A DNA stretch of 64,000 nucleotides. It comes from Microbacterium rhizosphaerae (GTDB taxonomy: Bacteria; Actinomycetota; Actinomycetes; Actinomycetales; Microbacteriaceae). Position numbers and translations under genes: made by a program. Where the stretch lies: assembly GCF_034120055.1 (NCBI RefSeq), contig NZ_CP139368.1:2604001-2668000 (forward strand), read 5' to 3'. Position 1 is the stretch's first letter, and each line of letters opens with the position of its first letter. This document shows, in pieces, positions 1 to 64,000 of the stretch. The notes below the pieces were generated by a model. It did not search any database and was not told where the DNA came from. It saw nothing but the letters and a program-made list of their open reading frames with translations.

Positions 1-935
1 AGGAAGACGTATCCCCCGTACTCGCCCCAGCCCCACACGCCCGACCAGAAGTGAGCGCCGACGAGGAAGCCGTCGAAGGGGAAGAAGTTGCTCGCCGAGT
101 CCGGGATCCAGTTCCTGCGCCAGGCGAGCTCCGTCCGCAGGTAGGCGCTCGGATCCCGTGTCGCGATCCCGGCGATCACCTGCCACGCGAAGCCGACGAC
201 CGTGGCGAGGGCGGCGAGCGCCACGATGTGCACGATCTCGCGCACCCCGAGGGGCTCGCGCGTGCGGGTGAACCACCGCCAGATGCCGAACAGGCCCAGG
301 AGCAGTGCGAAGGCCAGCACGCCGGGTCGCGTGAATCCCATGAGCGGGATCAGCAGGTACAGCCACCCGTAGCGCCGCTGCATGAGCAGCCACAGCGCCA
401 GCAGCAGCCACAGCATGAAGAGGGCCTCGGCGTAGCCGACCTGGAAGAGCGCGGCGAGAGGGCCCGACACGAAGAAGAGGACCGCCCACGTCGACGCCGT
501 GGCATCCAGCTTGAGCCGCAGCATGCGGAAGAGCACGAGTGCGGAGAGGTAGCCCGCGACGAGCGAGATGAACACCGCCGCGACCGGCCAGCCGCCGAGC
601 GGGATGCCGACGAGCTTCGCCAGGTACGGATACAGCGGCAGGAACGCCCATTGGTTCTCGGTGACCTGTCCCTGCGGGTTCACCGGGACGGTGGACGGAT
701 ACCCGTTGTCCGCCGTGAACCAGTACCACTGCGCATCCCAGCCCATGACAAGCGTCCCGAATGCGGCGTGCATCCCGAATCGGGATGCGGGACCCGACAA
801 CGCCGATGCGCCGAAGAAGAACAGCGTCGTGACAACGCGTGCGGCGACGTAGAGGACCGCGACGCGCAGGGCAGGGTGCTGCCACGCGCGTTCGAGGGCG
901 CCCGGCTCGTCTCGGGTCAGCGTGCCGTCAGCCAT
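1..935 (-). CDS. Membrane mannosyltransferase-like protein (PIG-V/GT-C type), partial
   Basis: The frame is open from an ATG at 935 to the window edge, so about 311 N-terminal residues are visible and the C-terminus is missing. A short hydrophilic start is followed by several hydrophobic helices. Early motifs are WDAQWYW followed by a QWAFLPLYPYL stretch, then FQVGYAEALFMLWLL and GFTRPGV. This WDA-x-WY plus PLYP pattern is what I know from PIG-V-like mannosyltransferases that use polyprenyl-phosphate sugars in the membrane. The start lies inside the end of dapE (19-base overlap), so the two are probably co-transcribed. The substrate cannot be told from sequence; another GT-C family member is possible. 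Confidence 0.72.
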   Translation of the reverse strand, partial: MADGTLTRDEPGALERAWQHPALRVAVLYVAARVVTTLFFFGASALSGPASRFGMHAAFGTLVMGWDAQWYWFTADNGYPSTVPVNPQGQVTENQWAFLPLYPYLAKLVGIPLGGWPVAAVFISLVAGYLSALVLFRMLRLKLDATASTWAVLFFVSGPLAALFQVGYAEALFMLWLLLALWLLMQRRYGWLYLLIPLMGFTRPGVLAFALLLGLFGIWRWFTRTREPLGVREIVHIVALAALATVVGFAWQVIAGIATRDPSAYLRTELAWRRNWIPDSASNFFPFDGFLVGAHFWSGVWGWGEYGGYVF

Positions 936-1993
936 GCCCGCAGTCCACGCTCGACGGCGTCGATCTGGGCGAGCGGCACCCGCTCCTCGTCGTGGTGGGC
1001 CAGCTGCGGGTCACCCGGACCGTAGTTGACCGCAGGTACGCCGAGGGACGAGAACCGGGCGACATCGGTCCACCCGTACTTCGGTCGGGGCTCTGCGCCC
1101 ACGGCGGCGAGGAACTCCTGTGCGAGCGGCGCATCCAGACCCGGTCGCGCCCCCTCGGCCGCATCCGTGATCTCGACCTCGAAGCCGGCGAACACATCGC
1201 GCAGATGCGCGGCGGCGGCCTCGGCCGACCGGCTGGGTGCGAAGCGGTAGTTCACCTCGATCTCGCAGAGGTCGGGGATCACGTTGCCGGCGATGCCGCC
1301 GCGGATGGCGACGGCATTGAGGCCCTCGCGGTAGGCGAGCCCGTCGACGGTCACCTCCCGCGGGCGGTACTCGGACAGCCGCATGAGGATGGGCGCGGCG
1401 CGGTGGATGGCGTTCTCGCCCACCCACGCACGGGCGCTGTGCGCACGGATGCCGTGCGTGCGGACGACGGCGCGCATCGTGCCGTTGCATCCGCCTTCCA
1501 CCTGACCGTTGGACGGTTCGCCGAGGATCGCGAAGTCGGCGGCGAACAGATCCGGGCGGTCTCGCGAGAGGCGCCCGAGGCCGTTGCGGTCGGCCTCGAC
1601 CTCTTCGTGGTCGTACCACATCCAGGTGAGGTCGACGCGGGGCTCGGCGAGCTCGGCGGCGAGCTTCAGCTGCACGGCGACCCCCGCCTTCATGTCGACC
1701 GTGCCGCGGCCCCACAGGTAGGGCTCGCCGTCGATCTCGATGTCGCGCGTCGGCACGTTCGCGTTGATCGGGACCGTGTCGATGTGGCCCGCGATCGCCA
1801 CGCGCTGCGGACGGCCGAGGTCGGTGCGCGCGACGATCGTGTCGCCGTCCCGGAACACCTCGAGGTGCGGGAGCGCGCTCACCGCCTCGAAGATCGCATC
1901 GGCGAGCGTCGTCTCGTCGTCGGAGACGCTGGGGATGTCGCAGATCGCGCGGGTGAGCGACACACTGGACGCGGACAGGTCGAGGCGCGGCAT
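917..1993 (-). CDS. dapE: Succinyl-diaminopimelate desuccinylase
   Basis: A 358-residue M20-family metallopeptidase that hydrolyses N-succinyl-LL-2,6-diaminopimelate to LL-DAP and succinate in the cytoplasm (lysine and peptidoglycan precursor pathway). Metal-site motifs are visible in order: GHIDTVP (His70), GTVDMKAG (Asp100), YDHEEVE (Glu130/131), ILGEPS (Glu159) and the C-terminal LAHHDEE. Length is normal for the actinobacterial form. It lies back to back with dapD; dapC is 10 kb away. The ATG at 1993 follows a TAGACT box by six bases (CGGAGG), which could serve either as a leaderless promoter or as a Shine-Dalgarno. Confidence 0.95.
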   Translation of the reverse strand: MPRLDLSASSVSLTRAICDIPSVSDDETTLADAIFEAVSALPHLEVFRDGDTIVARTDLGRPQRVAIAGHIDTVPINANVPTRDIEIDGEPYLWGRGTVDMKAGVAVQLKLAAELAEPRVDLTWMWYDHEEVEADRNGLGRLSRDRPDLFAADFAILGEPSNGQVEGGCNGTMRAVVRTHGIRAHSARAWVGENAIHRAAPILMRLSEYRPREVTVDGLAYREGLNAVAIRGGIAGNVIPDLCEIEVNYRFAPSRSAEAAAAHLRDVFAGFEVEITDAAEGARPGLDAPLAQEFLAAVGAEPRPKYGWTDVARFSSLGVPAVNYGPGDPQLAHHDEERVPLAQIDAVERGLRAWLTAR

Positions 1994-1999
1994 CCTCCG

Positions 2000-2005
2000 A
2001 GTCTA
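2000..2005 (-). promoter_or_regulatory. -10 box of dapE, leaderless spacing
   Basis: TAGACT ends six bases before the dapE ATG, the spacing expected if transcription starts at the start codon. No clear -35 was needed for the call. Confidence 0.5.
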
Positions 2006-2063
2006 TCGGCGCGCTCTCAGCCCCCTCTCCGTCATCGGACCGGAGTCCCGTCGCCGCGCTGGG

Positions 2064-2069
2064 TAGCCT
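2064..2069 (+). promoter_or_regulatory. -10 box of dapD, leaderless spacing
   Basis: TAGCCT is followed by GGAGGC and then the dapD ATG. The six-base gap fits a leaderless start, although GGAGG itself could also act as a ribosome site. Confidence 0.5.
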
Positions 2070-2075
2070 GGAGGC

Positions 2076-3032
2076 ATGAGCGACGAGCGATGGGTGTGGG
2101 GCTGGGGCCTGGTGACGACGACCGATGAGGGCGCCGTCCTCGACACGTGGTTCCCCGAGCCGGTGATCGGCCGTCTGCCGCTCGGGCTCGATCCGGCCAT
2201 CGCCCCGGAGAACCTCGACCGGCTCGCCGTCCCCGACGAGCGCCGGCGTGTGCGCGTCGACGTCGTGGCGGTCGAGTCCGACCTGGATGCGGCCCCCTCG
2301 TCGACTCCGGATGCCTATCTGCGGCTGCACGCCCTGTCGCACCGGCTCGTGCGTCCCAACGAGGTGAACCTCGACGGAGTCTTCGGCCACCTGCCGAACG
2401 TGGCGTGGACCAACGCCGGGCCGATGCATCCCGAGGACGCCGCCCGCCTGCGTCCCGAACTCGCGCGCGATGGGATCCAGATCCAGGGCCTCGACAAGTT
2501 CCCGCGGCTCCTGGACTACGTCGTGCCGGAGGGTGTCCGCATCGCCGATGCATCCCGCGTGCGGCTCGGGGCGTACCTCTCTCCCGGCACGACGGTCATG
2601 CACGAGGGCTTCGTGAACTACAACGCCGGCACGCTCGGCGCCTCCATGGTCGAGGGTCGCGTCTCCCAGGGTGTCGTCGTCGGCGACGGCAGCGACATCG
2701 GGGGCGGCGCATCCATCATGGGAACGCTGTCGGGCGGCGGGCAGCACCGCGTCTCGATCGGGGCGCGCACGCTGCTCGGCGCGAACGCGGGCGTCGGCAT
2801 CTCGCTGGGCGACGACTGCGTGGTCGAGGCGGGGCTCTACGTGACGGCCGGTTCGAAGATCGTGCTCGTCGACGAGGCGCCTCGCGCCGACGGCTCACGG
2901 CCGACGGTCAAGGGCGCGGAGCTCTCGGGCGTGCCCGGCATCCTCTTCCGCCGCAACTCGCTGACCGGTGCCGTCGAGGCCGTGCGACGCGCGGGCGCCG
3001 GAGTGACCCTCAACGAGGCCCTGCACGCCTGA
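2076..3032 (+). CDS. dapD: Tetrahydrodipicolinate N-succinyltransferase
   Basis: A 318-residue DapD of the long actinobacterial type. It transfers succinyl from succinyl-CoA to tetrahydrodipicolinate, the step that commits the pathway to the succinylase branch. The N-terminus [12 protein letters not shown] and the left-handed beta-helix region (hexapeptide-type repeats around [20 protein letters not shown] and [14 protein letters not shown], residues about 185-270) are diagnostic. The C-terminal segment [20 protein letters not shown] continues the helix. It is divergent from dapE across 82 bases and the two probably share regulation. No anomalies. Confidence 0.95.
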
Positions 3033-3045
3033 ACGACCGGGGAGG

Positions 3046-3525
3046 TCAGCGGACGACGACGTGGATGGACCAGCTGCCCTGACCGGGCGCGCACCCCATC
3101 GCCTCGCCGCAGCTGGTCCGGCTGGCGGTGAGCGCTCCTTCCCCCGCGGAGGCCGCGAGCGCCGTGAGGCGGACGGTGCCGCAGCCGACTCCGGGAAGGC
3201 ATGATCCCTTCGGATCCGGCGTCGTGACGGCGTCACCACGCGGCCGGAGCACTCCGGTCGGCGCCGCGAACTGCCAGTAGGTGTTGTGGAGCGTCGCGAC
3301 GATCCGGTCACCCGTGTGGACGGTGACCGTCATGCCGTTCTCGCTCTCGTCCACCGACACCACGCCGTCCACCGGCTCGGGCGTCGCGGTGCTGGCGCGC
3401 GGGCTCGGCACGGAGGCCGAGACGGAAGAGGAAGGGCTCGGATGCGGTGCCCCGACGGCGCTGCATCCCGTCACGGCCGCGAGCGCCACGGCGATCGCCA
3501 GAGCCGCTCCCCATCCCCTGGTCAT
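3046..3525 (-). CDS. Secreted lipoprotein, possible chagasin-type (I42) inhibitor fold
   Basis: A 159-residue protein with a lipoprotein signal: hydrophobic stretch then AAVTGCS, giving a lipidated Cys near residue 21. A Ser/Pro/Thr-rich linker follows to about residue 55. The remaining domain has GDRIVATLHNTYWQF near its start and ends in a beta-rich stretch where RTSCGEAMGCAPGQGSW precedes IHVVVR. Four cysteines (SCLPGVGC, SCGEAMGC) could form disulfides outside the cell. The strand pattern recalls chagasin-like protease inhibitors, but the classic NPTTGY loop is not clear, so I hold this loosely. It lies upstream of the secreted HExxE protein in the same direction. Confidence 0.7.
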   Translation of the reverse strand: MTRGWGAALAIAVALAAVTGCSAVGAPHPSPSSSVSASVPSPRASTATPEPVDGVVSVDESENGMTVTVHTGDRIVATLHNTYWQFAAPTGVLRPRGDAVTTPDPKGSCLPGVGCGTVRLTALAASAGEGALTASRTSCGEAMGCAPGQGSWSIHVVVR

Positions 3526-3568
3526 CGCGCTCCCCTCTTCCCTCCGCAGGCACTGTCCCCCCGACCAG

Positions 3569-3600
3569 CATGGTGCAGGGGCGTGTGCCCCTGCACCATG
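3569..3600 (-). terminator. Hairpin between the lipoprotein and the HExxE protein genes
   Basis: A perfect 14-bp stem (3569-3582 with 3587-3600) closes a GTGT loop, immediately beyond the stop of the minus-strand repeat protein and also downstream of nothing on the plus strand. There is no T-run. It sits between two minus-strand genes, so it would end or attenuate transcription leaving the lipoprotein gene. Confidence 0.55.
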
Positions 3601-3607
3601 CCGTCGG

Positions 3608-6394
3608 TCACTTGACGGTGATGGTCATGACCTTGAACTCGGACGCGCCGAGCGTGAAGGTCGTGGTCGTAGACTTGCCGCCCACCGAGGCGGTGAGCGT
3701 GTAGTACGACCCGCGCTGGTTGGGCGTTCCCGCCGTGGGAAGGCCCTGCGCCTCGAACTGCATCTGCGTCGGCGTGCACGCGTTCGGCGCCGTCCTCAGC
3801 GACAGAGGACCGACGTTCGTGTTGACGTTGGTCGACGTGCCGTGGCTCTGCAGCTTGAGCTTGGCCACACTCGGATACGGCACGCCCGCCTGGTTCACGA
3901 CCAGCACTCGGATGCCGCGCAGCACCCCCTCGCCGCACAGCGGCACACTCGCATGAGCGCCGCCCTCCGGGTCGTTGTCGTCGATCGTCAGGGCGCCGGT
4001 GAACTTCCCGACGGCCATCGGCGCGAACGTCACAGGTTCGCTGAAGTGCGTGCCCCGCGCGAAGCGCGAGAGCGGATTCGTCGCTCCCGGTGCGCTGAAG
4101 GGCGGTGTCGGCGCAGCGTCGGCGGCGTCCACGATCAGCTCGGACTGTCCGTTGTCGGTGATGACGACCGGGGATGTCGCACCCGGATAGCCCGGCGCCT
4201 GACTCTGGATGACCGTGGGGCCGAACGTCACGGCCGCGGGCGAGGCGAGGATGCCCGGTATGAGCCCGGCACCCGTGAGCGAGACGACCACGGATGCGTG
4301 CGCCGGATCGTTCGACGCGATCGTCAGCGTGCCGCTGCGACCGCCCGCCGCCGAGGGGTCGAAGCGCACCGCGAGGTTCATCGACGCCCCGGTGCCGATG
4401 TTCACCGGGAGGGCGGGTCCGCCCACGATCGTGAAGTCCGCTCCATCGACGCCGCCGATCGTCAGCGCCGACACCGACAGCGCGCACGTGCCGCTGTTCG
4501 TGACGGTCAGCTGCGTGGTCACGCTGCTCGGGCTCGTGCGGTCGTCGGTGGCGACCCCGCCGAAATCGAGCGCGGTCGTGCTGACGTTCAGCACCGACTG
4601 ACCGACCGACCCCGTGATCGGCACCGAGATGAGCGGGTTCGCAGGGTCGTCGGTGACGATCCGCACGGTACCCGTCACCGGCCCGCCGAGCGGTCCCGGA
4701 GGCGCGTATCGCACCGTGAACGCGATCTGCGCGCCGATGGCCAGCGTGGTGGGCAGCGTCGGCACGTTCAGCACCGAGAGCCCCGGCGAGCTTCCCGCGC
4801 CGATCGTGACGCTCGAGATGGTGAGCGGGGCGAGACCGGTGTTCGTGACGGTGATCTGCCGATCGCTGAACGCTCCAGGGCAGGCGACGCCGAAGTCGAG
4901 CGATCCGCTCACCGACGCCACCGGCAGCCCGACCGTCGCCGTCGCCGCGACCGAATTCGTCGCGGTGAGCTGCGCCGTCGTGGGCTGGCCCGTGAGGTTC
5001 GGCACGGTGTCGTTCGTGTCGACCACGAACGTCCCGGTGATCGGGCCGCTGGTCGTGGTCGATCCGGACGGGGCGACGGTGACATCGAACAGATCGACAT
5101 CGCCGGGGTTCAGAGACGAGTGGAACGGCGCCTTCGGCGTGACGCTGAATGCCGCGTTCGACGTGCTGCTCAGGTAGGCGCCCAGGATGTCGAGCACGCC
5201 GCTGCCGGTGTTCTGCACCGCGATCTCGTGCGTGGCGCTGCCGCCGCGAGCGACGGTCCCGAAGCTCAGGTCGCCGGTGATGGATGTCGCCGGCCGGGCC
5301 CCGTACCGCTTCACGCACCCGTGGGGTGCGCTGTTGCTCCACTCGAGCTGCAGTTGATATGCATGCCCGTGCAGCACGACGTTCGTCCCGTCGGGTTCAT
5401 ACGGACCGTAGTTGAAGTTGCACTTGTCGCCGTTCTCACCGGCATGCCCATCGACGTCGTCGTACCAGCCGTCGCCGAACGGGTCGGTGTTCGCCTCGAA
5501 CTGCTCGTGGCTGGTCACATCCAGGGCCACGTCCACACCGGCCACCGTGAAGTTCGCGGCCGGCGAGTTCGGCCACAGCGTGTCGTCGCCATAGCACGAC
5601 CCGGTCGAGGCGTACGGGATGTACGCGTAGATCTTGTTGCCGTTGTTCCAGTGGTATGCGCAGTATTTGCCGTTGCTTCCCGAGTTGCCCAGGTAATCGT
5701 TCGCCGCGAAGCAGTCCGTGCTGTCCGAGCACTCGATGACGTTCTTGCCGGTGTAGACGAAGTACATCGTGGAGTTGCTCGGCGCCTGCCATGTCGGGTT
5801 GGCGGCGATCGCGCGATCGATCGAATCGCGGATGTCGCCGTCCGTCAGCGGGTCCGCGTTCGTGCCCGCGTGCGGGAACGTCGTCGTGTCGACCCAGTCG
5901 CCGCCGAAGAAGGCCTCGTTCGGCACCGGCTGGCCGGTGTTGTCGCCGTACTGGGTGAGGATGTCGTAGTACGGCGTGCCGCCGACATCGTGGAAGTAGT
6001 TGTCGACGGTCGCCCGGAAGTTCGCGTCGAACATCCCGCCCGCGGGATAGCCCGCCGGCTGGGTCGCCGGATTCCAGAAGATCGCGTAGTTCGTGACCGA
6101 GCGCATGACCGACCCGCCGTGATACGTCATGTCCGTCGTCGAGTCGAAGGCCGGCCCGCTGGGCTTCGACTGGTGCTTCGTCTTCGTGTACATGATGTGC
6201 GGTTTGACGGGATTCGGATGCGGATGCTTCGCCGATGCGACCGCGTCCGGCATCGGCGCCGCGAGCGCCATGCTTCCGGGGCCCGTGATGGCCAGCGCGA
6301 CCGCGGCGGCAACCGCGACGACCCCGGCGACCATTCGACCGCGCGTGAGATGGCGGCGCGCACTTTCGGGCGCGCGCGAAGAGAGATACCGCAT
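3608..6394 (-). CDS. Secreted HExxE (EXORDIUM/metalloprotease-like) protein with ASH-type repeats
   Basis: About 928 residues. The ATG at 6394 was chosen because a twin-Arg-flavoured signal peptide follows (ARRHLTRGRMVAGVVAVAAA, cleavage near ALAAP); the frame extends upstream but without a signal. Residues about 80-350 form a secreted domain beginning MTYHGGSVM, which resembles the YHGG start of plant-type phosphate-induced/EXORDIUM proteins. It contains SHEQFEANTDP (HExxE) with GDGWYDDVDG and GENGDKC after it, a plausible metal site. Then come four copies of an ASH/choice-of-anchor-D beta domain, starting near GDLSFGTVARG, GSLDFGVACPG, TALDFGGVATD and AAVTFGPTVIQ. The C-terminal domain is Ig-like with no LPXTG. 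Enzymatic activity is inferred only. Confidence 0.75.
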   Translation of the reverse strand: MRYLSSRAPESARRHLTRGRMVAGVVAVAAAVALAITGPGSMALAAPMPDAVASAKHPHPNPVKPHIMYTKTKHQSKPSGPAFDSTTDMTYHGGSVMRSVTNYAIFWNPATQPAGYPAGGMFDANFRATVDNYFHDVGGTPYYDILTQYGDNTGQPVPNEAFFGGDWVDTTTFPHAGTNADPLTDGDIRDSIDRAIAANPTWQAPSNSTMYFVYTGKNVIECSDSTDCFAANDYLGNSGSNGKYCAYHWNNGNKIYAYIPYASTGSCYGDDTLWPNSPAANFTVAGVDVALDVTSHEQFEANTDPFGDGWYDDVDGHAGENGDKCNFNYGPYEPDGTNVVLHGHAYQLQLEWSNSAPHGCVKRYGARPATSITGDLSFGTVARGGSATHEIAVQNTGSGVLDILGAYLSSTSNAAFSVTPKAPFHSSLNPGDVDLFDVTVAPSGSTTTSGPITGTFVVDTNDTVPNLTGQPTTAQLTATNSVAATATVGLPVASVSGSLDFGVACPGAFSDRQITVTNTGLAPLTISSVTIGAGSSPGLSVLNVPTLPTTLAIGAQIAFTVRYAPPGPLGGPVTGTVRIVTDDPANPLISVPITGSVGQSVLNVSTTALDFGGVATDDRTSPSSVTTQLTVTNSGTCALSVSALTIGGVDGADFTIVGGPALPVNIGTGASMNLAVRFDPSAAGGRSGTLTIASNDPAHASVVVSLTGAGLIPGILASPAAVTFGPTVIQSQAPGYPGATSPVVITDNGQSELIVDAADAAPTPPFSAPGATNPLSRFARGTHFSEPVTFAPMAVGKFTGALTIDDNDPEGGAHASVPLCGEGVLRGIRVLVVNQAGVPYPSVAKLKLQSHGTSTNVNTNVGPLSLRTAPNACTPTQMQFEAQGLPTAGTPNQRGSYYTLTASVGGKSTTTTFTLGASEFKVMTITVK

Positions 6395-6613
6395 CAGAGA
6401 CCCCCCGGCTCTGCGATGCGCTGCACCCTCCCTGTGGCCTACCCTGTGTCGGCCGATGGCGTATTCGCGCGGCATACTATACACCTCGGCATCTCCGGGC
6501 AACACCCGGTGTGGCGCCGACGACGGCGGCAGCGCCCGGGCTCACTCTCACGGAGGTCGAGGCCCCTCGCCGACGAGGCGCTATCGTCGGACCAGCGACG
6601 ACGAGGGGGTCAC

Positions 6614-7495
6614 ATGAGCGCTCGGATGCCCAAGCGCCTGTACGAGGACGAGCTGAAGGTCCTGCAGGCGCGGCTGGTGGACATGCAGGCGTGGGTTCAG
6701 GCGACGGGCGCGCGCATCATCGTGATCTTCGAGGGGCGGGATGCGGCCGGCAAGGGCTCCACGATCAACCGGGTCGCGCAGTACCTGAACCCCCGCGTCA
6801 CGCGCACGGTCGCCCTGCCGACGCCGACGGAGCGCGAGAAGACGCAGTGGTACTTCCAGCGCTACATCCCGCACTTGCCCGCCGCGGGCGAGATCGTGCT
6901 CATGGACCGCTCGTGGTACAACCGCGCCGGGGTCGAGCACGTCATGGGCTACTGCACGAACGCGGAGTACCACCGCTTCCTGCATCAGGCGCCGATCTTC
7001 GAGCGGATGCTCGTCGAGGACGGCATCCTGCTCCTGAAGTACTGGTTCAGCGTGTCGGATGTCGAGCAGGAGGTGCGGTTCCGCTCCCGCAACGACGACC
7101 CGATGCGTCGGTGGAAGCTGAGCCCCAACGACGTCGTGTCGATCACGAAGTGGGAGGACTACTCGCGGGCCAAGGACACGATGTTCGTGCACACCGACAT
7201 CCCCGAGGCGCCATGGTTCGAGGTCGACAACGACGACAAGCGGCGCGGCCGGATCAACATGATCCACCATCTGCTCTCGCGGATCCCCTACACGCTCGTG
7301 GAGCGCGAGCCCATAGACATTCCCGATCGACCGGGCTCCGGCGGTTACGAGCGGCCGCCGCGCGACCCCGCGACGATCGTCCCGGACTACGCCGCCGAGC
7401 TGCTGCACAAGCACGGGAAGCACCGACTCCCGTCCGACGGCGATCGGGATGGGGAGGCGGCGGCGATCGCGCAGCACGAAGACGCGAAGCGCTGA
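6614..7495 (+). CDS. ppk2: Polyphosphate kinase 2
   Basis: A 293-residue PPK2-family kinase that moves phosphate between polyphosphate and nucleoside diphosphates (or monophosphates, by subclass). Walker A is GRDAAGKGST (residues 41-50), Walker B region is LMDRSWYNRAGVE, and the lid region carries RFRSRNDDPMRRWKLSPND; all are typical PPK2. The ATG at 6614 has GAGGGGG upstream. The C-terminal tail of about 30 residues after KHGKHRL is acidic and variable. It stands alone, divergent from the secreted repeat protein and convergent with the TetR gene (12 bases apart). Direction of catalysis cannot be read from sequence. Confidence 0.92.
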   Translation: MSARMPKRLYEDELKVLQARLVDMQAWVQATGARIIVIFEGRDAAGKGSTINRVAQYLNPRVTRTVALPTPTEREKTQWYFQRYIPHLPAAGEIVLMDRSWYNRAGVEHVMGYCTNAEYHRFLHQAPIFERMLVEDGILLLKYWFSVSDVEQEVRFRSRNDDPMRRWKLSPNDVVSITKWEDYSRAKDTMFVHTDIPEAPWFEVDNDDKRRGRINMIHHLLSRIPYTLVEREPIDIPDRPGSGGYERPPRDPATIVPDYAAELLHKHGKHRLPSDGDRDGEAAAIAQHEDAKR

Positions 7496-7507
7496 CGCCG
7501 GGCGCGC

Positions 7508-8077
7508 CTACCGGCGGATCGCGTTGATCGCGAGGTTGAGCACGCGCTCGCGCTGAGCCTCGTCGTCGAAGGCTGCGACGGCCGCCACGCCCGAGACGAG
7601 CTTGACCACATCGCCGATCGTGATGTCGGGGATGACCTCGCCCGCCTCCTGCGCGCGCACGAGCAGCGGCTCCCCCGCAGACAGCATGATCGAGCGGCAT
7701 TCGACGAGCACCGACGACCGGCGGTTGAGCCCCTCCAGGAGCGCGTGCTTGGTGCCGACGTACGTGACGAAGCGGTCGAGCCACGCCCGCAGCGCCTCCC
7801 ACGGCTCCAGGTCGCTCACCTCGTCGGCGGCCTGGGCGAGGGCATCGACTTCGCCGAGATACAGCGTCTCGATGAGATCGTCGCGCGTCGGGAAGTTGCG
7901 GTACAGGGTTCCGATGCCGACACCCGCACGGCGGGCGATGTCCTCCAGCGATGCCGATGAGCCGTCTTCGGCGAAAGCCTCGCGCCCCGCCGCAACCAGG
8001 GCATCGAAGTTGCGTGCAGCATCCGCGCGCTTGGGGCGACGCTCGTCCAGTGCGGACACGCGCTCTGCGACCGGCAT
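7508..8077 (-). CDS. TetR-family repressor of the adjacent MFS pump
   Basis: A 189-residue regulator with an N-terminal TetR helix-turn-helix (SLEDIARRAGVGIGTLYRNF, residues about 41-60) and a helical ligand domain containing FVTYVGTKHALLEGL. I used the ATG at 8077, which has AAAGG eight bases upstream; 17 extra upstream residues would be unlike the family. It is divergent from the MFS gene at 8236. Two 19-bp palindromes lie between them, one inside the spacer of the pump promoter, so the likely job is repression of the pump and itself, released by a pumped compound. Confidence 0.88.
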   Translation of the reverse strand: MPVAERVSALDERRPKRADAARNFDALVAAGREAFAEDGSSASLEDIARRAGVGIGTLYRNFPTRDDLIETLYLGEVDALAQAADEVSDLEPWEALRAWLDRFVTYVGTKHALLEGLNRRSSVLVECRSIMLSAGEPLLVRAQEAGEVIPDITIGDVVKLVSGVAAVAAFDDEAQRERVLNLAINAIRR

Positions 8078-8122
8078 TCCGGGAACCTTTCGACTCGTGG
8101 AGAAAAAGATCGATGACGGGAC

Positions 8123-8152
8123 TTGCAAACCGGAGGATCCCTCCGGTAATGT
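8123..8152 (+). promoter_or_regulatory. Promoter of the MFS gene
   Basis: TTGCAA (8123-8128) and TAATGT (8147-8152) are separated by 18 bases. Operator 1 fills this spacer almost exactly, which suits repression by blocking RNA polymerase. Confidence 0.5.
8129..8147. promoter_or_regulatory. TetR operator 1
   Basis: ACCGGAGG-ATC-CCTCCGGT: 8-bp perfect arms around 3 bases. It lies between the -35 and -10 boxes of the MFS promoter. Confidence 0.6.
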
Positions 8153-8155
8153 CTA

Positions 8156-8174
8156 TCCGGAGGGCACCTCCGAT
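8156..8174. promoter_or_regulatory. TetR operator 2
   Basis: TCCGGAGG-GCA-CCTCCGAT: the CGGAGG/CCTCCG core of operator 1 is repeated, with weaker outer bases. Centres of the two sites are 27 bp apart. Confidence 0.55.
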
Positions 8175-8235
8175 CGGAGACACACCCTCACTTTACCCCT
8201 CATCCACCGAATCCGCATCTCTGGGAAGGCCCTTC

Positions 8236-9672
8236 ATGCCAACTTCCACCTCCACCCGTGCGGCGTTCCTCGCGATCGCGCTCAGCGTCGCCTCCCTCGC
8301 CCTGCTGCAGAACCTCGTCATCCCCGTCATCCCGCTCATCAGCTCGGACTTCGGCGTGACGGCGGATGCGGCATCCTGGACGATCACGTCGTGGCTCATC
8401 GCCGCCGCGGTCGCCACCCCACTCCTCGGCCGCATCGGCGACCTGCGCGGACGTCGCAACACATTCCTCGTCGTCCTCGCGGTGGTCGCCATCGGCGACA
8501 TCGTCGCCTCGTACGCACCGACGCTCGGCGTGCTGATCTTCGCCCGCGTGCTGCAGGGCGTCGGCGGCGCGCTGTTCCCGCTCGCCTTCGGCCTGCTGCG
8601 CGACGTCATGCCGCGCGAGCGCCTCACCGGCGCGATCGGCGCCACCAGCGCCATCATCGGCATCGGCGGGGCCGCCGGCAGCGTGCTCGCGGGCCCTCTC
8701 GCCGGGCTCCTCGGCTGGCGCGGGATCTTCTCCGTACCGTTCGTGACAGCGGTGGCCGGCATCCTGCTCACCCTCGTCCTCGTGCCGGCCACCGGCACCC
8801 GCGCACAGGGCCGCGTCAACGTGCTCTCCGCGATCCTCCTGTCCGGCTGGCTGGTCGCCCTCCTCGTGCCGCTCAGCTCGGGCGCGCGCTGGGGATGGAG
8901 CGCTCCGCTCACGATCGGCCTGTTCGCCGCCGCGGCTGTGCTCTTCACCGCGTGGATCATCGCGGAACTGCGCTCCCGCAAGCCGCTCGTCGACCTGCGA
9001 CTCGTCGCGAGCCGCTCCATCTGGCCGGTGAACGCCGCCGGACTGCTCATCGGCGCCGCGGCGTTCGGCTTCTGGGGCTACCTGCCGCAGTTCCTCGAGA
9101 CGCCCGTCGCGTCGGGCTGGGGTCTCGGACTCGGCGTCCAGGGCGCCGGGCTCGCGCTGCTGCCGCTCCTGGTGGGCATGTCGAGCGTCGGATTCGCCAC
9201 AGGCGTCATCGCCCGGGTCATCCCGCTCCGGGTCATGATGGCGCTCGGGGCGCTGTTCATGGCCGGGGGCATCGTGTTCGCGATCACCGCGCACACATCG
9301 CTGTTCACCCTCGCCATCGCCGGCGGCCTGTTCGGTCTCGGCATCGGCCTGGCTTACGCGTCCTCCGCCAGCATCATCGTGGAGAGCGTGCCGGCCGACC
9401 GCACAGGCATCGCGACCGGCGTCAACGCCAACCTCCGCACGATCGGCTCGGCCATCGGGTCGGCCTTCACCACGGCGGTCGTGTTCGGCTCGGTCAAGGC
9501 CGGCGGCGCTCCCGCCCTCGACGGCTACACCGTCGCCTGGCTGACGCTCGCCGCCGCCGCGGTCATCGCGGGGATCATCGTGCTCGCCGTGCGCCCCGCG
9601 CGTCGGGACGCGGCCGTGACGGACGACACCGCCGAGGTCGAGCCCGCCGAGCTCTACGCCGAGGCCGCCTGA
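8236..9672 (+). CDS. MFS multidrug efflux transporter (DHA2 type)
   Basis: A 478-residue membrane protein, probably 14 helices. Helix 1 is LALLQNLVIPVIPLI, the A motif is GRIGDLRGRRNTF, and the C-type motif is in GAAGSVLAGPLAGLLGWRGIF. Length and motifs match proton-driven drug exporters of the EmrB/QacA class. The ATG at 8236 has GGAAGG upstream. It is divergent from a TetR gene and faces two operators, a standard inducible efflux arrangement. The acidic tail after RPARRDA is cytoplasmic. The substrate is unknown. Confidence 0.88.
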   Translation: MPTSTSTRAAFLAIALSVASLALLQNLVIPVIPLISSDFGVTADAASWTITSWLIAAAVATPLLGRIGDLRGRRNTFLVVLAVVAIGDIVASYAPTLGVLIFARVLQGVGGALFPLAFGLLRDVMPRERLTGAIGATSAIIGIGGAAGSVLAGPLAGLLGWRGIFSVPFVTAVAGILLTLVLVPATGTRAQGRVNVLSAILLSGWLVALLVPLSSGARWGWSAPLTIGLFAAAAVLFTAWIIAELRSRKPLVDLRLVASRSIWPVNAAGLLIGAAAFGFWGYLPQFLETPVASGWGLGLGVQGAGLALLPLLVGMSSVGFATGVIARVIPLRVMMALGALFMAGGIVFAITAHTSLFTLAIAGGLFGLGIGLAYASSASIIVESVPADRTGIATGVNANLRTIGSAIGSAFTTAVVFGSVKAGGAPALDGYTVAWLTLAAAAVIAGIIVLAVRPARRDAAVTDDTAEVEPAELYAEAA

Positions 9673-9681
9673 CCCGGCCCA

Positions 9682-9726
9682 CACACGAGCGCGCGCCCGG
9701 GGACTCGCCGGGCGCGCGCTCGTGTG
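9682..9726. terminator. Bidirectional terminator between MFS and ddaH
   Basis: A perfect 19-bp GC-rich stem (9682-9700 with 9708-9726) around a 7-base loop lies between two convergent genes, 9 bases after one stop and 7 before the other. No T-run is needed for this class in high-GC bacteria. Confidence 0.8.
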
Positions 9727-9733
9727 CGAAGGC

Positions 9734-10495
9734 TCAGGCGCGCACGCGCACCGAGAGACAGGTCACGCAGCCCTCGAGCTTCTCGAACTCCGAGATCGGC
9801 GTCGTGATCACCTCGAGACCGCGGTCGCGGAACAGCTGCGCGGTCTCCGGCGCATCCGACGACATGAGCACGGTCGCATCGTCGAGCACGACGACCGCCG
9901 TGCCGTGCTCCTCGGGCACGCCGAGGAACGACGGATAGACGCCCGGATCGTCGACCAGCGGTTCGTAGCCGATGATCGTGCCGTCCGGCAGCGCGGTGAC
10001 GCCGCTCTTGAGGTGCAGCACCTTGGTGACGGGCACGGCGACGACCTCCCACCCCCGCGGGGCGAGGTGCGCGCGCAGCTGCTCGATGCCGTCGTCGTTG
10101 GTGCGCAGGGTGCGGCCGACGTACACGGTGCGCCCGACCTTCAGGACGTCGCCGCCGTCGAGGGTTCCGGGCTGCGCGATCTGCACGGAGGGGATGCCGG
10201 CATCCTCGAGCGCCTCGCGCACCGTGTCGATCTCCCCACGGCGCGAGTCGGCGCCGGGGCGAGTGACCACGGCGATGTCGCCGAACATGACCACCGTATC
10301 CTCGACGAAGACGCCGTCCGCATGCTCGTCAGCGGCTGCGATGTCGATGACGTCCCACCCGCGCGCGCGATAGACGTCCACGTACCGCTCCCACTGCTCC
10401 CGCGCGAGATCGGCGTCGACCGGGACCCGTTCGATGTGGGTCAGCTCGCCCTCGGCGAGGCGCGGCGACGGACGACGTACGAGGAGTCGTGGCAT
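9734..10495 (-). CDS. ddaH: Dimethylargininase / arginine deiminase-like hydrolase
   Basis: A 253-residue guanidine-modifying enzyme of the DDAH family, which cleaves N-omega-methylated arginines to citrulline and methylamines. Substrate-site motifs: FVEDTVV (residues 63-69), TLDGGDVL (111-118), the catalytic His161 in VLHLKSG, and the catalytic Cys246 in GCVTCLS near the C-terminus. Length fits bacterial DDAH (about 254). An arginine deiminase-like role on free arginine is less likely because ADI is much longer. The gene appears leaderless (TAGGCT six bases before the ATG) and shares a terminator with the convergent MFS gene. Confidence 0.88.
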   Translation of the reverse strand: MPRLLVRRPSPRLAEGELTHIERVPVDADLAREQWERYVDVYRARGWDVIDIAAADEHADGVFVEDTVVMFGDIAVVTRPGADSRRGEIDTVREALEDAGIPSVQIAQPGTLDGGDVLKVGRTVYVGRTLRTNDDGIEQLRAHLAPRGWEVVAVPVTKVLHLKSGVTALPDGTIIGYEPLVDDPGVYPSFLGVPEEHGTAVVVLDDATVLMSSDAPETAQLFRDRGLEVITTPISEFEKLEGCVTCLSVRVRA

Positions 10496-10501
10496 CCCTT
10501 C

Positions 10502-10507
10502 AGCCTA
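10502..10507 (-). promoter_or_regulatory. -10 box of ddaH, leaderless spacing
   Basis: TAGGCT ends six bases before the ddaH ATG. Confidence 0.5.
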
Positions 10508-10525
10508 GCCGCGGCCGATCAGGCG

Positions 10526-11824
10526 TCAGACGGTGCCCGGGTAGTCGCGGCGTACGGCGCCCGTGTAGAGCTGCTGCGGGCGGCCGATCTTCGTGTGCGT
10601 GTCGGTGCCGGCCTCACGCCACTGCGCCAGCCAGCCGGGCAGGCGCCCGATCGCGAAGAGCACCGTGAACATGCGGGTCGGGAAGCCCATCGCCTTGTAG
10701 ATGACACCCGTGTAGAAGTCCACGTTCGGGTAGAGCCGACGCTCGCGGAAGTAGTCGTCGTTGAGGGCGATCTCCTCGAGCTCCTTCGCGAGATCGAGCA
10801 ACGGGTCGCTGATGCCGAGCTCGGCCAGCACCTCGTCCGCGGACTCCTTGACGAGCTTGGCGCGCGGGTCGTAGTTCTTGTAGACCCGGTGGCCGAAGCC
10901 CATGAGCTTGACGCCGTCCTCCTTGTTCTTCACGCGCTCGACGAAGCGCTGGACGCTCTCGCCGGATTCGCGGATGCGTCCGAGCATCTCGAGGACCGCC
11001 TCGTTGGCGCCTCCGTGCAGCGGCCCGTAGAGGGCGTTGATGCCGGCGGAGATCGAGGAGAACTGGTTGGCGCCCGTGGAGCCGACCAGGCGCACCGTGG
11101 ACGTGGACGCGTTCTGCTCGTGGTCCTCGTGGAGGATCAGCAGGCGCTCGAGCGCACGGGACATCACCGGGTTGACCTCGTACGGCTCCGACATGACGCC
11201 GAAGTTGAGCTTGAGGAAGTTGTCGACGAAGCTCAGCGAGTTGTCCGGGTACAGGAACGCCTGCCCGATGCTCTTCTTGTGCGCGTACGCGGCGATCACG
11301 GGAAGCTTCGCGAGCATCCGCACGGTGTTGAGCTCGATGTGCTCCGGGTTGTGCGGGTCGGACTCGTTCTCGTAATAGGTCGAAAGCGCCGAGACGGCCG
11401 ACGAGAGGACGGACATCGGGTGCGCGGTGTGCGGGAGCGCCGAGAAGAAGCGCTTGAGGTCTTCGTGCAGCAGGGTGTGGTGACGGATGCGCTCGTCGAA
11501 GTCGGCGAGCTGGTCGGCGGTCGGGAGCTCTCCGTAGATCAGGAGCCACGCGACCTCGAGGTACGTGCTGTTCTTCGCGAGCTGCTCGATGGGATAGCCG
11601 CGGTACCGCAGGATGCCTTGGTCGCCGTCGATGAACGTGATCGCCGAGCGGGTCGCCGCGGTGTTCACGAAACCGTAATCGAGGGCCGTGAGGCCGGTCT
11701 GCCGGGTCAGCGTCGACAGATCGATGCTCGGGTGCCCCTCTGTGCCGCGCAGGATCGGCAGCTCGGCGGTCGTCTCGCCGATGGTGAGAGTCGCGAGCTC
11801 CGGCTGGGTGGCCGCATCAGTCAC
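10526..11824 (-). CDS. gltA: Citrate synthase
   Basis: A 432-residue type II citrate synthase that condenses acetyl-CoA and oxaloacetate at the head of the TCA cycle. Recognisable elements are YRGYPIEQLA, GPLHGGANEAVLEML (catalytic His region), MGFGHRVYKNYDPRA and the C-terminal RPQQLYTG. The GTG at 11824 was chosen because a near-perfect AAGGAGG stands six bases upstream; an in-frame ATG 16 codons earlier lacks one and gives a non-homologous start. It is monocistronic with its own promoter at 11912-11941. Confidence 0.96.
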   Translation of the reverse strand: MTDAATQPELATLTIGETTAELPILRGTEGHPSIDLSTLTRQTGLTALDYGFVNTAATRSAITFIDGDQGILRYRGYPIEQLAKNSTYLEVAWLLIYGELPTADQLADFDERIRHHTLLHEDLKRFFSALPHTAHPMSVLSSAVSALSTYYENESDPHNPEHIELNTVRMLAKLPVIAAYAHKKSIGQAFLYPDNSLSFVDNFLKLNFGVMSEPYEVNPVMSRALERLLILHEDHEQNASTSTVRLVGSTGANQFSSISAGINALYGPLHGGANEAVLEMLGRIRESGESVQRFVERVKNKEDGVKLMGFGHRVYKNYDPRAKLVKESADEVLAELGISDPLLDLAKELEEIALNDDYFRERRLYPNVDFYTGVIYKAMGFPTRMFTVLFAIGRLPGWLAQWREAGTDTHTKIGRPQQLYTGAVRRDYPGTV

Positions 11825-11911
11825 GGCGCCTCCTTGCGATTTCTGGTCGTGGGGGGTGCGTCCGGCGGTCATGCCGGAACTGCGGATGCGGCAGATGGCC
11901 GAACCTTTTAC

Positions 11912-11941
11912 AGCCTAATGCGCGCACACGACTACGTTGAA
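11912..11941 (-). promoter_or_regulatory. Promoter of gltA
   Basis: Read on the minus strand, TTCAAC (11936-11941) and TAGGCT (11912-11917) are 18 bases apart, giving a 5' leader of about 80 bases before the GTG. Confidence 0.5.
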
Positions 11942-11989
11942 CGCCACCAAAGGATGGCACGTATGGATGGAGGACCCCTACGAACCTGG

Positions 11990-13108
11990 TCAGCCGACGG
12001 CTGCAGACGCGCGCAGACGGGCAGCCGCGGCATCCACCCGCTCATCCGTCGCCGTGAGCGACAGGCGCACGTGCTGCGGGAAGTGCGTTCCGTAGAAATG
12101 CCCGGGACCGGCCAGGATGCCGAGTCCCGCGAGCCGATCCAGGCTCTCCCACGCGTCGCGGCCCTCCGTGGCCCAGAGGTAGAGGCCCGCCTCGCTGTGG
12201 TCGACCCGGAAGCCCGCCGCCTCGATCGCCGGCCTCAGCACGTCGCGCCGTCTCCGGTACAGCTCGCGCTGCCGCGCGACGTGCGCGTCGTCGCGCAGCG
12301 CGGCCGCCATCGCGGCCTGCACGGGAGCCGGCACCATGAGTCCGAGGTGCTTCCGCGCCGTGACGAGGCGCGAGACGATGGCGCCATCGCCCGCCACGAA
12401 TGCTGCGCGATAGCCGGCGAGGTTGGACTGCTTGCTGAGCGAGTAGACCGAGAGCACGCCGTCCAGCGCGGATCCCGCGACCCGCGGGTCGAGCACCGAC
12501 GGGATCGGCTCCCGATCCCACGGCGCATCCCAGCCCAGCTCGGCATAGCACTCGTCGCCGGCGACGACCGCACCGAGCTCGCGAGCACGGTCGACCGCCG
12601 AGCGGAGGCTGTCGGCTTCCAGCACCCGTCCGTCAGGGTTGCCCGGCGAGTTCAGCCAGACCAGGCGCGTCGCCTCCGGCCACTGCCCCGGGTCGTCCGA
12701 TGCGAACGGGGTGGCGCCGACCAGGCGCGCGCCGACCTCGTATGTCGGATAGGCGGCGCGCGGATGCACGACGACGTCACCGTGACCGAGCCCGAGGAGC
12801 AGCGGCAGCAGCGCGACGAGCTCCTTGGAGCCGATCGTCGGGACGACCTGCTCGCGGGTCAGCCCGGGGACCCCCCGACGGCGCGCGTACCAGTCGACGA
12901 TCGCGTCGCGCAGATCCGCGGTGCCGACGGTCTGCGGGTACGCGTGTGCATCCGTCGCCGCCGTCAGAGCGTCGACGACGACGGCGGGCGTCGGGTCGAC
13001 GGGTGATCCGATCGACAGATCGACGATGCCGTCCGGGTGGCTGCGGGCGCGGGCGGCGTAGGGCGCGACCGCATCCCACGGGTAGTCGGCGAGATCGGCG
13101 ACGCCCAT
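11990..13108 (-). CDS. dapC: Succinyldiaminopimelate transaminase
   Basis: A 372-residue class I/II PLP aminotransferase. It converts N-succinyl-2-amino-6-ketopimelate to N-succinyl-LL-DAP using glutamate, the step between DapD and DapE. Visible motifs: SIGSPVDPTP near residue 33, NSPGNPDG, GDECYAELGW, the Schiff-base lysine in SLSKQSNLAGYR, and RLSLTATDERV at the end. It follows fdxA by 27 bases, the usual actinobacterial pairing, which supports the DapC assignment over generic aspartate aminotransferase. Confidence 0.92.
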   Translation of the reverse strand: MGVADLADYPWDAVAPYAARARSHPDGIVDLSIGSPVDPTPAVVVDALTAATDAHAYPQTVGTADLRDAIVDWYARRRGVPGLTREQVVPTIGSKELVALLPLLLGLGHGDVVVHPRAAYPTYEVGARLVGATPFASDDPGQWPEATRLVWLNSPGNPDGRVLEADSLRSAVDRARELGAVVAGDECYAELGWDAPWDREPIPSVLDPRVAGSALDGVLSVYSLSKQSNLAGYRAAFVAGDGAIVSRLVTARKHLGLMVPAPVQAAMAAALRDDAHVARQRELYRRRRDVLRPAIEAAGFRVDHSEAGLYLWATEGRDAWESLDRLAGLGILAGPGHFYGTHFPQHVRLSLTATDERVDAAAARLRASAAVG

Positions 13109-13135
13109 GTCAGCGCGCCCGGGTCTCGAGGAACG

Positions 13136-13456
13136 TCACGGCGCCTGCGGCGGGAGGGCGGCGATGATCGGGTGATCCTTGTGGATGACACCCACCTTCG
13201 CGGCGCCGCCGGGCGAGCCGATGTCGTCGAAGAACTCGACGTTGGCCTTGTAGTAGTCCTGCCACTCGTCGGGCAGGTCGTCCTCGTAATAGATCGCTTC
13301 GACGGGGCACACGGGCTCGCAGGCTCCGCAGTCCACGCACTCATCCGGATGGATGTAGAGCGAGCGCTCCCCCTCGTAGATGCAGTCCACGGGACACTCG
13401 TCGATGCAGGCACGGTCCTTCACATCGACGCAGGGAAGAGCGATCACATACGTCAC
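13136..13456 (-). CDS. fdxA: 7Fe ferredoxin
   Basis: A 106-residue low-potential ferredoxin with one [3Fe-4S] and one [4Fe-4S] cluster. The Cys motifs are [17 protein letters not shown] (residues 9-25) and [15 protein letters not shown], followed by the conserved [17 protein letters not shown] tail. The start is the GTG at 13456, giving the invariant TYVIALPC beginning; a longer frame has no supporting homology. There is no Shine-Dalgarno; instead TAGACT stands seven bases upstream, so the mRNA is probably leaderless. It heads an operon with dapC. Confidence 0.96.
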
Positions 13457-13463
13457 GTCTGTC

Positions 13464-13469
13464 AGTCTA
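13464..13469 (-). promoter_or_regulatory. -10 box of fdxA, built on the upstream stop codon
   Basis: TAGACT begins with the TAG stop codon of the upstream membrane protein gene and ends seven bases before the fdxA GTG. Confidence 0.6.
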
Positions 13470-13865
13470 GTTGCCCGCGGTGACCCCATTACGGGATCGG
13501 TCCGGCCACACGACGACGAGGATGGTCATGACCGGAACCGCGATCGTCCACACGAGTCCGAGGTTGATTCCGGCCAGCTCGTCGAGCTTGCCCGATGGCA
13601 CGATGACCGAGCCGCCCGGGCCGGTGCCCGAGAACACCAGGATCGCCGCGAACAGTCCGAACCCGCACGCCAGTGCAGCCCACCGGTCTCGCGTGAGCAG
13701 CCGCACGGCGAGAAGCAGAGCGGCGGCGCCGATGACGGCGAGGATCAGGCCGACGGGCACGGGGCCGACACGGTAGGCGTGAGCGATCGTGCCCGCAATC
13801 CCGAAGACACCGCCCGCCAGGAGCGCGACGATCCAGGTGACGAGGCGACTCCACGAGAAACTCAC
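13467..13865 (-). CDS. Four-helix membrane protein, function unknown
   Basis: A 132-residue protein that is mostly four hydrophobic helices (about residues 8-28, 36-56, 64-82, 101-120) with a short hydrophilic end. I do not recognise a named family with certainty. It sits directly upstream of fdxA in the same direction, and its TAG stop is part of the fdxA -10 box. The GTG at 13865 follows TAGACT by six bases, so this gene too looks leaderless. Confidence 0.8.
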
Positions 13866-13871
13866 GCGGCA

Positions 13872-13877
13872 AGTCTA
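13872..13877 (-). promoter_or_regulatory. -10 box of the 132-residue membrane protein
   Basis: TAGACT ends six bases before the GTG at 13865. Confidence 0.5.
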
Positions 13878-13916
13878 GGACTCGGGTCGCACGGCGCCCG
13901 TCGCACGATGCTCGCC

Positions 13917-14231
13917 TCAGGCCGCCCAGCCCCACGGCCGGAGGAGCGCTGCCACCACGGCCGCCGCCGCCACGACGACGAGGAACGGCGCCCGCAGCAT
14001 GAGCAGGCCGGCTGCGACGAGCACCGCCGGGACGCGGGCGTCGACGACGATGGCCTGCCCCTGACCGAGCGTCTGCACCGCGACGAGCGCGGCCAGCAGC
14101 GCGACCGTCAGAAGATCCGCGGTGCGTGCCGGACGCGGCGCCTCGAGCACCTTCGCCGGCAGCAGGTACCCCGCCGTCTTCAAGAGGACGCAGGCGATGG
14201 ATGCGAGCAGCACGGCGTTCCAGAGCGTCAT
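13917..14231 (-). CDS. azlD: AzlD-type branched-chain amino acid exporter subunit
   Basis: A 104-residue protein with about four helices, the small partner of AzlC in LIV-E-type exporters of branched-chain amino acids. The pattern LLASIACVLLKTAGYLLP at the N-terminus and DARVPAVLVAAGLLMLRAPFL in the middle is typical of AzlD. The ATG at 14231 overlaps the azlC stop by 4 bases (ATGA), indicating translational coupling and equal amounts of both subunits. Confidence 0.88.
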   Translation of the reverse strand: MTLWNAVLLASIACVLLKTAGYLLPAKVLEAPRPARTADLLTVALLAALVAVQTLGQGQAIVVDARVPAVLVAAGLLMLRAPFLVVVAAAAVVAALLRPWGWAA

Positions 14232-14968
14232 GGCAGTCCCTCTCGCTCGGGCACGTCGTCGGGCTCGGCGACGGAAGCAGTGCCCCGTCCGAACCAGCCC
14301 ACCGCGATCGCGACGAGCGCGGCGATGATCACGGGCACGCCGGGCATGAGGACCGGCGTGAGGACCGTCGCCACCACGGCCGCGGCGACCCCGACGGCGA
14401 TGGGCTGCCTCCCGCGCAGCCGCGGCCACAGCAGCGCGAGGAACGCCGCGGCGGCCGCGGCATCCAGCCCGTACGCGCGCGGATCGCCCACGACGTTGCC
14501 CAGCAGCGCGCCGACGAGGGTCGTCGCATTCCAGCCGATGTAGATCGCGATGCCCGTGACCCAGAACCCGACGCGCCGGGCGTGCGAGCGCGTCTGGGCG
14601 AGGGAGATCGCCGTCGACTCGTCGATCGTGAACGGAACAGCGGCGACGCGGCGCCAGAACGTCGTGCCGACGATCGGAGCCATGCGCATCCCGTACGCCG
14701 CGTTGCGCACCCCGAGCATCGCCGCCGACGCGATCGCGGACGGCAGCGCGGCGAGGCCGCCGGCCCCGAACACGCCGATGAACGCGAACTGCGACCCTCC
14801 GGTGAACATCAGGAGGCTGAGGACGCAGGTCTGCCAGACATCCAGACCGGATGCCGTCGCCAGTGCCCCGAACGACACGCCGTACGCGCTCGTCGCCACC
14901 GCGACGCCGATGCCGGCGCGTGCGGCACGACGCGACTCGACGCGCGCGTCGTCGTCAGGAGGTGCCAC
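14228..14968 (-). CDS. azlC: AzlC-type branched-chain amino acid exporter subunit
   Basis: A 246-residue inner-membrane protein of the AzlC/LIV-E family. Diagnostic segments: YGVSFGALATASGL, MFTGGSQFAFIGVFG and LGVRNAAYGMRMAPIV, the last matching the conserved NARH/RN-Y-G region. It pairs with azlD as a two-gene operon. The GTG at 14968 follows TAGGCT by six bases with no ribosome site, so a leaderless start is likely. Azaleucine resistance named the family; the natural role is export of excess valine, leucine or isoleucine. Confidence 0.9.
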   Translation of the reverse strand: MAPPDDDARVESRRAARAGIGVAVATSAYGVSFGALATASGLDVWQTCVLSLLMFTGGSQFAFIGVFGAGGLAALPSAIASAAMLGVRNAAYGMRMAPIVGTTFWRRVAAVPFTIDESTAISLAQTRSHARRVGFWVTGIAIYIGWNATTLVGALLGNVVGDPRAYGLDAAAAAAFLALLWPRLRGRQPIAVGVAAAVVATVLTPVLMPGVPVIIAALVAIAVGWFGRGTASVAEPDDVPEREGLP

Positions 14969-14974
14969 CGGACG

Positions 14975-14980
14975 AGCCTA
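14975..14980 (-). promoter_or_regulatory. -10 box of azlC, leaderless spacing
   Basis: TAGGCT ends six bases before the azlC GTG. Confidence 0.5.
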
Positions 14981-15035
14981 GCGACGGAGGCGGACCGGAC
15001 GTGCGGGCCACCCGCGCGTCCGTGGCCGCGTGTCG

Positions 15036-16949
<1,914 letters not shown>

Positions 16950-17020
16950 GACGGTGTCCTTAGATCGGGGGATGCGCCCGGAATCGGGCCACCCTCCATC
17001 CTACCGTCAGGCGCACGACC

Positions 17021-18799
17021 TCACTCGTCGTCGTCGGAGACGAGCCCGAGCGCCTCCAGCCGGAGCGCGCGTCGTGCGTGCTGGATCTCCGGATCCGGCA
17101 CCGGCACCGCGGCCAGCAGGCGCTGCGTGTACGCCTCCTGGGGGTAGCGAAGGATCTGCTCGCGCGTCCCGACCTCGACGAGCTTGCCGTGCCGCATCAC
17201 GGCGATGCGATCGGCCAGCACGTCGATGACCGCGAGGTCGTGGGTCACGAACAGGCACGCGAACCCGCGCTCGCGCTGCAGCTCGCGCAGCAGCTCCAGC
17301 ACGGTCGCCTGCACGGACACGTCCAGGGCGCTCGTCGGCTCGTCGGCCACGAGCAGCCGCGGGTTCAGGGCGAGCGCGCGCGCGATTCCGACACGCTGCT
17401 TCTGACCGCCCGAGAGCTCGTGCGGGAAGCGGGACGCGTATTGACGCGGCAGGCGCACCGACTCCAGCAGATCCCGCACGCGCTTCTCGAGCGCGTTGCC
17501 CTTGACCTTCTCTGCGAGGAAGATCGGCTCGCCGAGAGACTGCCCGATCGTCATGCGGGGGTTCAGCGAGCTCGACGGGTCCTGGAAGACGATGCCGACG
17601 CTCTTGTGGAGGTGGTGGATGACCTCGCGCGTCGGCCTCGAGATGTCGACGCCGTCGACGACGAGAGAACCGGAGTGGATCGGCAGCAGACCGACCGTCG
17701 CGCGGCCGAGGGTCGTCTTTCCGGACCCGGATTCGCCCACGAGCCCGACGACCTCGCCCTCGTGGATCGTGAGGTCGATCTGGTCGGCCGCACGGAACGC
17801 CGGCACCCGACCACGCTTCGGGTACTCGATCGCGACGTCGGAGAACTGCACCACGACCGGGGCCTCGAGAGACTTCTCGTACTCGGCGAGGACGCGCTGG
17901 GCTTCGGCCGTCGTCGCGGCGGACTCGGCGTCCGCCAGCGCGGCGGTGATGTCGACCGCCTCGCTTTCGGCGCTGCCCTCTCCGAGACGGGGCACCGCAT
18001 CGAGCAACGCCCGGGTGTAGGGATGCTGCGGATTCGCGAACACGTCCTTGACGTCGCCGCGCTCGACGATCTCGCCGTTGCGCATGACGATGATGCGTTC
18101 GCCCATGTCCGCCACGACGCCCATGTCATGGGTGATGAGCAGGACGGCGGTTCCCAAGCGCTCCTGCAGCGACCGCATGAGCTCCAGGATCTCCGCCTGC
18201 ACCGTGACGTCGAGCGCCGTGGTCGGCTCGTCCGCGATGAGCAGCACGGGGTCGCACGCGACGGACTGCGCGATCATGGCGCGCTGACGCTGACCGCCGG
18301 AGAGCTGATGCGGGTAGGAGGCGAACGCCTTCTCGGGGTCGGGCAGCTCGACGAGGCTGAGCAGCTCGATCGCACGCGCGCGCGCCTCGGAGGGCGACAT
18401 CCCGAAGTGCTGCCGCAGGGTCTCGATGATCTGGAAGCCGACCGTGAGGACCGGGTTCAGGGCCGTCATCGGCTCCTGGAAGATCATCGAGATCTGCTTG
18501 CCGCGCACGCGCGTCATGTCGCGCGGCTTGAGGCCGATCAGCTCGCGGTTGCGGAGCTTGACACTCCCCTTGACGCGCGCGTTCTGCGGCAGCAGTCCGA
18601 GGATCGCCATGGAGCTGACGCTCTTGCCCGAGCCCGACTCGCCGACGATGGCGAGAACCTCCCCCGGTGCCACCGAGTACGAGATGTTCTTCGCCGCGGG
18701 AACCCAGATGTTGTCGACGGCGAAGTCGACGGTGAGGTCCTTCACCTCGAGCACGGGACCGGTCTCGGTGCGAGGGGTGGTGGGTGCGGGGGTGGTCAT
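17021..18799 (-). CDS. Peptide/oligopeptide ABC transporter, fused DppD-DppF ATPase
   Basis: A 592-residue protein with two ABC ATPase domains in one chain. Domain 1 (residues about 15-270) has Walker A GESGSGKSVS and signature LSGGQRQRAM; domain 2 (about 310-575) has GESGSGKTTLGR and LSGGQKQRVGI. Each domain is followed by the oligopeptide/dipeptide C-terminal motif region (for example HPYTRALLDAVPRLG). Fused DppDF ATPases are common in actinobacteria. It energises the permeases at 19479-22042, from which it is separated by an opposite-strand PH-domain gene, so it needs its own promoter. Confidence 0.93.
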   Translation of the reverse strand: MTTPAPTTPRTETGPVLEVKDLTVDFAVDNIWVPAAKNISYSVAPGEVLAIVGESGSGKSVSSMAILGLLPQNARVKGSVKLRNRELIGLKPRDMTRVRGKQISMIFQEPMTALNPVLTVGFQIIETLRQHFGMSPSEARARAIELLSLVELPDPEKAFASYPHQLSGGQRQRAMIAQSVACDPVLLIADEPTTALDVTVQAEILELMRSLQERLGTAVLLITHDMGVVADMGERIIVMRNGEIVERGDVKDVFANPQHPYTRALLDAVPRLGEGSAESEAVDITAALADAESAATTAEAQRVLAEYEKSLEAPVVVQFSDVAIEYPKRGRVPAFRAADQIDLTIHEGEVVGLVGESGSGKTTLGRATVGLLPIHSGSLVVDGVDISRPTREVIHHLHKSVGIVFQDPSSSLNPRMTIGQSLGEPIFLAEKVKGNALEKRVRDLLESVRLPRQYASRFPHELSGGQKQRVGIARALALNPRLLVADEPTSALDVSVQATVLELLRELQRERGFACLFVTHDLAVIDVLADRIAVMRHGKLVEVGTREQILRYPQEAYTQRLLAAVPVPDPEIQHARRALRLEALGLVSDDDE

Positions 18800-18870
18800 G
18801 AACGGATTCCTTCCGCGCGGAGCGAGCCTGTGGGCACGAACACGCGCACTGACGATGGGAGGATGAACTC

Positions 18871-19473
18871 GTGGTTGAGAGCTCGCGACTGGTCTACCGA
18901 TCGAACACGAACAAGGTCATCTCGATCGCGGGCTGGGCGGTGCTGGGACTCGCGGTCGTCGCCGCATTCCTGGCCGGACGGCCCAGCGCCGTGCTCGGAC
19001 TCGTGCCGATCGCGACGATCGCGCTGCTGATCTGGGAGCTGTTCTGGCGTCCGGCGATCATCGTGGAGGACGACGGCGTGACGCTGGTCAACCAGTTCCA
19101 CACCGTGGTCATCCCGTGGGCGAAGATCGTCGACGTGGATACCAAGTGGTCGATGACGATCGTCACGCCCGAGCGCCGCTACCGCGGCTCCGCGGCACCC
19201 GCGCCCGGCGCGATGTACCGCCCGAACCTGTCCGGAGCGGCTCGCACCGGTCGTGTCGTGGACGGGAGCATCAGCAAGGCCGACGCTCCCGGCACCGACT
19301 CGGGCGACGCCGCCACCATCGTCCGCCGACGGCTGCACGCGATGGCGGATGCCGGCACGCTGCCGATCGGTCAGGCGGAGTCGGTGAGTGTCACGACCCG
19401 CGTGCACTGGATGAGCATCGCGGTGCTCGCCGCCCTTCTTGTGGCGAGCATTCCCGCGTTGCTTCGCGCCTGA
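18871..19473 (+). CDS. PH-domain membrane protein
   Basis: A 200-residue protein with two N-terminal helices (about residues 17-60), a bacterial PH-like beta domain (VEDDGVTLVNQFHTVVIPW, near residue 66, then KIVDVDTKWSMTIVTPERRY) and a C-terminal helix. The GTG at 18871 has GGGAGG eight bases upstream. The role of this family is not known; many are cell-envelope proteins. It is inverted inside the peptide ABC transporter locus, with 5 bases to the dppC stop and 71 bases to the ATPase start, which suggests insertion or local inversion in an ancestor. Confidence 0.82.
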   Translation: MVESSRLVYRSNTNKVISIAGWAVLGLAVVAAFLAGRPSAVLGLVPIATIALLIWELFWRPAIIVEDDGVTLVNQFHTVVIPWAKIVDVDTKWSMTIVTPERRYRGSAAPAPGAMYRPNLSGAARTGRVVDGSISKADAPGTDSGDAATIVRRRLHAMADAGTLPIGQAESVSVTTRVHWMSIAVLAALLVASIPALLRA

Positions 19474-19478
19474 CGGGG

Positions 19479-20507
19479 TCATATCCCACCGAGGGTCGCC
19501 TCGGTGGCTGCCCCTCCGCCCACGTCCTGCGGCTGCTGGTCAGGACCGTCCTTCACGCGACGGGTCGAGAAGCGCCGGCTGCGCGGGTCGAACGCCTGAC
19601 GCAGCACGTCGCCGAAGATGTTGACGGACAGCGCGAGGGTGACGATGAACAGAGCCGGCCACCAGAACAGCCACGGCCGGACGGTGAACGCCGACTGGTT
19701 CGCGCCGATCAGCAGACCGAGCGACACATCAGGAGAGCGGATGCCGTAGCCGAGGAGCGAGATCGCCGCCTCGAGCAGGATCGCCGACGCTGCCAGCAGC
19801 GAGCCGGAGACGATGATCACACCGGTCGCGTTCGGCAGGATGTGCTTGAAGATGATGCGCGCATCCGAGGCGCCCGCCACGCGCGCCGCCTCGACGAACT
19901 CGCGCTCGCGCAGCGACAGGAACTCACCGCGCGTCAGACGTGCGATCACCATCCAGCTGAAGAACCCGAGCATGATGCCGAGGACCCAGACGCCGATCGC
20001 TCCGGCCCAGTTGCCGACGACCGCCGCGATGACGATGGCCGGGATCACGATGAACACGTCGGTGATGCGCATGAGCACCGCATCCACCCAGCCGCGGTAG
20101 TAGCCCGCGATCGCGCCGACGACCACGCCCGTCACGACCGCGAAGGTCGTGATCAGGATCATGGCGACGAACGAGTTCTGGATGCCGCGCATGACCATCG
20201 CGAAGTAGTCGCGCCCGATGCGGTCCTGTCCGAAGGGATGCTGACCGAGCGAGAAGGGCCACCACTGCAGGGTCGGCGCTCCGCCGTTCACGATCTTGGG
20301 AGACGGCGTGTAGTAGTTGTACGGCCACCACCCCTTGATCGGCCCGACGCCGATCGAGGACACCGACAGGATGAGAACCAGCACGAGCACGATCAGGGCG
20401 ATGAGTCCGGCGCGCTGGCGCAGGAAGCGCCGCAGCACGAGGCGTCCCTGGCTGACGGGCTTCTCGGTGACGACCTCGTCGACGAGGCTGGGAAGGGAAT
20501 CGGTCAT
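19479..20507 (-). CDS. Peptide ABC transporter permease, DppC type
   Basis: A 342-residue permease. The N-terminus has the OppC-type cytoplasmic segment RLVLRRFLRQRAGLIALIVL leading into helix 1. The binding-protein-dependent loop EFVEAARVAGASDARIIFKHILPN carries the EAA motif that contacts the ATPase. About six helices. It starts 1 base inside the dppB stop region (20507 shared), so the two permeases are translated together. The C-terminus after FDPRSRRF is a 30-residue tail. Confidence 0.93.
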   Translation of the reverse strand: MTDSLPSLVDEVVTEKPVSQGRLVLRRFLRQRAGLIALIVLVLVLILSVSSIGVGPIKGWWPYNYYTPSPKIVNGGAPTLQWWPFSLGQHPFGQDRIGRDYFAMVMRGIQNSFVAMILITTFAVVTGVVVGAIAGYYRGWVDAVLMRITDVFIVIPAIVIAAVVGNWAGAIGVWVLGIMLGFFSWMVIARLTRGEFLSLREREFVEAARVAGASDARIIFKHILPNATGVIIVSGSLLAASAILLEAAISLLGYGIRSPDVSLGLLIGANQSAFTVRPWLFWWPALFIVTLALSVNIFGDVLRQAFDPRSRRFSTRRVKDGPDQQPQDVGGGAATEATLGGI

Positions 20508-22042
20508 CAGCGGACCCTCACTCTCGGGTCGAGCGCCGCATAGCTGAGGTCGGCGAGGAAGTTGAACGTGATGGCCATCACGGCGATCACCAGGAAGTAG
20601 CCCATGACCGGGTAGATGTCACCTGGCCCGAGCGACATCTGGAACAGCTGTCCCATGCCGGGGATGGCGAAGATGTACTCGGTGATGATCGCGCCGCCGA
20701 GCAGCGCTCCGAGGTCGGTCGCCACGAGCGTCGTGATCGGGATGAGCACGTTGCGGAACGCGTGCCGCACGACGACGACACGCTCGGGCATTCCCTTCGC
20801 GCGCGCCGTGCGCACGTAGTCCTGCCCCATGACCTCGATCATCCCGGCGCGTGAATAGCGCGTGTACTGGGCGAACGAGATCGCGAGCAGCGAGAGCGTC
20901 GGCAGCACGAGATGGAAGAACACGTCCAGCCCGCTGCGCCACATGTTGTTGGGGTCGTACCCCGGCGTGCCCGAGCCGACGGTCGCGACCGGGCGGCCGT
21001 TCGTGTCGTACATGTAGCCCGGGAACGACTGCATGAAGCGGTCGATCAGGATGAGCAGCGAGATGAGGAAGGCGAGGATGGCGCCGATCCGCATGTTCTG
21101 CTTGCGATCGTCACCGCCCACGAAGTAGCCGACGGCCAGTCCGACGACGATCGCCACGACCGCGAGGACGACGATGAGCAGCGGCGTCGCCCGGTCGAGC
21201 AGGCCCTGGATCGAGAAGTAGGTGATGATCCCGATGACGGCGACGATGCCGCCGGTCAGGAGCGCCCTGCGCTGGTGCAGCCCGGCGAGCAGCGCCACGA
21301 GGCCGACCGCCATCGCGATCGAGATGATCGGGAGCGCCACGGGCCCGATCGCGGGGGTCAGGAACCAGCCCGATGCGCTCATGTAGATCAGCAGACCCGA
21401 CGTGATGACGAAGTTGATGCCGAATGCGATCAGCCGACGACGGGCATCCCCGCCGACGACGGCTTGGACGATGACGCCCATCACCACGCCTATCACGAGC
21501 GACACCCAGATAGGGATGACGGGATCCTGCAGGAAGTTGTTGTAGCCGATGGCGACGAAGCTCTTCAGCATCGCGGCCGCGAGGAAGGACGGCAGCGAGA
21601 ACAGGAACAGGCTGATGACGGTGAAGCTGGAGTCGAATCCGCTGTTCTCGCGGATCGCGGAGAGGATGCCGGTCATCAGACCGAACAGGATCGCCAGGAC
21701 GAGCGAGGCGGTCACCATCTGGACGGTGGAGCCCATGGCGGTGGGCAGCAGCTGGGTCACGGGCGCACCGTGGAACGAGACGCCGAGATCGCACTGATTG
21801 GCGAACGGGATGAGGCACTTCGCGACGCCGCCGAGCCACATTGCCCAGCGGACGGGTGCAGGCACGTCGAGGTGTGCGAGTTGAATACGGGCCTGGATGA
21901 GCTGCTGCTTGTTGGGCAGCGAGGACTGACGGAGATCCTCGAGCGGGTCTGTGGAGATCGCGACGAGGTTGAACATCACGAACGAGGCCGCGATGAGGAT
22001 CAGTACCGAGACGCCGATCCGGCGGAGGACGAATCCGATCAA
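20507..22042 (-). CDS. Peptide ABC transporter permease, DppB type, with large internal membrane insertion
   Basis: The protein has 511 residues against the usual 305-340 for DppB. Residues 1-173 and about 365-511 match DppB: helix 1 at 4-29, PTAMGSTVQMVTASLVLAI, then the EAA loop GQDYVRTARAKGMPERVVVV and the C-terminal GAIITEYIFAIPGMGQL. Between them, residues about 174-340 (positions about 21023-21523) form six extra hydrophobic segments with no DppB counterpart. GC content and codon use do not change there, so it is not a recent insertion. Function should be the same import channel, but the extra bundle could bind a lipid or accessory protein. Confidence 0.92.
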   Translation of the reverse strand: MIGFVLRRIGVSVLILIAASFVMFNLVAISTDPLEDLRQSSLPNKQQLIQARIQLAHLDVPAPVRWAMWLGGVAKCLIPFANQCDLGVSFHGAPVTQLLPTAMGSTVQMVTASLVLAILFGLMTGILSAIRENSGFDSSFTVISLFLFSLPSFLAAAMLKSFVAIGYNNFLQDPVIPIWVSLVIGVVMGVIVQAVVGGDARRRLIAFGINFVITSGLLIYMSASGWFLTPAIGPVALPIISIAMAVGLVALLAGLHQRRALLTGGIVAVIGIITYFSIQGLLDRATPLLIVVLAVVAIVVGLAVGYFVGGDDRKQNMRIGAILAFLISLLILIDRFMQSFPGYMYDTNGRPVATVGSGTPGYDPNNMWRSGLDVFFHLVLPTLSLLAISFAQYTRYSRAGMIEVMGQDYVRTARAKGMPERVVVVRHAFRNVLIPITTLVATDLGALLGGAIITEYIFAIPGMGQLFQMSLGPGDIYPVMGYFLVIAVMAITFNFLADLSYAALDPRVRVR

Positions 22043-22126
22043 GGGGACTTCCTAGTTGTGGCAGGGAGCCGGCGGTCCACCGCGGATCGCGAGGAAGACC
22101 GGTCAGCAGAACAGAATACGCGAGCG

Positions 22127-22160
22127 TCGGGGGTGGCGCCCATCCGGACGCCACCCCCGA
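22127..22160 (-). terminator. Hairpin between binding protein and permease genes
   Basis: A 12-bp perfect stem (22127-22138 with 22149-22160) around a 10-base loop lies 10 bases beyond the binding protein stop. Such a partial terminator or 3' stabiliser would make more binding protein than permease. Confidence 0.65.
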
Positions 22161-22170
22161 GCATCGTCAC

Positions 22171-23949
22171 TTACTTGGAGCTGGTGCTGGTCTTGACGGA
22201 CCAGTCCCACGTGTTCCAGACCGGACCGGTCTGGTTGCCCATGTACTTGACTCCCTGGATCTTGTCCGAGACGCCCCAGACACCGGCCGCCTGGAACAGC
22301 GGGAGGCCGTAGCCCTCGGTGAAGGCGATCTTGTCGATCTCCATCGAGAGGCTGTCGAGCTTCTTCGGGTCGAGCGTCGTCTGCGTGGCGAGCGCCTGGT
22401 CGTTCGCGGCGGTGAAGCCGTTGTAGTTGCCGCCACCCTGCGAGGAGAACAGCTGCGGGATCTGGGCGGTGCCCACACCCGGGCTGATCCAACCGAAGAT
22501 CGAGGCGTCGTAGTTGCCCGCGGGCAGCAGCGACGACCACTTCGGGTCACCGCCGTCGATCACCTTGAAGCCGGCCTGAGCAGCCGAGGCCTGGATGGCC
22601 TGGAACTCGTCGACGCGGTTCGGGTTCTTCGTGTTGTAGAGGATCTTCACGCTCGGCGTGGCGCCCGCGAGGAGCTCCTTGGCCTTGGCGATGTCGACCT
22701 TGCTGTACGCGTCAGAGCCGTTCTGCTTGATCGTCGTCGCGTACTGGGCCTGGTTCGGCAGCCAGATCTGCGAGTCGAGCGGCTTGGCGGACGGGTTGAT
22801 CGGCTTGACGATCGCGTCGACGATCTGCTGGCGCGGGATCGTCAGGAGGAACGCCTGGCGAACCTTCGGGCCCTTGAACACCGACGACTTGAAGTTCAGG
22901 TCGAGGTGGTCGTAGGAGACCTGGTTGCCCGTGAGGACCTGCGTGCCCGAGACGCCCTCGAGGGACTTCTTGGTGTCGGCGGATGCCTGCGGGTAGGCGA
23001 TGTCGACCTCACCGTTCTGGAGAGCCGTGACCTGAGCCGCCGAGTCGCCGATGATGCGGAGAACGAGCGAGTCGATCTTCGGCTTCAGCGCACCCTTGTA
23101 CTCCGGGTTCGGCTTCAGCTCGACCGACTGACCGGGCGTCCAGCCGGTGACCATCCACGGGCCGGACGAGACGAGGAGGTCCTTGTCGGTCGGGAAGCTC
23201 GTGATGTCGTAGCCGGTGTTCACGAAGGCCGCGGCCTTCTGGAGCGTGGCGTCCGGAGCGGCCGGGTTGGCCGGGTCGCCCTTCGGCAGCCCCTTCAGGA
23301 GGCTGGTCAGCGCCGCAGCGTTGGCCAGGCCCGCCTTCTTGGCGACGACGTGCGCCGGCTGTGCGAGCGGGTTGAAGAGCTCCCAGTCGACGTACGGGGT
23401 GCCGTACTTCAGGGTGATCGAACGATTGTCGTCGCCCACGGTCGGGAAGGCGGTCGAGTCGACGCCCGCGGTCGAACCCGCGATGGCGAAGTACTGCGTG
23501 CCCTTGGTCACGTTGCCGTCGGCGTCGAAGGTGGCCGAGTCGTAGTAGCCCGACCCGATCGCCCAGCCGAGGACCAGGTCATCGGCGGTGATGGGCTGGC
23601 CGTCCGACCACTTCGCGTCCTTGTTGAGGGTGTACTTGACCGTGAGCGGGTCGTTGGACACCTTCGTGTACGTGCCGAAGTCGGTGTTCTTGACCAGCTT
23701 GAAGTTGTTATCCGGGTAGTTGAAGAAACCCCCGGTCAGGTAAAAGATCTGGCCATTGGTGTCCAGGTTTCCCTGAGGTGTGTTCTGGTTGAGCGACGTC
23801 ATGTCGTTGACCGTCGCGACGCGGACCGTGCCGCCCGTCGGTGCGGCGCTGGCAGTGTTGCCGGAGCCTCCCGTGGACGAGCAGCCCGCGAGTGCGAGAG
23901 CACCTGCGGCCGCAACCGCGACCACTGCTCCCAGGCGTGACTTCTTCAA
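22171..23949 (-). CDS. Peptide-binding lipoprotein (SBP family 5)
   Basis: About 592 residues. It carries a lipoprotein signal peptide with lipobox ALAGCSS, so the protein is anchored outside the membrane. The family 5 fold is supported by VKYTLNKDAKWSDGQPITADDLVLGWAIGS in the N-terminal third and KGPKVRQAFLLTIPRQQIVDA in the middle. I chose the TTG at 23949: AGGAGG is six bases upstream and the residues KKSRLGAVV then form a normal signal peptide. It delivers peptides to the DppBC channel encoded next. A good promoter lies at 24017-24045. Confidence 0.92.
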   Translation of the reverse strand: MKKSRLGAVVAVAAAGALALAGCSSTGGSGNTASAAPTGGTVRVATVNDMTSLNQNTPQGNLDTNGQIFYLTGGFFNYPDNNFKLVKNTDFGTYTKVSNDPLTVKYTLNKDAKWSDGQPITADDLVLGWAIGSGYYDSATFDADGNVTKGTQYFAIAGSTAGVDSTAFPTVGDDNRSITLKYGTPYVDWELFNPLAQPAHVVAKKAGLANAAALTSLLKGLPKGDPANPAAPDATLQKAAAFVNTGYDITSFPTDKDLLVSSGPWMVTGWTPGQSVELKPNPEYKGALKPKIDSLVLRIIGDSAAQVTALQNGEVDIAYPQASADTKKSLEGVSGTQVLTGNQVSYDHLDLNFKSSVFKGPKVRQAFLLTIPRQQIVDAIVKPINPSAKPLDSQIWLPNQAQYATTIKQNGSDAYSKVDIAKAKELLAGATPSVKILYNTKNPNRVDEFQAIQASAAQAGFKVIDGGDPKWSSLLPAGNYDASIFGWISPGVGTAQIPQLFSSQGGGNYNGFTAANDQALATQTTLDPKKLDSLSMEIDKIAFTEGYGLPLFQAAGVWGVSDKIQGVKYMGNQTGPVWNTWDWSVKTSTSSK

Positions 23950-24016
23950 TGTTCCTCCTGTGCAAGGGGTTAGCGGCCGTGCAGGATCGTGCCCAGCCCC
24001 GGCCGCGGATAGGGAC

Positions 24017-24045
24017 AGACTAGGTAACGTCCGACGGATGGTCAA
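24017..24045 (-). promoter_or_regulatory. Promoter of the peptide-binding protein operon
   Basis: On the minus strand TTGACC (24040-24045) and TAGTCT (24017-24022) are 17 bases apart, close to housekeeping consensus. The mRNA leader would be about 60 bases. Confidence 0.65.
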
Positions 24046-24139
24046 AGAGCGTGTCGAAAACGTTACATACCCTTAACTCAACTCGAGCGGTGTGTGGCAA
24101 TCTGACAACGCAGAAGGTGTATGGACGCAAGGAGTGCGC

Positions 24140-24940
24140 ATGTCGAACGGAGCCGCCATCGCGCCTCCCCGGGTCGAACCGCTCAGCCGCCCTCGGGTCA
24201 TCTGGGAGATCTGCCTCGTCCTCGCCATCAGCGTCGGGCAATCTGCCGTCTACTCGCTGCTCTCGCTCATCCGCTCCGCGCTGGCGACGACGCCGCTCGG
24301 TGACCAGCAGACACAGCTGAATCCCTCCCGTGACAAGGTCGCTTTCTGGGACGTTCTCTACCAGTTCCTGGATATCTTCTTCTCGCTGGCCATCGTCGCG
24401 CTGGTCGTGTACCTGCTCTGGGAGCCGGGCACGAATGCGCTGCGGCGCATCGGCCTCGACTTCAGCCGCTTCGGGCGCGACCTTCTGCGCGGCCTCCTGC
24501 TGGCGGCGGTCATCGGCATCCCCGGACTCGCCCTGTATGCGGTCGGACGCATCCTGGGATTCACCGTGGCGGTCGTCGCATCCCCGCTCGGCGCCGCCTG
24601 GTGGACCGTCCCGCTCCTGCTGCTGTCCGCACTGCGCGCGGGGCTGACCGAAGAGGTGATCTTCGTCGCCTACCTGACGGACCGGCTGTCGCGGCTCGGC
24701 TGGGGCACCTGGGGGATCATCTTCTTCTCGGCCGCCCTGCGCGGGCTGTACCACTCGTACCAGGGCCCCGGCGCCATCGCCGGGAACTTCGTGATGGGCG
24801 TGGTGTTCGCGTGGTGCTACCGCCGCTGGGGACGCGTCATGCCTCTCGTCATCGCCCACACACTGCTCGACACCGTCGCGTTCGTGGGCTACCCCCTCGC
24901 GGCCGCGCTGTGGCCGGGCGTGTTCGTCCCGCACAAGTAG
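24140..24940 (+). CDS. CPBP-family intramembrane protease
   Basis: A 266-residue multi-helix protein of the Rce1/CaaX protease-bacteriocin processing superfamily. Motif 1 is GLTEEVIFVAY (Glu-Glu), motif 2 is RGLYHSYQG and motif 3 is IAHTLLDTVAF. The usual Arg after the Glu pair (EExxxR) is replaced here by Val; I recall this as normal in an actinobacterial subgroup, so it need not mean inactivity. The ATG at 24140 has AAGGAG upstream. It is divergent from the peptide-binding protein gene. Substrate unknown. Confidence 0.86.
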   Translation: MSNGAAIAPPRVEPLSRPRVIWEICLVLAISVGQSAVYSLLSLIRSALATTPLGDQQTQLNPSRDKVAFWDVLYQFLDIFFSLAIVALVVYLLWEPGTNALRRIGLDFSRFGRDLLRGLLLAAVIGIPGLALYAVGRILGFTVAVVASPLGAAWWTVPLLLLSALRAGLTEEVIFVAYLTDRLSRLGWGTWGIIFFSAALRGLYHSYQGPGAIAGNFVMGVVFAWCYRRWGRVMPLVIAHTLLDTVAFVGYPLAAALWPGVFVPHK

Positions 24941-25006
24941 GGATCGGTCGACGGGACGGGGCGGGCTGCCGACGCATCCCACCCCGCTCCGTTCCCCGGA
25001 TGCCGC

Positions 25007-27901
25007 CTAGGCGAACGCCTCGACCGGCGGGCAGGCGCACACGAGGTTGCGGTCTCCCCACGCGTTGTCGATGCGGCGCACCGGCGGCCAGTATTTGGTG
25101 CGCACCAGCGTGTGCACGGGGTAGACCGCCGTCTCGCGGGAGTAGGGGTGCGTCCACTCCTCCGCGACGATCGACTCCGCGGTGTGCGGGGCGTTGACGA
25201 GGGGGTTGTCGTCCGCCGGCCACTCCCTCGCGCCCACCGCGATGGCCTCCGCCTTGATGGCGATCATGGCGTCGACGAAGCGATCGAGCTCGGCGAGGTC
25301 CTCCGACTCCGTCGGCTCGACCATGAGCGTCCCGGCGACGGGGAACGACATCGTCGGCGCGTGGAACCCGTAGTCGATGAGGCGCTTGGCCACGTCGTCG
25401 ACCGTCACCCCGGTGTCGTCCTTCAAGGGCCGCAGATCGAGGATGCACTCGTGGGCGACGAGTCCGCCGGCTCCCGTGTAGAGCACCGGGTAGTGCTCGC
25501 GCAGACGCGCGGCGAGGTAGTTCGCCGCGAGCACGGCGGCGGACGTCGCATCCTTCAGCCCCGCGGCGCCCATCATGCGCACGTACGCCCACGAGATCGG
25601 GAGGATGCTGGCCGAGCCGTAGGGTGCGGCCGAGATCGGGCCGCCCTCGAACACGAAGCCACCCGCGTGATCGGCGCGCTGGGCGAGGTTGTGGGCCGGC
25701 AGATAGGGCGCGAGGTGCGCCTTGGCCGCGACCGGGCCTACACCCGGCCCGCCGCCGCCGTGCGGGATGGCGAACGTCTTGTGCAGGTTCAGGTGCGACA
25801 CGTCGCCGCCGAGGTCGCCGAAGCGGGCGTAGCCGAGGAGCGCATTCAGGTTCGCGCCGTCGACGTACACCTGGCCGCCGGCGTCGTGCACGGCCTGGGT
25901 GATGTCGACGACATCCTGCTCGTACACGCCGTGCGTGGACGGGTAGGTGATCATGAGCGCGGCCAGCTCGTCGGCGTGCGCCGTGATCTTCGTGCGCAGG
26001 TCGTCGAGGTCGACGTTGCCCGCGTCGTCGCACGCGACGACCACGACCCGCATCCCCGCGAGGACCGCGGACGCCGCGTTGGTGCCGTGCGCGGACGACG
26101 GGATGAGGCACAACGTGCGCTGCGCGTCGCCGTTCGCGTGGTGGTAGCCGCGGATGGCCAGCAGGCCCGCCAGCTCGCCCTGCGAGCCGGCGTTCGGCTG
26201 CAGCGAGACCGCGTCGTACCCGGTGACCTCGGCCAGCCACGACTCGAGCTGCTCGATCATCGCCAGGTAGCCGTGCACGTCCTGCTCGGGCGCGAAGGGG
26301 TGCACGCGCGAGAACTCCGGCCACGACACCGCCGCCATCTCGGTGGCCGCGTTGAGCTTCATCGTGCACGAGCCGAGCGGGATCATGCCGCGGTCGAGCG
26401 CGTAGTCACGGTCGGCGAGCTGCTTCAGGTAGCGCATCATCGCCGTCTCGCTGCGGTGCGTATTGAAGACGGGATGCTCGAGGTACGCGTCATCCCGCAT
26501 CAGCGATGCGGACACCGCACGCAGCGGCGTCGCGTCGGCGTAGGCCAGGTCGCGCACGTCGTTCTCGTCCGCCTCCGGCAGCCCCAACGCCCACGCGACG
26601 GCCGCCAGGTCGTCGGCCGTGGTCGTCTCGTCGACGGAGATGCCGACGGTCGCGTCATCCACCCAGTGCAACTGGAAGCCCTTCGACCGCGCGCGCTCGA
26701 TCACCCGCCGGGACGGACCCGGCGTGACGACGCGGATGGTGTCGAAGAACGCGTCGGCGACGAGGTGCAGGTCGTAGGAGCGCAAGCGCTCCGCGAGCGC
26801 CTCGGCCTTGCGCGCGACCTCGGTCGCGATCTCGCGCAGGCCGTCCGGCCCGTGGTAGACCGCGTACATCGACGCCATGACGGCCAGGAGCACCTGTGCG
26901 GTGCAGATGTTCGAGGTCGCCTTCTCACGACGGATGTGCTGCTCGCGGGTCTGCAGGGAGAGCCGGTAGGCCGGGTGCCCGGTGGCGTCCTGCGAGACGC
27001 CGACGAGGCGGCCGGGCATCTGTCGCTCGATGCCCTGGCGCACCGCCATGTAGCCGGCGTGCGGGCCGCCGAAGCCGAGCGGGACGCCGAAGCGCTGGGT
27101 CGTGCCCACCGCGATGTCCGCGCCGAGCGAGCCGGGCGAGCGCAGCAGCGTGAGGGCGAGGAGATCCGCCGCGACCACCGCGAGCCCGCCTGCGCGGTGG
27201 ACGGCGTCGATGACGCCCGACGGATCCCAGACGCGGCCGGTCGCTCCCGGGTACTGCACGAACACGCCGAACGGCTCGACAGGCTCGCCGACCGAGTTCG
27301 CGAACGGCGCGCCGTTCGCGAGGTCGGCCTCGACGATCCTGATGCCGACCGCGGCCGCACGCGCGTGCAGCAGCGACTTGGTCTGCGGGAAGGCGTCCGT
27401 GTCGACGACGAAGGTCGCCGAGGTGGACTTCGAGACGCGCCGGGCGGCGAGCATCCCCTCCACGACGGCGGTCGATTCGTCGAGCATCGACGCGTTGGCG
27501 GTCTGCAGCCCGGTGAGGTCGGTCACCATCGTCTGGAAGTTGATCAGCGCCTCGAGGCGGCCCTGCGAGATCTCCGGCTGGTACGGCGTGTACGCCGTGT
27601 ACCAGGACGGGTTCTCGAACACGTTCCGTGCGATCACGGAGGGCGTGATCGTGTCGTAGTAGCCGAGGCCGATCATGGGGCGCGCGGTGCGGTTCTGCGA
27701 GGCCAGCGCGCGCAGCTCTGCCAGCGCCTCGGCCTCGGTCGCCGCCGGGGGGATGTGCGTCGTCTCGCGCGGCTGCGCGTGGATGGATGCCGGCACGGCG
27801 GCCTCGACGAGCGCCTCGACCGTGTCGTAGCCGACGACCTCGAGCATCGCGCGCTGCGCGGCGGCGTCCGTCCCGATGTGGCGATCGGTGAAGGCGGTCA
27901 T
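25007..27901 (-). CDS. gcvP: Glycine dehydrogenase (decarboxylating), P protein
   Basis: A 964-residue homodimer-type P protein. It decarboxylates glycine with PLP and passes the aminomethyl group to lipoyl-GcvH. The N-terminus [16 protein letters not shown], the middle [19 protein letters not shown] region and the PLP lysine in [17 protein letters not shown] are diagnostic. The start overlaps gcvH by 4 bases. It is the last gene of gcvT-gcvH-gcvP and falls under the glycine riboswitch upstream of gcvT. Confidence 0.97.
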
Positions 27902-28281
27902 GCAGCCCCCTCCGTGAGGGCGACATAGGCAGCGCGGTCGAGGAGGGCCTCGACCGCGGCCGGGTCGACCCGCACCTTGATGAGCCAGCCCTCGCCGAAC
28001 GCGTCGGCGTTCACGAGCGACGGGTCGGCGTCGACGGCGCCGTTGACCTCGAGGACCTCGCCGGACAGCGGCGCGTACAGCTCGCCCACCGACTTGGTCG
28101 ACTCGATCTCGCCGCACACGTCGTTGGCGCCGACGGCGGAGCCCACGGAGGGAAGGTCGACGTAGACGATGTCACCGAGCTGCTCCGCGGCGTAGTCCGT
28201 GATGCCGATGGTCGCGACATCGCCGTCGAGGGCGACCCATTCGTGCTCGGCGGTGTACTTGAGGGCGTCGAGATCGGTCAT
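27898..28281 (-). CDS. gcvH: Glycine cleavage system H protein
   Basis: A 127-residue lipoyl carrier. The lipoylated lysine is in [15 protein letters not shown], and YTAEHEW stands near the N-terminus as in all H proteins. It shuttles the aminomethyl intermediate between P, T and L proteins. It overlaps gcvT and gcvP by 4 bases each, so the three are translated in series. The L protein (lpd) is not in the window. Confidence 0.96.
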
Positions 28282-29438
28282 TTGTTCCTCCGGTAGAAGG
28301 GCAGGGCGGTGACGGTGGCGGGGATGCGGGTGCCGCGGACATCGATGGAGAGCACAGTGCCCTCCGCCGCCGCGGCGGGGGTGACGAAGGCCATCGCGAT
28401 CGGGTGGCCCAGAGTGGGGCTCAGCGCCCCGCTCGTGATCTCGCCGACGACGTCGTCGCCGAGAAGAACGCTGTAGCCGGCGCGGCCGGCGCGCTTGCCG
28501 TCCGACGTGAGACCGACCAGGACGGTGGCGCGAGGCGCGGGCGTCGTGTGGCCCTTGCCGACGAAGTCCTCCTTGGCGTCGACGACGACGCGGCCGAGGC
28601 CGGCCTGGGCGGGCACGATCGCGCGCGACAGCTCATGGCCGTAGAGGGGCATGCCCGCCTCGAGGCGCAGCGTGTCACGTGCGGCGAGCCCGGCGGGCAC
28701 CAGCCCGAGCGGCTCGCCAGTGGCGAGGAGCGCGTCCCACAGCGCGCCGGCGGCCTCGTTCGCGACGAGCAGCTCGAAGCCGTCCTCGCCCGTGTAGCCG
28801 GTGCGGGCGACGAACAGCCACGCGCCGTCGAACGTTCCCTCGCGCCACGCGTAGTAGCCGAGGGTGTCGAGGTCGGGGATCTGCACCCCGGGGGTCGCGC
28901 GAACGATCTGCTCGGCGATGGGGCCCTGCACGGCGATGAGCGAGAGGTCCTCGGTCGCATCCTCGATGATCGGCGCGTCGGCGCCGAACGTCAGCGACTC
29001 CCCGAGGATCGGGTTCTCGACGACCGTCGGGGTGGCGTTCCACGCGTCGAGACCGGCCGCGAACGCCGCTGCCACGGCATCCCGATTGCCCGCGTTGGAC
29101 ACCACGAGGAAGTACTGCTCGCCGGTGCGGTACACGATGACGTCGTCGATGATCGTGCCGTCGTCCGCGAGGACGAGCGAGTACTTCGCCTTGCCGATCG
29201 CCATGGCCGAGATGCGCCCCGCCAGCACGTAGTCGAGAAATTCCGCGGCACGGCCGTCGTGGACCCAGAACTCCGCCATATGCGAGATGTCGAACAGTCC
29301 GGCGGCCTCGCGGACGGCACGGTGCTCGGCGAGGTCGGAGCCGTAGCGGACGGGCATCAACCAGCCGCCGAAGTCGGTGAAGGACGCACCGAGAGCCTCG
29401 TGGCGGTCACGGAGCGGGGTGTATCGGGGGTCTGTCAT
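28278..29438 (-). CDS. gcvT: Glycine cleavage system T protein (aminomethyltransferase)
   Basis: A 386-residue tetrahydrofolate-dependent aminomethyltransferase. It releases ammonia and forms methylene-THF. Recognised by the N-terminal [39 protein letters not shown] and the C-terminal [17 protein letters not shown]. The ATG at 29438 has GGGAG nearby, and that ribosome site lies within the pairing region of the riboswitch expression platform. First gene of the operon. Confidence 0.97.
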
Positions 29439-29487
29439 GAGTTCTCCCGTTGCGGGTGGGCAGCCGTCGGTCGGCGGCTGAGAACTC
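29439..29487 (-). promoter_or_regulatory. Expression platform of the glycine riboswitch (SD-sequestering stem)
   Basis: GAGTTCTC (29480-29487 on the minus strand) directly follows aptamer II and is perfectly complementary to GAGAACTC (29439-29446), which touches the gcvT ATG and overlaps the GGGAG ribosome site. A smaller CAGCCG/CGGCTG stem (29461-29466 with 29475-29480) nests inside. This suggests control of translation rather than termination. Confidence 0.6.
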
Positions 29488-29765
29488 CCCCTCTGTCATG
29501 GGCCTGAGAGCTTCGCGAGTGCAGGGCACGCGCTTTCACCGTCGGCGGATTCCGAGAGAACATCGCAGGAGATCGTGGGGACCTGAAGAGATCGGGTCAC
29601 CGGGGTTTCGACTCGGCGCTGGAGCGCCTCGCTCAACCCGATTTCTCGCTTCGCTCGAAATCGCTTTTCAGAGCGGCCTGACCCGCGCGGTACACGGACC
29701 TGAGAGATTGGCGGGGAGCTTGCTCCTTCGGTGCCCGGCATACCGGGGCTCTCCCGCGAGGGTCA
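29487..29765 (-). ncRNA. Tandem glycine riboswitch upstream of gcvT
   Basis: Aptamer I spans 29679-29765. It has the P1 strands TGACCC-T-CGCGG and CCGCG-C-GGGTCA, the core ACCGAAGGAGCAA (29720-29732) and CTCTCAGG (29699-29706). Aptamer II spans 29487-29675. Its P1 is CTCTG with CAGAG, its core CCGACGG-TGAAAGC is at 29539 and below, CTCTCAGG is at 29503-29510, and GACAGAG follows. Both match the actinobacterial consensus I know, except that GGAAAG after the second P1 reads GAAAAG. The hairpin arm of aptamer II between AAAGCG and CCGACGG is about 116 bases instead of roughly 30, because of the repeat at 29591-29664. Glycine binding should switch on gcvTHP. Confidence 0.88.
29591..29664. repeat. 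Palindromic repeat element inside aptamer II of the glycine riboswitch
   Basis: Two nested inverted repeats lie side by side: ATCGGGT (29591-29597) with ACCCGAT (29636-29642), enclosing GGGTT/AACCC and GGCGCT-GG-AGCGCC; then CGATTTC (29639-29645) with GAAATCG (29657-29663). It resembles short intergenic palindromes I recall from Microbacteriaceae, but no second copy was found in this window. Confidence 0.6.
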
Positions 29766-29791
29766 TGAGGCCTTATTCAGTTGGCCCGTCA

Positions 29792-29820
29792 AGCATAGCG
29801 GCGGGATGCGTCCCCGTCAC
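29792..29820 (-). promoter_or_regulatory. Promoter of the gcv operon
   Basis: On the minus strand GTGACG (29815-29820) and TATGCT (29792-29797) are 17 bases apart. Transcription would start near 29785, about 20 bases before aptamer I. Confidence 0.5.
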
Positions 29821-29854
29821 GACGCAGATCCGGGGCTCGCCGGACGTCCGGGCT

Positions 29855-31027
29855 TCAGGCCGCGCACTGGGTGGGGGCCACCGGCGTCTGCAGCCTCGAC
29901 GCCTCCCGCACGACGGGAGCGATCTGGTCCGACGTCTCCGCGTACCCGCGCGACGAGTCGTTCTCGTCGCGGGCGAACACCAGGCCGGCGACCGTGCCCT
30001 GCGCGGTCAGCAGCGGGCCGCCGGAGTTGCCCGGCTTGACCTGCGCCTGGAGCGCGTAGACCGAGCGGACGGCATCCTTCTTGTTGTAGATGTCGGGCAC
30101 CGAGACGCTTCCCGTCGACAGGACGCGGGCGGGGGTCACGGTGAACGGTCCGCCGTACGGGTAGCCCTCGACGACGGCGGAGGAGCCGGCCGGAAGCGTC
30201 GGAGTCAGGCGCAGGGATGCCGCCCTCAGCCCCGGGACGGCGACGACGGCGAGGTCCTTCTCCGGGTCGAAGTAGACGACGCGGCCCTCCTGCGCCGTCT
30301 GCCCGGGCAGCTCGACGACGGGGCGGTCGACGCCCGCGACGACGTGCGCGTTCGTGAGGAGTCGTCCCGGGGCGACGACGAACCCACTGCCGGTCACGCT
30401 CACGCCGCAGGCGTAGGCCGTGCCGCTGATGCGCGCGACCGAGCGCGCCGCGCTCGAGAGTGCGGGATCGGCGAGGTTCACGGGAGGCTGCGGGCTCGCG
30501 GCGACGCCCGGGAGCGCCAGTCCGAAGCTCGGCAGGCCGCCGTCGAGCATGTCGGCCCGCAGCTGCGCGATGCCGGCCGCGACCGGCTCGGGAGTGAGGT
30601 TCTCGATGGTGGTGAGCACGCGCGAGGATGCCACCGCGGACGACACGGTGGGGATGCCGACGGCCGCGATGCCGCTGCCGACGAGCGACAGCGTCAGTGC
30701 CGCGATCACCAGGGTCGCCGCTCCCCCGAGCACGCGCTCGAACGGGCGCAGCGGGGTGCGGTCGACGCCGCGACGCACGAGCAGCCCGAGGGCGGCGCCG
30801 CCCCAGGCGCCGAGGACGAGGAGCGCGATGGAGGCGAACACCGTGGTGAATGCGCGCCAGCCGGGCGCGGGGATGACGCTGCCGAGGAGCGGAACGAGCC
30901 AGTACGCCGCCGCGGCGCCCGCGATCAGGCCGATGAGGGTGCCGATGCTCGCGAAGAAGCCGCGGGTCAGTCCGCTGATGAGCGCGCCGATCAGGACCGC
31001 GATCAGGATGATGTCGACGACGTCCAC
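29855..31027 (-). CDS. MarP-like membrane serine protease (CvpA plus trypsin-like domain)
   Basis: A 390-residue protein. Four N-terminal helices form a CvpA-like anchor (residues about 1-130). A periplasmic trypsin-fold domain follows with catalytic His228 (TNAHVV), Asp258 (EKDLAVV) and Ser335 (GNSGGP). Cys207 and Cys388 match in position the disulfide pair known from mycobacterial MarP, which is needed for acid and oxidative stress survival. The GTG at 31027 follows TAGCGT by six bases, a leaderless start. It is divergent from the NAD operon; no functional link is evident. Confidence 0.9.
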   Translation of the reverse strand: MDVVDIILIAVLIGALISGLTRGFFASIGTLIGLIAGAAAAYWLVPLLGSVIPAPGWRAFTTVFASIALLVLGAWGGAALGLLVRRGVDRTPLRPFERVLGGAATLVIAALTLSLVGSGIAAVGIPTVSSAVASSRVLTTIENLTPEPVAAGIAQLRADMLDGGLPSFGLALPGVAASPQPPVNLADPALSSAARSVARISGTAYACGVSVTGSGFVVAPGRLLTNAHVVAGVDRPVVELPGQTAQEGRVVYFDPEKDLAVVAVPGLRAASLRLTPTLPAGSSAVVEGYPYGGPFTVTPARVLSTGSVSVPDIYNKKDAVRSVYALQAQVKPGNSGGPLLTAQGTVAGLVFARDENDSSRGYAETSDQIAPVVREASRLQTPVAPTQCAA

Positions 31028-31033
31028 ACTCCG

Positions 31034-31039
31034 ACGCTA
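31034..31039 (-). promoter_or_regulatory. -10 box of the MarP-like gene
   Basis: TAGCGT ends six bases before the GTG at 31027. Confidence 0.5.
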
Positions 31040-31065
31040 GGTCTGATCCCTGAGAGCACGCCGAT

Positions 31066-31123
31066 TTGCGGTTCTGGTCATCATGACTCTAAGATCGCTT
31101 CGGAGAGTTAAAGTCACCATGAC
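31066..31123 (+). promoter_or_regulatory. Promoter and NrtR-like operator of the NAD operon
   Basis: TTGCGG (31066-31071) and TAAGAT (31090-31095) are 18 bases apart. Over them lies a large inverted repeat: arm 31077-31092 (GTCATCATGACTCTAA) and arm 31108-31123 (TTAAAGTCACCATGAC) match at 13 of 16 positions. The left arm covers the -10 box, and the right arm covers the regulator start codon. The encoded regulator is the natural ligand. Confidence 0.55.
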
Positions 31124-31877
31124 ACGAACACCGCCTGAACCGGATGCCGCGACCCGCGTCGCAGTGTCGACCGTGATCTTCACCCTGCGCCGGATGCCGC
31201 ATGCCGAGCGCGCGGCCGTCGTGCTGCCGCTCGTGCGGCGCACACGCGATCCCTTCGAGGGCCGCTGGGCGCTCCCGGGCGGCTGGCTGGACGTCACGGA
31301 AGGCCTGGATGCCGCGGCTTCCCGCACCCTCGCCGAGACGACCGGTCTCGCCCCGAGCTATCTGGAGCAGCTGTACGCGTTCGGCGACGTCGACCGCTCC
31401 CCCACTCGTGTCGTATCCATCGTGTACTGGGCCCTGCTGCGCTCGGACGAGGTCGACGCGCAGCTCGCCGAGCACGCCGCGCGCGGGGACGCTCCGGAGA
31501 ACGTCTCGTGGTTCGACGCGGCATCCCTCCCGCCCCTCGCCTTCGATCACAACCAGATCGTCGACTACGCGCTGTGGCGCCTGCGCAACAAGGTGGGCTA
31601 CAGCCGCATCGCGCACGGCCTGCTGCCGGACGCCTTCACCCTGGGCGAGCTGCGCGAGGTGAACGAGTCGATCCTCGGGCGGCGCCTGGACCCGGCGAAC
31701 TTCCGGCGCCAGGCCGAGGCATCCGGCACCCTCATCCCCACCGACGCCTTCCGTACGGGCAGCCACCGCCCCGCCCGCCTCTACCGGTACAACCGCGACG
31801 TCGAACTGGCCGAACGCGGACCGCTCCTTCCCGCCGGGTCCCCGGCATCCCCCTCCCCTGAAGGGATCCACGCATGA
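31119..31877 (+). CDS. NrtR-like NUDIX transcriptional regulator of NAD synthesis
   Basis: About 252 residues: an N-terminal NUDIX domain and a C-terminal winged helix (HGLLPDAFTLGELREVNESIL and RRQAEASGTLIP). The NUDIX box reads GWLDVTEGLDAAASRTLAETTGL; the REXXEE glutamates are partly replaced (RTLAET), as in NrtR proteins that sense ADP-ribose but do not hydrolyse it. I used the ATG at 31119, with GGAGAG upstream; an ATG at 31083 is possible. Its stop overlaps the nadA start by 4 bases, so it sits in the operon it very likely represses. Confidence 0.85.
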   Translation: MTRTPPEPDAATRVAVSTVIFTLRRMPHAERAAVVLPLVRRTRDPFEGRWALPGGWLDVTEGLDAAASRTLAETTGLAPSYLEQLYAFGDVDRSPTRVVSIVYWALLRSDEVDAQLAEHAARGDAPENVSWFDAASLPPLAFDHNQIVDYALWRLRNKVGYSRIAHGLLPDAFTLGELREVNESILGRRLDPANFRRQAEASGTLIPTDAFRTGSHRPARLYRYNRDVELAERGPLLPAGSPASPSPEGIHA

Positions 31878-33187
31878 CCGTCACCTCGCTCACTCTGGAG
31901 CCCCGCCCGATCGACCCGTCGGTCGACCACGGCATCCAGGCCATCGTCGCCGGCGCATCGAGCGCCGAGACGTGCAACACGGACCTCGCCGCCGGTCCGT
32001 GGGACTTCGACATCCGGGCGGGATACGGCCCCGGCGCCTCCATGGGGGACGTCATCCCGACCGGCGCACCCCGCCAGGGAGGCCTGCCGCAGGAGTACCG
32101 GGACGCGTCGGAGGACGAGCTGCACGCCCGCATCGCCGCCGCCAAGGCCGCGCTCGGCGAACGGGTCGTCATCCTCGGCCACTTCTATCAGCGGGAAGAG
32201 GTCGTGCGGCACGCCGACTACGTCGGAGACTCGTTCCAGCTCGCAGGCTTCGCGAAGCAGCACCCCGAGGCCGAGGCGATCGTCTTCTGCGGCGTGCACT
32301 TCATGGCCGAGACCGCCGATCTGCTGTCGCAGCCGGAGCAGGCCGTCATCCTGCCGAACCTCGCCGCCGGATGCTCGATGGCCGACATGGCCGACATCGA
32401 CGAGGTCGAGGACTGCTGGGAGCAGCTCGCTGAGATCTACGGCGACATGGAGGCCGTGGACGAGGAGGGGCTCGTGCCGGTCGTCCCCGTGACGTACATG
32501 AACTCATCGGCGGCGATCAAGGGGTTCGTCGGACGGCACGGCGGGATCGTCTGCACGTCGTCCAACGCACGCACCGTGCTGGAGTGGGCCTACGCTCGCG
32601 GACGTCGCGTCCTCTTCTTCCCTGACCAGCACCTCGGCCGCAACACCGCGAAGGCCATGGGCGTGCCGCTCGAGCAGATGCCGATGTGGAACCCGCACAA
32701 GCCGCTCGGCGGCTCGTCGCAGGTCGAGCTGGAAGACGCCAAGGTCATCCTGTGGCACGGGTTCTGCTCGGTGCACCGCCGGTTCACCGTCGACCAGATC
32801 GACAAGGCCCGCGCCGAGCACCCGGGCGTGCGCGTCATCGTGCACCCCGAATGCCCCATGGCGGTCGTGGATGCGGCGGACGAAGCCGGATCGACGGACT
32901 ATATCCGCAAGGCGATCGCGGCGGCCGACGAGCCGACGACGTTCGCCGTCGGCACCGAGATCAACCTCGTGCAGCGCCTGGCCGCGCAGTACCCGCAGCA
33001 CGAGATCTTCTGCCTCGATCCCGTCGTCTGCCCCTGCTCGACGATGTACCGCATCCACCCCGGCTACCTGGCGTGGGTGCTGGAGGAGCTCGTCGCCGGG
33101 TCCGTGGTCAACCGGGTGACGGTGCCGGCGGACGTCGCCGACCCCGCACGCGTTGCCCTCGAGCGGATGCTGGCGGCCCGGCCATGA
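31874..33187 (+). CDS. nadA: Quinolinate synthase A
   Basis: A 437-residue [4Fe-4S] enzyme that condenses iminoaspartate with dihydroxyacetone phosphate to quinolinate. Recognised by LGHFYQREEVVRHADYVGDS, FCGVHFMAETADLL, CTSSNARTVLEWA, PDQHLGRN, HPECPMAVVDAAD and the C-terminal CPCSTMYRI. Cys residues in FCGVHF, VCTSSN and VCPCST are the expected cluster ligands. The extended N-terminus of about 80 residues is typical of actinobacterial NadA. It is overlapped by 4 bases at both ends. Confidence 0.96.
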   Translation: MTVTSLTLEPRPIDPSVDHGIQAIVAGASSAETCNTDLAAGPWDFDIRAGYGPGASMGDVIPTGAPRQGGLPQEYRDASEDELHARIAAAKAALGERVVILGHFYQREEVVRHADYVGDSFQLAGFAKQHPEAEAIVFCGVHFMAETADLLSQPEQAVILPNLAAGCSMADMADIDEVEDCWEQLAEIYGDMEAVDEEGLVPVVPVTYMNSSAAIKGFVGRHGGIVCTSSNARTVLEWAYARGRRVLFFPDQHLGRNTAKAMGVPLEQMPMWNPHKPLGGSSQVELEDAKVILWHGFCSVHRRFTVDQIDKARAEHPGVRVIVHPECPMAVVDAADEAGSTDYIRKAIAAADEPTTFAVGTEINLVQRLAAQYPQHEIFCLDPVVCPCSTMYRIHPGYLAWVLEELVAGSVVNRVTVPADVADPARVALERMLAARP

Positions 33188-34821
33188 CGGCGCCCAGGCG
33201 CCGTCCGGACGCATCGCCGGACGTGATCGTCGTCGGCAGCGGCATCGCCGGCCTCACCGCCGCACTGCACGCGGCGGACGGCGGCTGCCGCGTCACCCTC
33301 GTCACGAAGGACGAGCTCGAGCACGCCAACACGCGCTACGCGCAGGGCGGCATCGCCGCGGTGCTGTTCGACGACGACCGCATCGAGGACCACATCGAGG
33401 ACACCCTCACCGCCGCCGCGGGGCTCGCCGACCCGGAAGCCGTGCGCGTGCTCGCCGCGGAGGGCCCCCAGCGCATCCGCGAGCTCATCGACCTCGGCGT
33501 CGCGTTCGACCGCGCCGCGGACGGAACGCTGGCGAAAGGCCTCGAAGCGGCGCACTCGTATCCGCGGGTCGTCCACGCGGGAGGCGACGCGACGGGCCTG
33601 GCGATCGAGAAGGCACTCGTGGCCCGTGTGCGCACGGCTGCGATCGCCGTGGTCGAGCACGCCTTCCTCGTCGACCTCGTCGTCGACGACGGGCGGGTGG
33701 TCGGCGTCGAGCTGCTGATCGACGGACGGCACCACCGGATGGATGCGGACGCGGTCGTCCTCGCGACCGGCGGCGTCGGTCAGCTGTACACCTCCACGAC
33801 GAACCCGTCGGTCGCGACCGGCGACGGCATCGCGGCTGCGATCCGCGCCGGTGCGGAAGTCCGCGACCTCGAGTTCGTACAGTTCCATCCGACGGTGTTG
33901 ATAGGAACGGCTGGCGCCGCCCCGGGCGCAAGCCCCACGGGGAACCCGAACACCGCCGATCCGTTCCTGGTGTCCGAGGCCGTGCGCGGCGAGGGCGCGG
34001 TGCTGGTCGACGAGTCCGGCCGCCGGTTCGCCTTCGACTCCCACCCGGATGGAGAGCTCGCACCGCGCGACGTCGTCGCCCGGGCGATGGGCCGACAGAT
34101 CGCCCTGCAGGAGGGACGTCCCGTGTTCCTGGATGCGACCGCCCTCGGCGCCGAGCGGCTCGCGAGCCGATTCCCGACCATCGATCGAGCGGTCCGCGAG
34201 CGCGGCTGGGACTGGACGCGCGAGCCGATCCCGGTGGCACCGGCCGCGCACTACCTCATGGGCGGCGTCGTCACCGACCTGGAGGGGCGCACGAGCGTCC
34301 CGGGTCTGTACGCCGTCGGCGAGGTGGCGCGCACCGGTGTGCACGGCGCGAACCGGCTCGCATCCAACTCCCTGCTGGAGGGCGCGGTCTTCGGCGCCCG
34401 TGCGGGCGACGCCATCGCACGGGAGGCGTCTCACCCTCACGCGACCCCACATCGAATCGCCGAGCCCGCATCCGATCCGCGCGCATCGAGCGGGGGTTCG
34501 GGAAACGAGCGCGGGCTCGCGGGCGAGTCGGACGCGTTCTCCCGGGCGGCTCTGCAGCAGCTCATGTGGGCGGATGCGGGACTCGTGCGGGATGCTGCGG
34601 GCCTGCGGCACGCGGCATCCCGCATCGCCGCCTGGCGCGCGCAACCGCGAGACCACGCCACGGTCGAGGAGCTCGAGGACGACAACCTGCTGCTCGTCGC
34701 ACAGCATGTCGTCGCCGCCGCCCTGTCTCGCACGGCCTCCGTCGGAGCGCACTTCCGCAGTGACGACGTCCCCCCGGCGGAGGGCGCCCCCTCCGTCCTC
34801 GAGTCGATCGGAGCATGCTGA
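33184..34821 (+). CDS. nadB: L-aspartate oxidase
   Basis: A 545-residue FAD enzyme that oxidises L-aspartate to iminoaspartate for NadA. The FAD site is VVGSGIAGLTAALHAAD (residues about 15-31). TRYAQGGIAA, HPTVL and GEVARTGVHGANRLASNSLLEG are typical family segments. The linker before the C-terminal helical domain (residues about 418-450) is low-complexity, and its DNA contains a 9-bp inverted repeat, so a repeat may have been absorbed into the frame. The start overlaps nadA by 4 bases. Confidence 0.95.
   Translation: MTAPRRRPDASPDVIVVGSGIAGLTAALHAADGGCRVTLVTKDELEHANTRYAQGGIAAVLFDDDRIEDHIEDTLTAAAGLADPEAVRVLAAEGPQRIRELIDLGVAFDRAADGTLAKGLEAAHSYPRVVHAGGDATGLAIEKALVARVRTAAIAVVEHAFLVDLVVDDGRVVGVELLIDGRHHRMDADAVVLATGGVGQLYTSTTNPSVATGDGIAAAIRAGAEVRDLEFVQFHPTVLIGTAGAAPGASPTGNPNTADPFLVSEAVRGEGAVLVDESGRRFAFDSHPDGELAPRDVVARAMGRQIALQEGRPVFLDATALGAERLASRFPTIDRAVRERGWDWTREPIPVAPAAHYLMGGVVTDLEGRTSVPGLYAVGEVARTGVHGANRLASNSLLEGAVFGARAGDAIAREASHPHATPHRIAEPASDPRASSGGSGNERGLAGESDAFSRAALQQLMWADAGLVRDAAGLRHAASRIAAWRAQPRDHATVEELEDDNLLLVAQHVVAAALSRTASVGAHFRSDDVPPAEGAPSVLESIGAC
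34461..34519. repeat. Inverted repeat inside the nadB linker
   Basis: CGAGCCCGC (34461-34469) and GCGGGCTCG (34511-34519) flank 41 bases that encode a Ser/Gly/Ala-rich segment in a variable part of NadB. Confidence 0.4.
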
Positions 34822-35675
34822 TGCTCACCCGCTCGACCATCGATCGCGTGGTCGCGGCCGCGCTGGACGAGGACGCTCCGTGGGGCGATCTGACCGGCGA
34901 AGCGCTGATTCCGGCCGACGCCACCGCGCGCGCCGAGCTGGCCGCCCGTGAAGACGGCGTGTTCAGCGGCGGGGACGTGTTCGAGGCTGCGTTCCGGCTG
35001 ACCGATCGGGCGATCCGCGTGGAACTGCGCACCGCAGACGGCGCGAGCTTCACCGCCGGCGACACGCTGGCCGTCGTCGAGGGCCCTGCTCGTGCCGTGC
35101 TCACCGCCGAGCGCGTCGGCCTGAACTTCACGCAGCGCATGTCGGGCATCGCGACCCTGACCGCCCGCTACGTGTCGGAGATCGACGGGACCCGTGCGCG
35201 GATCGTCGACACGCGCAAGACCACACCCGGCCTGCGCGCATTCGAGCGGCACGCCGTCGTCTGCGGCGGCGGTCACAACCACCGCTTCTCGCTGTCGGAC
35301 GCCGTCATGGCCAAGGACAACCATCTCGCCGTCCTCCGGTCCGGTGGCGCCGACCTCACCGCGGCCCTGCGCGCGGCGCTCGATCGGCTGCCGCACACGA
35401 CCCACGTGGAGGTCGAGGTGGACCGGCTCGACCAGATCGAGCCGGTGCTCGCAGCCGGCATCGACACGATCATGCTCGACAACTTCTCGCTGGACGACCT
35501 GCGCGCAGGGGTGGCGCAGGTCGCGGGCCGTGCGGTGGTCGAGGCGTCCGGCGGCGTGACCCTCGACACGGTCCGCGCGATCGCCCAGACCGGCGTCGAC
35601 GTCATCTCGGTGGGCGCGCTGACCCACTCGGCGCGGGCTCTCGACCTCGGCCTCGACATCCGCATCGGCGACTGA
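34815..35675 (+). CDS. nadC: Nicotinate-nucleotide pyrophosphorylase (quinolinate phosphoribosyltransferase)
   Basis: A 286-residue QPRTase that joins quinolinate and PRPP to give nicotinate mononucleotide. Motifs: DEDAPWGDLT, NFTQRMSGIAT, DTRKTTPGLR, HNHRFSLSDAVMAKDNH and VEVEVDRLDQ, ending in SVGALTHSARALDLGLDI. The ATG at 34815 overlaps the nadB stop; an ATG at 34821 two codons later is equally possible. It closes the de novo NAD set. Confidence 0.96.
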   Translation: MLMLTRSTIDRVVAAALDEDAPWGDLTGEALIPADATARAELAAREDGVFSGGDVFEAAFRLTDRAIRVELRTADGASFTAGDTLAVVEGPARAVLTAERVGLNFTQRMSGIATLTARYVSEIDGTRARIVDTRKTTPGLRAFERHAVVCGGGHNHRFSLSDAVMAKDNHLAVLRSGGADLTAALRAALDRLPHTTHVEVEVDRLDQIEPVLAAGIDTIMLDNFSLDDLRAGVAQVAGRAVVEASGGVTLDTVRAIAQTGVDVISVGALTHSARALDLGLDIRIGD

Positions 35676-35676
35676 C

Positions 35677-36813
35677 GTGCTCTACCTCGACAACGCGGCG
35701 ACGACGGCGGTCCGCCCCGAGGTGCTCGAGGCGATGGTGCCGTTCCTGACGCGCACGTTCGGCAACCCGTCGAGCCATCACACCGTCGGCGAGGAGGCGG
35801 CCTCCGCGCTCGCCGATGCGCGCGTGCGGGTCGCCCGGGTCATCGGGATGCGCCCCGGCGACATCGTCTTCACGTCCGGCGGCACGGAGGCGAACAACCT
35901 GGCGGTGAAGGGCATCTCGATCGCGGCCGCGCTGAACCGAGGGGCCCGGCATGTGGTCACGTCGCCGATCGAGCACGAGTCGATCCTCGCGTCCGTCGAC
36001 TACCTGCGGCGCGTCCACGGCTTCGACGTGACAGCGCTTCCGGTCGACGGGACGGGCACGGTCTCCCCCGTCGCCCTCGCCGCTGCGCTGCGCGACGACA
36101 CCGCACTCATGGCGCTCGGCTACGCGAACAACGAGATCGGCACGGTCCAGGATGCGCCGGCCTTGGCCGCCGTCGCGCGGGAGCGGCGCATCCCGTTCCA
36201 TCTCGACGCCGTGCAGGCGGCGGGCTGGCTGCCGCTGGCCGGGACGGATGCCGACTCCCTCGCGGTCGCCGGCCACAAGGTCGGCGCGCCCAAGGGCACC
36301 GGGATGCTCGCCGTGCGCAGCCGGATCCCGCTCGAGCCCCTGCTGCACGGCGGCGGCCAGGAGCGCGGCCGCCGCAGCGGCACCGAGGACGTCGCCGGAG
36401 CGGTCGGGCTCGCGACGGCGCTCGAGCTCGCCGAGGCGGAGCGGGTGGAGGATGCCGCCGCCGTGGGCGCGATCTGCACGCGGTTCATCCAGCGGGTGCT
36501 CGCCCTCGTCCCCACGGCCCGGTCGACCGGCGACCCGCTGCACCGCCTCCCCGGTACCGCCGGCTTCACGTTCGAGGGGACGAGCGGCGAGGCGGTGCTG
36601 CTGGAGCTCGAGCGCCGCGGGGTCGTCTCCTCGAGCGGATCGGCCTGCGCCGCGGGCAGCGACGAGCCGTCGCACGTCCTGGTCGCGCTCGGGATCGCAC
36701 CTGAGGTCGCGCAGACAGCCGTGCGCTTCACCCTCCCGCATGGGCTGCGGACCTCGCTGGATGACGTGGCCGACGCGGTCGCCGCATCCGTCGCCGCCGT
36801 CGCCGGGATGTGA
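35677..36813 (+). CDS. Cysteine desulfurase (NifS/IscS type), NAD-operon member
   Basis: A 378-residue PLP enzyme. Visible: LDNAATTAVRPEVLEAM at the start, FTSGGTEANNLAVKG, the Schiff-base lysine in VAGHKVGAPKGTG, the catalytic loop Cys in SSGSACAAGSDEP, and RFTLPHGL. It begins with a GTG 1 base after nadC. A desulfurase placed with nadABC is known from Bacillus, where NifS builds the NadA cluster; the same job is inferred here. It is probably not the housekeeping Suf desulfurase, which is usually of the SufS type in this group. Confidence 0.9.
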   Translation: MLYLDNAATTAVRPEVLEAMVPFLTRTFGNPSSHHTVGEEAASALADARVRVARVIGMRPGDIVFTSGGTEANNLAVKGISIAAALNRGARHVVTSPIEHESILASVDYLRRVHGFDVTALPVDGTGTVSPVALAAALRDDTALMALGYANNEIGTVQDAPALAAVARERRIPFHLDAVQAAGWLPLAGTDADSLAVAGHKVGAPKGTGMLAVRSRIPLEPLLHGGGQERGRRSGTEDVAGAVGLATALELAEAERVEDAAAVGAICTRFIQRVLALVPTARSTGDPLHRLPGTAGFTFEGTSGEAVLLELERRGVVSSSGSACAAGSDEPSHVLVALGIAPEVAQTAVRFTLPHGLRTSLDDVADAVAASVAAVAGM

Positions 36814-36845
36814 CGGCAGCGGGCCGACCCTGCTCCGGCTCCCCG

Positions 36846-36851
36846 TAGTAT
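36846..36851 (+). promoter_or_regulatory. -10 box of the glycosyltransferase gene
   Basis: TAGTAT ends seven bases before the GTG at 36859; leaderless spacing. Confidence 0.5.
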
Positions 36852-36858
36852 CGGGCGC

Positions 36859-37791
36859 GTGAGCCGACCCGTCGTCACCGTCCTCGTGCCCGGCCGCGAC
36901 GTCGGCGCCTTCGCCGCAGAGGCGATCGCATCACTGCGCGCGCAGACGTTCGCGGACTGGGCGGCGATCCTCGTCGACGACGGCTCGGCCGACGTCACGA
37001 GCACGGTCTTCGACAACGCGGCGGCGGAGGACGACCGCATCCGCGTCATCCGGCACGCCGAGTCCCGTGGGCTCGGCGCCGCCCGCAATGCGGCGCTGGA
37101 GCTCGTCGACACGCCGTACGTCGGCTTCCTCGACGCCGACGACATCCTGCGTCCGCGGGCGCTCGAGCGGCTCGTCGCAACGGTGACGGCGACGGGGAGC
37201 GACCTCGTCGTCGGCGCGTACGTGCGGCTGCGTCCCGATGTCGACGGCGGCTACCGCACCGGCGAGGTGCAGCCGTGGGTGTCGGCATCCACCGATCCCG
37301 AGCGTCATGGCGTGACCCTCGCGACCCACCCGGCCGCCGCCGGCAACATCGTCGCCTGGTCGAAGCTCTCGCGCACCGAACTCTGGGACGGCCTGCGCTT
37401 CCCCGAGGGACGCGCCTACGAGGACCAGGTCGTCGCGCAGCGGCTGTACACGCGGGCCGAGGCGTTCGATGTCATCCCGGACATCGTCGTCGAGTGGCGC
37501 GAGCGCGCCGACGGCACGTCGATCACGCAGCGCAAGGCGGAGCTTCCGATCCTGCGCGACTACCTGGATGCGCTCGCCGGCGGCATCGCGGTGCTCGACG
37601 AGCGGCGACTGGATGCGGCGGCCGCCAGCCGCGTCTCCCTCATCTTCCGGCTCGACCTTCCGCCGCTGCTGCAGATCGCACGGACGCACGCGGACCCGGA
37701 GTACCGCGCTCTGCTCGAGGCGTTCGTGCGCGACCTCGCGATGCGTCCCGGTGCGCCCAAGCGTGCGGACGACCTCGTCGCCCTCGGCTGA
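36859..37791 (+). CDS. Family 2 glycosyltransferase
   Basis: A 310-residue GT-A enzyme. The nucleotide-sugar site is VTVLVPGRDVG followed by VDDGSAD (residues about 40-46), and the metal motif is GFLDADD near residue 90. SRGLGAARNAALE before it is typical GT2. The C-terminal third is helical with no membrane segment, so it is a soluble or peripheral enzyme, likely acting on cell-wall or surface glycans. The GTG start is leaderless by spacing. The neighbours give no clue to the acceptor. Confidence 0.88.
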   Translation: MSRPVVTVLVPGRDVGAFAAEAIASLRAQTFADWAAILVDDGSADVTSTVFDNAAAEDDRIRVIRHAESRGLGAARNAALELVDTPYVGFLDADDILRPRALERLVATVTATGSDLVVGAYVRLRPDVDGGYRTGEVQPWVSASTDPERHGVTLATHPAAAGNIVAWSKLSRTELWDGLRFPEGRAYEDQVVAQRLYTRAEAFDVIPDIVVEWRERADGTSITQRKAELPILRDYLDALAGGIAVLDERRLDAAAASRVSLIFRLDLPPLLQIARTHADPEYRALLEAFVRDLAMRPGAPKRADDLVALG

Positions 37792-37797
37792 GGACGC

Positions 37798-39678
37798 TCA
37801 GGCGCCCTCGATGCGGGAGGCGGCGAGCTGCTCGGCGGCGAGCGCCGAATACAGGCCGCCGCGGGCGAGCAGCTCGCCGTGCGTCCCGGACTCGACGATG
37901 CGCCCCGCGTCCACGACGTGGATGACGTCGGCGTCCACGATGGTCGACAGGCGGTGCGCGACCGTGATGGTGGTGCGGCCTCGGGCCGCGGCATCCAGTG
38001 CCTCCTGCACGACCCGCTCGGACACCGTGTCGAGCGCGGACGTCGCCTCGTCGAGCAGCAGGACCGGTGGATCCTTCAGCAGCACGCGCGCGATCGCGAT
38101 GCGCTGCTTCTCGCCGCCCGACAGGCGATAGCCCCGCTCACCGACGACCGTGTCATAGCCGTGTGCGAACCCGGCGATGACGTGGTGGATGTTGGCCGCC
38201 GTGCACGCGGCCACGAGCTCGTCGTCCGTCGCATCGGGCTTGGCGTAGAGCAGGTTCTCGCGGATGGTCGCGTGGAAGAGATACGTCTCCTGGGTGACGA
38301 TGCCGACATGGTCGATGATCGACTGATGCACGAGCGAGCGCACGTCGGCGCCCGCGAACATGACGCTTCCGCCGCTCGCCTCGTACAGCCGCGGCGTGAG
38401 GTACAGCACCGTGGTCTTGCCGGCGCCGCTCGGCCCGACGAAGGCGACGTGCTGGCCCGGCTCGGCACGGAAGGAGACCCGGTCCAGCGTGGGCCGGAGG
38501 GAGCCGCCGCCATCCGGATACCGGAACGAGACGTCCCGGAACTCCACACTCCCGGCGGGGCCCGGCGCATCCTCGACGCGGATCGCGTCCGGTTCGTCGG
38601 CGATGGCCGGCACGAGGTCCATGTACTCGAAGATGCGGGCGAACACCGCCTGCGATGTCTGCAGGTCGAGCGCGACCCGCATGAGGCCCATGAGCGGCTG
38701 CAGGAGCCGTGCCTGCACCGTGGTGAAGGCGACGATCGTGCCGGCGGTGATGACCGCGTTGCCGTTGGCGAGGATGATGCCCGACACCAGGTAGATCACC
38801 GCGGGGACGCTCGCCATGATGACCCCGACGAGGGCGAAGAATCCCTGGCCGCTCATCGCGCGGCGCACCTGCAGCCGCACCTGGTTGCGGTTCTCGGCGC
38901 GGTAGCGGTCGCCCTCCGCCTGCTGGCGGTTGAACGACTTCGACAGCAGGATGCCCGACACACTGAGGGTCTCCTGCGTGATGGCCGTGAGCTCGGAGAG
39001 CGACTCCTGCGTCTGCGCGGCGATGCGCGCGCGCACCTGCCCGACGCGCCGCTGCACGATGGCCAGGACGGGCATGATGATCACCGCGATGATCGTCAGC
39101 CGCCAGTCGATGAGGATCATGGCCACGAGGGATGCGACGACCGTGACGGTGTTGCCGAGGATGCTCGTCACGGTGTTGGTGAGGACGTCCGCCACAGCGC
39201 CGACGTCGTTCTGGAGACGGGACTGCACGGCCCCCGTCTTCGTCCGGGTGAAGAATCCGAGCTCCATGGACTGGAGATGGTCGAACAGGCCGACGCGCAG
39301 GTCGCCCGTCACGGAGTTTCCGACCGTGGAGGTCAGCCACGTCTGCACGACGCCGAGGCCGGCCGAGATGAGGAACAGCGCGATCATCGCGGCGACCAGT
39401 CGGAAGAGCAGGGTCAGGTTCGGGCCGCCGCCGGTCGTCGGGAACAGGGCGTCGTCGAAGACGCGCTGGACGATGAGCGGCGGGATGACGGCGATCGCCG
39501 CCCCCGCGATGACGAGCATCGCCGTGAGGACGATGCGGCCCCGGTAGGGCCGGAAGAGGTCGACGGCGCGCTTTCCGAGGTCCTTGATCTGCGGGGCTGC
39601 GGCGTTCGCCGCGCGCTGGGCGCGCGCATCCACTCCGCGGAAGGCGACCGGTCCGCCGCCGGGGTGTCCCATGGCCAT
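37798..39678 (-). CDS. ABC exporter, fused membrane and ATPase domains
   Basis: A 626-residue half-transporter of the MsbA/LmrA/MdlB class. Six helices in residues about 50-350 precede an ATPase domain with Walker A GPSGAGKTTVL, Q-loop region IVTQETYLF, signature YRLSGGEKQRIAIAR and Walker B VLLLDEATSALD. It should homodimerise. Likely cargo is a lipid or a hydrophobic drug. The C-terminal ESGTHGELLARGGLYSALAAEQ is typical. It is convergent with the GT2 gene, with 6 bases between stops. Confidence 0.92.
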   Translation of the reverse strand: MAMGHPGGGPVAFRGVDARAQRAANAAAPQIKDLGKRAVDLFRPYRGRIVLTAMLVIAGAAIAVIPPLIVQRVFDDALFPTTGGGPNLTLLFRLVAAMIALFLISAGLGVVQTWLTSTVGNSVTGDLRVGLFDHLQSMELGFFTRTKTGAVQSRLQNDVGAVADVLTNTVTSILGNTVTVVASLVAMILIDWRLTIIAVIIMPVLAIVQRRVGQVRARIAAQTQESLSELTAITQETLSVSGILLSKSFNRQQAEGDRYRAENRNQVRLQVRRAMSGQGFFALVGVIMASVPAVIYLVSGIILANGNAVITAGTIVAFTTVQARLLQPLMGLMRVALDLQTSQAVFARIFEYMDLVPAIADEPDAIRVEDAPGPAGSVEFRDVSFRYPDGGGSLRPTLDRVSFRAEPGQHVAFVGPSGAGKTTVLYLTPRLYEASGGSVMFAGADVRSLVHQSIIDHVGIVTQETYLFHATIRENLLYAKPDATDDELVAACTAANIHHVIAGFAHGYDTVVGERGYRLSGGEKQRIAIARVLLKDPPVLLLDEATSALDTVSERVVQEALDAAARGRTTITVAHRLSTIVDADVIHVVDAGRIVESGTHGELLARGGLYSALAAEQLAASRIEGA

Positions 39679-39730
39679 CAGAGAGCTCCGCTCTTCACAT
39701 GCAGTCGTGCGTCACGCGCTGCGCGGGATG

Positions 39731-40372
39731 TCAACTCAGCCCTGTCACGAGGTTGATGACGGTCGCCAGGATGACGGCTCCGAACAGGTACGCGAGCAGC
39801 GTCTGGGCGATGACGATCCGCCGGATCTCATTCGACCGCACGTTGGTGTCCGCAACCTGATAGGTCATCCCGAGCCCGACGGAGAAGTACGCGAAGTCCG
39901 TGTACATCGGGTCCTCGTCCTGGTTGAACGAGATGCCGCCGACCGGCTCCGCGTAGTAGACGCGGGCGTAGCGGAGCATGTAGTCCACCTGGATGAGAAT
40001 CCAGGATGCCGCGACGCTGAGCACGGCGATCCCGGCGAGCTCGAATGACTCCGCACCGGACGCATGACGCGCCTGGATCACCACGAACACCACCGCCGCG
40101 AGGCTCGTCACCGAGCCGGCCAGCGCGATCAGTCGTGCCGCGGCCCGTCCCGGGTCCTCCGCGATCGCGTAGTCGCGCGTGCGCGCGGCATCCATGTTCC
40201 ACACGAAGATGAGGATCCACGTCACGTTCACGATGGCGAGGAAGGCCCACCCGATGAGCAGTCCCGCGGCCAGTCCGAGCTGCGTCCCGACGGTGATCCC
40301 CGCGCCCACGCCGACGGCGAGCGAGAACAGGAATCGGATCCGCACGGAGTGACGCAGAGGCGGTGTGGTCAT
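39731..40372 (-). CDS. DUF1345 membrane protein
   Basis: A 213-residue protein with about five helices. The segment DPMYTDFAYFSVGLGMTYQVAD (residues about 150-171) is the hallmark of the DUF1345 family of small membrane proteins of unknown function. The order of helices and length are normal. It lies 52 bases upstream of the ABC exporter, same strand, and may be co-transcribed. Confidence 0.85.
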   Translation of the reverse strand: MTTPPLRHSVRIRFLFSLAVGVGAGITVGTQLGLAAGLLIGWAFLAIVNVTWILIFVWNMDAARTRDYAIAEDPGRAAARLIALAGSVTSLAAVVFVVIQARHASGAESFELAGIAVLSVAASWILIQVDYMLRYARVYYAEPVGGISFNQDEDPMYTDFAYFSVGLGMTYQVADTNVRSNEIRRIVIAQTLLAYLFGAVILATVINLVTGLS

Positions 40373-40512
40373 GACGGAATCGTTTCACGAAAGTCGGAAT
40401 GCGATGTCGGACCCCGCTGTTAGGTTGCTACGTGCCGCGCTTCGCGGCCCATTCTCTTTCACGCGGCGTGCATCCGCATCACCGTGTGAGGACTCTGCAG
40501 AGGGGACGACCC

Positions 40513-42039
40513 ATGGCCGCCACCGACACGACACCGGGAACGGGAAGCCTTCCCACCGCGCCCGCCGCTCCGAGGCTTCGCCCCGAGGAGAGCCGCGTGG
40601 TGTGGCTGCTCCTGGCCGCCGCGTTCGTCGCCATCCTCAACGAGACGACGATGGGCGTCGCGATCCCGCACCTCATCACCGACCTCGGCATCACGGCGCT
40701 GGCCGCGCAGTGGCTGACGACGGCGTTCATGCTGACCATGGCGGTCGTCATCCCGATCACCGGCTTCCTGCTCCGCCGCTTCACGACGCGCACGATGTTC
40801 GTCGCCGCGATGGGCCTGTTCTCACTCGGCACGCTCATCGCGTTCCTCGCGCCCGGGTTCCCCGTGCTGCTGGTCGCCCGCGTCGTCCAGGCCTCGGGCA
40901 CCGCGATCATGATGCCGTTGCTCATGACCACCCTGATGACCGTCGTGCCACCCGCCATCCGCGGCCGCATGATGGGCCGGGTCAGCATCGTGATCTCGCT
41001 GGCCCCGGCGATCGGCCCGACGCTCGCCGGCGCGCTGCTGAACAGCTTCGAGTGGCGCTGGATCTTCGGTCTCGTGCTCCCGATCGCGGTCGTCGTGCTC
41101 GTCGTCGGGGCACGCTGGATCCACAACCTGGGCGAGACGACGCATGCGCCGATCGACGTGCTGTCCGTGATCCTGTCGGCGCTGGGCTTCGGCGGGCTCG
41201 TGTTCGGGCTCAGCCAGCTGGGTGCGGGTGCAGGCGGCACGGGAGCGGATGCCGCGGCGGCCGCCGCCGCATCCACCACGACGCTCGTGGTGTCGCTCGC
41301 GGTGGGCGTCCTCTCGCTCGGCCTCTTCGGCTGGCGCCAGGTGATCCTGCAGCGCAAGGACGACGCCCTCCTCGACCTGCGCGTCTTCAAGAGCGCGAAC
41401 TTCACGCTCTCGATCGCGCAGATGGCGATCATGTCGATGGCGTTCTTCGGCGCCATCACGGTCGTTCCGCTCTACCTGCAGGACGTCCTGAAGGTCACGC
41501 CGCTCGTCACGGGCCTCGTGGTGCTGCCGGGTGCTCTCGCCATGGGCCTCACCGGCCCCGTCATCGGACGCATCTACGACCGCTGGGGCACCAGGGTCCT
41601 GCTCGTGCCCGGTGCCGTGGTCACGAGCGGGATGCTCTGGTACTACACGACGTTCACGCCGGCGACGCCGGTGTGGGTGATCGCCGTGGCGCAGACCGTG
41701 CTGTCGATCGGGCTGGCGCTGTCGTTCACCCCGCTGTTCACGGCATCCCTCGGATCGCTCGAGCCCCGTTTCTACTCGTACGGATCGGCCGTCCTCGGCA
41801 CCGTGCAGCAGGTCGCGGGCGCTGCGGGCATCGCCCTCATGTTCGGTGTCATGGCGGCGGCATCCGCGGCTGCCGCCGCCTCGGGCGCGGATTCGGTCGC
41901 CGCGCAGGCGGCCGGCACACAGGCGGCCTTCCTCACGGCCGCGATCCTGTCGCTGCCGCTGCTCGTCGGCGCCTTCCTCGTCCGAAAGCCGGCGGACCAG
42001 ATCGGCGCGCCGGCCGAGGGCGAGTTCGCCGCGCACTGA
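40513..42039 (+). CDS. MFS multidrug transporter (DHA2/EmrB type)
   Basis: A 508-residue, probably 14-helix exporter. Signature segments: FVAILNETTMGVAIPHL (helix 1), WLTTAFMLTMAVVIP, the GTAIMMPLLMTTLMTVVP motif, and SIVISLAPAIGPTLAGALL (motif C). The ATG at 40513 has GAGGGG upstream; longer frames lack homology. No dedicated regulator is adjacent. A low-complexity Ala/Ser loop (residues about 237-258) lies between helices, and another near the end. Confidence 0.9.
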   Translation: MAATDTTPGTGSLPTAPAAPRLRPEESRVVWLLLAAAFVAILNETTMGVAIPHLITDLGITALAAQWLTTAFMLTMAVVIPITGFLLRRFTTRTMFVAAMGLFSLGTLIAFLAPGFPVLLVARVVQASGTAIMMPLLMTTLMTVVPPAIRGRMMGRVSIVISLAPAIGPTLAGALLNSFEWRWIFGLVLPIAVVVLVVGARWIHNLGETTHAPIDVLSVILSALGFGGLVFGLSQLGAGAGGTGADAAAAAAASTTTLVVSLAVGVLSLGLFGWRQVILQRKDDALLDLRVFKSANFTLSIAQMAIMSMAFFGAITVVPLYLQDVLKVTPLVTGLVVLPGALAMGLTGPVIGRIYDRWGTRVLLVPGAVVTSGMLWYYTTFTPATPVWVIAVAQTVLSIGLALSFTPLFTASLGSLEPRFYSYGSAVLGTVQQVAGAAGIALMFGVMAAASAAAAASGADSVAAQAAGTQAAFLTAAILSLPLLVGAFLVRKPADQIGAPAEGEFAAH

Positions 42040-42101
42040 ATGCCTCTGTCGCCTTCGGCTCCGGCGTCCTAGCGTGATCTGCGGAGCCGAAGGAGACAGC
42101 G

Positions 42102-42677
42102 ATGATCGTCATCCCCCCAGCCGAGTCGGACGCGACGGGACACGTCGCCGACATGTACGCCGGAGACCTCGAGAGCGACGGGTTCGTGTTCGCCCACACG
42201 AAGGCGATGGCGATCAACCCCGGGGCGCATGAGGCGTTCGAGGCCCTCATCCGTGCCATCGTGCCCTCGATCGGCATACGCACCTATGAGCTCGCGACGC
42301 TGGGAGCAGCGCGCGGCATCCGGTCGAAGCACTGCCTGCTCGCGCACGGGCGCAAGACCCTCCGCGCCAACGCGATGGACGAGGAGCAGCTGCAGCGGGT
42401 CGCGGTCGACTACCGCGACGCCGACCTCTCAGCCGCGGATGTCGCGGTGATGGCGTACGCGGAGAAGCTGTCGACGGATGCCACATCCATGACCGACGCC
42501 GACAGCCGGGAACTGCGCGATCTCGGTTTCAGCGACAGGCAGATCGTCGACATCACGCTGGCGGCCGCGGCCCGGAACTACTTCAGCCGCACGCTCCAGG
42601 CGCTGGCCGTGCCGCTCGACGACGTGCCGGGACTCTCCCCCGCGCTCGCCGACGCCCTGCTCTCACCCACGCGCTGA
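42102..42677 (+). CDS. Carboxymuconolactone decarboxylase/AhpD-like peroxidase-related protein
   Basis: A 191-residue helical protein. The AhpD-like motif is YELATLGAARGIRSKHCLLAHG, that is E...SxxCxxxH: the first Cys of the usual CxxC is Ser, so only one redox Cys and the His remain. Members with this form are called peroxidase-related enzymes. The ATG has GAAGGAG upstream. It follows the MFS gene by 62 bases in the same direction. Reaction is unproven. Confidence 0.8.
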   Translation: MIVIPPAESDATGHVADMYAGDLESDGFVFAHTKAMAINPGAHEAFEALIRAIVPSIGIRTYELATLGAARGIRSKHCLLAHGRKTLRANAMDEEQLQRVAVDYRDADLSAADVAVMAYAEKLSTDATSMTDADSRELRDLGFSDRQIVDITLAAAARNYFSRTLQALAVPLDDVPGLSPALADALLSPTR

Positions 42678-42684
42678 GCGGGCG

Positions 42685-43506
42685 TCAGGCCACTCCGCCC
42701 TGGCAGAACGGGCAGTACTGGCCGCTCGACGAGCCCGTGCCGCCCGGGATGTCGAGGATCGTCGTGCCGCAGACCGGGCACGCCTCGCCGGTGCGCCCGT
42801 GGACGCGCATCGAGGCGACCTTGGCGGCCTTGAGCTCTGCGATCGGGATGCCGCGCCGGGCCGCCGTCGCATCCCGCATCACCGACTCGACCGCCGCGAA
42901 CAGCCGGTCGCGCTCGTCATCCGACAGCGCTGCCGCGTGCGCGAGGGGGGCGATCTTCGCGGTGTGCAGGATCTCGTCGGAGTAGGCGTTGCCGATGCCT
43001 GCGATCGACTCCTGCTCCTGCAGGAGAGCCTTCAGCTGCTTGCGCCGCGAGCCGACGACGCGGTCGAAGTCGCGTCGGCTGTACGACGGGTCGAGGGGGT
43101 CGGCGCCGAGCTTGGCGATGGAGCCGACCTCCATCGGATCGTCGACGACCGAGACGCCGAGCGACAGCCACTCGCCCGCATCCGTGAGCTCCAGCTGTGC
43201 GCCGTCGAAGGCCAGGTGTGCCACGACCGGCGCCGGTGTCTCCGCTGTCACCGGATCCCATGCGGCCCAGCCCGCGCGGCCGAAGCTGATGACCAGGTGC
43301 GGGCCCCGGCCCTCGTCGGTGGCGAGGTCGACATGCTTGCCGTAGCGGCGCACCCCGGTCACCGTGTGGCCTTCGAGCTGCGCGAGAGGCCGGGCGCGGG
43401 TCTTCAGGACGCGGAACTCCTCGAGCTCGCCGCCGAGGAAGTCCCGGCCGGCGAGCCGGGCGCCGAGGTCGTCTGCCAGCACCTGCACTTCGGGAGACTC
43501 GGGCAT
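42685..43506 (-). CDS. Fpg/Nei-family DNA glycosylase
   Basis: A 273-residue base-excision repair enzyme. The N-terminus MPESPEVQVLADDL supplies the catalytic Pro-Glu after Met removal. The helix-two-turn-helix is LLQEQESIAGIGNAYSDEIL, and a C-terminal zinc finger (ACPVCG ... QYCPFCQGG) is complete. These features place it in the Fpg/Nei superfamily; the diverged N-terminus (PES rather than PEL or PEG) leaves open whether it prefers oxidised purines or pyrimidines. No operon. Confidence 0.9.
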   Translation of the reverse strand: MPESPEVQVLADDLGARLAGRDFLGGELEEFRVLKTRARPLAQLEGHTVTGVRRYGKHVDLATDEGRGPHLVISFGRAGWAAWDPVTAETPAPVVAHLAFDGAQLELTDAGEWLSLGVSVVDDPMEVGSIAKLGADPLDPSYSRRDFDRVVGSRRKQLKALLQEQESIAGIGNAYSDEILHTAKIAPLAHAAALSDDERDRLFAAVESVMRDATAARRGIPIAELKAAKVASMRVHGRTGEACPVCGTTILDIPGGTGSSSGQYCPFCQGGVA

Positions 43507-43549
43507 GGCTCCAGTGTGCCACCGTGCCCCGACACCGCCGACGGCCCGG

Positions 43550-44059
43550 TCAGTGCGTGACGACGGCCTTGAGCAGGATGAGGACGCCCCCGAACGCGGC
43601 CGTGACGACGGCGCTCAGGATGCGCGGAGCCCAGTGCGTGCTCCACCGCGCGACGGCGATCCAGCCGAGGGCGCCCAGCAGCACCGTGTTCACAATGAGC
43701 GCCGCCCATTGGGCGGTGGTGTCGTCGATCGCCTGGCTCGCTCCGAGCAGCAGGATGACCAGCGGCGGCAGCGAGGCATACACCATCCCGCTCGAGTGCT
43801 TGGCCGCGGCGGCGAAGCTCGGGCCGACGCCGGCGTGGCCGTTCGTCGCGGCGAGCCGCCCGAGGGCGCCTGCGTAGACGTGGGCGGCGAAGAAGACGAT
43901 CACGGTCACCACGACTGCGATGAACGCATCCCACGCGCTGCCGTTGGCGGCGGCGCTCGCGACGATCATCCCCGAGACGAGGATGAGCCCGTAGATGGCC
44001 TCCTCGGATGTGAGGATGCGGTTGACCCGCGGGCTGATGTTGAGCTGTTCGTCGGTCAT
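43550..44059 (-). CDS. Four-helix membrane protein, function unknown
   Basis: A 169-residue protein with four predicted helices (residues about 23-40, 45-66, 96-114, 122-165 split in two). I do not recognise a named family. It starts 22 bases after the stop of the 43-residue Cys-rich peptide gene and follows the PLP decarboxylase in the same direction, so the three look like one operon. No clear ribosome site precedes the ATG at 44059. Confidence 0.75.
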   Translation of the reverse strand: MTDEQLNISPRVNRILTSEEAIYGLILVSGMIVASAAANGSAWDAFIAVVVTVIVFFAAHVYAGALGRLAATNGHAGVGPSFAAAAKHSSGMVYASLPPLVILLLGASQAIDDTTAQWAALIVNTVLLGALGWIAVARWSTHWAPRILSAVVTAAFGGVLILLKAVVTH

Positions 44060-44081
44060 GGCCGGCGCGAACAGTGCCGGG

Positions 44082-44213
44082 TCAGCCGATGCAGCAGCTG
44101 TCGCCGCCGCAGCACGCGCCGGCGGAGTCGACGACGGCCAGAAGGTTCTTCTCGTCGGGGACGGTCAGAAGCGTCAGCGGGGCGGAGGCGGGCGAAGTCG
44201 TCATGGGCTCCAT
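44082..44213 (-). CDS. 43-residue Cys-rich peptide (CCGGDSCC tail)
   Basis: A short gene found by reading the gap after the decarboxylase. The ATG at 44213 begins 1 base after the decarboxylase TAG, with GAAGG eight bases upstream inside the decarboxylase coding end; an internal ATG at 44204 is an alternative. The peptide starts MEPMTTSPASAPLTLL, has VPDEKNLLAVVDS in the middle, and ends GACCGGDSCCIG. Four Cys in two pairs suggest metal or cluster binding, or a modified peptide. I do not recognise the family. It lies between the decarboxylase and a membrane protein, all coupled. Confidence 0.62.
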   Translation of the reverse strand: MEPMTTSPASAPLTLLTVPDEKNLLAVVDSAGACCGGDSCCIG

Positions 44214-44214
44214 G

Positions 44215-45618
44215 CTATCGACCTTCAGTCCGACTCGGCCCGGCTCGGCGCTCAGTCATCGTGTCGAGGATCTCGACCAGCCGCTCGAAGGTCGTCCGCG
44301 GGTTGAGAATCGCGAAGCGGGCGTTGGTGCGGCCGGCGTGCGAGCTGGGGGTCACGAAGGCGATCTGCTCGTCCAGCAGCTGAGCGGACCACCGGTTGTA
44401 ATCCTCCTTCGTCCAGCCCTCCCGCTCGAACACGACGACCGACAGCATCGGCTGGCGCACGAGACTCAGTTCGGGTCGACTCTCGATCTCATCCGCGATC
44501 CGCCGGGCCAGCTCGATGCTGTGGCTCACCGCATCCCGGTACACGCCCGCCCCGTATGTCGCGAGCGAGAACCACAGCGGCAGCCCGCGGGGGCGACGGG
44601 TGAGGTGGATGGCGAAGTCGGACGGGCTCCAGTCCCCTGTCTCGGTGAGGGTGTCGAGGTACTCGGCGTGCTGCGTGTGCGCGATGCGCCCCAGCTGAGG
44701 GTCGCGGTAGATGAGCGCACACGCATCGAACGGCGCGAACAGCCACTTGTGCGGGTCCACGACGAGCGAGTCGGCGCGCTCGACACCGGCGAAGAGCGAG
44801 CGAGTCAGGGGGGACAGCATCCCCGCGAGCCCGTACGCGCCGTCGACGTGCAGCCAGAACTCGAACTCGTCCTTGAGCGCGGCGATGCCGGCGATGTCGT
44901 CGACGATGCCGAAGTTCGTCGAGCCGGCCGTGGCGACGACGGCGAAGACGCGGTCGCCGTGCTCCTCGAGCGCCGCACGAACGGCGTCGGCGCGCAGGAT
45001 GCCGTCCTCCCCGGCGGGAACCGCGATGACGTCGACGTCCATCACCTTGGCCGCGGAGATGTTCGAGGAGTGCGCCTCGACGCTGCAGACCATCGCGAAG
45101 CGCTCGGGGCTCCTGCCGCGGCGGCGGGCCGCGTCGCGCGCGGCCACGAGGGCCGAGAGGTTGCCGAGCGTGCCGCCCTGGACGAAGACACCGCCGGCGC
45201 CCTCGGGAAGCCCGAACTCGGCGGCGAGCCAGCGCAGCACCTCGTTCTCCGCGTGCACGGCGCCGGCGCCTTCGAGCCACGAGCCGCCGTAGAGGACGCT
45301 CGCCGAGACCACGACGTCGAAGGCCGCTGCGGCCTTCGTGGGAGCGGCCGGGATGAACGAGAGGTACGCCGGATCGTCGATCGAGATGCACGCCGGCGCG
45401 AGGACGTGCTCGAAGATGCCGAGCGCCTTGCGGGCACCGATCCCCTGCTCGCTGATCGTGCGGCCGGCGAGCCGCACGAGTTCGGCCTGCGGAAGGGGCT
45501 TGTCGAGCGGAGTGTCCTGCGCGAGGAGGCGGTTGCGCGAGTACTCGAGGACGAGGTCGACGATAGCCGCCGTCTCGTCCGACACCTCGTGCATGCGGGC
45601 GCTGTCTGCTGCGGTCAT
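44215..45618 (-). CDS. PLP-dependent group II amino acid decarboxylase
   Basis: A 467-residue fold-type I enzyme of the aromatic-amino-acid/glutamate/diaminobutyrate decarboxylase family. The PLP lysine is Lys291 in VDPHKWLFAPFD, with LHVDGAYG (Asp259) and VQGGTLGNLSAL upstream, and EAHSSN (His183) stacking on PLP. The substrate cannot be assigned: tyrosine, DOPA, 2,4-diaminobutyrate and others are possible. The ATG at 45618 has GGAGGA upstream. The stop is 1 base from the Cys-rich peptide gene. Confidence 0.88.
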   Translation of the reverse strand: MTAADSARMHEVSDETAAIVDLVLEYSRNRLLAQDTPLDKPLPQAELVRLAGRTISEQGIGARKALGIFEHVLAPACISIDDPAYLSFIPAAPTKAAAAFDVVVSASVLYGGSWLEGAGAVHAENEVLRWLAAEFGLPEGAGGVFVQGGTLGNLSALVAARDAARRRGRSPERFAMVCSVEAHSSNISAAKVMDVDVIAVPAGEDGILRADAVRAALEEHGDRVFAVVATAGSTNFGIVDDIAGIAALKDEFEFWLHVDGAYGLAGMLSPLTRSLFAGVERADSLVVDPHKWLFAPFDACALIYRDPQLGRIAHTQHAEYLDTLTETGDWSPSDFAIHLTRRPRGLPLWFSLATYGAGVYRDAVSHSIELARRIADEIESRPELSLVRQPMLSVVVFEREGWTKEDYNRWSAQLLDEQIAFVTPSSHAGRTNARFAILNPRTTFERLVEILDTMTERRAGPSRTEGR

Positions 45619-45695
45619 GGTTCCTCCTCCTAGGGCACCGCAATGGTGGCACGGCGGCGATGCCAGGCGCTACCTGACCGGACGCGCAGGACGAC

Positions 45696-45729
45696 GGCGG
45701 CCCGCATCCTCGATCGGATGCGGGCCGCC
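45696..45729 (-). terminator. Terminator after the PadR-ABC operon
   Basis: A 14-bp perfect stem (45696-45709 with 45716-45729) and 6-base loop lie 15 bases beyond the permease stop, before the decarboxylase gene. Confidence 0.75.
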
Positions 45730-45743
45730 GGCACGTGAGGACG

Positions 45744-46511
45744 TCAGCTGATCTTGCGCCGGTAGAGCGACATCGACACGGCATAGCCGACGACGAGGAT
45801 GCCGACGCACCAGGCGAGCGCCACCCAGATGTCGCCACCCACGGGCTGCCCCGCGAACAGAGCCCTCGTCGTGTCCACGATCGAGGTCACCGGCTGGTTC
45901 TCGGCGAACCAGCGCACGGGACCGGGCATGCTCTCGGTCGGCACGAACGCCGAGCTGATGAAGGGCAGGAAGATCAGTGGGTAGGCGAAGGCACTCGCGC
46001 CATCCACGGTCTTCGCGGACAGTCCCGCGATGACGGCCAGCCACGTGAGCGCCAGCGTGAACAGCACCAGGATGCCGATGACGGCCAGCCAGGCGCCGAC
46101 GCTCGCTCCGGTGCGGAACCCCATGATGAGCGCCACGCCGATGACGATCGCGACCGACACGAGGTTGGCGACGAGCGAGGTCAGCACCTGCGCCCACAGC
46201 ACGCCCGATCGCGCGATCGGCAGCGAGTGGAAGCGTTCGAAGATGCCGCTCTGCAGATCCATGAACAGGCGGTACGCCGTATACGCGATGCCCGAGGCGA
46301 TGGTGATGAGCAGGATGCCGGGCAGCATGTAGTCGATGTACGACCCCTTGGCGCTGCCCAGGTCGATCGCCCCGCTGAACACGTAGACGAACAGCAGCAT
46401 CAGCGCGATCGGAGTCACGGCGGTCGTGATGATGGTGTCGGGGCTGCGCAGGATGTGCCGCAGCGAGCGACCGGTGAGCACGGCGGTGTCGCCGATGGTG
46501 TGCGCGGTCAT
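45744..46511 (-). CDS. ABC-2 type multidrug permease (DrrB-like)
   Basis: A 255-residue membrane protein with six helices. The family segment DLQSGIFERFHSLPIARS (residues about 84-101) and the later PLIFLPFISSAFVPTESMPGPVRWFAENQPVT are typical of the daunorubicin resistance permease family. It overlaps the ATPase gene by 4 bases. With the ATPase it forms an ABC-2 exporter; substrate unknown. Confidence 0.9.
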   Translation of the reverse strand: MTAHTIGDTAVLTGRSLRHILRSPDTIITTAVTPIALMLLFVYVFSGAIDLGSAKGSYIDYMLPGILLITIASGIAYTAYRLFMDLQSGIFERFHSLPIARSGVLWAQVLTSLVANLVSVAIVIGVALIMGFRTGASVGAWLAVIGILVLFTLALTWLAVIAGLSAKTVDGASAFAYPLIFLPFISSAFVPTESMPGPVRWFAENQPVTSIVDTTRALFAGQPVGGDIWVALAWCVGILVVGYAVSMSLYRRKIS

Positions 46512-47332
46512 CGTCCTTCCTTCCCTGTGGCGGCGGCATCCTTCTCGGGGTCGCCGGCGGTCTCGTGCTCTGTCGCGTCCTCCTCGCCGGTCAGGGCGAA
46601 GAACACGTCCTCGAGGCTCGGCTGCTTCTCGACGTATTCGACCTTCGCCGGCGGCAGCAGCTGCTTGAGCTCGGCGAGCGTGCCGTCGACGATGATCGTG
46701 CCCTTGTGCAGGATCGCGATCTGGTTCGCCAGCTGCTCGGCCTCCTCGAGATACTGCGTGGTCAGCAGGACCGTGGTGCCCCCGCTCGCGAGCTCGCGGA
46801 CCGCGTCCCACACCTCGTTGCGCGCAGCCGGGTCGAGGCCCGTCGTCGGCTCGTCGAGGAAGATCACCGACGGGCTGCCGATGAGACTCATCGCGATGTC
46901 GAGGCGGCGGCGCATGCCGCCGGAGTACGTCCCGACCCGGCGGGAACCGGCATCCGTCAGCGAGAATCGGGCCAGGAGCGCGTCGGCGATCCCGCCCGGG
47001 TCCTTCTGGTGGCGCAGCTTGGCGATGAGGATGAGGTTCTCGCGGCCGGTGAGCACCTCGTCCACAGCGGCGAACTGGCCCGTGAGGCTCACCGTCTCGC
47101 GCACCTTCTGGGCCTGCGCCGTGACGTCGAAGCCCGCGATCGACGCGATGCCGGCATCGGGCTTCAGGAGGGTCGAGAGGATGCGGACGACCGTGGTCTT
47201 GCCCGCGCCGTTCGACCCGAGGAGGGCGAAGATGCTCCCTCGTGCGACGTCGAAGTCGACGCCCTTCAGCACGTGCAGGTCCTTGTAGGACTTCTCCAGA
47301 CCCTGCACATGGATCGCGGCATCCGCGGTCAT
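46508..47332 (-). CDS. ABC multidrug exporter ATPase (DrrA-like)
   Basis: A 274-residue ATPase. Walker A is LGSNGAGKTTVVRIL, signature TYSGGMRRRLDIAMSL, Walker B VIFLDEPTTGLDPAAR, and the DrrA-type C-terminal region LEDVFFALTG follows. The ATG at 47332 overlaps DUF1048 by 4 bases. The last 25 residues are a charged tail. It works with the permease downstream. Confidence 0.92.
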   Translation of the reverse strand: MTADAAIHVQGLEKSYKDLHVLKGVDFDVARGSIFALLGSNGAGKTTVVRILSTLLKPDAGIASIAGFDVTAQAQKVRETVSLTGQFAAVDEVLTGRENLILIAKLRHQKDPGGIADALLARFSLTDAGSRRVGTYSGGMRRRLDIAMSLIGSPSVIFLDEPTTGLDPAARNEVWDAVRELASGGTTVLLTTQYLEEAEQLANQIAILHKGTIIVDGTLAELKQLLPPAKVEYVEKQPSLEDVFFALTGEEDATEHETAGDPEKDAAATGKEGR

Positions 47333-47694
47333 GATCGTTCCTCCTTCTCTGCATCGTCGATCGCCTTCACGAGGCGGGCGCGCTCCTTGTCGATCCACTG
47401 CTTGCCGGCGTACGAGGCGGCGACCTCGTCGGCGAACGCCACCGGGTCGTCGCCGACGATCTCGCGCAGCGGAGTTCCGTCGGCCGCCGCGCGCTCCCAC
47501 ATGTCGACCTGGTCGCCCATCATCCGCATGAGCGTGTCGCCGTCGGTGATGCCGCCCGCGTACATGAAGTAGCGCTGCACGGCCTTCGCGGCCGAGCCGT
47601 AGGGCTCCGGCAGCGCCTCGAGACGCGCCTTGTACTGCTTGTACTGCTTCTTCTGCTCCAGCGAGCCCGTCAGGGTCTCGATCCAGTTCGCCAT
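47329..47694 (-). CDS. DUF1048 protein
   Basis: A 121-residue helical protein. Its N-terminus MANWIETLTGSLEQKKQYKQ and the GDQVDMWERAAADG region match DUF1048 proteins, which are usually encoded with PadR regulators and ABC-2 exporters. Function is unknown. It is 1 base from the padR stop and overlaps the ATPase gene by 4 bases. Confidence 0.85.
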   Translation of the reverse strand: MANWIETLTGSLEQKKQYKQYKARLEALPEPYGSAAKAVQRYFMYAGGITDGDTLMRMMGDQVDMWERAAADGTPLREIVGDDPVAFADEVAASYAGKQWIDKERARLVKAIDDAEKEERS

Positions 47695-47695
47695 C

Positions 47696-48037
47696 TCAGT
47701 TGTTCCCTTCGGAGTGTTCCTGCTGAATGTGTGTCATGCGGTCGGCGAGCGAGTTCCAACTGCCCCAGAACTCGCCCAGCTGATCTCGTCCCTGCGCGTT
47801 GAGCGAGTAGACCTTGCGCGGCGGACCCTTCTCGGACGGCACCTTCTCGACGTCGACCAGGCCCTTCTGCTCGATGCGCAGGAGGACGGCGTAGATCGTG
47901 CCCTCGACGATGTCCGCGAAGCCGCGGTCTCGAAGCTCTGACGTGATCTCGTACCCGTACGCGGGACGCGTCGCGAGGATCGACAGGACGATGCCCTCCA
48001 GAACGCCCTTGAGCATCTCGGTGTCCTGCTTGCCCAT
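47696..48037 (-). CDS. PadR-family transcriptional regulator
   Basis: A 113-residue regulator with the PadR winged helix: LKGVLEGIVLSILATRPAYGYEI, then FADIVEGTIYAVLLRIEQKGLVDVE and a short C-terminal helix. Such small PadR proteins dimerise, bind their own promoter and respond to drugs carried by the linked pump. It heads the operon PadR-DUF1048-ATPase-permease. Repeated sequence upstream (48057-48123) is the expected operator. Confidence 0.9.
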   Translation of the reverse strand: MGKQDTEMLKGVLEGIVLSILATRPAYGYEITSELRDRGFADIVEGTIYAVLLRIEQKGLVDVEKVPSEKGPPRKVYSLNAQGRDQLGEFWGSWNSLADRMTHIQQEHSEGNN

Positions 48038-48056
48038 CGGTGTCCCCCTCTCTGCT

Positions 48057-48123
48057 ACTCAGTGTTGTTGACTACCAGTAGACGGTAACACTGAGTACCG
48101 GTAGATAGCAACACCAAGTACCG
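48057..48123. promoter_or_regulatory. PadR operator region with direct and inverted repeats
   Basis: An inverted repeat of ACTCAGTGTT (48057-48066) and AACACTGAGT (48087-48096) with 20-base spacing overlaps direct repeats of 23 bases at 48071-48093 and 48094-48116 (16 of 23 identical) plus a partial third at 48117-48123. It lies 20 bases upstream of the padR start. Confidence 0.55.
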
Positions 48124-48378
48124 AATTTCTTTCACGAACTCATCACGCGCTGGTGCCGGCAAACGACGACAGCGACATCTGAGCCTCACGCCGCTGCGCA
48201 GACCTCCACGAAGGAGCTCACGCGGCCTTGTGGAGGAAGCGAAACTCGTGGCGGCCGAGCCCCTTCAGGATCCCGTCGAAGGGGTGCCCGAAGGCGGCGC
48301 GGCCGCGGCGGAAGCGTCCGGCCGTGCGGCCATCATTTACTCGTGCGATGAATCGGTGCGTGGACTCCGCGCGCGCTG
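48124..48378. other. Gene-free stretch, possible coding remnant
   Basis: No complete gene. On the minus strand, positions about 48218-48376 translate to an open stretch ending GILKGLGRHEFRFLHKAA, which reads like the tail of a protein but has no start of its own and no recognised family. The rest is the upstream region of padR. Confidence 0.3.
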
Positions 48379-48723
48379 CTAGATCGGCACACTGATCTCG
48401 TCGTCCGAGGCCCGCTCGTCGGGCAGCTCGGCAGGCTCGGGGACGAGGTGGAGGCCCGCCGAGGAGTTCGCGGCGAACATCAGGGCCTCGAGCCACCGGC
48501 GGTTCAGCTGCGCCCGTCGGCTGCCCGCATAGCTGAAGACGATCGAGGAGTGGGGGTGCAGCCACACGGTGGTCCGGCCGCTGCCCAGGCTGCGATCGAC
48601 CGTCCAGTTGAACGTGAACGCCTCGCCGCGCCGCAGTTTCGTGCCGATCACACTTTGCAGGTGAAGCAGGACTCGATCCTCGATGTCGAGTCGCGTGTCG
48701 TTCTCGTAGATGAACTTGCCCAC
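48379..48723 (-). CDS. Small DUF7882-like protein, copy 1
   Basis: A 114-residue protein beginning at the GTG 48723 (AAGGG upstream), which gives GKFIYENDTRLDIEDRVLLH. Later segments are IGTKLRRGEAFTFNW and GRTTVWLHPHSSIVFSYAG. It shares most of these positions with the gene at 55649-56005. This family is frequent in Microbacteriaceae and was often mislabelled as ATP-dependent DNA ligase; no ligase motif is present. Function unknown. It is divergent from the AraC gene. Confidence 0.75.
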   Translation of the reverse strand: MGKFIYENDTRLDIEDRVLLHLQSVIGTKLRRGEAFTFNWTVDRSLGSGRTTVWLHPHSSIVFSYAGSRRAQLNRRWLEALMFAANSSAGLHLVPEPAELPDERASDDEISVPI

Positions 48724-48867
48724 GGGCCCGCCCTTCTGGTCCCCGGGCAAGCGCCCGTGTCTCGATCCCCGATCACGAGTATTTTATCCTTCAAACGCAA
48801 GTCATATCCCGCAACCGCACGAATTGACGTCTGCGGATTCGCGGGGTGAGATGGAGGGGTGGACGGG

Positions 48868-49671
48868 ATGGATGGCTCCGAGCCGCGACCGACGCATGAG
48901 CCCGGGTCATCGACGGCGGTCCTGGTGCGGGACGAACCCCGCTCTTCGTCCGGATCGCCCGTCCTCCGCCGGGACGAGAGTGGTTCCGGACTCGTCGTCT
49001 CGGAGATCACCACGACGATCGCCGGCGGGGTTCCCGGGTCGACGGGTGCGGACGATCCGCAGGTCCACGGGGATGACGTGGCCATCGATGCGGGCGCCCT
49101 CGACGAGTTCGCCCGACGGGTCCTCGACCGCGAGCGGTTCCACGTCGAGTTCCGCGGGTGGGAGCCGGAGACACCGCAGGCGACTCAGCAATGGCGCGAG
49201 ATGGTCGCCTACGTTCAGCCGCTGATACGCCGCGGCCTCACGACGGATCCGATTCTCGGCCGTCCCCTGCAAGACCTGATCATCGCCACGTTCCTGCGCA
49301 CCTTCCCCACCAACATCGACGACCCCGTCGCCGCCCCGGGCGCTGTGACCGCGGCCGTGGGCCGCGCGATCCGATACCTCGAGGACCACTTCGCGCGACC
49401 GGTGCGTATGCCGGACGTCGTCGCGGCCTCCCGGCTCTCACCCCGCGGCCTGCAGGCGGCGTTCCAGCGCGAGCTGTCCTGCACCCCCAGCGGATACCTG
49501 CGACGCATCCGCCTCACCGCTGCGCACCGCGAGCTGCGGCTCGCGGACTCGACATCCAGCGCGACCGTCGCGCAGATCGCTCGCGCGTCGGGCTTCACCC
49601 ACATCGGTCGTTTCTCCGTGGCCTACCGCGACGCGTACGGCGAGTCGCCGCGCGAGACGCTTCGTCGGTGA
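48868..49671 (+). CDS. AraC-family regulator 1
   Basis: About 267 residues. The C-terminal double helix-turn-helix is intact (MPDVVAASRLSPRGLQAAFQ and VAQIARASGFTHIGRFSVAY, residues about 175-260). Of the N-terminal sensor only the last part resembles known AraC proteins (FHVEFRGWEPETPQATQQW); the first 60 residues are low-complexity and unlike a cupin, so the sensor may be degraded. The ATG at 48868 has GGAGGGG eight bases upstream; a GTG at 48859 is the alternative. It ends 7 bases before a second AraC gene. Confidence 0.82.
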   Translation: MDGSEPRPTHEPGSSTAVLVRDEPRSSSGSPVLRRDESGSGLVVSEITTTIAGGVPGSTGADDPQVHGDDVAIDAGALDEFARRVLDRERFHVEFRGWEPETPQATQQWREMVAYVQPLIRRGLTTDPILGRPLQDLIIATFLRTFPTNIDDPVAAPGAVTAAVGRAIRYLEDHFARPVRMPDVVAASRLSPRGLQAAFQRELSCTPSGYLRRIRLTAAHRELRLADSTSSATVAQIARASGFTHIGRFSVAYRDAYGESPRETLRR

Positions 49672-49678
49672 GGCCGGG

Positions 49679-50614
49679 GTGACGTATTTCGACCGCGCGT
49701 TCGGTTCGAACGACATCGGCGAGGCCGAGCAGTGGATGGATGCCGCCTACGGCCGGGTCGACCTCGATCCGCGGTTCCAGCGATACGACGAGCGGATGAG
49801 GGGCGACGACCGCTTCTTCCTCACCGCTGCGCGCATGGACGGCACCTACAGCTGCCTCATCGACCCCGGCCTGTTCATCGTCGCGACGGCCACGCCCGGC
49901 TTCAGCTGGATGAGGGATCGTGACGAAGGCAGCCTCTTCGACCAGCCCGCCATCTTCCAGCCCGGCGATCCCTACTCCGTCGTCGCGAGCAACACCGAGG
50001 TGCACGCCGTCGGATTCGCGACGGATGCGCTGCGGCGAAGCGCTCGGCTCCTGTGCGGGGATGACGAGCTCGAGCTGCGGTTCGACGGGGTGCGCGCGGC
50101 GTCGCGGGAGTCCGCCGCCACGCTCCTGGCCGCACTCGACCTCGTCCACGGACACGCGCGCGAGGGGCTCCTCAGCAACGACCTCTTCCGTGCGCGCGTC
50201 TACCGGCACATCGCGATCCGGACGCTCGACTCGTTCCGAGTGGTCGGCGACCGGCACCGGCTGCGGGTCTCGGCGGAGCGCCGGCATTCGATCTACCGTC
50301 TCGCCGCCGACTACTTCCACGAGCATGCGTCTCTCCCCATCACGCTGGAGGACGCCGCCGAGGCGGTGGGTGCATCCGTGCCCGAGCTCGACCTCGCGTT
50401 TCGCGCCTACGCGCCCGGGGAGGAGAGCCCGACCGTGTTCCTGCAGGGCGTCCGGCTCGAGGCCGCGCTGCGCGATCTGCAGGCGGGTGATCCGACGCTG
50501 GGCAGCACCGTGGGCGAGATCGCGACACGCTGGGGCTTTCCGTCCCCGAGCCGCTTCGCCGCGCAGTTCCGGGCCGCCTACGGCGTGAATCCGAAGTCGG
50601 TGCTCGACCGCTGA
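49679..50614 (+). CDS. AraC-family regulator 2
   Basis: A 311-residue protein. The C-terminal region (residues about 200-305) has the AraC double motif, with DAAEAVGASVPELDLAFRAY and VGEIATRWGFPSPSRFAAQF as the two recognition units. The N-terminal 150 residues form the sensor domain of the type usually called AraC_binding_2 (ATPGFSWMRD, FQPGDPYSVV). The GTG at 49679 lies 7 bases after the first AraC gene. It stands 57 bases upstream of the polyketide operon and may regulate it. Confidence 0.83.
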   Translation: MTYFDRAFGSNDIGEAEQWMDAAYGRVDLDPRFQRYDERMRGDDRFFLTAARMDGTYSCLIDPGLFIVATATPGFSWMRDRDEGSLFDQPAIFQPGDPYSVVASNTEVHAVGFATDALRRSARLLCGDDELELRFDGVRAASRESAATLLAALDLVHGHAREGLLSNDLFRARVYRHIAIRTLDSFRVVGDRHRLRVSAERRHSIYRLAADYFHEHASLPITLEDAAEAVGASVPELDLAFRAYAPGEESPTVFLQGVRLEAALRDLQAGDPTLGSTVGEIATRWGFPSPSRFAAQFRAAYGVNPKSVLDR

Positions 50615-50644
50615 CCCGCCGAATACCCGTCAATCGTTCTCGTG

Positions 50645-50666
50645 ACCCGCTGGAGCGGGTTACCGT
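50645..50666 (+). promoter_or_regulatory. Promoter element and palindrome before the polyketide synthase gene
   Basis: ACCCGCT-GG-AGCGGGT (50645-50660) is a perfect palindrome placed directly before TACCGT (50661-50666), which ends five bases before the ATG. It could be an operator overlapping a leaderless promoter. Confidence 0.4.
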
Positions 50667-50671
50667 GAGCC

Positions 50672-51763
50672 ATGCCCGCAGCGATCCTCTCCATCGGCAC
50701 AGCGGTTCCGGCGACACGTATGGCCCAGTCCGAGGCGCGTGACTTCTTCGCCGCGCAGCCGGGCATCGGGCGGCTGGGCGGGCGTCTCATCCATGCGGCG
50801 TTCGATCAGTCCGCGATCGACTTCCGCCATACCGTGATCCCGGATCTCTACACGGCAGAGGGCGGCATCTTCCTGAGCCCGACCACGGGCATGCGACGGC
50901 CGACGACCGGTGAGCGCAACGCCTACTACCGCCGCGAGGCGCCCCCGCTGTTCGCGGCGGCCGCCTCCGAGGCACTCGCTCGTGCGGGAGTCGGCGCCGC
51001 GGAGGTCACGCACGTCATCACGGCATCGTGCACCGGGTTCTTCGCCCCGGGGCCCGACTTCCGGCTCGTGATGGACCTCGGACTCCCCACGAGCGTCGAG
51101 CGGTACCACATCGGGTTCATGGGATGCGCGGCCGCCTTCCCCGCGCTGCGTGCCGCCACGCGCATCTGCGATGCGCAGCCGGGTGCCGTCGTCCTGGTCG
51201 CGTGCGCCGAGCTGTGCACTCTGCACATCCGCTCCTCCGACGTGCCCGACCAGATCGTCGCATCCTCGGTGTTCGCCGACGGTGCTGCGGCGGCCGTCGT
51301 GACCTCGGACGCCGCACGTGCGACGAACGCCCACCTGGAGGCGGCCGGGTTCACGACCGCCATCACGAGCGAGGGCGAGAACGCCATGGACTGGACGATC
51401 GGCGACGAAGGCTTCGAGATGGTCCTCACCGCCGAGGTGCCCCGCATCGTCGGGCGCGAGATCCGCGCCGCGGTCGATGCGGCCGGCGGCTCGGAGACGG
51501 CGGATGCGTGGGCCGTCCACCCCGGCGGGCGCAGCGTGCTCGACCGCGTGCAGTCCGGGCTCGACCTGCCCGACAGCGCCATGCAGACGTCGCGCGCGGT
51601 GCTGCGGGAGTACGGCAACATGTCGAGCGCCACCATCCTCTTCATCCTCGGCCGCCTGCTCGCCGACCCGACCCTCGGCGACGGCGCACGTGTGATGGGC
51701 CTCGCGTTCGGCCCGGGGCTGACCGTCGAGACGGCCCGATTCACCCGGCGGGATGCGACGTGA
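50672..51763 (+). CDS. Type III polyketide synthase
   Basis: A 363-residue chalcone-synthase-fold enzyme. The catalytic triad is visible: Cys152 in GFMGCAAAF, His283 in AVHPGGRSVL and Asn316 in EYGNMSSAT. It would extend an acyl-CoA starter with malonyl-CoA units to a resorcinol or pyrone. The next two genes are a methyltransferase and a flavin hydroxylase, the same trio as the Streptomyces srsABC phenolic lipid operon, so an alkylresorcinol synthase is the best guess; PhlD-like or alkylpyrone activity cannot be excluded. Confidence 0.92.
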   Translation: MPAAILSIGTAVPATRMAQSEARDFFAAQPGIGRLGGRLIHAAFDQSAIDFRHTVIPDLYTAEGGIFLSPTTGMRRPTTGERNAYYRREAPPLFAAAASEALARAGVGAAEVTHVITASCTGFFAPGPDFRLVMDLGLPTSVERYHIGFMGCAAAFPALRAATRICDAQPGAVVLVACAELCTLHIRSSDVPDQIVASSVFADGAAAAVVTSDAARATNAHLEAAGFTTAITSEGENAMDWTIGDEGFEMVLTAEVPRIVGREIRAAVDAAGGSETADAWAVHPGGRSVLDRVQSGLDLPDSAMQTSRAVLREYGNMSSATILFILGRLLADPTLGDGARVMGLAFGPGLTVETARFTRRDAT

Positions 51764-52452
51764 GCCTCGCCGTCCGCGATGCGCAGCTGCGCGAGATGAT
51801 GGACGACCCGGACTGCGATCCCGTCCGGCTGCGCCGCACACTCCAGCGGTTCGCGATCACGAACCGCTTCGTGGCGGGATGGGGCCGGACGTACCGGAAC
51901 CTGATCGCGCCTGCGCTGGCGGCCCTCGGGCGTCCCGCGACGATCCTGGACCTCGGATGCGGCGGCGGCGACGTGCTGCGCCGCGTCGTGCACGCGGCGC
52001 GCCGTGACGGCTTCGAGGTCACCGGGCTCGGCGTGGATCCTGACGAGCGGGCGATCGCGACGACGAGACCGATGGATGCTGTCACCTACCGCGCCGCCGA
52101 CAGCCGGCGTCTCCTGGCCGAAGCGGCCGCCTTCGACATCGTGATCTCCAACCACGTGCTCCACCACCTCGACGAGCACGCCTTCGACGCCTTCGTGGAC
52201 GAATCGGCGTCGCTGGCGACGACCCTCTGCATCCACTCCGACATCCGCCGCGCCTCGCTCGCCTACGCCGCCTATGCGGTCGGGATCACCCCGATCTCCC
52301 CGGGCTCGTACCTGCGCACCGACGGCCTGCGCAGCATCCGTCGCTCCTTCACGCCCCGCGAACTGTCCGCTGTCCTGCCGCTCGGCTGGCGCGTGGAGAC
52401 CTCGCGGCCGTTCCGCGTGCTCGCGGTGCACCGGGCGCGGCACCGCGCATGA
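51760..52452 (+). CDS. SAM-dependent methyltransferase of the polyketide operon
   Basis: A 230-residue class I methyltransferase. The SAM-binding motif is ILDLGCGGGDVLRRV (residues about 62-76), followed by GLGVDPDERAI and ISNHVLHHL. The GTG at 51760 overlaps the PKS stop (GTGA). It is expected to O- or C-methylate the polyketide product. In srsABC the methyltransferase is a membrane ICMT-like protein, so this is a non-homologous replacement in the same slot. Confidence 0.88.
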   Translation: MSLAVRDAQLREMMDDPDCDPVRLRRTLQRFAITNRFVAGWGRTYRNLIAPALAALGRPATILDLGCGGGDVLRRVVHAARRDGFEVTGLGVDPDERAIATTRPMDAVTYRAADSRRLLAEAAAFDIVISNHVLHHLDEHAFDAFVDESASLATTLCIHSDIRRASLAYAAYAVGITPISPGSYLRTDGLRSIRRSFTPRELSAVLPLGWRVETSRPFRVLAVHRARHRA

Positions 52453-53579
52453 GCCATCACGAGGTGATCGTCGTCGGGGCCGGCCCGGCAGGGCTGCTGG
52501 TGTCCGCCGAGCTGGCGCGGCGCGGCGTCGACGTCGCGCTCTTCGAAGCGCGCACGACCGCCGGCGCGGGAAGCCGGGCGATCGGCGTGCACCCGCCCGT
52601 GCTCGCGGCTCTCGAGGCATCCGGTGCGACCGAGCGCATCCTGGCCGCTGGCGCCCGCATCCCGCGCGGCGAGGCGCGCAACCGCAGCGGCAGCGTCCTG
52701 GGCGAGGTGCGGTTCGACCGCCTCAGCACTCGATTCCCGTTCGTTGCGGCGGTTCCGCAGGCGGTCACCGAGGCCGCGCTCGCGCACGGCGCGCCCCTGC
52801 CGGTCCGCGGACGCCGGGTGGATGCCGTCAGCGAGCGCATCGATCGGGTCGAGGTGCGCTTCGCGGGGGATGCGGCCACCGCCTCGGCGGTCGTCGTCGC
52901 TGCCGGAGTCGCGGGACGACGACTGGTGCCCGCCGCCCTGCCGCGAGCGCGGAGCTATCGGGACCGCTATGTCATGGCGGACCTCTCCGGCCCGACCGGG
53001 GAGCCCGACGGGCTCGCGGTCGTCACGCTGGACCCGGCCGGAGTCGTCGAGTCGTTCCCGCTGCCGGGCGGCGGCAGGCGACTCGTCGCGTGGAACGGCC
53101 AGGGGCCGGCAGAAGACGGACCGGCCCTCGACACGCTCCGCACCGCGGTCGCGGCGCGCACCGGAGACGTCCCGCTCGCCGACCTGATCCAGGATGCGAC
53201 GGCCTTCGGCATCCGTCGCGTGCTCGCCCGCCGCATGCGCTGCGGGCGCGTCTTCGTGATCGGCGATGCCGCGCACGAGATCAGTCCCATCGGCGGGCAG
53301 GGCATGAACCTCGGGCTGCTGGATGCCGCGACCCTCGCGCCCGTGCTCGCACAATGGCTGGCCGACCCCGGTTCCGAAGGAGCATTCGATCGCTGGGAGC
53401 GCAGCCGCCTGCAGTCGGCGCGGACGGCGGCGCGCATCTCGGGGCTCAACACGGCTCTCGGCCGTGGGCGGGGCGCTGGGTCCCATCGCCTCCTCGCGGG
53501 TGCGGTCCGAGGGCTGGCCGGGCGGTTCTCCCCCGTGCTGGCGCGGGCGTACGCGATGGGTTTCGACGCCGACGCGTGA
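52449..53579 (+). CDS. FAD-dependent monooxygenase of the polyketide operon
   Basis: A 376-residue UbiH/PHBH-type flavoprotein hydroxylase. The FAD motifs are VVGAGPAGLLVSAELARRG (residues 8-26) and GDAAHEISPIGGQGMNLGL (about 275-293). The ATG overlaps the methyltransferase stop by 4 bases. By analogy with SrsC it would hydroxylate the methylated resorcinol toward a hydroquinone/quinone. NAD(P)H preference cannot be read. Confidence 0.9.
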   Translation: MSHHEVIVVGAGPAGLLVSAELARRGVDVALFEARTTAGAGSRAIGVHPPVLAALEASGATERILAAGARIPRGEARNRSGSVLGEVRFDRLSTRFPFVAAVPQAVTEAALAHGAPLPVRGRRVDAVSERIDRVEVRFAGDAATASAVVVAAGVAGRRLVPAALPRARSYRDRYVMADLSGPTGEPDGLAVVTLDPAGVVESFPLPGGGRRLVAWNGQGPAEDGPALDTLRTAVAARTGDVPLADLIQDATAFGIRRVLARRMRCGRVFVIGDAAHEISPIGGQGMNLGLLDAATLAPVLAQWLADPGSEGAFDRWERSRLQSARTAARISGLNTALGRGRGAGSHRLLAGAVRGLAGRFSPVLARAYAMGFDADA

Positions 53580-53587
53580 CGAGAGCG

Positions 53588-54463
53588 TCAGGCGGCCAGC
53601 CGGCTGGCGACGACGACCTCGGCCGTCAGCAGCAGCGCTCCCGCCATGACGAGCTGGAATGAGAGGCGCCTCGGCTCGCGGATGAGCGAGACGACGAGCC
53701 CCCACGCCGCGAGCACGAGCACGCCCGCGGTGAGCACCCAGGTCGCGATCACACCCGCCGTGCTGTCGACATCGGTGCCGAGACGCACGACGACCGCCCC
53801 GACGACGAGCGCGACGTAGGCCACCACCGCCGACGCGCGGCGGCCGAGGCGGTGCGGCAGCCCGCGGACCCCGGTGAGCTCGTCATCCTCGAGGTCGGGC
53901 AGCACGTTGGAGAAGTGCACGGCTGTTCCGAGCGCGGCTCCCGCGATCCAGGCCCAGAGCGGGGCGACATGGGGATGCGAGAGCGCCAGCGTCGCCAGAG
54001 AGGGGAAGACGCCGAATCCCACGGCGAAGCATGCGGCGGACCACACCGTCGACTTCAGCACCGCGTTGTAGGCCCAGCCGCAGGCGAGGAACACCGCGTG
54101 GGCGACCGCCATCCCCCACCCGAGCAGCGCCGAGAGGGCGAGTGCGACGACCACGGCGACGATCGCCGAGATCCACGCGACGCGAATCGGCGCCTGCTCG
54201 CGTGCGAGAGGCTTGTCCGTGCGGCCGGCGATGCGATCCCGCGGGGCGTCGATCACGTCGTTCGACAGGCCGATCGACACCTGGCCGAAGAAGACCGAGA
54301 CGGTCAGCACGACCAGACGGTCGAGGTCGACACCGACCGAGAGTCCGAGGGCGAGCGCGATCGTCGTGACGACCACCGTGGGGCCGGGATGCGTCGAGCG
54401 CCATAGGGTGGCGACGACGTTCGGGCGGCTCCGCTCCGAACTCCCCGTGACTGGCGGCGTCAT
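53588..54463 (-). CDS. UbiA-family prenyltransferase
   Basis: A 291-residue membrane enzyme. The first Asp motif is NDVIDAPRDRIAGRTDKP (residues 68-85) and the second is DLEDDELTG (190-198), both needed for Mg-prenyl diphosphate binding. About eight helices. The ATG at 54463 follows TACCGT by six bases, so it is leaderless. It is convergent with the monooxygenase gene (8 bases). UbiA enzymes prenylate aromatic rings, so the polyketide next door is an attractive acceptor; a housekeeping carotenoid-type substrate is the alternative. Confidence 0.9.
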   Translation of the reverse strand: MTPPVTGSSERSRPNVVATLWRSTHPGPTVVVTTIALALGLSVGVDLDRLVVLTVSVFFGQVSIGLSNDVIDAPRDRIAGRTDKPLAREQAPIRVAWISAIVAVVVALALSALLGWGMAVAHAVFLACGWAYNAVLKSTVWSAACFAVGFGVFPSLATLALSHPHVAPLWAWIAGAALGTAVHFSNVLPDLEDDELTGVRGLPHRLGRRASAVVAYVALVVGAVVVRLGTDVDSTAGVIATWVLTAGVLVLAAWGLVVSLIREPRRLSFQLVMAGALLLTAEVVVASRLAA

Positions 54464-54469
54464 GCACCC

Positions 54470-54475
54470 ACGGTA
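54470..54475 (-). promoter_or_regulatory. -10 box of the UbiA gene
   Basis: TACCGT ends six bases before the ATG at 54463. Confidence 0.5.
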
Positions 54476-54500
54476 CGGCCAGACGACGGAGGATGGGGCG

Positions 54501-55028
54501 ATGAAGGAACGCGTCCTCGACCTGGTCTTCCTGATCGGAGTGCTGTTCAAGGGCATCGACGGACTCGTCGAACTGGTCGGCGGAGTCCTGCTGCTGTTCG
54601 TCGCGCCCGCCCAGCTGATCGGCCTCGCCGGCAGTCTCACCGCCGCCGAGCTCGCCGAGGATCCCCACGATCTGCTCGCGAACCTGCTGCTGAACGGCGT
54701 CGCCCACCTCGGTTCGGGCGGCAAGACCTTCCTCGCCGCGTATCTGCTGCTGCACGGCGTCGTGAAACTCGCGATCGTCGTGGCGCTGCTCATCGGCTCG
54801 CGCAGGATCTATCCCTGGGCGATGGCCGCGCTCGGGCTGTTCCTGATCTTCCAGATCTACGAGATGTTCACGCAGCCGTCGGTGGGCGTCGCCGTGCTCA
54901 CGGTGTTCGACGCGGTCATCATCTGGCTGACGTGGCGCGAATGGCGGCGCGGGCGCGAGCTTCGCGCCACCTGGCGTGGCACGGTGGCGTGGGTGTTCCA
55001 CCGCACGCCCGCGCCGGGCACGGAGTGA
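54501..55028 (+). CDS. DUF2127 membrane protein
   Basis: A 175-residue protein with about four helices. The segments LIGVLFKGIDGLVELVGG and FLAAYLLLHGVVKLAIVVALL are typical of DUF2127, a family of unknown function. The ATG at 54501 has GGAGG seven bases upstream; an ATG at 54462 is also open. It is divergent from the UbiA gene. Confidence 0.82.
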   Translation: MKERVLDLVFLIGVLFKGIDGLVELVGGVLLLFVAPAQLIGLAGSLTAAELAEDPHDLLANLLLNGVAHLGSGGKTFLAAYLLLHGVVKLAIVVALLIGSRRIYPWAMAALGLFLIFQIYEMFTQPSVGVAVLTVFDAVIIWLTWREWRRGRELRATWRGTVAWVFHRTPAPGTE

Positions 55029-55031
55029 GCG

Positions 55032-55511
55032 CTAGCCTTCGAGACCGTGGAAGCGCGGGGTCTGGCTGCGGACGGCCTCGGTCACGCGCTCGAGGAAGCC
55101 CGTGATGATGCTCGCCTCCGACGTCGTGAGGGAGGCGGAGATCTCCCGAAGCCGAGCCCCCAGGGGGTCGATGTCATCGAGGGCGGCCGTGCGATCGAGC
55201 GCCACGACGTGCTTGCTCCGGCGGTCGACGGGATGCGGCTCCACCCGGAGCAGGTGCTTCGCGACGAGCCTGTCGAGGAGGGTCGTCACCGATGACGGCG
55301 ACAGATGGAGCTGGTCGGCGATCATGCGCGGCGTGACCGCATCGCCGGGGAACTCGGACACGTAGCGGACGGCGGCACGGTCGGTGTCGTTCAGCCCGGA
55401 ATGACCCGCTCGCTGGCGGCCCAGCCGAGCCTCCGCAAGGCGCAGGCGCTCGACGGCGTCGGTCACCGCTCGGATCTCGTCGAGGCTCGCGGCATCGTGT
55501 TCACGAGGCAT
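55032..55511 (-). CDS. MarR-family regulator
   Basis: A 159-residue winged-helix regulator. The DNA-binding region is VTPRMIADQLHLSPSSVTTLLDRLVAKHLLRVEPHPVDRR, classic MarR, in the middle of the chain, with helical dimer parts on both sides. It is divergent from the DUF7882-like gene across a promoter region carrying four GGTTTC-led repeats (55537-55611), its probable operators. Ligand unknown. Confidence 0.9.
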   Translation of the reverse strand: MPREHDAASLDEIRAVTDAVERLRLAEARLGRQRAGHSGLNDTDRAAVRYVSEFPGDAVTPRMIADQLHLSPSSVTTLLDRLVAKHLLRVEPHPVDRRSKHVVALDRTAALDDIDPLGARLREISASLTTSEASIITGFLERVTEAVRSQTPRFHGLEG

Positions 55512-55536
55512 ATCGCCACCATACCCAACATCGCTC

Positions 55537-55611
55537 GGTTTCGAACTATGAGAAACCTCACATTTCGGTTTCAGATATTACGGTTCCGAACTATCATTGG
55601 TTTCGCGTAAC
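55537..55611. promoter_or_regulatory. Repeated operator motif between marR and the small DUF7882-like gene
   Basis: Four direct copies related to GGTTTCGAACTAT start at 55537, 55567, 55582 and 55599. The first also forms a 21-bp inverted repeat, GGTTTC-N9-GAAACC (55537-55557). The stretch is AT-rich compared with its surroundings. Confidence 0.6.
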
Positions 55612-55648
55612 CGTGCCCCAGCGGCCGCGGAGAGCAGAGGAGCCCGAC

Positions 55649-56005
55649 ATGGGCAAGTTCAACTACAACGCCACGACCCGGGCGGACATCGATGACCGCC
55701 TGCTCCTGCACCTCCAGATCGTCATCGGCACGAAGCTGCGGCGCGGCGAGGCATTCCCGTTCACGTGGAAAGACGACGCGAGCCTCGGCGGCGGCCGCAC
55801 CACCGTCTGGGTGAGCGCGTCATCCACGCTCATCTACCGCTATCACGGCAGCCGCATGCCCTCCGTGAACAGCCAGTGGCTCGAGGCGCTGATGACCACG
55901 GCGAACTCCCCCGGCGGCCTGTACCCCGTGAATGAGCCGGCGGCCGCAGCCCGTCGGGACGCCATCGGGCCCGACGAGCCGCTGAACCTGGAACTCGTGC
56001 CCTGA
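55649..56005 (+). CDS. Small DUF7882-like protein, copy 2
   Basis: A 118-residue protein. It starts MGKFNYNATTRADIDDRLLLH and shares IGTKLRRGEAF, GRTTVW and the WLEAL-(M)-ANS pattern with the copy at 48379-48723. GAGGAG precedes the ATG at 55649. Function unknown. Copy 1 sits beside AraC genes and this one beside marR, so each copy has a regulator on its flank. Confidence 0.75.
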   Translation: MGKFNYNATTRADIDDRLLLHLQIVIGTKLRRGEAFPFTWKDDASLGGGRTTVWVSASSTLIYRYHGSRMPSVNSQWLEALMTTANSPGGLYPVNEPAAAARRDAIGPDEPLNLELVP

Positions 56006-56054
56006 TCCGCGTCCCGGCCCGACTCTCGGGCGTCCGGATGTCGGCGGCCGCGCG

Positions 56055-56060
56055 TAGCGT
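56055..56060 (+). promoter_or_regulatory. -10 box of ogt
   Basis: TAGCGT ends six bases before the ATG at 56067. Confidence 0.5.
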
Positions 56061-56066
56061 CGTCGC

Positions 56067-56558
56067 ATGACGTTCTTCGGCACGCTCGAGACGCCCGTGG
56101 GCGTGATCGGCGTCGAGAGCGACGGCGAGTCGATCACGCGGGTGGCGTGGATGCGGGTGCCCCCGGCGCCGGGATCCTCGCGCGATCCGATCCTGAGCGA
56201 GGCAATGCGCGAACTCGCGGCCTATTTCGCCGGTGACCTGAGACGGTTCGAGGTGCCGATCGCCATCCCCGCGCGGCCCGACGCGACGAGCTCCGTGCTG
56301 AACACGCTCCACGACACCGTCTCCTATGGCGAGTCGGTGACGTACGCCGAGCTCGCCGCTCGCAGCGGCGGTACGGTGCCGGCACGAGGGATCGGCTCCA
56401 TCATGGGCGCGAACCCGCTCCCGATCATCGTGCCGTGCCACCGAGTGGTGGCAGCCGACGGCCTCGGCGGCTACTCCGGAGGCGCACCGGGTCAGGGTCG
56501 CGCGACGAAGCGCTGGCTGCTCACACACGAGGGTGCGATTCCGCCGTCCCTCTTCTAA
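56067..56558 (+). CDS. ogt: Methylated-DNA--protein-cysteine methyltransferase
   Basis: A 163-residue suicide repair protein that takes alkyl groups from O6-alkylguanine. The acceptor is Cys124 in PIIVPCHRVVA, preceded by the helix-turn-helix VTYAELAARSGG and followed by GLGGYSGG. Length is normal for a single-domain Ogt. It overlaps the convergent MmcQ-like gene by 4 bases at the stops. Confidence 0.94.
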   Translation: MTFFGTLETPVGVIGVESDGESITRVAWMRVPPAPGSSRDPILSEAMRELAAYFAGDLRRFEVPIAIPARPDATSSVLNTLHDTVSYGESVTYAELAARSGGTVPARGIGSIMGANPLPIIVPCHRVVAADGLGGYSGGAPGQGRATKRWLLTHEGAIPPSLF

Positions 56559-56941
56559 GACTCTCCGTCGAACTCGCGCCGCAGGTACTGCGGAGCCTGC
56601 ACGCGCCACGCCTCCGTGACGAGCTCGGTGAAATGATCCGGATCGATGCGCTGCATGCGGAAGGCGATCTTCGGCTCACCCCAGGGCGTCGTGCGGGGCA
56701 GGAACACGTCCGGCGCCATCTCGCGGAGAGCGAGCGCGTCGAGTTCGTCGGCGAGCTTCACCGCCACCACGAGTTCGGCCGCCATGACCTCGCGCACGCC
56801 CTCGGGGACGCTCGGCCACGGCGAGCACTCCCACGCGTACAGCTTGTTGCGCACGAACCAGGCGGCCCCGCCGGTCATCGCGCGCTCCTCGCTGCCCGGG
56901 AGGCCCTCGGCGATGCGTCGCAGATCATCCAGGCCGACCAC
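56555..56941 (-). CDS. MmcQ/YjbR-like protein
   Basis: A 128-residue small protein of the MmcQ/YjbR superfamily (double wing fold). GLDDLRRIAEGLPGSEERAM at the N-terminus and the central WAVKLADE-like stretch VAVKLADELDALALREM fit the family; function is unknown. The GTG at 56941 follows TAGCCT by six bases, so it is leaderless. Confidence 0.78.
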   Translation of the reverse strand: MVGLDDLRRIAEGLPGSEERAMTGGAAWFVRNKLYAWECSPWPSVPEGVREVMAAELVVAVKLADELDALALREMAPDVFLPRTTPWGEPKIAFRMQRIDPDHFTELVTEAWRVQAPQYLRREFDGES

Positions 56942-56947
56942 CTTCGA

Positions 56948-56953
56948 AGGCTA
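56948..56953 (-). promoter_or_regulatory. -10 box of the MmcQ-like gene
   Basis: TAGCCT ends six bases before the GTG at 56941. Confidence 0.5.
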
Positions 56954-57060
56954 ATCGGGACCCCCGACACCGTGAAACGAAGCGTACATTTGCCTCACGA
57001 CCTGTCGGCAGCCGCCCGCGACCAGCATCGTCCCGGCCCGGCGGCCGTGAGGAGGACGAC

Positions 57061-57606
57061 ATGATCGAGACGGCACCTGCCGGCTGGTACGGGCTGCCGG
57101 GAGGCGGCAGCCGGTTCTGGGACGGGCGGATGTGGACCCCGGATGTCCTCGGCGCGCCCTCGCGCGCAGCGGAGTACGAGGCTCTCTCGCCGGACCTGCC
57201 CCCGCCCCAGACGCTCGTGATCGAGCCGCTCGTGATCGAGCCGCTCGCGCCGCAGGTGCCGGCGGGCTGGTACCCGAGCGCGTCGGGTGTGCTCCAGTGG
57301 TGGGACGGCGCGACGTGGGGACCTCTCGCGCCGGAAGCGCGGTCCGGGCGCCGTCCGCCGAAGGAGGCCGGGATCGCGTACGTGTTCCTCCTGCTGCTCG
57401 GCGGGTTCGCGGCGCACCGGTTCTACTTGGGACTGACGGGATCGGCGATCGCCTTCAACATCATCTGGTGGGGCGGATGGATGTTGTCTCCCTTCCTCAT
57501 CGGCATCCCCTTCGTCATCGCGGGTGGTTTCTGGCTGTTCATCGACCTCTTCCGCATCCCGTTCCTGACCCGCTCCGTGAACGCATGGCGCCGCTCCTGC
57601 GCGTAG
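57061..57606 (+). CDS. DUF2510/TM2-domain membrane protein
   Basis: A 181-residue protein. Two N-terminal DUF2510-like units, each with a GWY...W-DG-W pattern (residues 8-24 and about 70-88), are joined by a linker containing a 5-residue direct repeat (LVIEP twice). A TM2 domain follows: AYVFLLLLGGFAAHRFYLG and a second helix pair. TM2 proteins are small membrane proteins of unclear function. The ATG has GGAGG upstream. Confidence 0.85.
   Translation: MIETAPAGWYGLPGGGSRFWDGRMWTPDVLGAPSRAAEYEALSPDLPPPQTLVIEPLVIEPLAPQVPAGWYPSASGVLQWWDGATWGPLAPEARSGRRPPKEAGIAYVFLLLLGGFAAHRFYLGLTGSAIAFNIIWWGGWMLSPFLIGIPFVIAGGFWLFIDLFRIPFLTRSVNAWRRSCA
57214..57243 (+). repeat. 15-bp tandem repeat in the TM2 gene
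   Basis: CTCGTGATCGAGCCG occurs twice without interruption, encoding LVIEP-LVIEP in the linker. Confidence 0.9.
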
Positions 57607-57625
57607 CGGCCAGGTCGGGGCGTGC

Positions 57626-57631
57626 TAGCGT
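57626..57631 (+). promoter_or_regulatory. Candidate -10 box before the leader ORF and patatin-like gene
   Basis: TAGCGT here would start transcription near 57638, giving a 5' leader of about 135 bases that contains the 17-residue ORF. Confidence 0.4.
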
Positions 57632-57669
57632 CGTCCCGATCGTGATTCGAACGACCGGAGGTGAGACCC

Positions 57670-57723
57670 ATGAACGCAGTATCCGTATGGGTGCTCCCCC
57701 GGCAGGCACGATCCTGCGGCTGA
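57670..57723 (+). CDS. 17-residue leader peptide ORF
   Basis: An ATG with GGAGG eight bases upstream opens a short ORF, MNAVSVWVLPRQARSCG, ending at a TGA 50 bases before the patatin-like start. The ribosome site is better than that of many real genes here. Its position in a long leader, before an inverted repeat touching the next ribosome site, suggests translational attenuation; no family is recognised. Confidence 0.4.
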   Translation: MNAVSVWVLPRQARSCG

Positions 57724-57726
57724 GGT

Positions 57727-57770
57727 AGTCGCAACCGGGAGCGCCGACAGGCACATCGCGAAAGGCGACT
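57727..57770 (+). promoter_or_regulatory. Long-range stem before the patatin-like start
   Basis: AGTCGC (57727-57732) and GCGACT (57765-57770) are complementary; the second arm abuts AAAGG (57761-57765), the ribosome site of the ATG at 57774. Pairing would hinder initiation unless a ribosome stalls on the leader ORF. Confidence 0.35.
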
Positions 57771-57773
57771 CCC

Positions 57774-58739
57774 ATGAGCACTTCCTCTCCCACCCCTCAC
57801 GACGCGTCCACGGGCAACTGGCCGATGCCCGACCAGCAGTTCGACGTCGCGCGCTCCGGTCGCGCCGGCGAGCGGGCCCTCGTGATCGCCGGCGGCGGCG
57901 CAGCAGGCAACGCCTGGGCGCTCGGCGTCATCGCGGGCCTCGCGGACGGCGGCGTCGACGTCAGCCGCGCCGACCTGGTGATCGGCACCTCATCCGGCTC
58001 GACCGTGGCCGCCCAGATCACGAGCGGAACCCGGGCCGCGGAACTGTACGCGTCGATCCTGGCCGAGCAGCTCCCGGTCCACGGCAGCAGCCCGCGTCGA
58101 GGGCCCGCGGGCGGCGTCTCGGGCCAGAGCTACCTGGACTGGTCGAACGCGGTCATCGCGTCGGCGTCAGACGCCTCCGACATGCGGCGCAGGATGGGCG
58201 CTGCGGCGCTCGAGCGCGACGCATCCGACGGCGCGGACGGGATGCGGTGGCGCGACGTGGTCGCGGGTCGTCTCCCCCGTGCGGAGTGGCCCGAGCAGCG
58301 CGTGCTGATCACGTCGGTCGATGCACGCACCGGCGAGCCGGTCGTCTTCGACCGCGACAGCGGCGTCGATCTGGTGGATGCCGTGGCCGCGAGCACCTCT
58401 GCGATGAACCCGTATCCGATCGGCGCGAACCGCTACCTCAACGGCAGCTACCGGCGCGGCGAGAACGCCGATCTCGCCGCGGGCCACGGGCGCGTGCTGA
58501 TCCTCGTTCCGTTCGGCGGCCGGACGCGCGTTCCGCAGGAGTGGGGCATGGACCTGAGCGCTCAGGTGGCCGATCTGCAGGGCGGCGGGAGCGTGGTCGA
58601 GACCGTGTTCCCGGATGCATCCACCCGTGACTTGTTCGATGCCAACGCGCTGGATCCCGCCACGCGGCTGCAGGCCGCCCATGGCGGGTACGAGCAGGGC
58701 CACGCGCTCGCACCCCAGCTCGCCGACTTCTGGAGCTGA
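57774..58739 (+). CDS. Patatin-like protein with altered catalytic dyad
   Basis: A 321-residue cytoplasmic protein of the patatin phospholipase fold. The oxyanion loop is GGGAAGNAWALG (residues 40-51), and the nucleophile elbow is GTSSG with Ser73. The usual DG(G/A) that supplies the catalytic Asp reads NGS here (Asn223 in NRYLNGSYRRG), and the preceding segment is AMNPYPIGAN instead of AVPG/P. Either the dyad is broken or another residue serves. It follows a leader ORF and stem that may regulate translation. Confidence 0.85.
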   Translation: MSTSSPTPHDASTGNWPMPDQQFDVARSGRAGERALVIAGGGAAGNAWALGVIAGLADGGVDVSRADLVIGTSSGSTVAAQITSGTRAAELYASILAEQLPVHGSSPRRGPAGGVSGQSYLDWSNAVIASASDASDMRRRMGAAALERDASDGADGMRWRDVVAGRLPRAEWPEQRVLITSVDARTGEPVVFDRDSGVDLVDAVAASTSAMNPYPIGANRYLNGSYRRGENADLAAGHGRVLILVPFGGRTRVPQEWGMDLSAQVADLQGGGSVVETVFPDASTRDLFDANALDPATRLQAAHGGYEQGHALAPQLADFWS

Positions 58740-58791
58740 GCCGCTCCGTTCCACCCTCCCGCCGGCGCCGCCCTTCCTGCCGTTCGCCGGT

Positions 58792-58844
58792 GATCCGGCG
58801 GAAATCGGGCGGGCGCGCTGCGGCCGCCCGATTTCCGCCGGATC
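58792..58844. repeat. 21-bp perfect inverted repeat
   Basis: Arms 58792-58812 and 58824-58844 are exact complements around an 11-base GC loop. It lies 52 bases after the patatin-like stop and 113 before the MFS start. No T-run follows, so it may be a terminator or a small palindromic element. Confidence 0.7.
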
Positions 58845-58876
58845 GCCGTCGTGCCGGGGAAACGAAAGCTGAGAGT

Positions 58877-58892
58877 TTTGCATGACTGCAAA
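58877..58892. promoter_or_regulatory. Operator 1 of the second MFS/TetR module
   Basis: TTTGCA-TGAC-TGCAAA, a perfect 6-bp arm palindrome with 4-base centre. Confidence 0.65.
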
Positions 58893-58902
58893 CATTGTGT
58901 GG

Positions 58903-58932
58903 CTACATCATTGCACAGGTGCAATTATGTAG
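58903..58932. promoter_or_regulatory. Operator 2 of the second MFS/TetR module
   Basis: A 30-bp palindrome with one mismatch pair. Its core ATTGCA-CAGG-TGCAAT (58910-58925) repeats operator 1, and outer CTACAT/ATGTAG arms extend it. Core centres are 33 bp apart, about three helical turns. Confidence 0.68.
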
Positions 58933-58957
58933 GTACGCAATCTTACGAAGGAAGCTG

Positions 58958-61081
58958 ATGTCTTCAACCGCTACAGCACCCACGCGGACTGTGCGCGCAT
59001 CCCGCCGCACTCCCGGGTCCCCGATCATGACGCACCGGCAGATCATGCTGGTGATCGTCGGCCTGATGGCCGGCATGTTCCTCGCATCCCTCGACCAGAC
59101 CATCGTGTCGACCGCCATCCGCACGATCGGCGACGACCTGCACGGTCTCGATCAGCAGGCCTGGGTGACCACGGCCTACATGATCACGTCGACGATCATG
59201 GTGCCGATCTACGGCAAGCTCTCCGACGTCTTCGGACGTCGCCCGCTCTACCTGTTCGGCATCGCCGTCTTCATCGTCGGGTCGCTCCTGTCCAGCTTCT
59301 CGACCTCGATGATCGAGCTCGCCGCCTTCCGCGCCTTCCAGGGCATCGGCGCCGGTGCGCTCATGTCTCTGCCGCTCGCCATCATGGGCGACATCCTCGC
59401 TCCGCGTGAGCGCGCCAAGTACCAGGGATTCTTCCTGGCGATCTTCGGTGTCTCCGCTGTCCTCGGGCCCCTCCTCGGCGGCGTGTTCGCCGGCGCGAGC
59501 GAGATCTTCGGCATCACGGGCTGGCGCTGGGTGTTCCTCATCAACGTGCCGATCGGCATCATCGCGATCAGCATGGTCTTCGCGTTCCTGCACCTGCCCC
59601 GGATCGGCGATCGCGTGAAGCCGCGCATCGACTGGTGGGGCGCGGCCGCGGTCATCGTCGCGCTCGTGCCGTTCCTCCTCGTCGCGGAGCAGGGCCGCAC
59701 GTGGGGCTGGACCTCGACCGCCTCGGTCTCCTGCTTCGTCGTCGGCGCGCTGGGCCTGCTTGCGTTCCTCCTCATCGAGCGGCGCATGGGCGAGGATGCC
59801 ATCATCCCGCTGAAGCTCTTCCGCTCGGGCACGTTCTCGATGGCGACCGGCCTGGGCTTCCTCATCGGCTTCGGCATGTTCGGCGCGATGCTCACCATCC
59901 CGCTCTACCTGCAGATCGTCGTCGGCCTCTCTCCGACCGCATCCGGCTTCGCGATGCTGCCGATGGTGCTCGGCCTCATGATCTCGTCGATCGGCTCGGG
60001 CCAGCTCATCTCCCGCACGGGCAAGTACCGCTGGCTGCCGACGATCGGCATCGCGCTGGTCGCCGCCGGCTACGGCCTGCTGACGATGCTGAGGGTCGAC
60101 TCGTCGATCTGGATGCTGTCCGGGATCATGGTGCTCGTCGGCCTCGGCCTGGGCATGGTGCAGCAGGCGCTCACCCTCGCCACGCAGGGCGCGGTCGAGC
60201 CGCGAGACATGGGTGTCGCGACGAGCGCCGCGACGTTCTTCCGCCAGATCGGCGGCACGCTGGGCGCCGCCGTGCTCCTGTCGATCCTGTTCTCGGTCAT
60301 GCCGACGCACATCAACACCGCGATGGCCGACAAGACGCAGCTCACGGCCGCGCTGGATGCCGCGATGAACCCGGCTGTCGCCGACAAGGCGAACAACAAG
60401 GGCGTCATGGACCAGATGTGGTCGAAGATCGTCGAACCGATCGAGAAGGGCACGCAGGAGGGTCTCGACAAGGCGACCGCCCAGGTCACCGCCGCCGTCA
60501 AGGTCGCCGTGACCCAGAAGGTCACCGCCGCCGTGGACGCGCAGGTCGCCGCGGGGCACGTCCCGCAGCTCGCCGCCGACTCGGTGATCGCCGAGCAGGT
60601 CGCGAAGGCGCTGCCGGATGCGACGGCCACGGCCCTGCAGCGGGCCGCCGCCAAGGCCGGTGTCTCGGTGATCGACGGAAGGCTCGCGGTCGACTACACC
60701 GACGCCGCGCAGCGCCAGGCGATCGTCGACAAGGCCGAGCCAACGATCGAGAAGAAGCTGAAGGACACCTCGTCGACCAGCTCGTCCGACAGCCCGAGCA
60801 TGAGCGACACGTCGTTCCTGAACGGCGCGGACAAGCCGCTGACGCTGCAGTTCCTCACCGGCTTCACCACCTCGACGGGAGCCGTCTACTGGACGGGTCT
60901 GATCGTGATGCTGGTCGCGTTCGTCCTGTCGCTGTTCTTCAAGGCGCCCCCGCTGCGTCAGCGCTCTGCTCTCCAGGAGCAGGCCGACCAGCATGCGGCT
61001 CAGGTCGAGGCCGAGAGGGCGGACGCCGAGCGCACCGATGACGACGTCATCGCAGAGCTGGAGGAGCGGGTCAACTCCTGA
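58958..61081 (+). CDS. MFS multidrug transporter (DHA2) with large extracytoplasmic loop
   Basis: A 707-residue exporter. Helix 1 is GMFLASLDQTIVSTA, the A motif is GKLSDVFGRRPLYL, and motif C is GVSAVLGPLLGGVF. After helix 13 (ends near residue 448) an Ala/Lys-rich loop of about 190 residues (449-640, positions about 60302-60880) precedes the last helix (about 642-661). The loop is mostly amphipathic helix and probably lies outside. A charged, Glu-rich tail follows. The ATG has AAGGAAG upstream. Operators lie at 58877-58932, and the TetR gene is downstream. Confidence 0.9.
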   Translation: MSSTATAPTRTVRASRRTPGSPIMTHRQIMLVIVGLMAGMFLASLDQTIVSTAIRTIGDDLHGLDQQAWVTTAYMITSTIMVPIYGKLSDVFGRRPLYLFGIAVFIVGSLLSSFSTSMIELAAFRAFQGIGAGALMSLPLAIMGDILAPRERAKYQGFFLAIFGVSAVLGPLLGGVFAGASEIFGITGWRWVFLINVPIGIIAISMVFAFLHLPRIGDRVKPRIDWWGAAAVIVALVPFLLVAEQGRTWGWTSTASVSCFVVGALGLLAFLLIERRMGEDAIIPLKLFRSGTFSMATGLGFLIGFGMFGAMLTIPLYLQIVVGLSPTASGFAMLPMVLGLMISSIGSGQLISRTGKYRWLPTIGIALVAAGYGLLTMLRVDSSIWMLSGIMVLVGLGLGMVQQALTLATQGAVEPRDMGVATSAATFFRQIGGTLGAAVLLSILFSVMPTHINTAMADKTQLTAALDAAMNPAVADKANNKGVMDQMWSKIVEPIEKGTQEGLDKATAQVTAAVKVAVTQKVTAAVDAQVAAGHVPQLAADSVIAEQVAKALPDATATALQRAAAKAGVSVIDGRLAVDYTDAAQRQAIVDKAEPTIEKKLKDTSSTSSSDSPSMSDTSFLNGADKPLTLQFLTGFTTSTGAVYWTGLIVMLVAFVLSLFFKAPPLRQRSALQEQADQHAAQVEAERADAERTDDDVIAELEERVNS

Positions 61082-61098
61082 CCCGCCACAATGGGAGG

Positions 61099-61129
61099 TG
61101 CACCGGCCGGACGAGCTCCGGCCGGTGCA
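61099..61129 (+). terminator. Hairpin between the MFS and TetR genes
   Basis: A 12-bp perfect stem (61099-61110 with 61118-61129) around ACGAGCT lies 18 bases after the MFS stop. It may lower read-through into the regulator gene; no T-run. Confidence 0.65.
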
Positions 61130-61153
61130 TCCCCGCAGAAACGGATTGAGACG

Positions 61154-61732
61154 ATGAGCAACCTGCAGCCGGATTCGCTCCGCGAGCGCAAGAAGCGCGA
61201 GACGCGCGAGCGCATCCGGGAGGCCGCGGTGGAACTGGCGGATGCAAAGGGCATCGCCGACACGACGGTCGAGGAGATCTGCGCAGCGGCGGATGTCTCG
61301 GTGCGCACGTTCTTCAACTACTTCCCGAGCAAGAATGCCGCGATCCTGGGCCTTCCCGCGCTCGTCATCACCGACGAGGCGCGTACTGCGTTCCTCGCGG
61401 GTCAGGGCTCGCTCGTCGGCGACATCGTGACGCTGATCACGGGCCTCGGGATCGAGCTGCCGCAGAAGCACAAGCACGGGGTCATCAAGCGCCACCCGGA
61501 GCTGGCCTCGACGCTCATGGAATGGGGCAGCCGGCACCGCAGCGACCTGATCTCGATCGTGGAGCAGCGGGCAGACGCGCCGACCGCGCGGCTCGCCGTG
61601 GGCGCGGTGATGCTCGCGTTCGGCGATGCGGCATCCGAGGGCGGCGACCTCAGCGAGGACACGATCGTGGATGAGGTGCACCTGGCGCTCGATCGCCTCG
61701 CCGGTCTGCTCGCGGAGCGCGCTCCGCGCTGA
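61154..61732 (+). CDS. TetR-family repressor of the second MFS pump
   Basis: A 192-residue regulator. The helix-turn-helix is TTVEEICAAADVSVRTFFNYFPSKNAAI, residues about 36-60, and the rest is a helical sensor domain. The ATG at 61154 has only a weak ribosome site; an ATG at 61091 is open but would place the hairpin in coding sequence. It is downstream of and parallel to the pump, so TTGCA-type operators upstream of the pump would control both by read-through. Confidence 0.88.
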   Translation: MSNLQPDSLRERKKRETRERIREAAVELADAKGIADTTVEEICAAADVSVRTFFNYFPSKNAAILGLPALVITDEARTAFLAGQGSLVGDIVTLITGLGIELPQKHKHGVIKRHPELASTLMEWGSRHRSDLISIVEQRADAPTARLAVGAVMLAFGDAASEGGDLSEDTIVDEVHLALDRLAGLLAERAPR

Positions 61733-61778
61733 ATCCTCTCCGTCCGGTAAGACGGAATCATCAACGAGGAGGCCACCG

Positions 61779-62207
61779 ATGGAGCTGGACGAGAAGCAGC
61801 AGGCATTCCTGCAGGACCACCACGCCGCGGCGATGATCACCACCGCCCACGACGGCGAAGCCAAGGCGGTGCGCGTCGGCATCGCGCTGGTCGACGGCCG
61901 CATCTGGAGCAGCGGCACCACCGATCGGGTCCGCACCCGACGACTGCGTCGCGATCCGCGGAGCACGCTCTTCGTCTTCGATCCCGGCCCGAGATTCCTC
62001 ACGATCGAGGCGAAGGTCACGATCCTCGACGGCGAGGATGCGCCGCGCAACAACCTCGACCTCTTCCGGGTGATGCAGAGCCGTCCCGCCGGCCCGCTGA
62101 ACTGGTACGGCGAGGAGCTCGACGAAGACGCCTTCCTCGCCCGGATGGTGAGCGAGGGCCGGCTCGTCTACGAGTTCTCCCCGGTGAAGGTCTACGGCAC
62201 GGCGTAG
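61779..62207 (+). CDS. Pyridoxamine 5'-phosphate oxidase-like flavin/F420 protein
   Basis: A 142-residue split-barrel protein. AAAMITTAHDGEAKAVRVGIALVDGRIW and RRLRRDPRSTLFVFDP are typical of the PNPOx-like/F420-dependent family, in which single barrels dimerise around FMN, F420 or haem. The ATG has GAGGAGG upstream. Cofactor and substrate are unknown; a TIGR03618-type F420 enzyme is plausible in an actinobacterium. Confidence 0.8.
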   Translation: MELDEKQQAFLQDHHAAAMITTAHDGEAKAVRVGIALVDGRIWSSGTTDRVRTRRLRRDPRSTLFVFDPGPRFLTIEAKVTILDGEDAPRNNLDLFRVMQSRPAGPLNWYGEELDEDAFLARMVSEGRLVYEFSPVKVYGTA

Positions 62208-62288
62208 CGCTGCGACGTTCCTTAGACGCTCCTGGGACGAGCCCGCCTACAGTCGGCATCGCCCGCCGTCCCCGACCCAGACGAGACG

Positions 62289-62780
62289 ATGACCGACACC
62301 AGCAGCATCCGCATCCCACACGCCATCCGCGAGTACTTCCGCATCGATCTGCCCGGTCTCCGGGCGCAGCCGCGCGCCGGACGCCTCGTGATCGCGACAC
62401 TCGTCGCGATCGTCGGCTCGGTCGCCGCTTGCGCGCTCCTCGCGCTCGCCGGTGCTGCACTGTTCCCCTCGACCCGCGGCTACGAGCACTTCCAGTTCGC
62501 GGACTACACCAAGCTCACGGTCGTCGGAGTGCTGATCGCGTGCGCGGGATGGCCCCTCGCGTGCGCTGTGAGCTCCCGCGCGCGCCGGCTCTACCTGTGG
62601 GCTGCCGTGACCGTCACGATCGTCTCGTTCGCCCCTGATGTATGGATCGCGATGCACGGCCAGACCGCCGAGGGCGTGTTCGTGCTCGCGATCATGCACG
62701 TCGCGGTGGCGGTCGTCACGTACCTCGCCGTCGTCGTGATCGCGCGCCAGCGGGATGCGGCTGCGACCAGCGCTGCGTAG
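62289..62780 (+). CDS. DUF6069-like membrane protein
   Basis: A 163-residue protein with four helices, resembling the small actinobacterial family DUF6069: LVIATLVAIVGSVAACALLALAG, an FQFADYTKLTVVGVLIAC stretch, then two further helices ending AVVTYLAVVVIARQ. Function unknown. It stands between two small enzymes in the same direction. Confidence 0.7.
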   Translation: MTDTSSIRIPHAIREYFRIDLPGLRAQPRAGRLVIATLVAIVGSVAACALLALAGAALFPSTRGYEHFQFADYTKLTVVGVLIACAGWPLACAVSSRARRLYLWAAVTVTIVSFAPDVWIAMHGQTAEGVFVLAIMHVAVAVVTYLAVVVIARQRDAAATSAA

Positions 62781-62881
62781 CCGCACGCGCTCCGCCCGCG
62801 TGTCCATCGCCGCACGGTTCGATCGTCATTCGGATGAGACGGGCATCGCGCCTGATCACCCGGAGACGAAGAGGGAACCCC

Positions 62882-63490
62882 ATGAGCAGAATCTACGTCG
62901 CGAACCACGTGACCCTGGACGGCGTGATGCAGGCGCCCGGCCGCGCAGACGAGGACGCCCGCGGCGGCTTCTCGCGGGGCGGCTGGGCGACCGCGCGCTC
63001 GAACGACGAGGTCGCGACCGCGCTCGGCGAGCGCGTGATGAAGGCGGGCGGGATGCGCCTCCTGCTCGGGCGCCGAAGCTACGACGACATGCTCACGCAC
63101 TGGAACGCGCAGGGCGGCCCTTTCAAGGACGGCCTCAACAGCGCACCCAAGTACGTCGTCAGTGCCTCGGCTTCGACGACGCTGCTCTGGCCGAACTCGA
63201 CCCTCGTGTCCGGGGACGTCTCATCCCAGGTCGCAGCGTTGAAGGCGGCGGATGGCCCGGACCTGTGCGTCATGGGCAGCGGCTCCCTGATTCAGGCGCT
63301 GCTCGCATCAGACCTGATCGATGAGTTCCTCCTGTTCATTCACCCGATCATCCTGGGCACCGGGCGGCGACTTTTCCCGGACGGTGGTGCGACGGCTGAT
63401 CTGAGACTCCTGAGCACCTCGAGCACGAGCACGGGGGTCGCCATCGCGTCCTTCGCGGTCAGGACCGCCTCTCCTCGTGCAGATCGGTGA
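62882..63490 (+). CDS. Dihydrofolate-reductase-like (RibD C-terminal) protein
   Basis: A 202-residue protein. IYVANHVTLDGVMQAPG at the start, LLLGRRSYDDML, PKYVVS and DLCVMGSGSLIQALL followed by DEFLLFIHPIILGTGRRLFP are all family landmarks of the RibD C-terminal/dihydrofolate reductase-like group, which bind NADPH. Such stand-alone proteins are common in actinobacteria and rarely have a known substrate. GAGGGA precedes the ATG. Confidence 0.85.
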   Translation: MSRIYVANHVTLDGVMQAPGRADEDARGGFSRGGWATARSNDEVATALGERVMKAGGMRLLLGRRSYDDMLTHWNAQGGPFKDGLNSAPKYVVSASASTTLLWPNSTLVSGDVSSQVAALKAADGPDLCVMGSGSLIQALLASDLIDEFLLFIHPIILGTGRRLFPDGGATADLRLLSTSSTSTGVAIASFAVRTASPRADR

Positions 63491-63545
63491 TCATGCCGGC
63501 GGCCACCGCATCCGCGACGACCCGATGCTCGGCAGCGACGGGCGA

Positions 63546-63982
63546 TCAGTGCCCGCGCACGTCGAAATCCTCGTAGAACCAGCCCGGCCCCCGGCCCCAC
63601 GCGTAGACGACGAACGTCCCCGGCTCGCCGGGACGGGTGAGGAAGCCGCTCGCTCCGTGGAACTCGCCGATCTCGGTCCCGGTCGTCGGAATGACCGCTA
63701 CGGCCGGATCGTATACCCGCGGTAGTACGAACGAAGCTGCTCCAGGGACCGATCGCTGCGGATCAGCAGCGCGCCCAGGTACTGCATGCCGTTGCCGTTC
63801 CCAACGAGCTTCCCGGCCTGTGCCGTGGAGTCGATGCGCTCCGTCCCCGCGGGAAGAGGGAGGCTGAGCAGCTCGGTCTCGACATCGCGCGCGGCGGCGT
63901 CGTTGACGACCGGCACCGACACGGCGAACCCCGCGATGATGAGGACGACACCCAGGAGCATGGTCCAGACCGCACGGCTCAC
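63546..63982 (-). pseudogene. Single-helix anchored secreted protein with a frameshift
   Basis: The GTG at 63982 opens a frame with one N-terminal helix (LLGVVLIIAGFAVSVPVV) and an extracytoplasmic domain that stops at TAG 63698-63700, after YYRGYTIRP. Moving one base, the next frame continues from the same point as VAVIPTTGTEIGEFHG and runs to TGA at 63546 with FVVYAWGRGPGWFYEDFDV RGH, a convincing C-terminus. So a single base is missing near 63700, or the sequence has an error. The family is unknown to me. The upstream part ends 18 bases from the window edge, so an earlier start is possible. Confidence 0.7.
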
Positions 63983-64000
63983 GACCGTTCGGCTATCGGC

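Follow-up and report, generated by a model that had tools for sequence, protein, structure and literature searches.

Riboswitch insertions have been described before, and the common view of them is as loops without conservation. Actinobacteria prefer translational control by glycine riboswitches (PMC6944388); in the main text of that study of glycine riboswitch conservation, so far as it was accessible, the term 'P2 stem' is absent and 'insertion' receives zero or one mention. The nearest precedent that we found for the insert described below comes from a different leader: in the pneumococcal trp leader, a BOX repeat lies between two T box riboswitches (PMC3049150). Among the titles and abstract openings covered by our literature search there was no report of such a riboswitch insert, and a further candidate, PMC3110155, was unrelated to it in the accessible part.

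Here we describe a tandem glycine riboswitch of Microbacterium rhizosphaerae in which one aptamer arm holds a conserved, repeat-derived and recurrent insert, an unusual variant. The account that we favor, with moderate confidence, is that a REP-derived module of three hairpins in the P2 arm of aptamer II has been repeatedly gained and/or lost, with P2 re-formed around it, and that the module probably delays or tunes the folding of aptamer II.

Results

A glycine riboswitch with an enlarged aptamer arm upstream of gcvT

The window that we analyzed is a stretch of 64,000 nucleotides from the M. rhizosphaerae genome; the features discussed below are listed by window position in Table 1. A sequence-only reading of this stretch had placed both aptamers of a tandem glycine riboswitch on the minus strand before gcvT, and the Rfam scan that it proposed agrees for the most part: aptamer I lies well above the gathering score of 32 for RF00504, whereas aptamer II, matched at 29483-29578 of the minus strand under permissive filters, falls below it at 27.8 bits. 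This shortfall arises because three consecutive hairpins (hp1, hp2 and hp3), which the model does not span, enlarge the aptamer II P2 arm; in the RF00504 alignment of aptamer II, the P1 and P3 strands fit, unlike the enlarged P2. An aptamer that has grown through such an insert can thus escape a family model. No Rfam family besides RF00504 matched within 29400-29850, up to an E value of 10. With gcvT and then gcvH downstream on the same strand, the element occupies the position before a glycine cleavage gene, and judged from its sequence it is a tandem glycine riboswitch of the known kind.

Directly before the gcvT start, GAGAACTC (29439-29446) can pair with GAGTTCTC (29480-29487), covering the putative ribosome-binding site; this modeled pairing is as expected of translational control, and the stretch probably serves as the expression platform. 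An open frame of 81 codons (29496-29741, minus strand) overlaps the riboswitch, probably by chance.

Table 1. Features of the riboswitch leader and downstream genes, by position in the window
Feature	Position	Strand	Evidence or remark
Glycine aptamer I (RF00504)	29678..29766	-	69 bits, E 2.8e-12, against gathering score 32
Glycine aptamer II with enlarged P2 arm	29491..29673	-	Sequence, sub-threshold RF00504 match, same core in relatives
Aptamer II P1	CTCTG 29669-29673 with CAGAG 29491-29495	-	
hp1, GATTTC-GA-GC-GAA-GC-GA-GAAATC	29640..29662	-	Pattern search of 366 genomes, fold, pair counts
Strand A, GATTTCGAG	29654-29662	-	Can pair with strand C
hp2, GGGTTGAGCGAG..CGAGTCGAAACCC	29603..29639	-	REP-like arms, exchanged covarying tip
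hp3, GGTGACC..GGTCCCCAC	about 29575..29601	-	Less conserved hairpin; fold, alignment
Strand C, CTCGGAATC	29548..29556	-	Can pair with strand A, rebuilding P2 around the insert
Probable expression platform	29439..29487	-	Fold z -1.88, 6/200 shuffles equally stable; function inferred
gcvT, aminomethyltransferase, first gene downstream	28278..29438	-	PF01571 E 6.3e-83, PF08669 E 8.8e-23
gcvH, glycine cleavage H protein	27898..28281	-	PF01597 E 2e-38

In the P2 arm of M. rhizosphaerae aptamer II, 118 nt separate CTCTGAAAAG from CCGACGG, as against 8-38 nt by the identical measure in 293 of 366 congeneric genomes, so that the arm is indeed enlarged, as first suspected from the sequence. Likewise sound were the suggestions that the aptamer core is kept and that the P2 arm is a tolerated site. 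The P3/P1 core CCGACGGTGAAAGC...GCTCTCAGG...CAGAG is, by eye, that of element-less congeners. In these riboswitches the P2 loop lies away from the inter-aptamer contacts. The two inverted repeats described in the insert are present, not nested as had been thought but side by side, and accompanied by a weaker third hairpin. From 5' to 3' the arm reads hp1, hp2, hp3, a spacer, strand C and then the normal CGCCGACGG. The 5' half of hp1 is at the same time strand A of P2, and its 3' half is referred to here as strand B. An 11-nt inverted repeat (29587-29597 with 29636-29646) spans part of the insert.

One module recurs at the same point in the genus

A search for the hp1 word GATTTCGAGCGAAGCRAGAAATC with up to 3 mismatches found it in 39 of the 366 congeneric genomes, once in each, against 0 for the reversed control. 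With the exception of L081, all of these matches (38/39) sit in a glycine riboswitch leader, and hp2 accompanies 35 of the 38, being absent from G073, G074 and G283. A census by arm length (88-118 nt) yielded 38 genomes, 8 of them additional to the hp1-word census, and every one of these arms has, by eye, hp1- and hp2-like sequence within the 80 nt inspected; the most divergent arm, that of G146, is missed by model R1 (hp1+hp2) at E 1e-6. In total 43 of the 366 Microbacterium genomes carry the module, 42 in aptamer II and one (G313) in aptamer I, where the arm classes searched were 8-38 nt and 88-118 nt and 31 genomes neither fit these classes nor carry the module in aptamer II. Presence is patchy, and the long arm is not shared by all close relatives, whereas sharing by all of them would, according to the sequence-only reading, have pointed to an ancestral extension. 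That reading foresaw neither the occurrence of the insert in 43 genomes, once in aptamer I, nor its lower variability relative to the flanking sequence, nor the two mutually exclusive partners of a P2 strand described below.

In G313 (L106, about 617-740) the module occupies the P2 arm of aptamer I, and the arm of aptamer II is short. The ends of this module are aptamer-II-like (GCGAT..GGATC), as if an arm had been swapped between the aptamers.

A related pattern matched 46 stretches in a collection of named records. Half of them (23) come from Microbacterium or near kin, all in the riboswitch and 21 with hp2; the other 23, from other groups, lack hp2 and, over the 220 bases tested, any core of a glycine riboswitch, and we took them as unrelated palindromes. 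The 23-base palindrome of hp1, or a one-base variant, also occurs outside riboswitches in L112, L116, L118, L119, L132, L138, L150, L154 and L157, records titled Chitinophagaceae, Chitinophagales or Marinilabiliaceae, some of them multicopy. Tips of the hp1 type may arise in unrelated repeat families. Model R1 gives 28-40 bits to three stretches of one Xanthobacteraceae MAG, and it found no good match (one at 25.3 bits) in 15 genomes of the same order but of different families.

Parts of the module belong to a dispersed palindrome family

The insert had been read as a dispersed repeat, which applies to some of its parts and not to the whole. The hp2 arms, GTTGAGCGAG and CGAGTCGAAAC, are the arms of a dispersed palindrome, TTGAGCGAGCGNAGCGAGWCGAAAC, that has 26 matches with up to 2 mismatches in the M. 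rhizosphaerae genome (G000; control 0) and, at the same tolerance, 13-67 matches in each of 8 genomes searched (controls 0). We take these palindromes to be of the family called REP. The hairpin hp1 carries the tip of this family, GAGCGNAGCGAG, on different arms. By eye, the sole palindromic one among 5 matches to the full-ended pattern GGTYGAG..CGAAACC in M. rhizosphaerae is the riboswitch copy, and several of 11 other genomes have one to three further palindromic copies.

The 74-nt stretch first singled out, by comparison, is single-copy, as is hp1+hp2. A BLAST search with an 86-nt stretch found no second copy in its own genome (best other match, E 0.16), and in none of 38 genomes did R1 detect another good copy; the five riboswitch copies scored 74-91 bits and all other matches at most 29.2. 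We therefore rejected the idea that the hp1+hp2 unit is dispersed as a whole, since hp1 occurs once per matching genome and R1 has no second good match; with no other good copy in M. rhizosphaerae, the unit appears single-copy and site-specific. At the level of sequence similarity, membership of the dispersed family is limited to the arms of hp2 and the tip of hp1. The Y1 transposase (PF01797) was found in 0 of 8 genomes, with the control positive in 5 of 14.

Other palindromes occur nearby and elsewhere. In G005 (L084) and G200 (L089) a second dispersed palindrome, GTTTCGTCTCGCTCCGCTCGCTCAACGACCG, follows hp3 in the aptamer II P2 arm, which reaches about 180 nt; in G022 (L096), CCCTGAGCCTGTCGAAGGG lies in aptamer II P3b. 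With at most 1 mismatch, CCCTGAGCCTGTCGAAGGG has 1 match in G022 and 43 in the M. rhizosphaerae genome. The latter also contains arrays of short palindromes spaced by about 50, 39 and 23 bases (G000:C1:3404750-3404974, 743474-743819 and 1456751-1456953).

Strand A has two possible partners

Over the 43 arms, strand A (GATTTC in M. rhizosphaerae) pairs with strand B in hp1 at a mean of 5.86 of 6 positions, a figure taken as the best of 11 offsets without a shuffled control, and can pair with strand C at a mean of 5.30 of 6, against 2.36 for shuffled tails. For 15 of these arms, however, full shuffling of the tail gives sequences that pair with A as well as the real tail does in more than 5% of cases. 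Strand C often lengthens the helix into GAGCG, and when the last four bases were kept, 21 of 43 tails beat 95% of shuffles (mean -9.71 vs -6.00 kcal/mol). All three strands have changed together in G179, where A is GAAATC and both B and C are GATTTC, and in G272, where A is GAAAAC and both B and C are GTTTTC. Forced folds favor the long P2 (A:C) over hp1 in 36 of 43 arms, with a median of -3.7 kcal/mol and -5.5 in M. rhizosphaerae; in the remaining 7, hp1 (A:B) is predicted to be the more stable.

We propose that in the RNA strand C, at the far end of the arm, folds back to pair with strand A at the beginning, rebuilding P2 around the module, and that aptamer II survives because of this re-pairing. 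Since hp1 is transcribed first, A:B should form first and A:C should then replace it; as strand A is the 5' half of hp1, hp1 would have to open again so that P2 can close. Such opening would probably delay or tune the folding of aptamer II, any effect on the glycine response being, like the order of folding, presumptive. The three-strand changes, which come without intermediates, could equally reflect re-insertion with target duplication, and the A:B and A:C data also fit insertion beside an existing P2 hairpin whose 3' strand was duplicated.

hp1 and hp2 appear constrained

Folding of the leader, proposed at the outset as a check, gave no excess stability: the whole 306-nt leader is no more stable than its shuffles (z 0.62). 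When inserts were folded alone, 3 of 5 clearly exceeded their shuffles in stability (z -2.5 to -4.5), and those of M. rhizosphaerae (z -0.74) and G012 (z -0.52) did not. Among 39 distinct rows of alignment A5, which contains 42 of the 43 module sequences (G146 is absent), 95.0% of the cells at hp1 and hp2 pairs are standard, and covariation is 0.180 against 0.066 +/- 0.008 in shuffles that leave kinship in, with 0 of 500 as high; sliding the partners drops the score to at most 0.079. It is on this comparative evidence, covariation together with the recurrence of one unit at a single site of aptamer II in 42 genomes, that we judge the insert to be real. Six pairs show changes on both sides, a number reached in 44 of 500 shuffles. 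A strand test for selection at the RNA level showed, among the departures from pairing, no excess of G-U over A-C on the transcribed strand, with 16 G-U and 25 A-C cells, or 15 and 13 once one doubtful pair (12 A-C cells and 1 G-U cell) is removed; the pairing could therefore be kept at the DNA level.

Divergence was compared over 780 pairs of 40 genomes, excluding G171 (hp2 end unrecognized) and G120 and G068 (no gcvT read). In the closest bin to contain several pairs (8 pairs, third-position divergence 0.1-0.2), hp1+hp2 differ by 0.051, gcvT third positions by 0.139, and hp3+tail by 0.178, the last figure perhaps inflated by the aligning of tails of unequal length. The next bin (57 pairs) gave 0.144, 0.266 and 0.382, respectively, and the order is the same in two wider bins (421 and 293 pairs). 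Strand B is better conserved than strand C. As far as these comparisons of sequence go, hp1 and hp2 are constrained for as long as a genome retains them.

This constraint bears on the possibility that the insert is a neutral passenger, a REP-like palindrome in a tolerated loop that leaves the switch unchanged; hp1 would then be what is left of the original P2, and B and C would represent a target-site duplication. Many riboswitches tolerate variable insertions that fold as stable stem-loops, on the accessible portion of the work of Barrick and Breaker (PMC2258182); B and C do resemble a short direct repeat flanking hp2-hp3 (GAAATC/GGAATC here, GATTTC/GATTTC in G179), and the leader contains other repeats too, in G005, G200 and the P3b of G022. 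A passenger would, however, not be expected to show the lower divergence of hp1+hp2 relative to linked third positions or the better conservation of B than of C. Moreover, the hp1 core CGAGCGNAGCRAG is kept in most rows while the hp1 arms change, and a single module, not an assortment of repeats, fills all 38 arms of 88-118 nt. We put the chance of a pure passenger just short of even.

The module is scattered over the gcvT tree

On a tree of gcvT, the presence of the module requires no fewer than 19 changes, of which well-supported branches force 10, in a sample of 72 rows (41 with the module) of which 17 cover under half the columns, the bootstrap being unsettled and the element-less rows a non-random sample. 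Labels shuffled on the same tree need a mean of 23.5 changes, and 17 of 500 shuffles were as low as the observed number, so that the module is only slightly clustered. Under the account that we favor, the module would have been gained and/or lost many times at one point in Microbacterium, within a tolerated arm.

The same scatter could be produced if the module was already present in the ancestor of the genus and was later lost many times, by deletion between B and C or within the arm. Several element-less arms look like footprints of such losses, with hp1 alone in G283 and G074 and CGAGCGAAGC..CGCTCG in G017 and G109; G283 groups with G005, G200, G022 and G255 on the gcvT tree, at a weakly supported fork; and G180 beside G146 resembles an empty and a filled state of one site. 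G146 (L181) and G180:C1:3024802-3024850 share GATTTTCGAGCTTCGCTCGA and the end GAGATC, and are paired here by this likeness. Against wholesale loss, the 293 short arms, most of them without a footprint among the matches listed, fit a short ancestral state, and the 15 genomes from other families offered R1 no good match. An ancestral extension is a real possibility against which we lean.

A third reading has the module arise once, after which module-bearing leaders spread between species by homologous recombination, for which speak the patchy presence on the gcvT tree, the near identity of hp1 in distant rows and the apparent move of the whole P2 arm into aptamer I in G313. Because the tree was built on the gcvT coding region, exchange of the leader alone is compatible with it, but hp3+tail diverge more than third codon positions (perhaps through alignment inflation), unlike what recent wholesale transfer would give, and we regard this reading as on the unlikely side. 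These explanations are partly compatible with one another. Finally, that the dispersed palindrome has been domesticated into a nested second switch, in which competition between A:B and A:C delays the folding of aptamer II or sets a threshold for it, strikes us as rather improbable.

Discussion

Within one genus, the same switch can be found with this insert filled, empty, footprint-like or moved, and a repeat family related to the insert is present in the same genome. Nature has thereby set up a test of how foreign structured RNA is accommodated by a riboswitch. The system allows one to ask if regulatory RNA gains new structure from mobile-type palindromes, and if the cooperativity or folding of a tandem aptamer is altered by an insert in P2.

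The locus resembles the RF00504 tandem riboswitch of the gcvT type in both aptamers, in its P1/P3 core and in its position before gcvT; it differs in that a conserved module enlarges P2 of aptamer II, which the gathering score then misses. Like the variable insertions of Barrick and Breaker (2007, PMC2258182), the insert places stable stem-loops at the periphery and leaves the core intact, but those insertions are described, in the accessible part of that work, as long and nonconserved, whereas the present one shows conservation across species and is akin to a dispersed palindrome. Its likeness to REP palindromes lies in short imperfect palindromes, shared arms and tens of copies per genome, from which the single-copy hp1+hp2 unit and the absence of the Y1 transposase from the 8 genomes set it apart. 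As in the BOX/T box leader, so far as the accessible part of that report describes it (PMC3049150), a small dispersed repeat has become part of a composite riboswitch leader; the BOX repeat sits between two riboswitches, whereas here the repeat-like module is housed within the arm of an aptamer and is found in 43 genomes.
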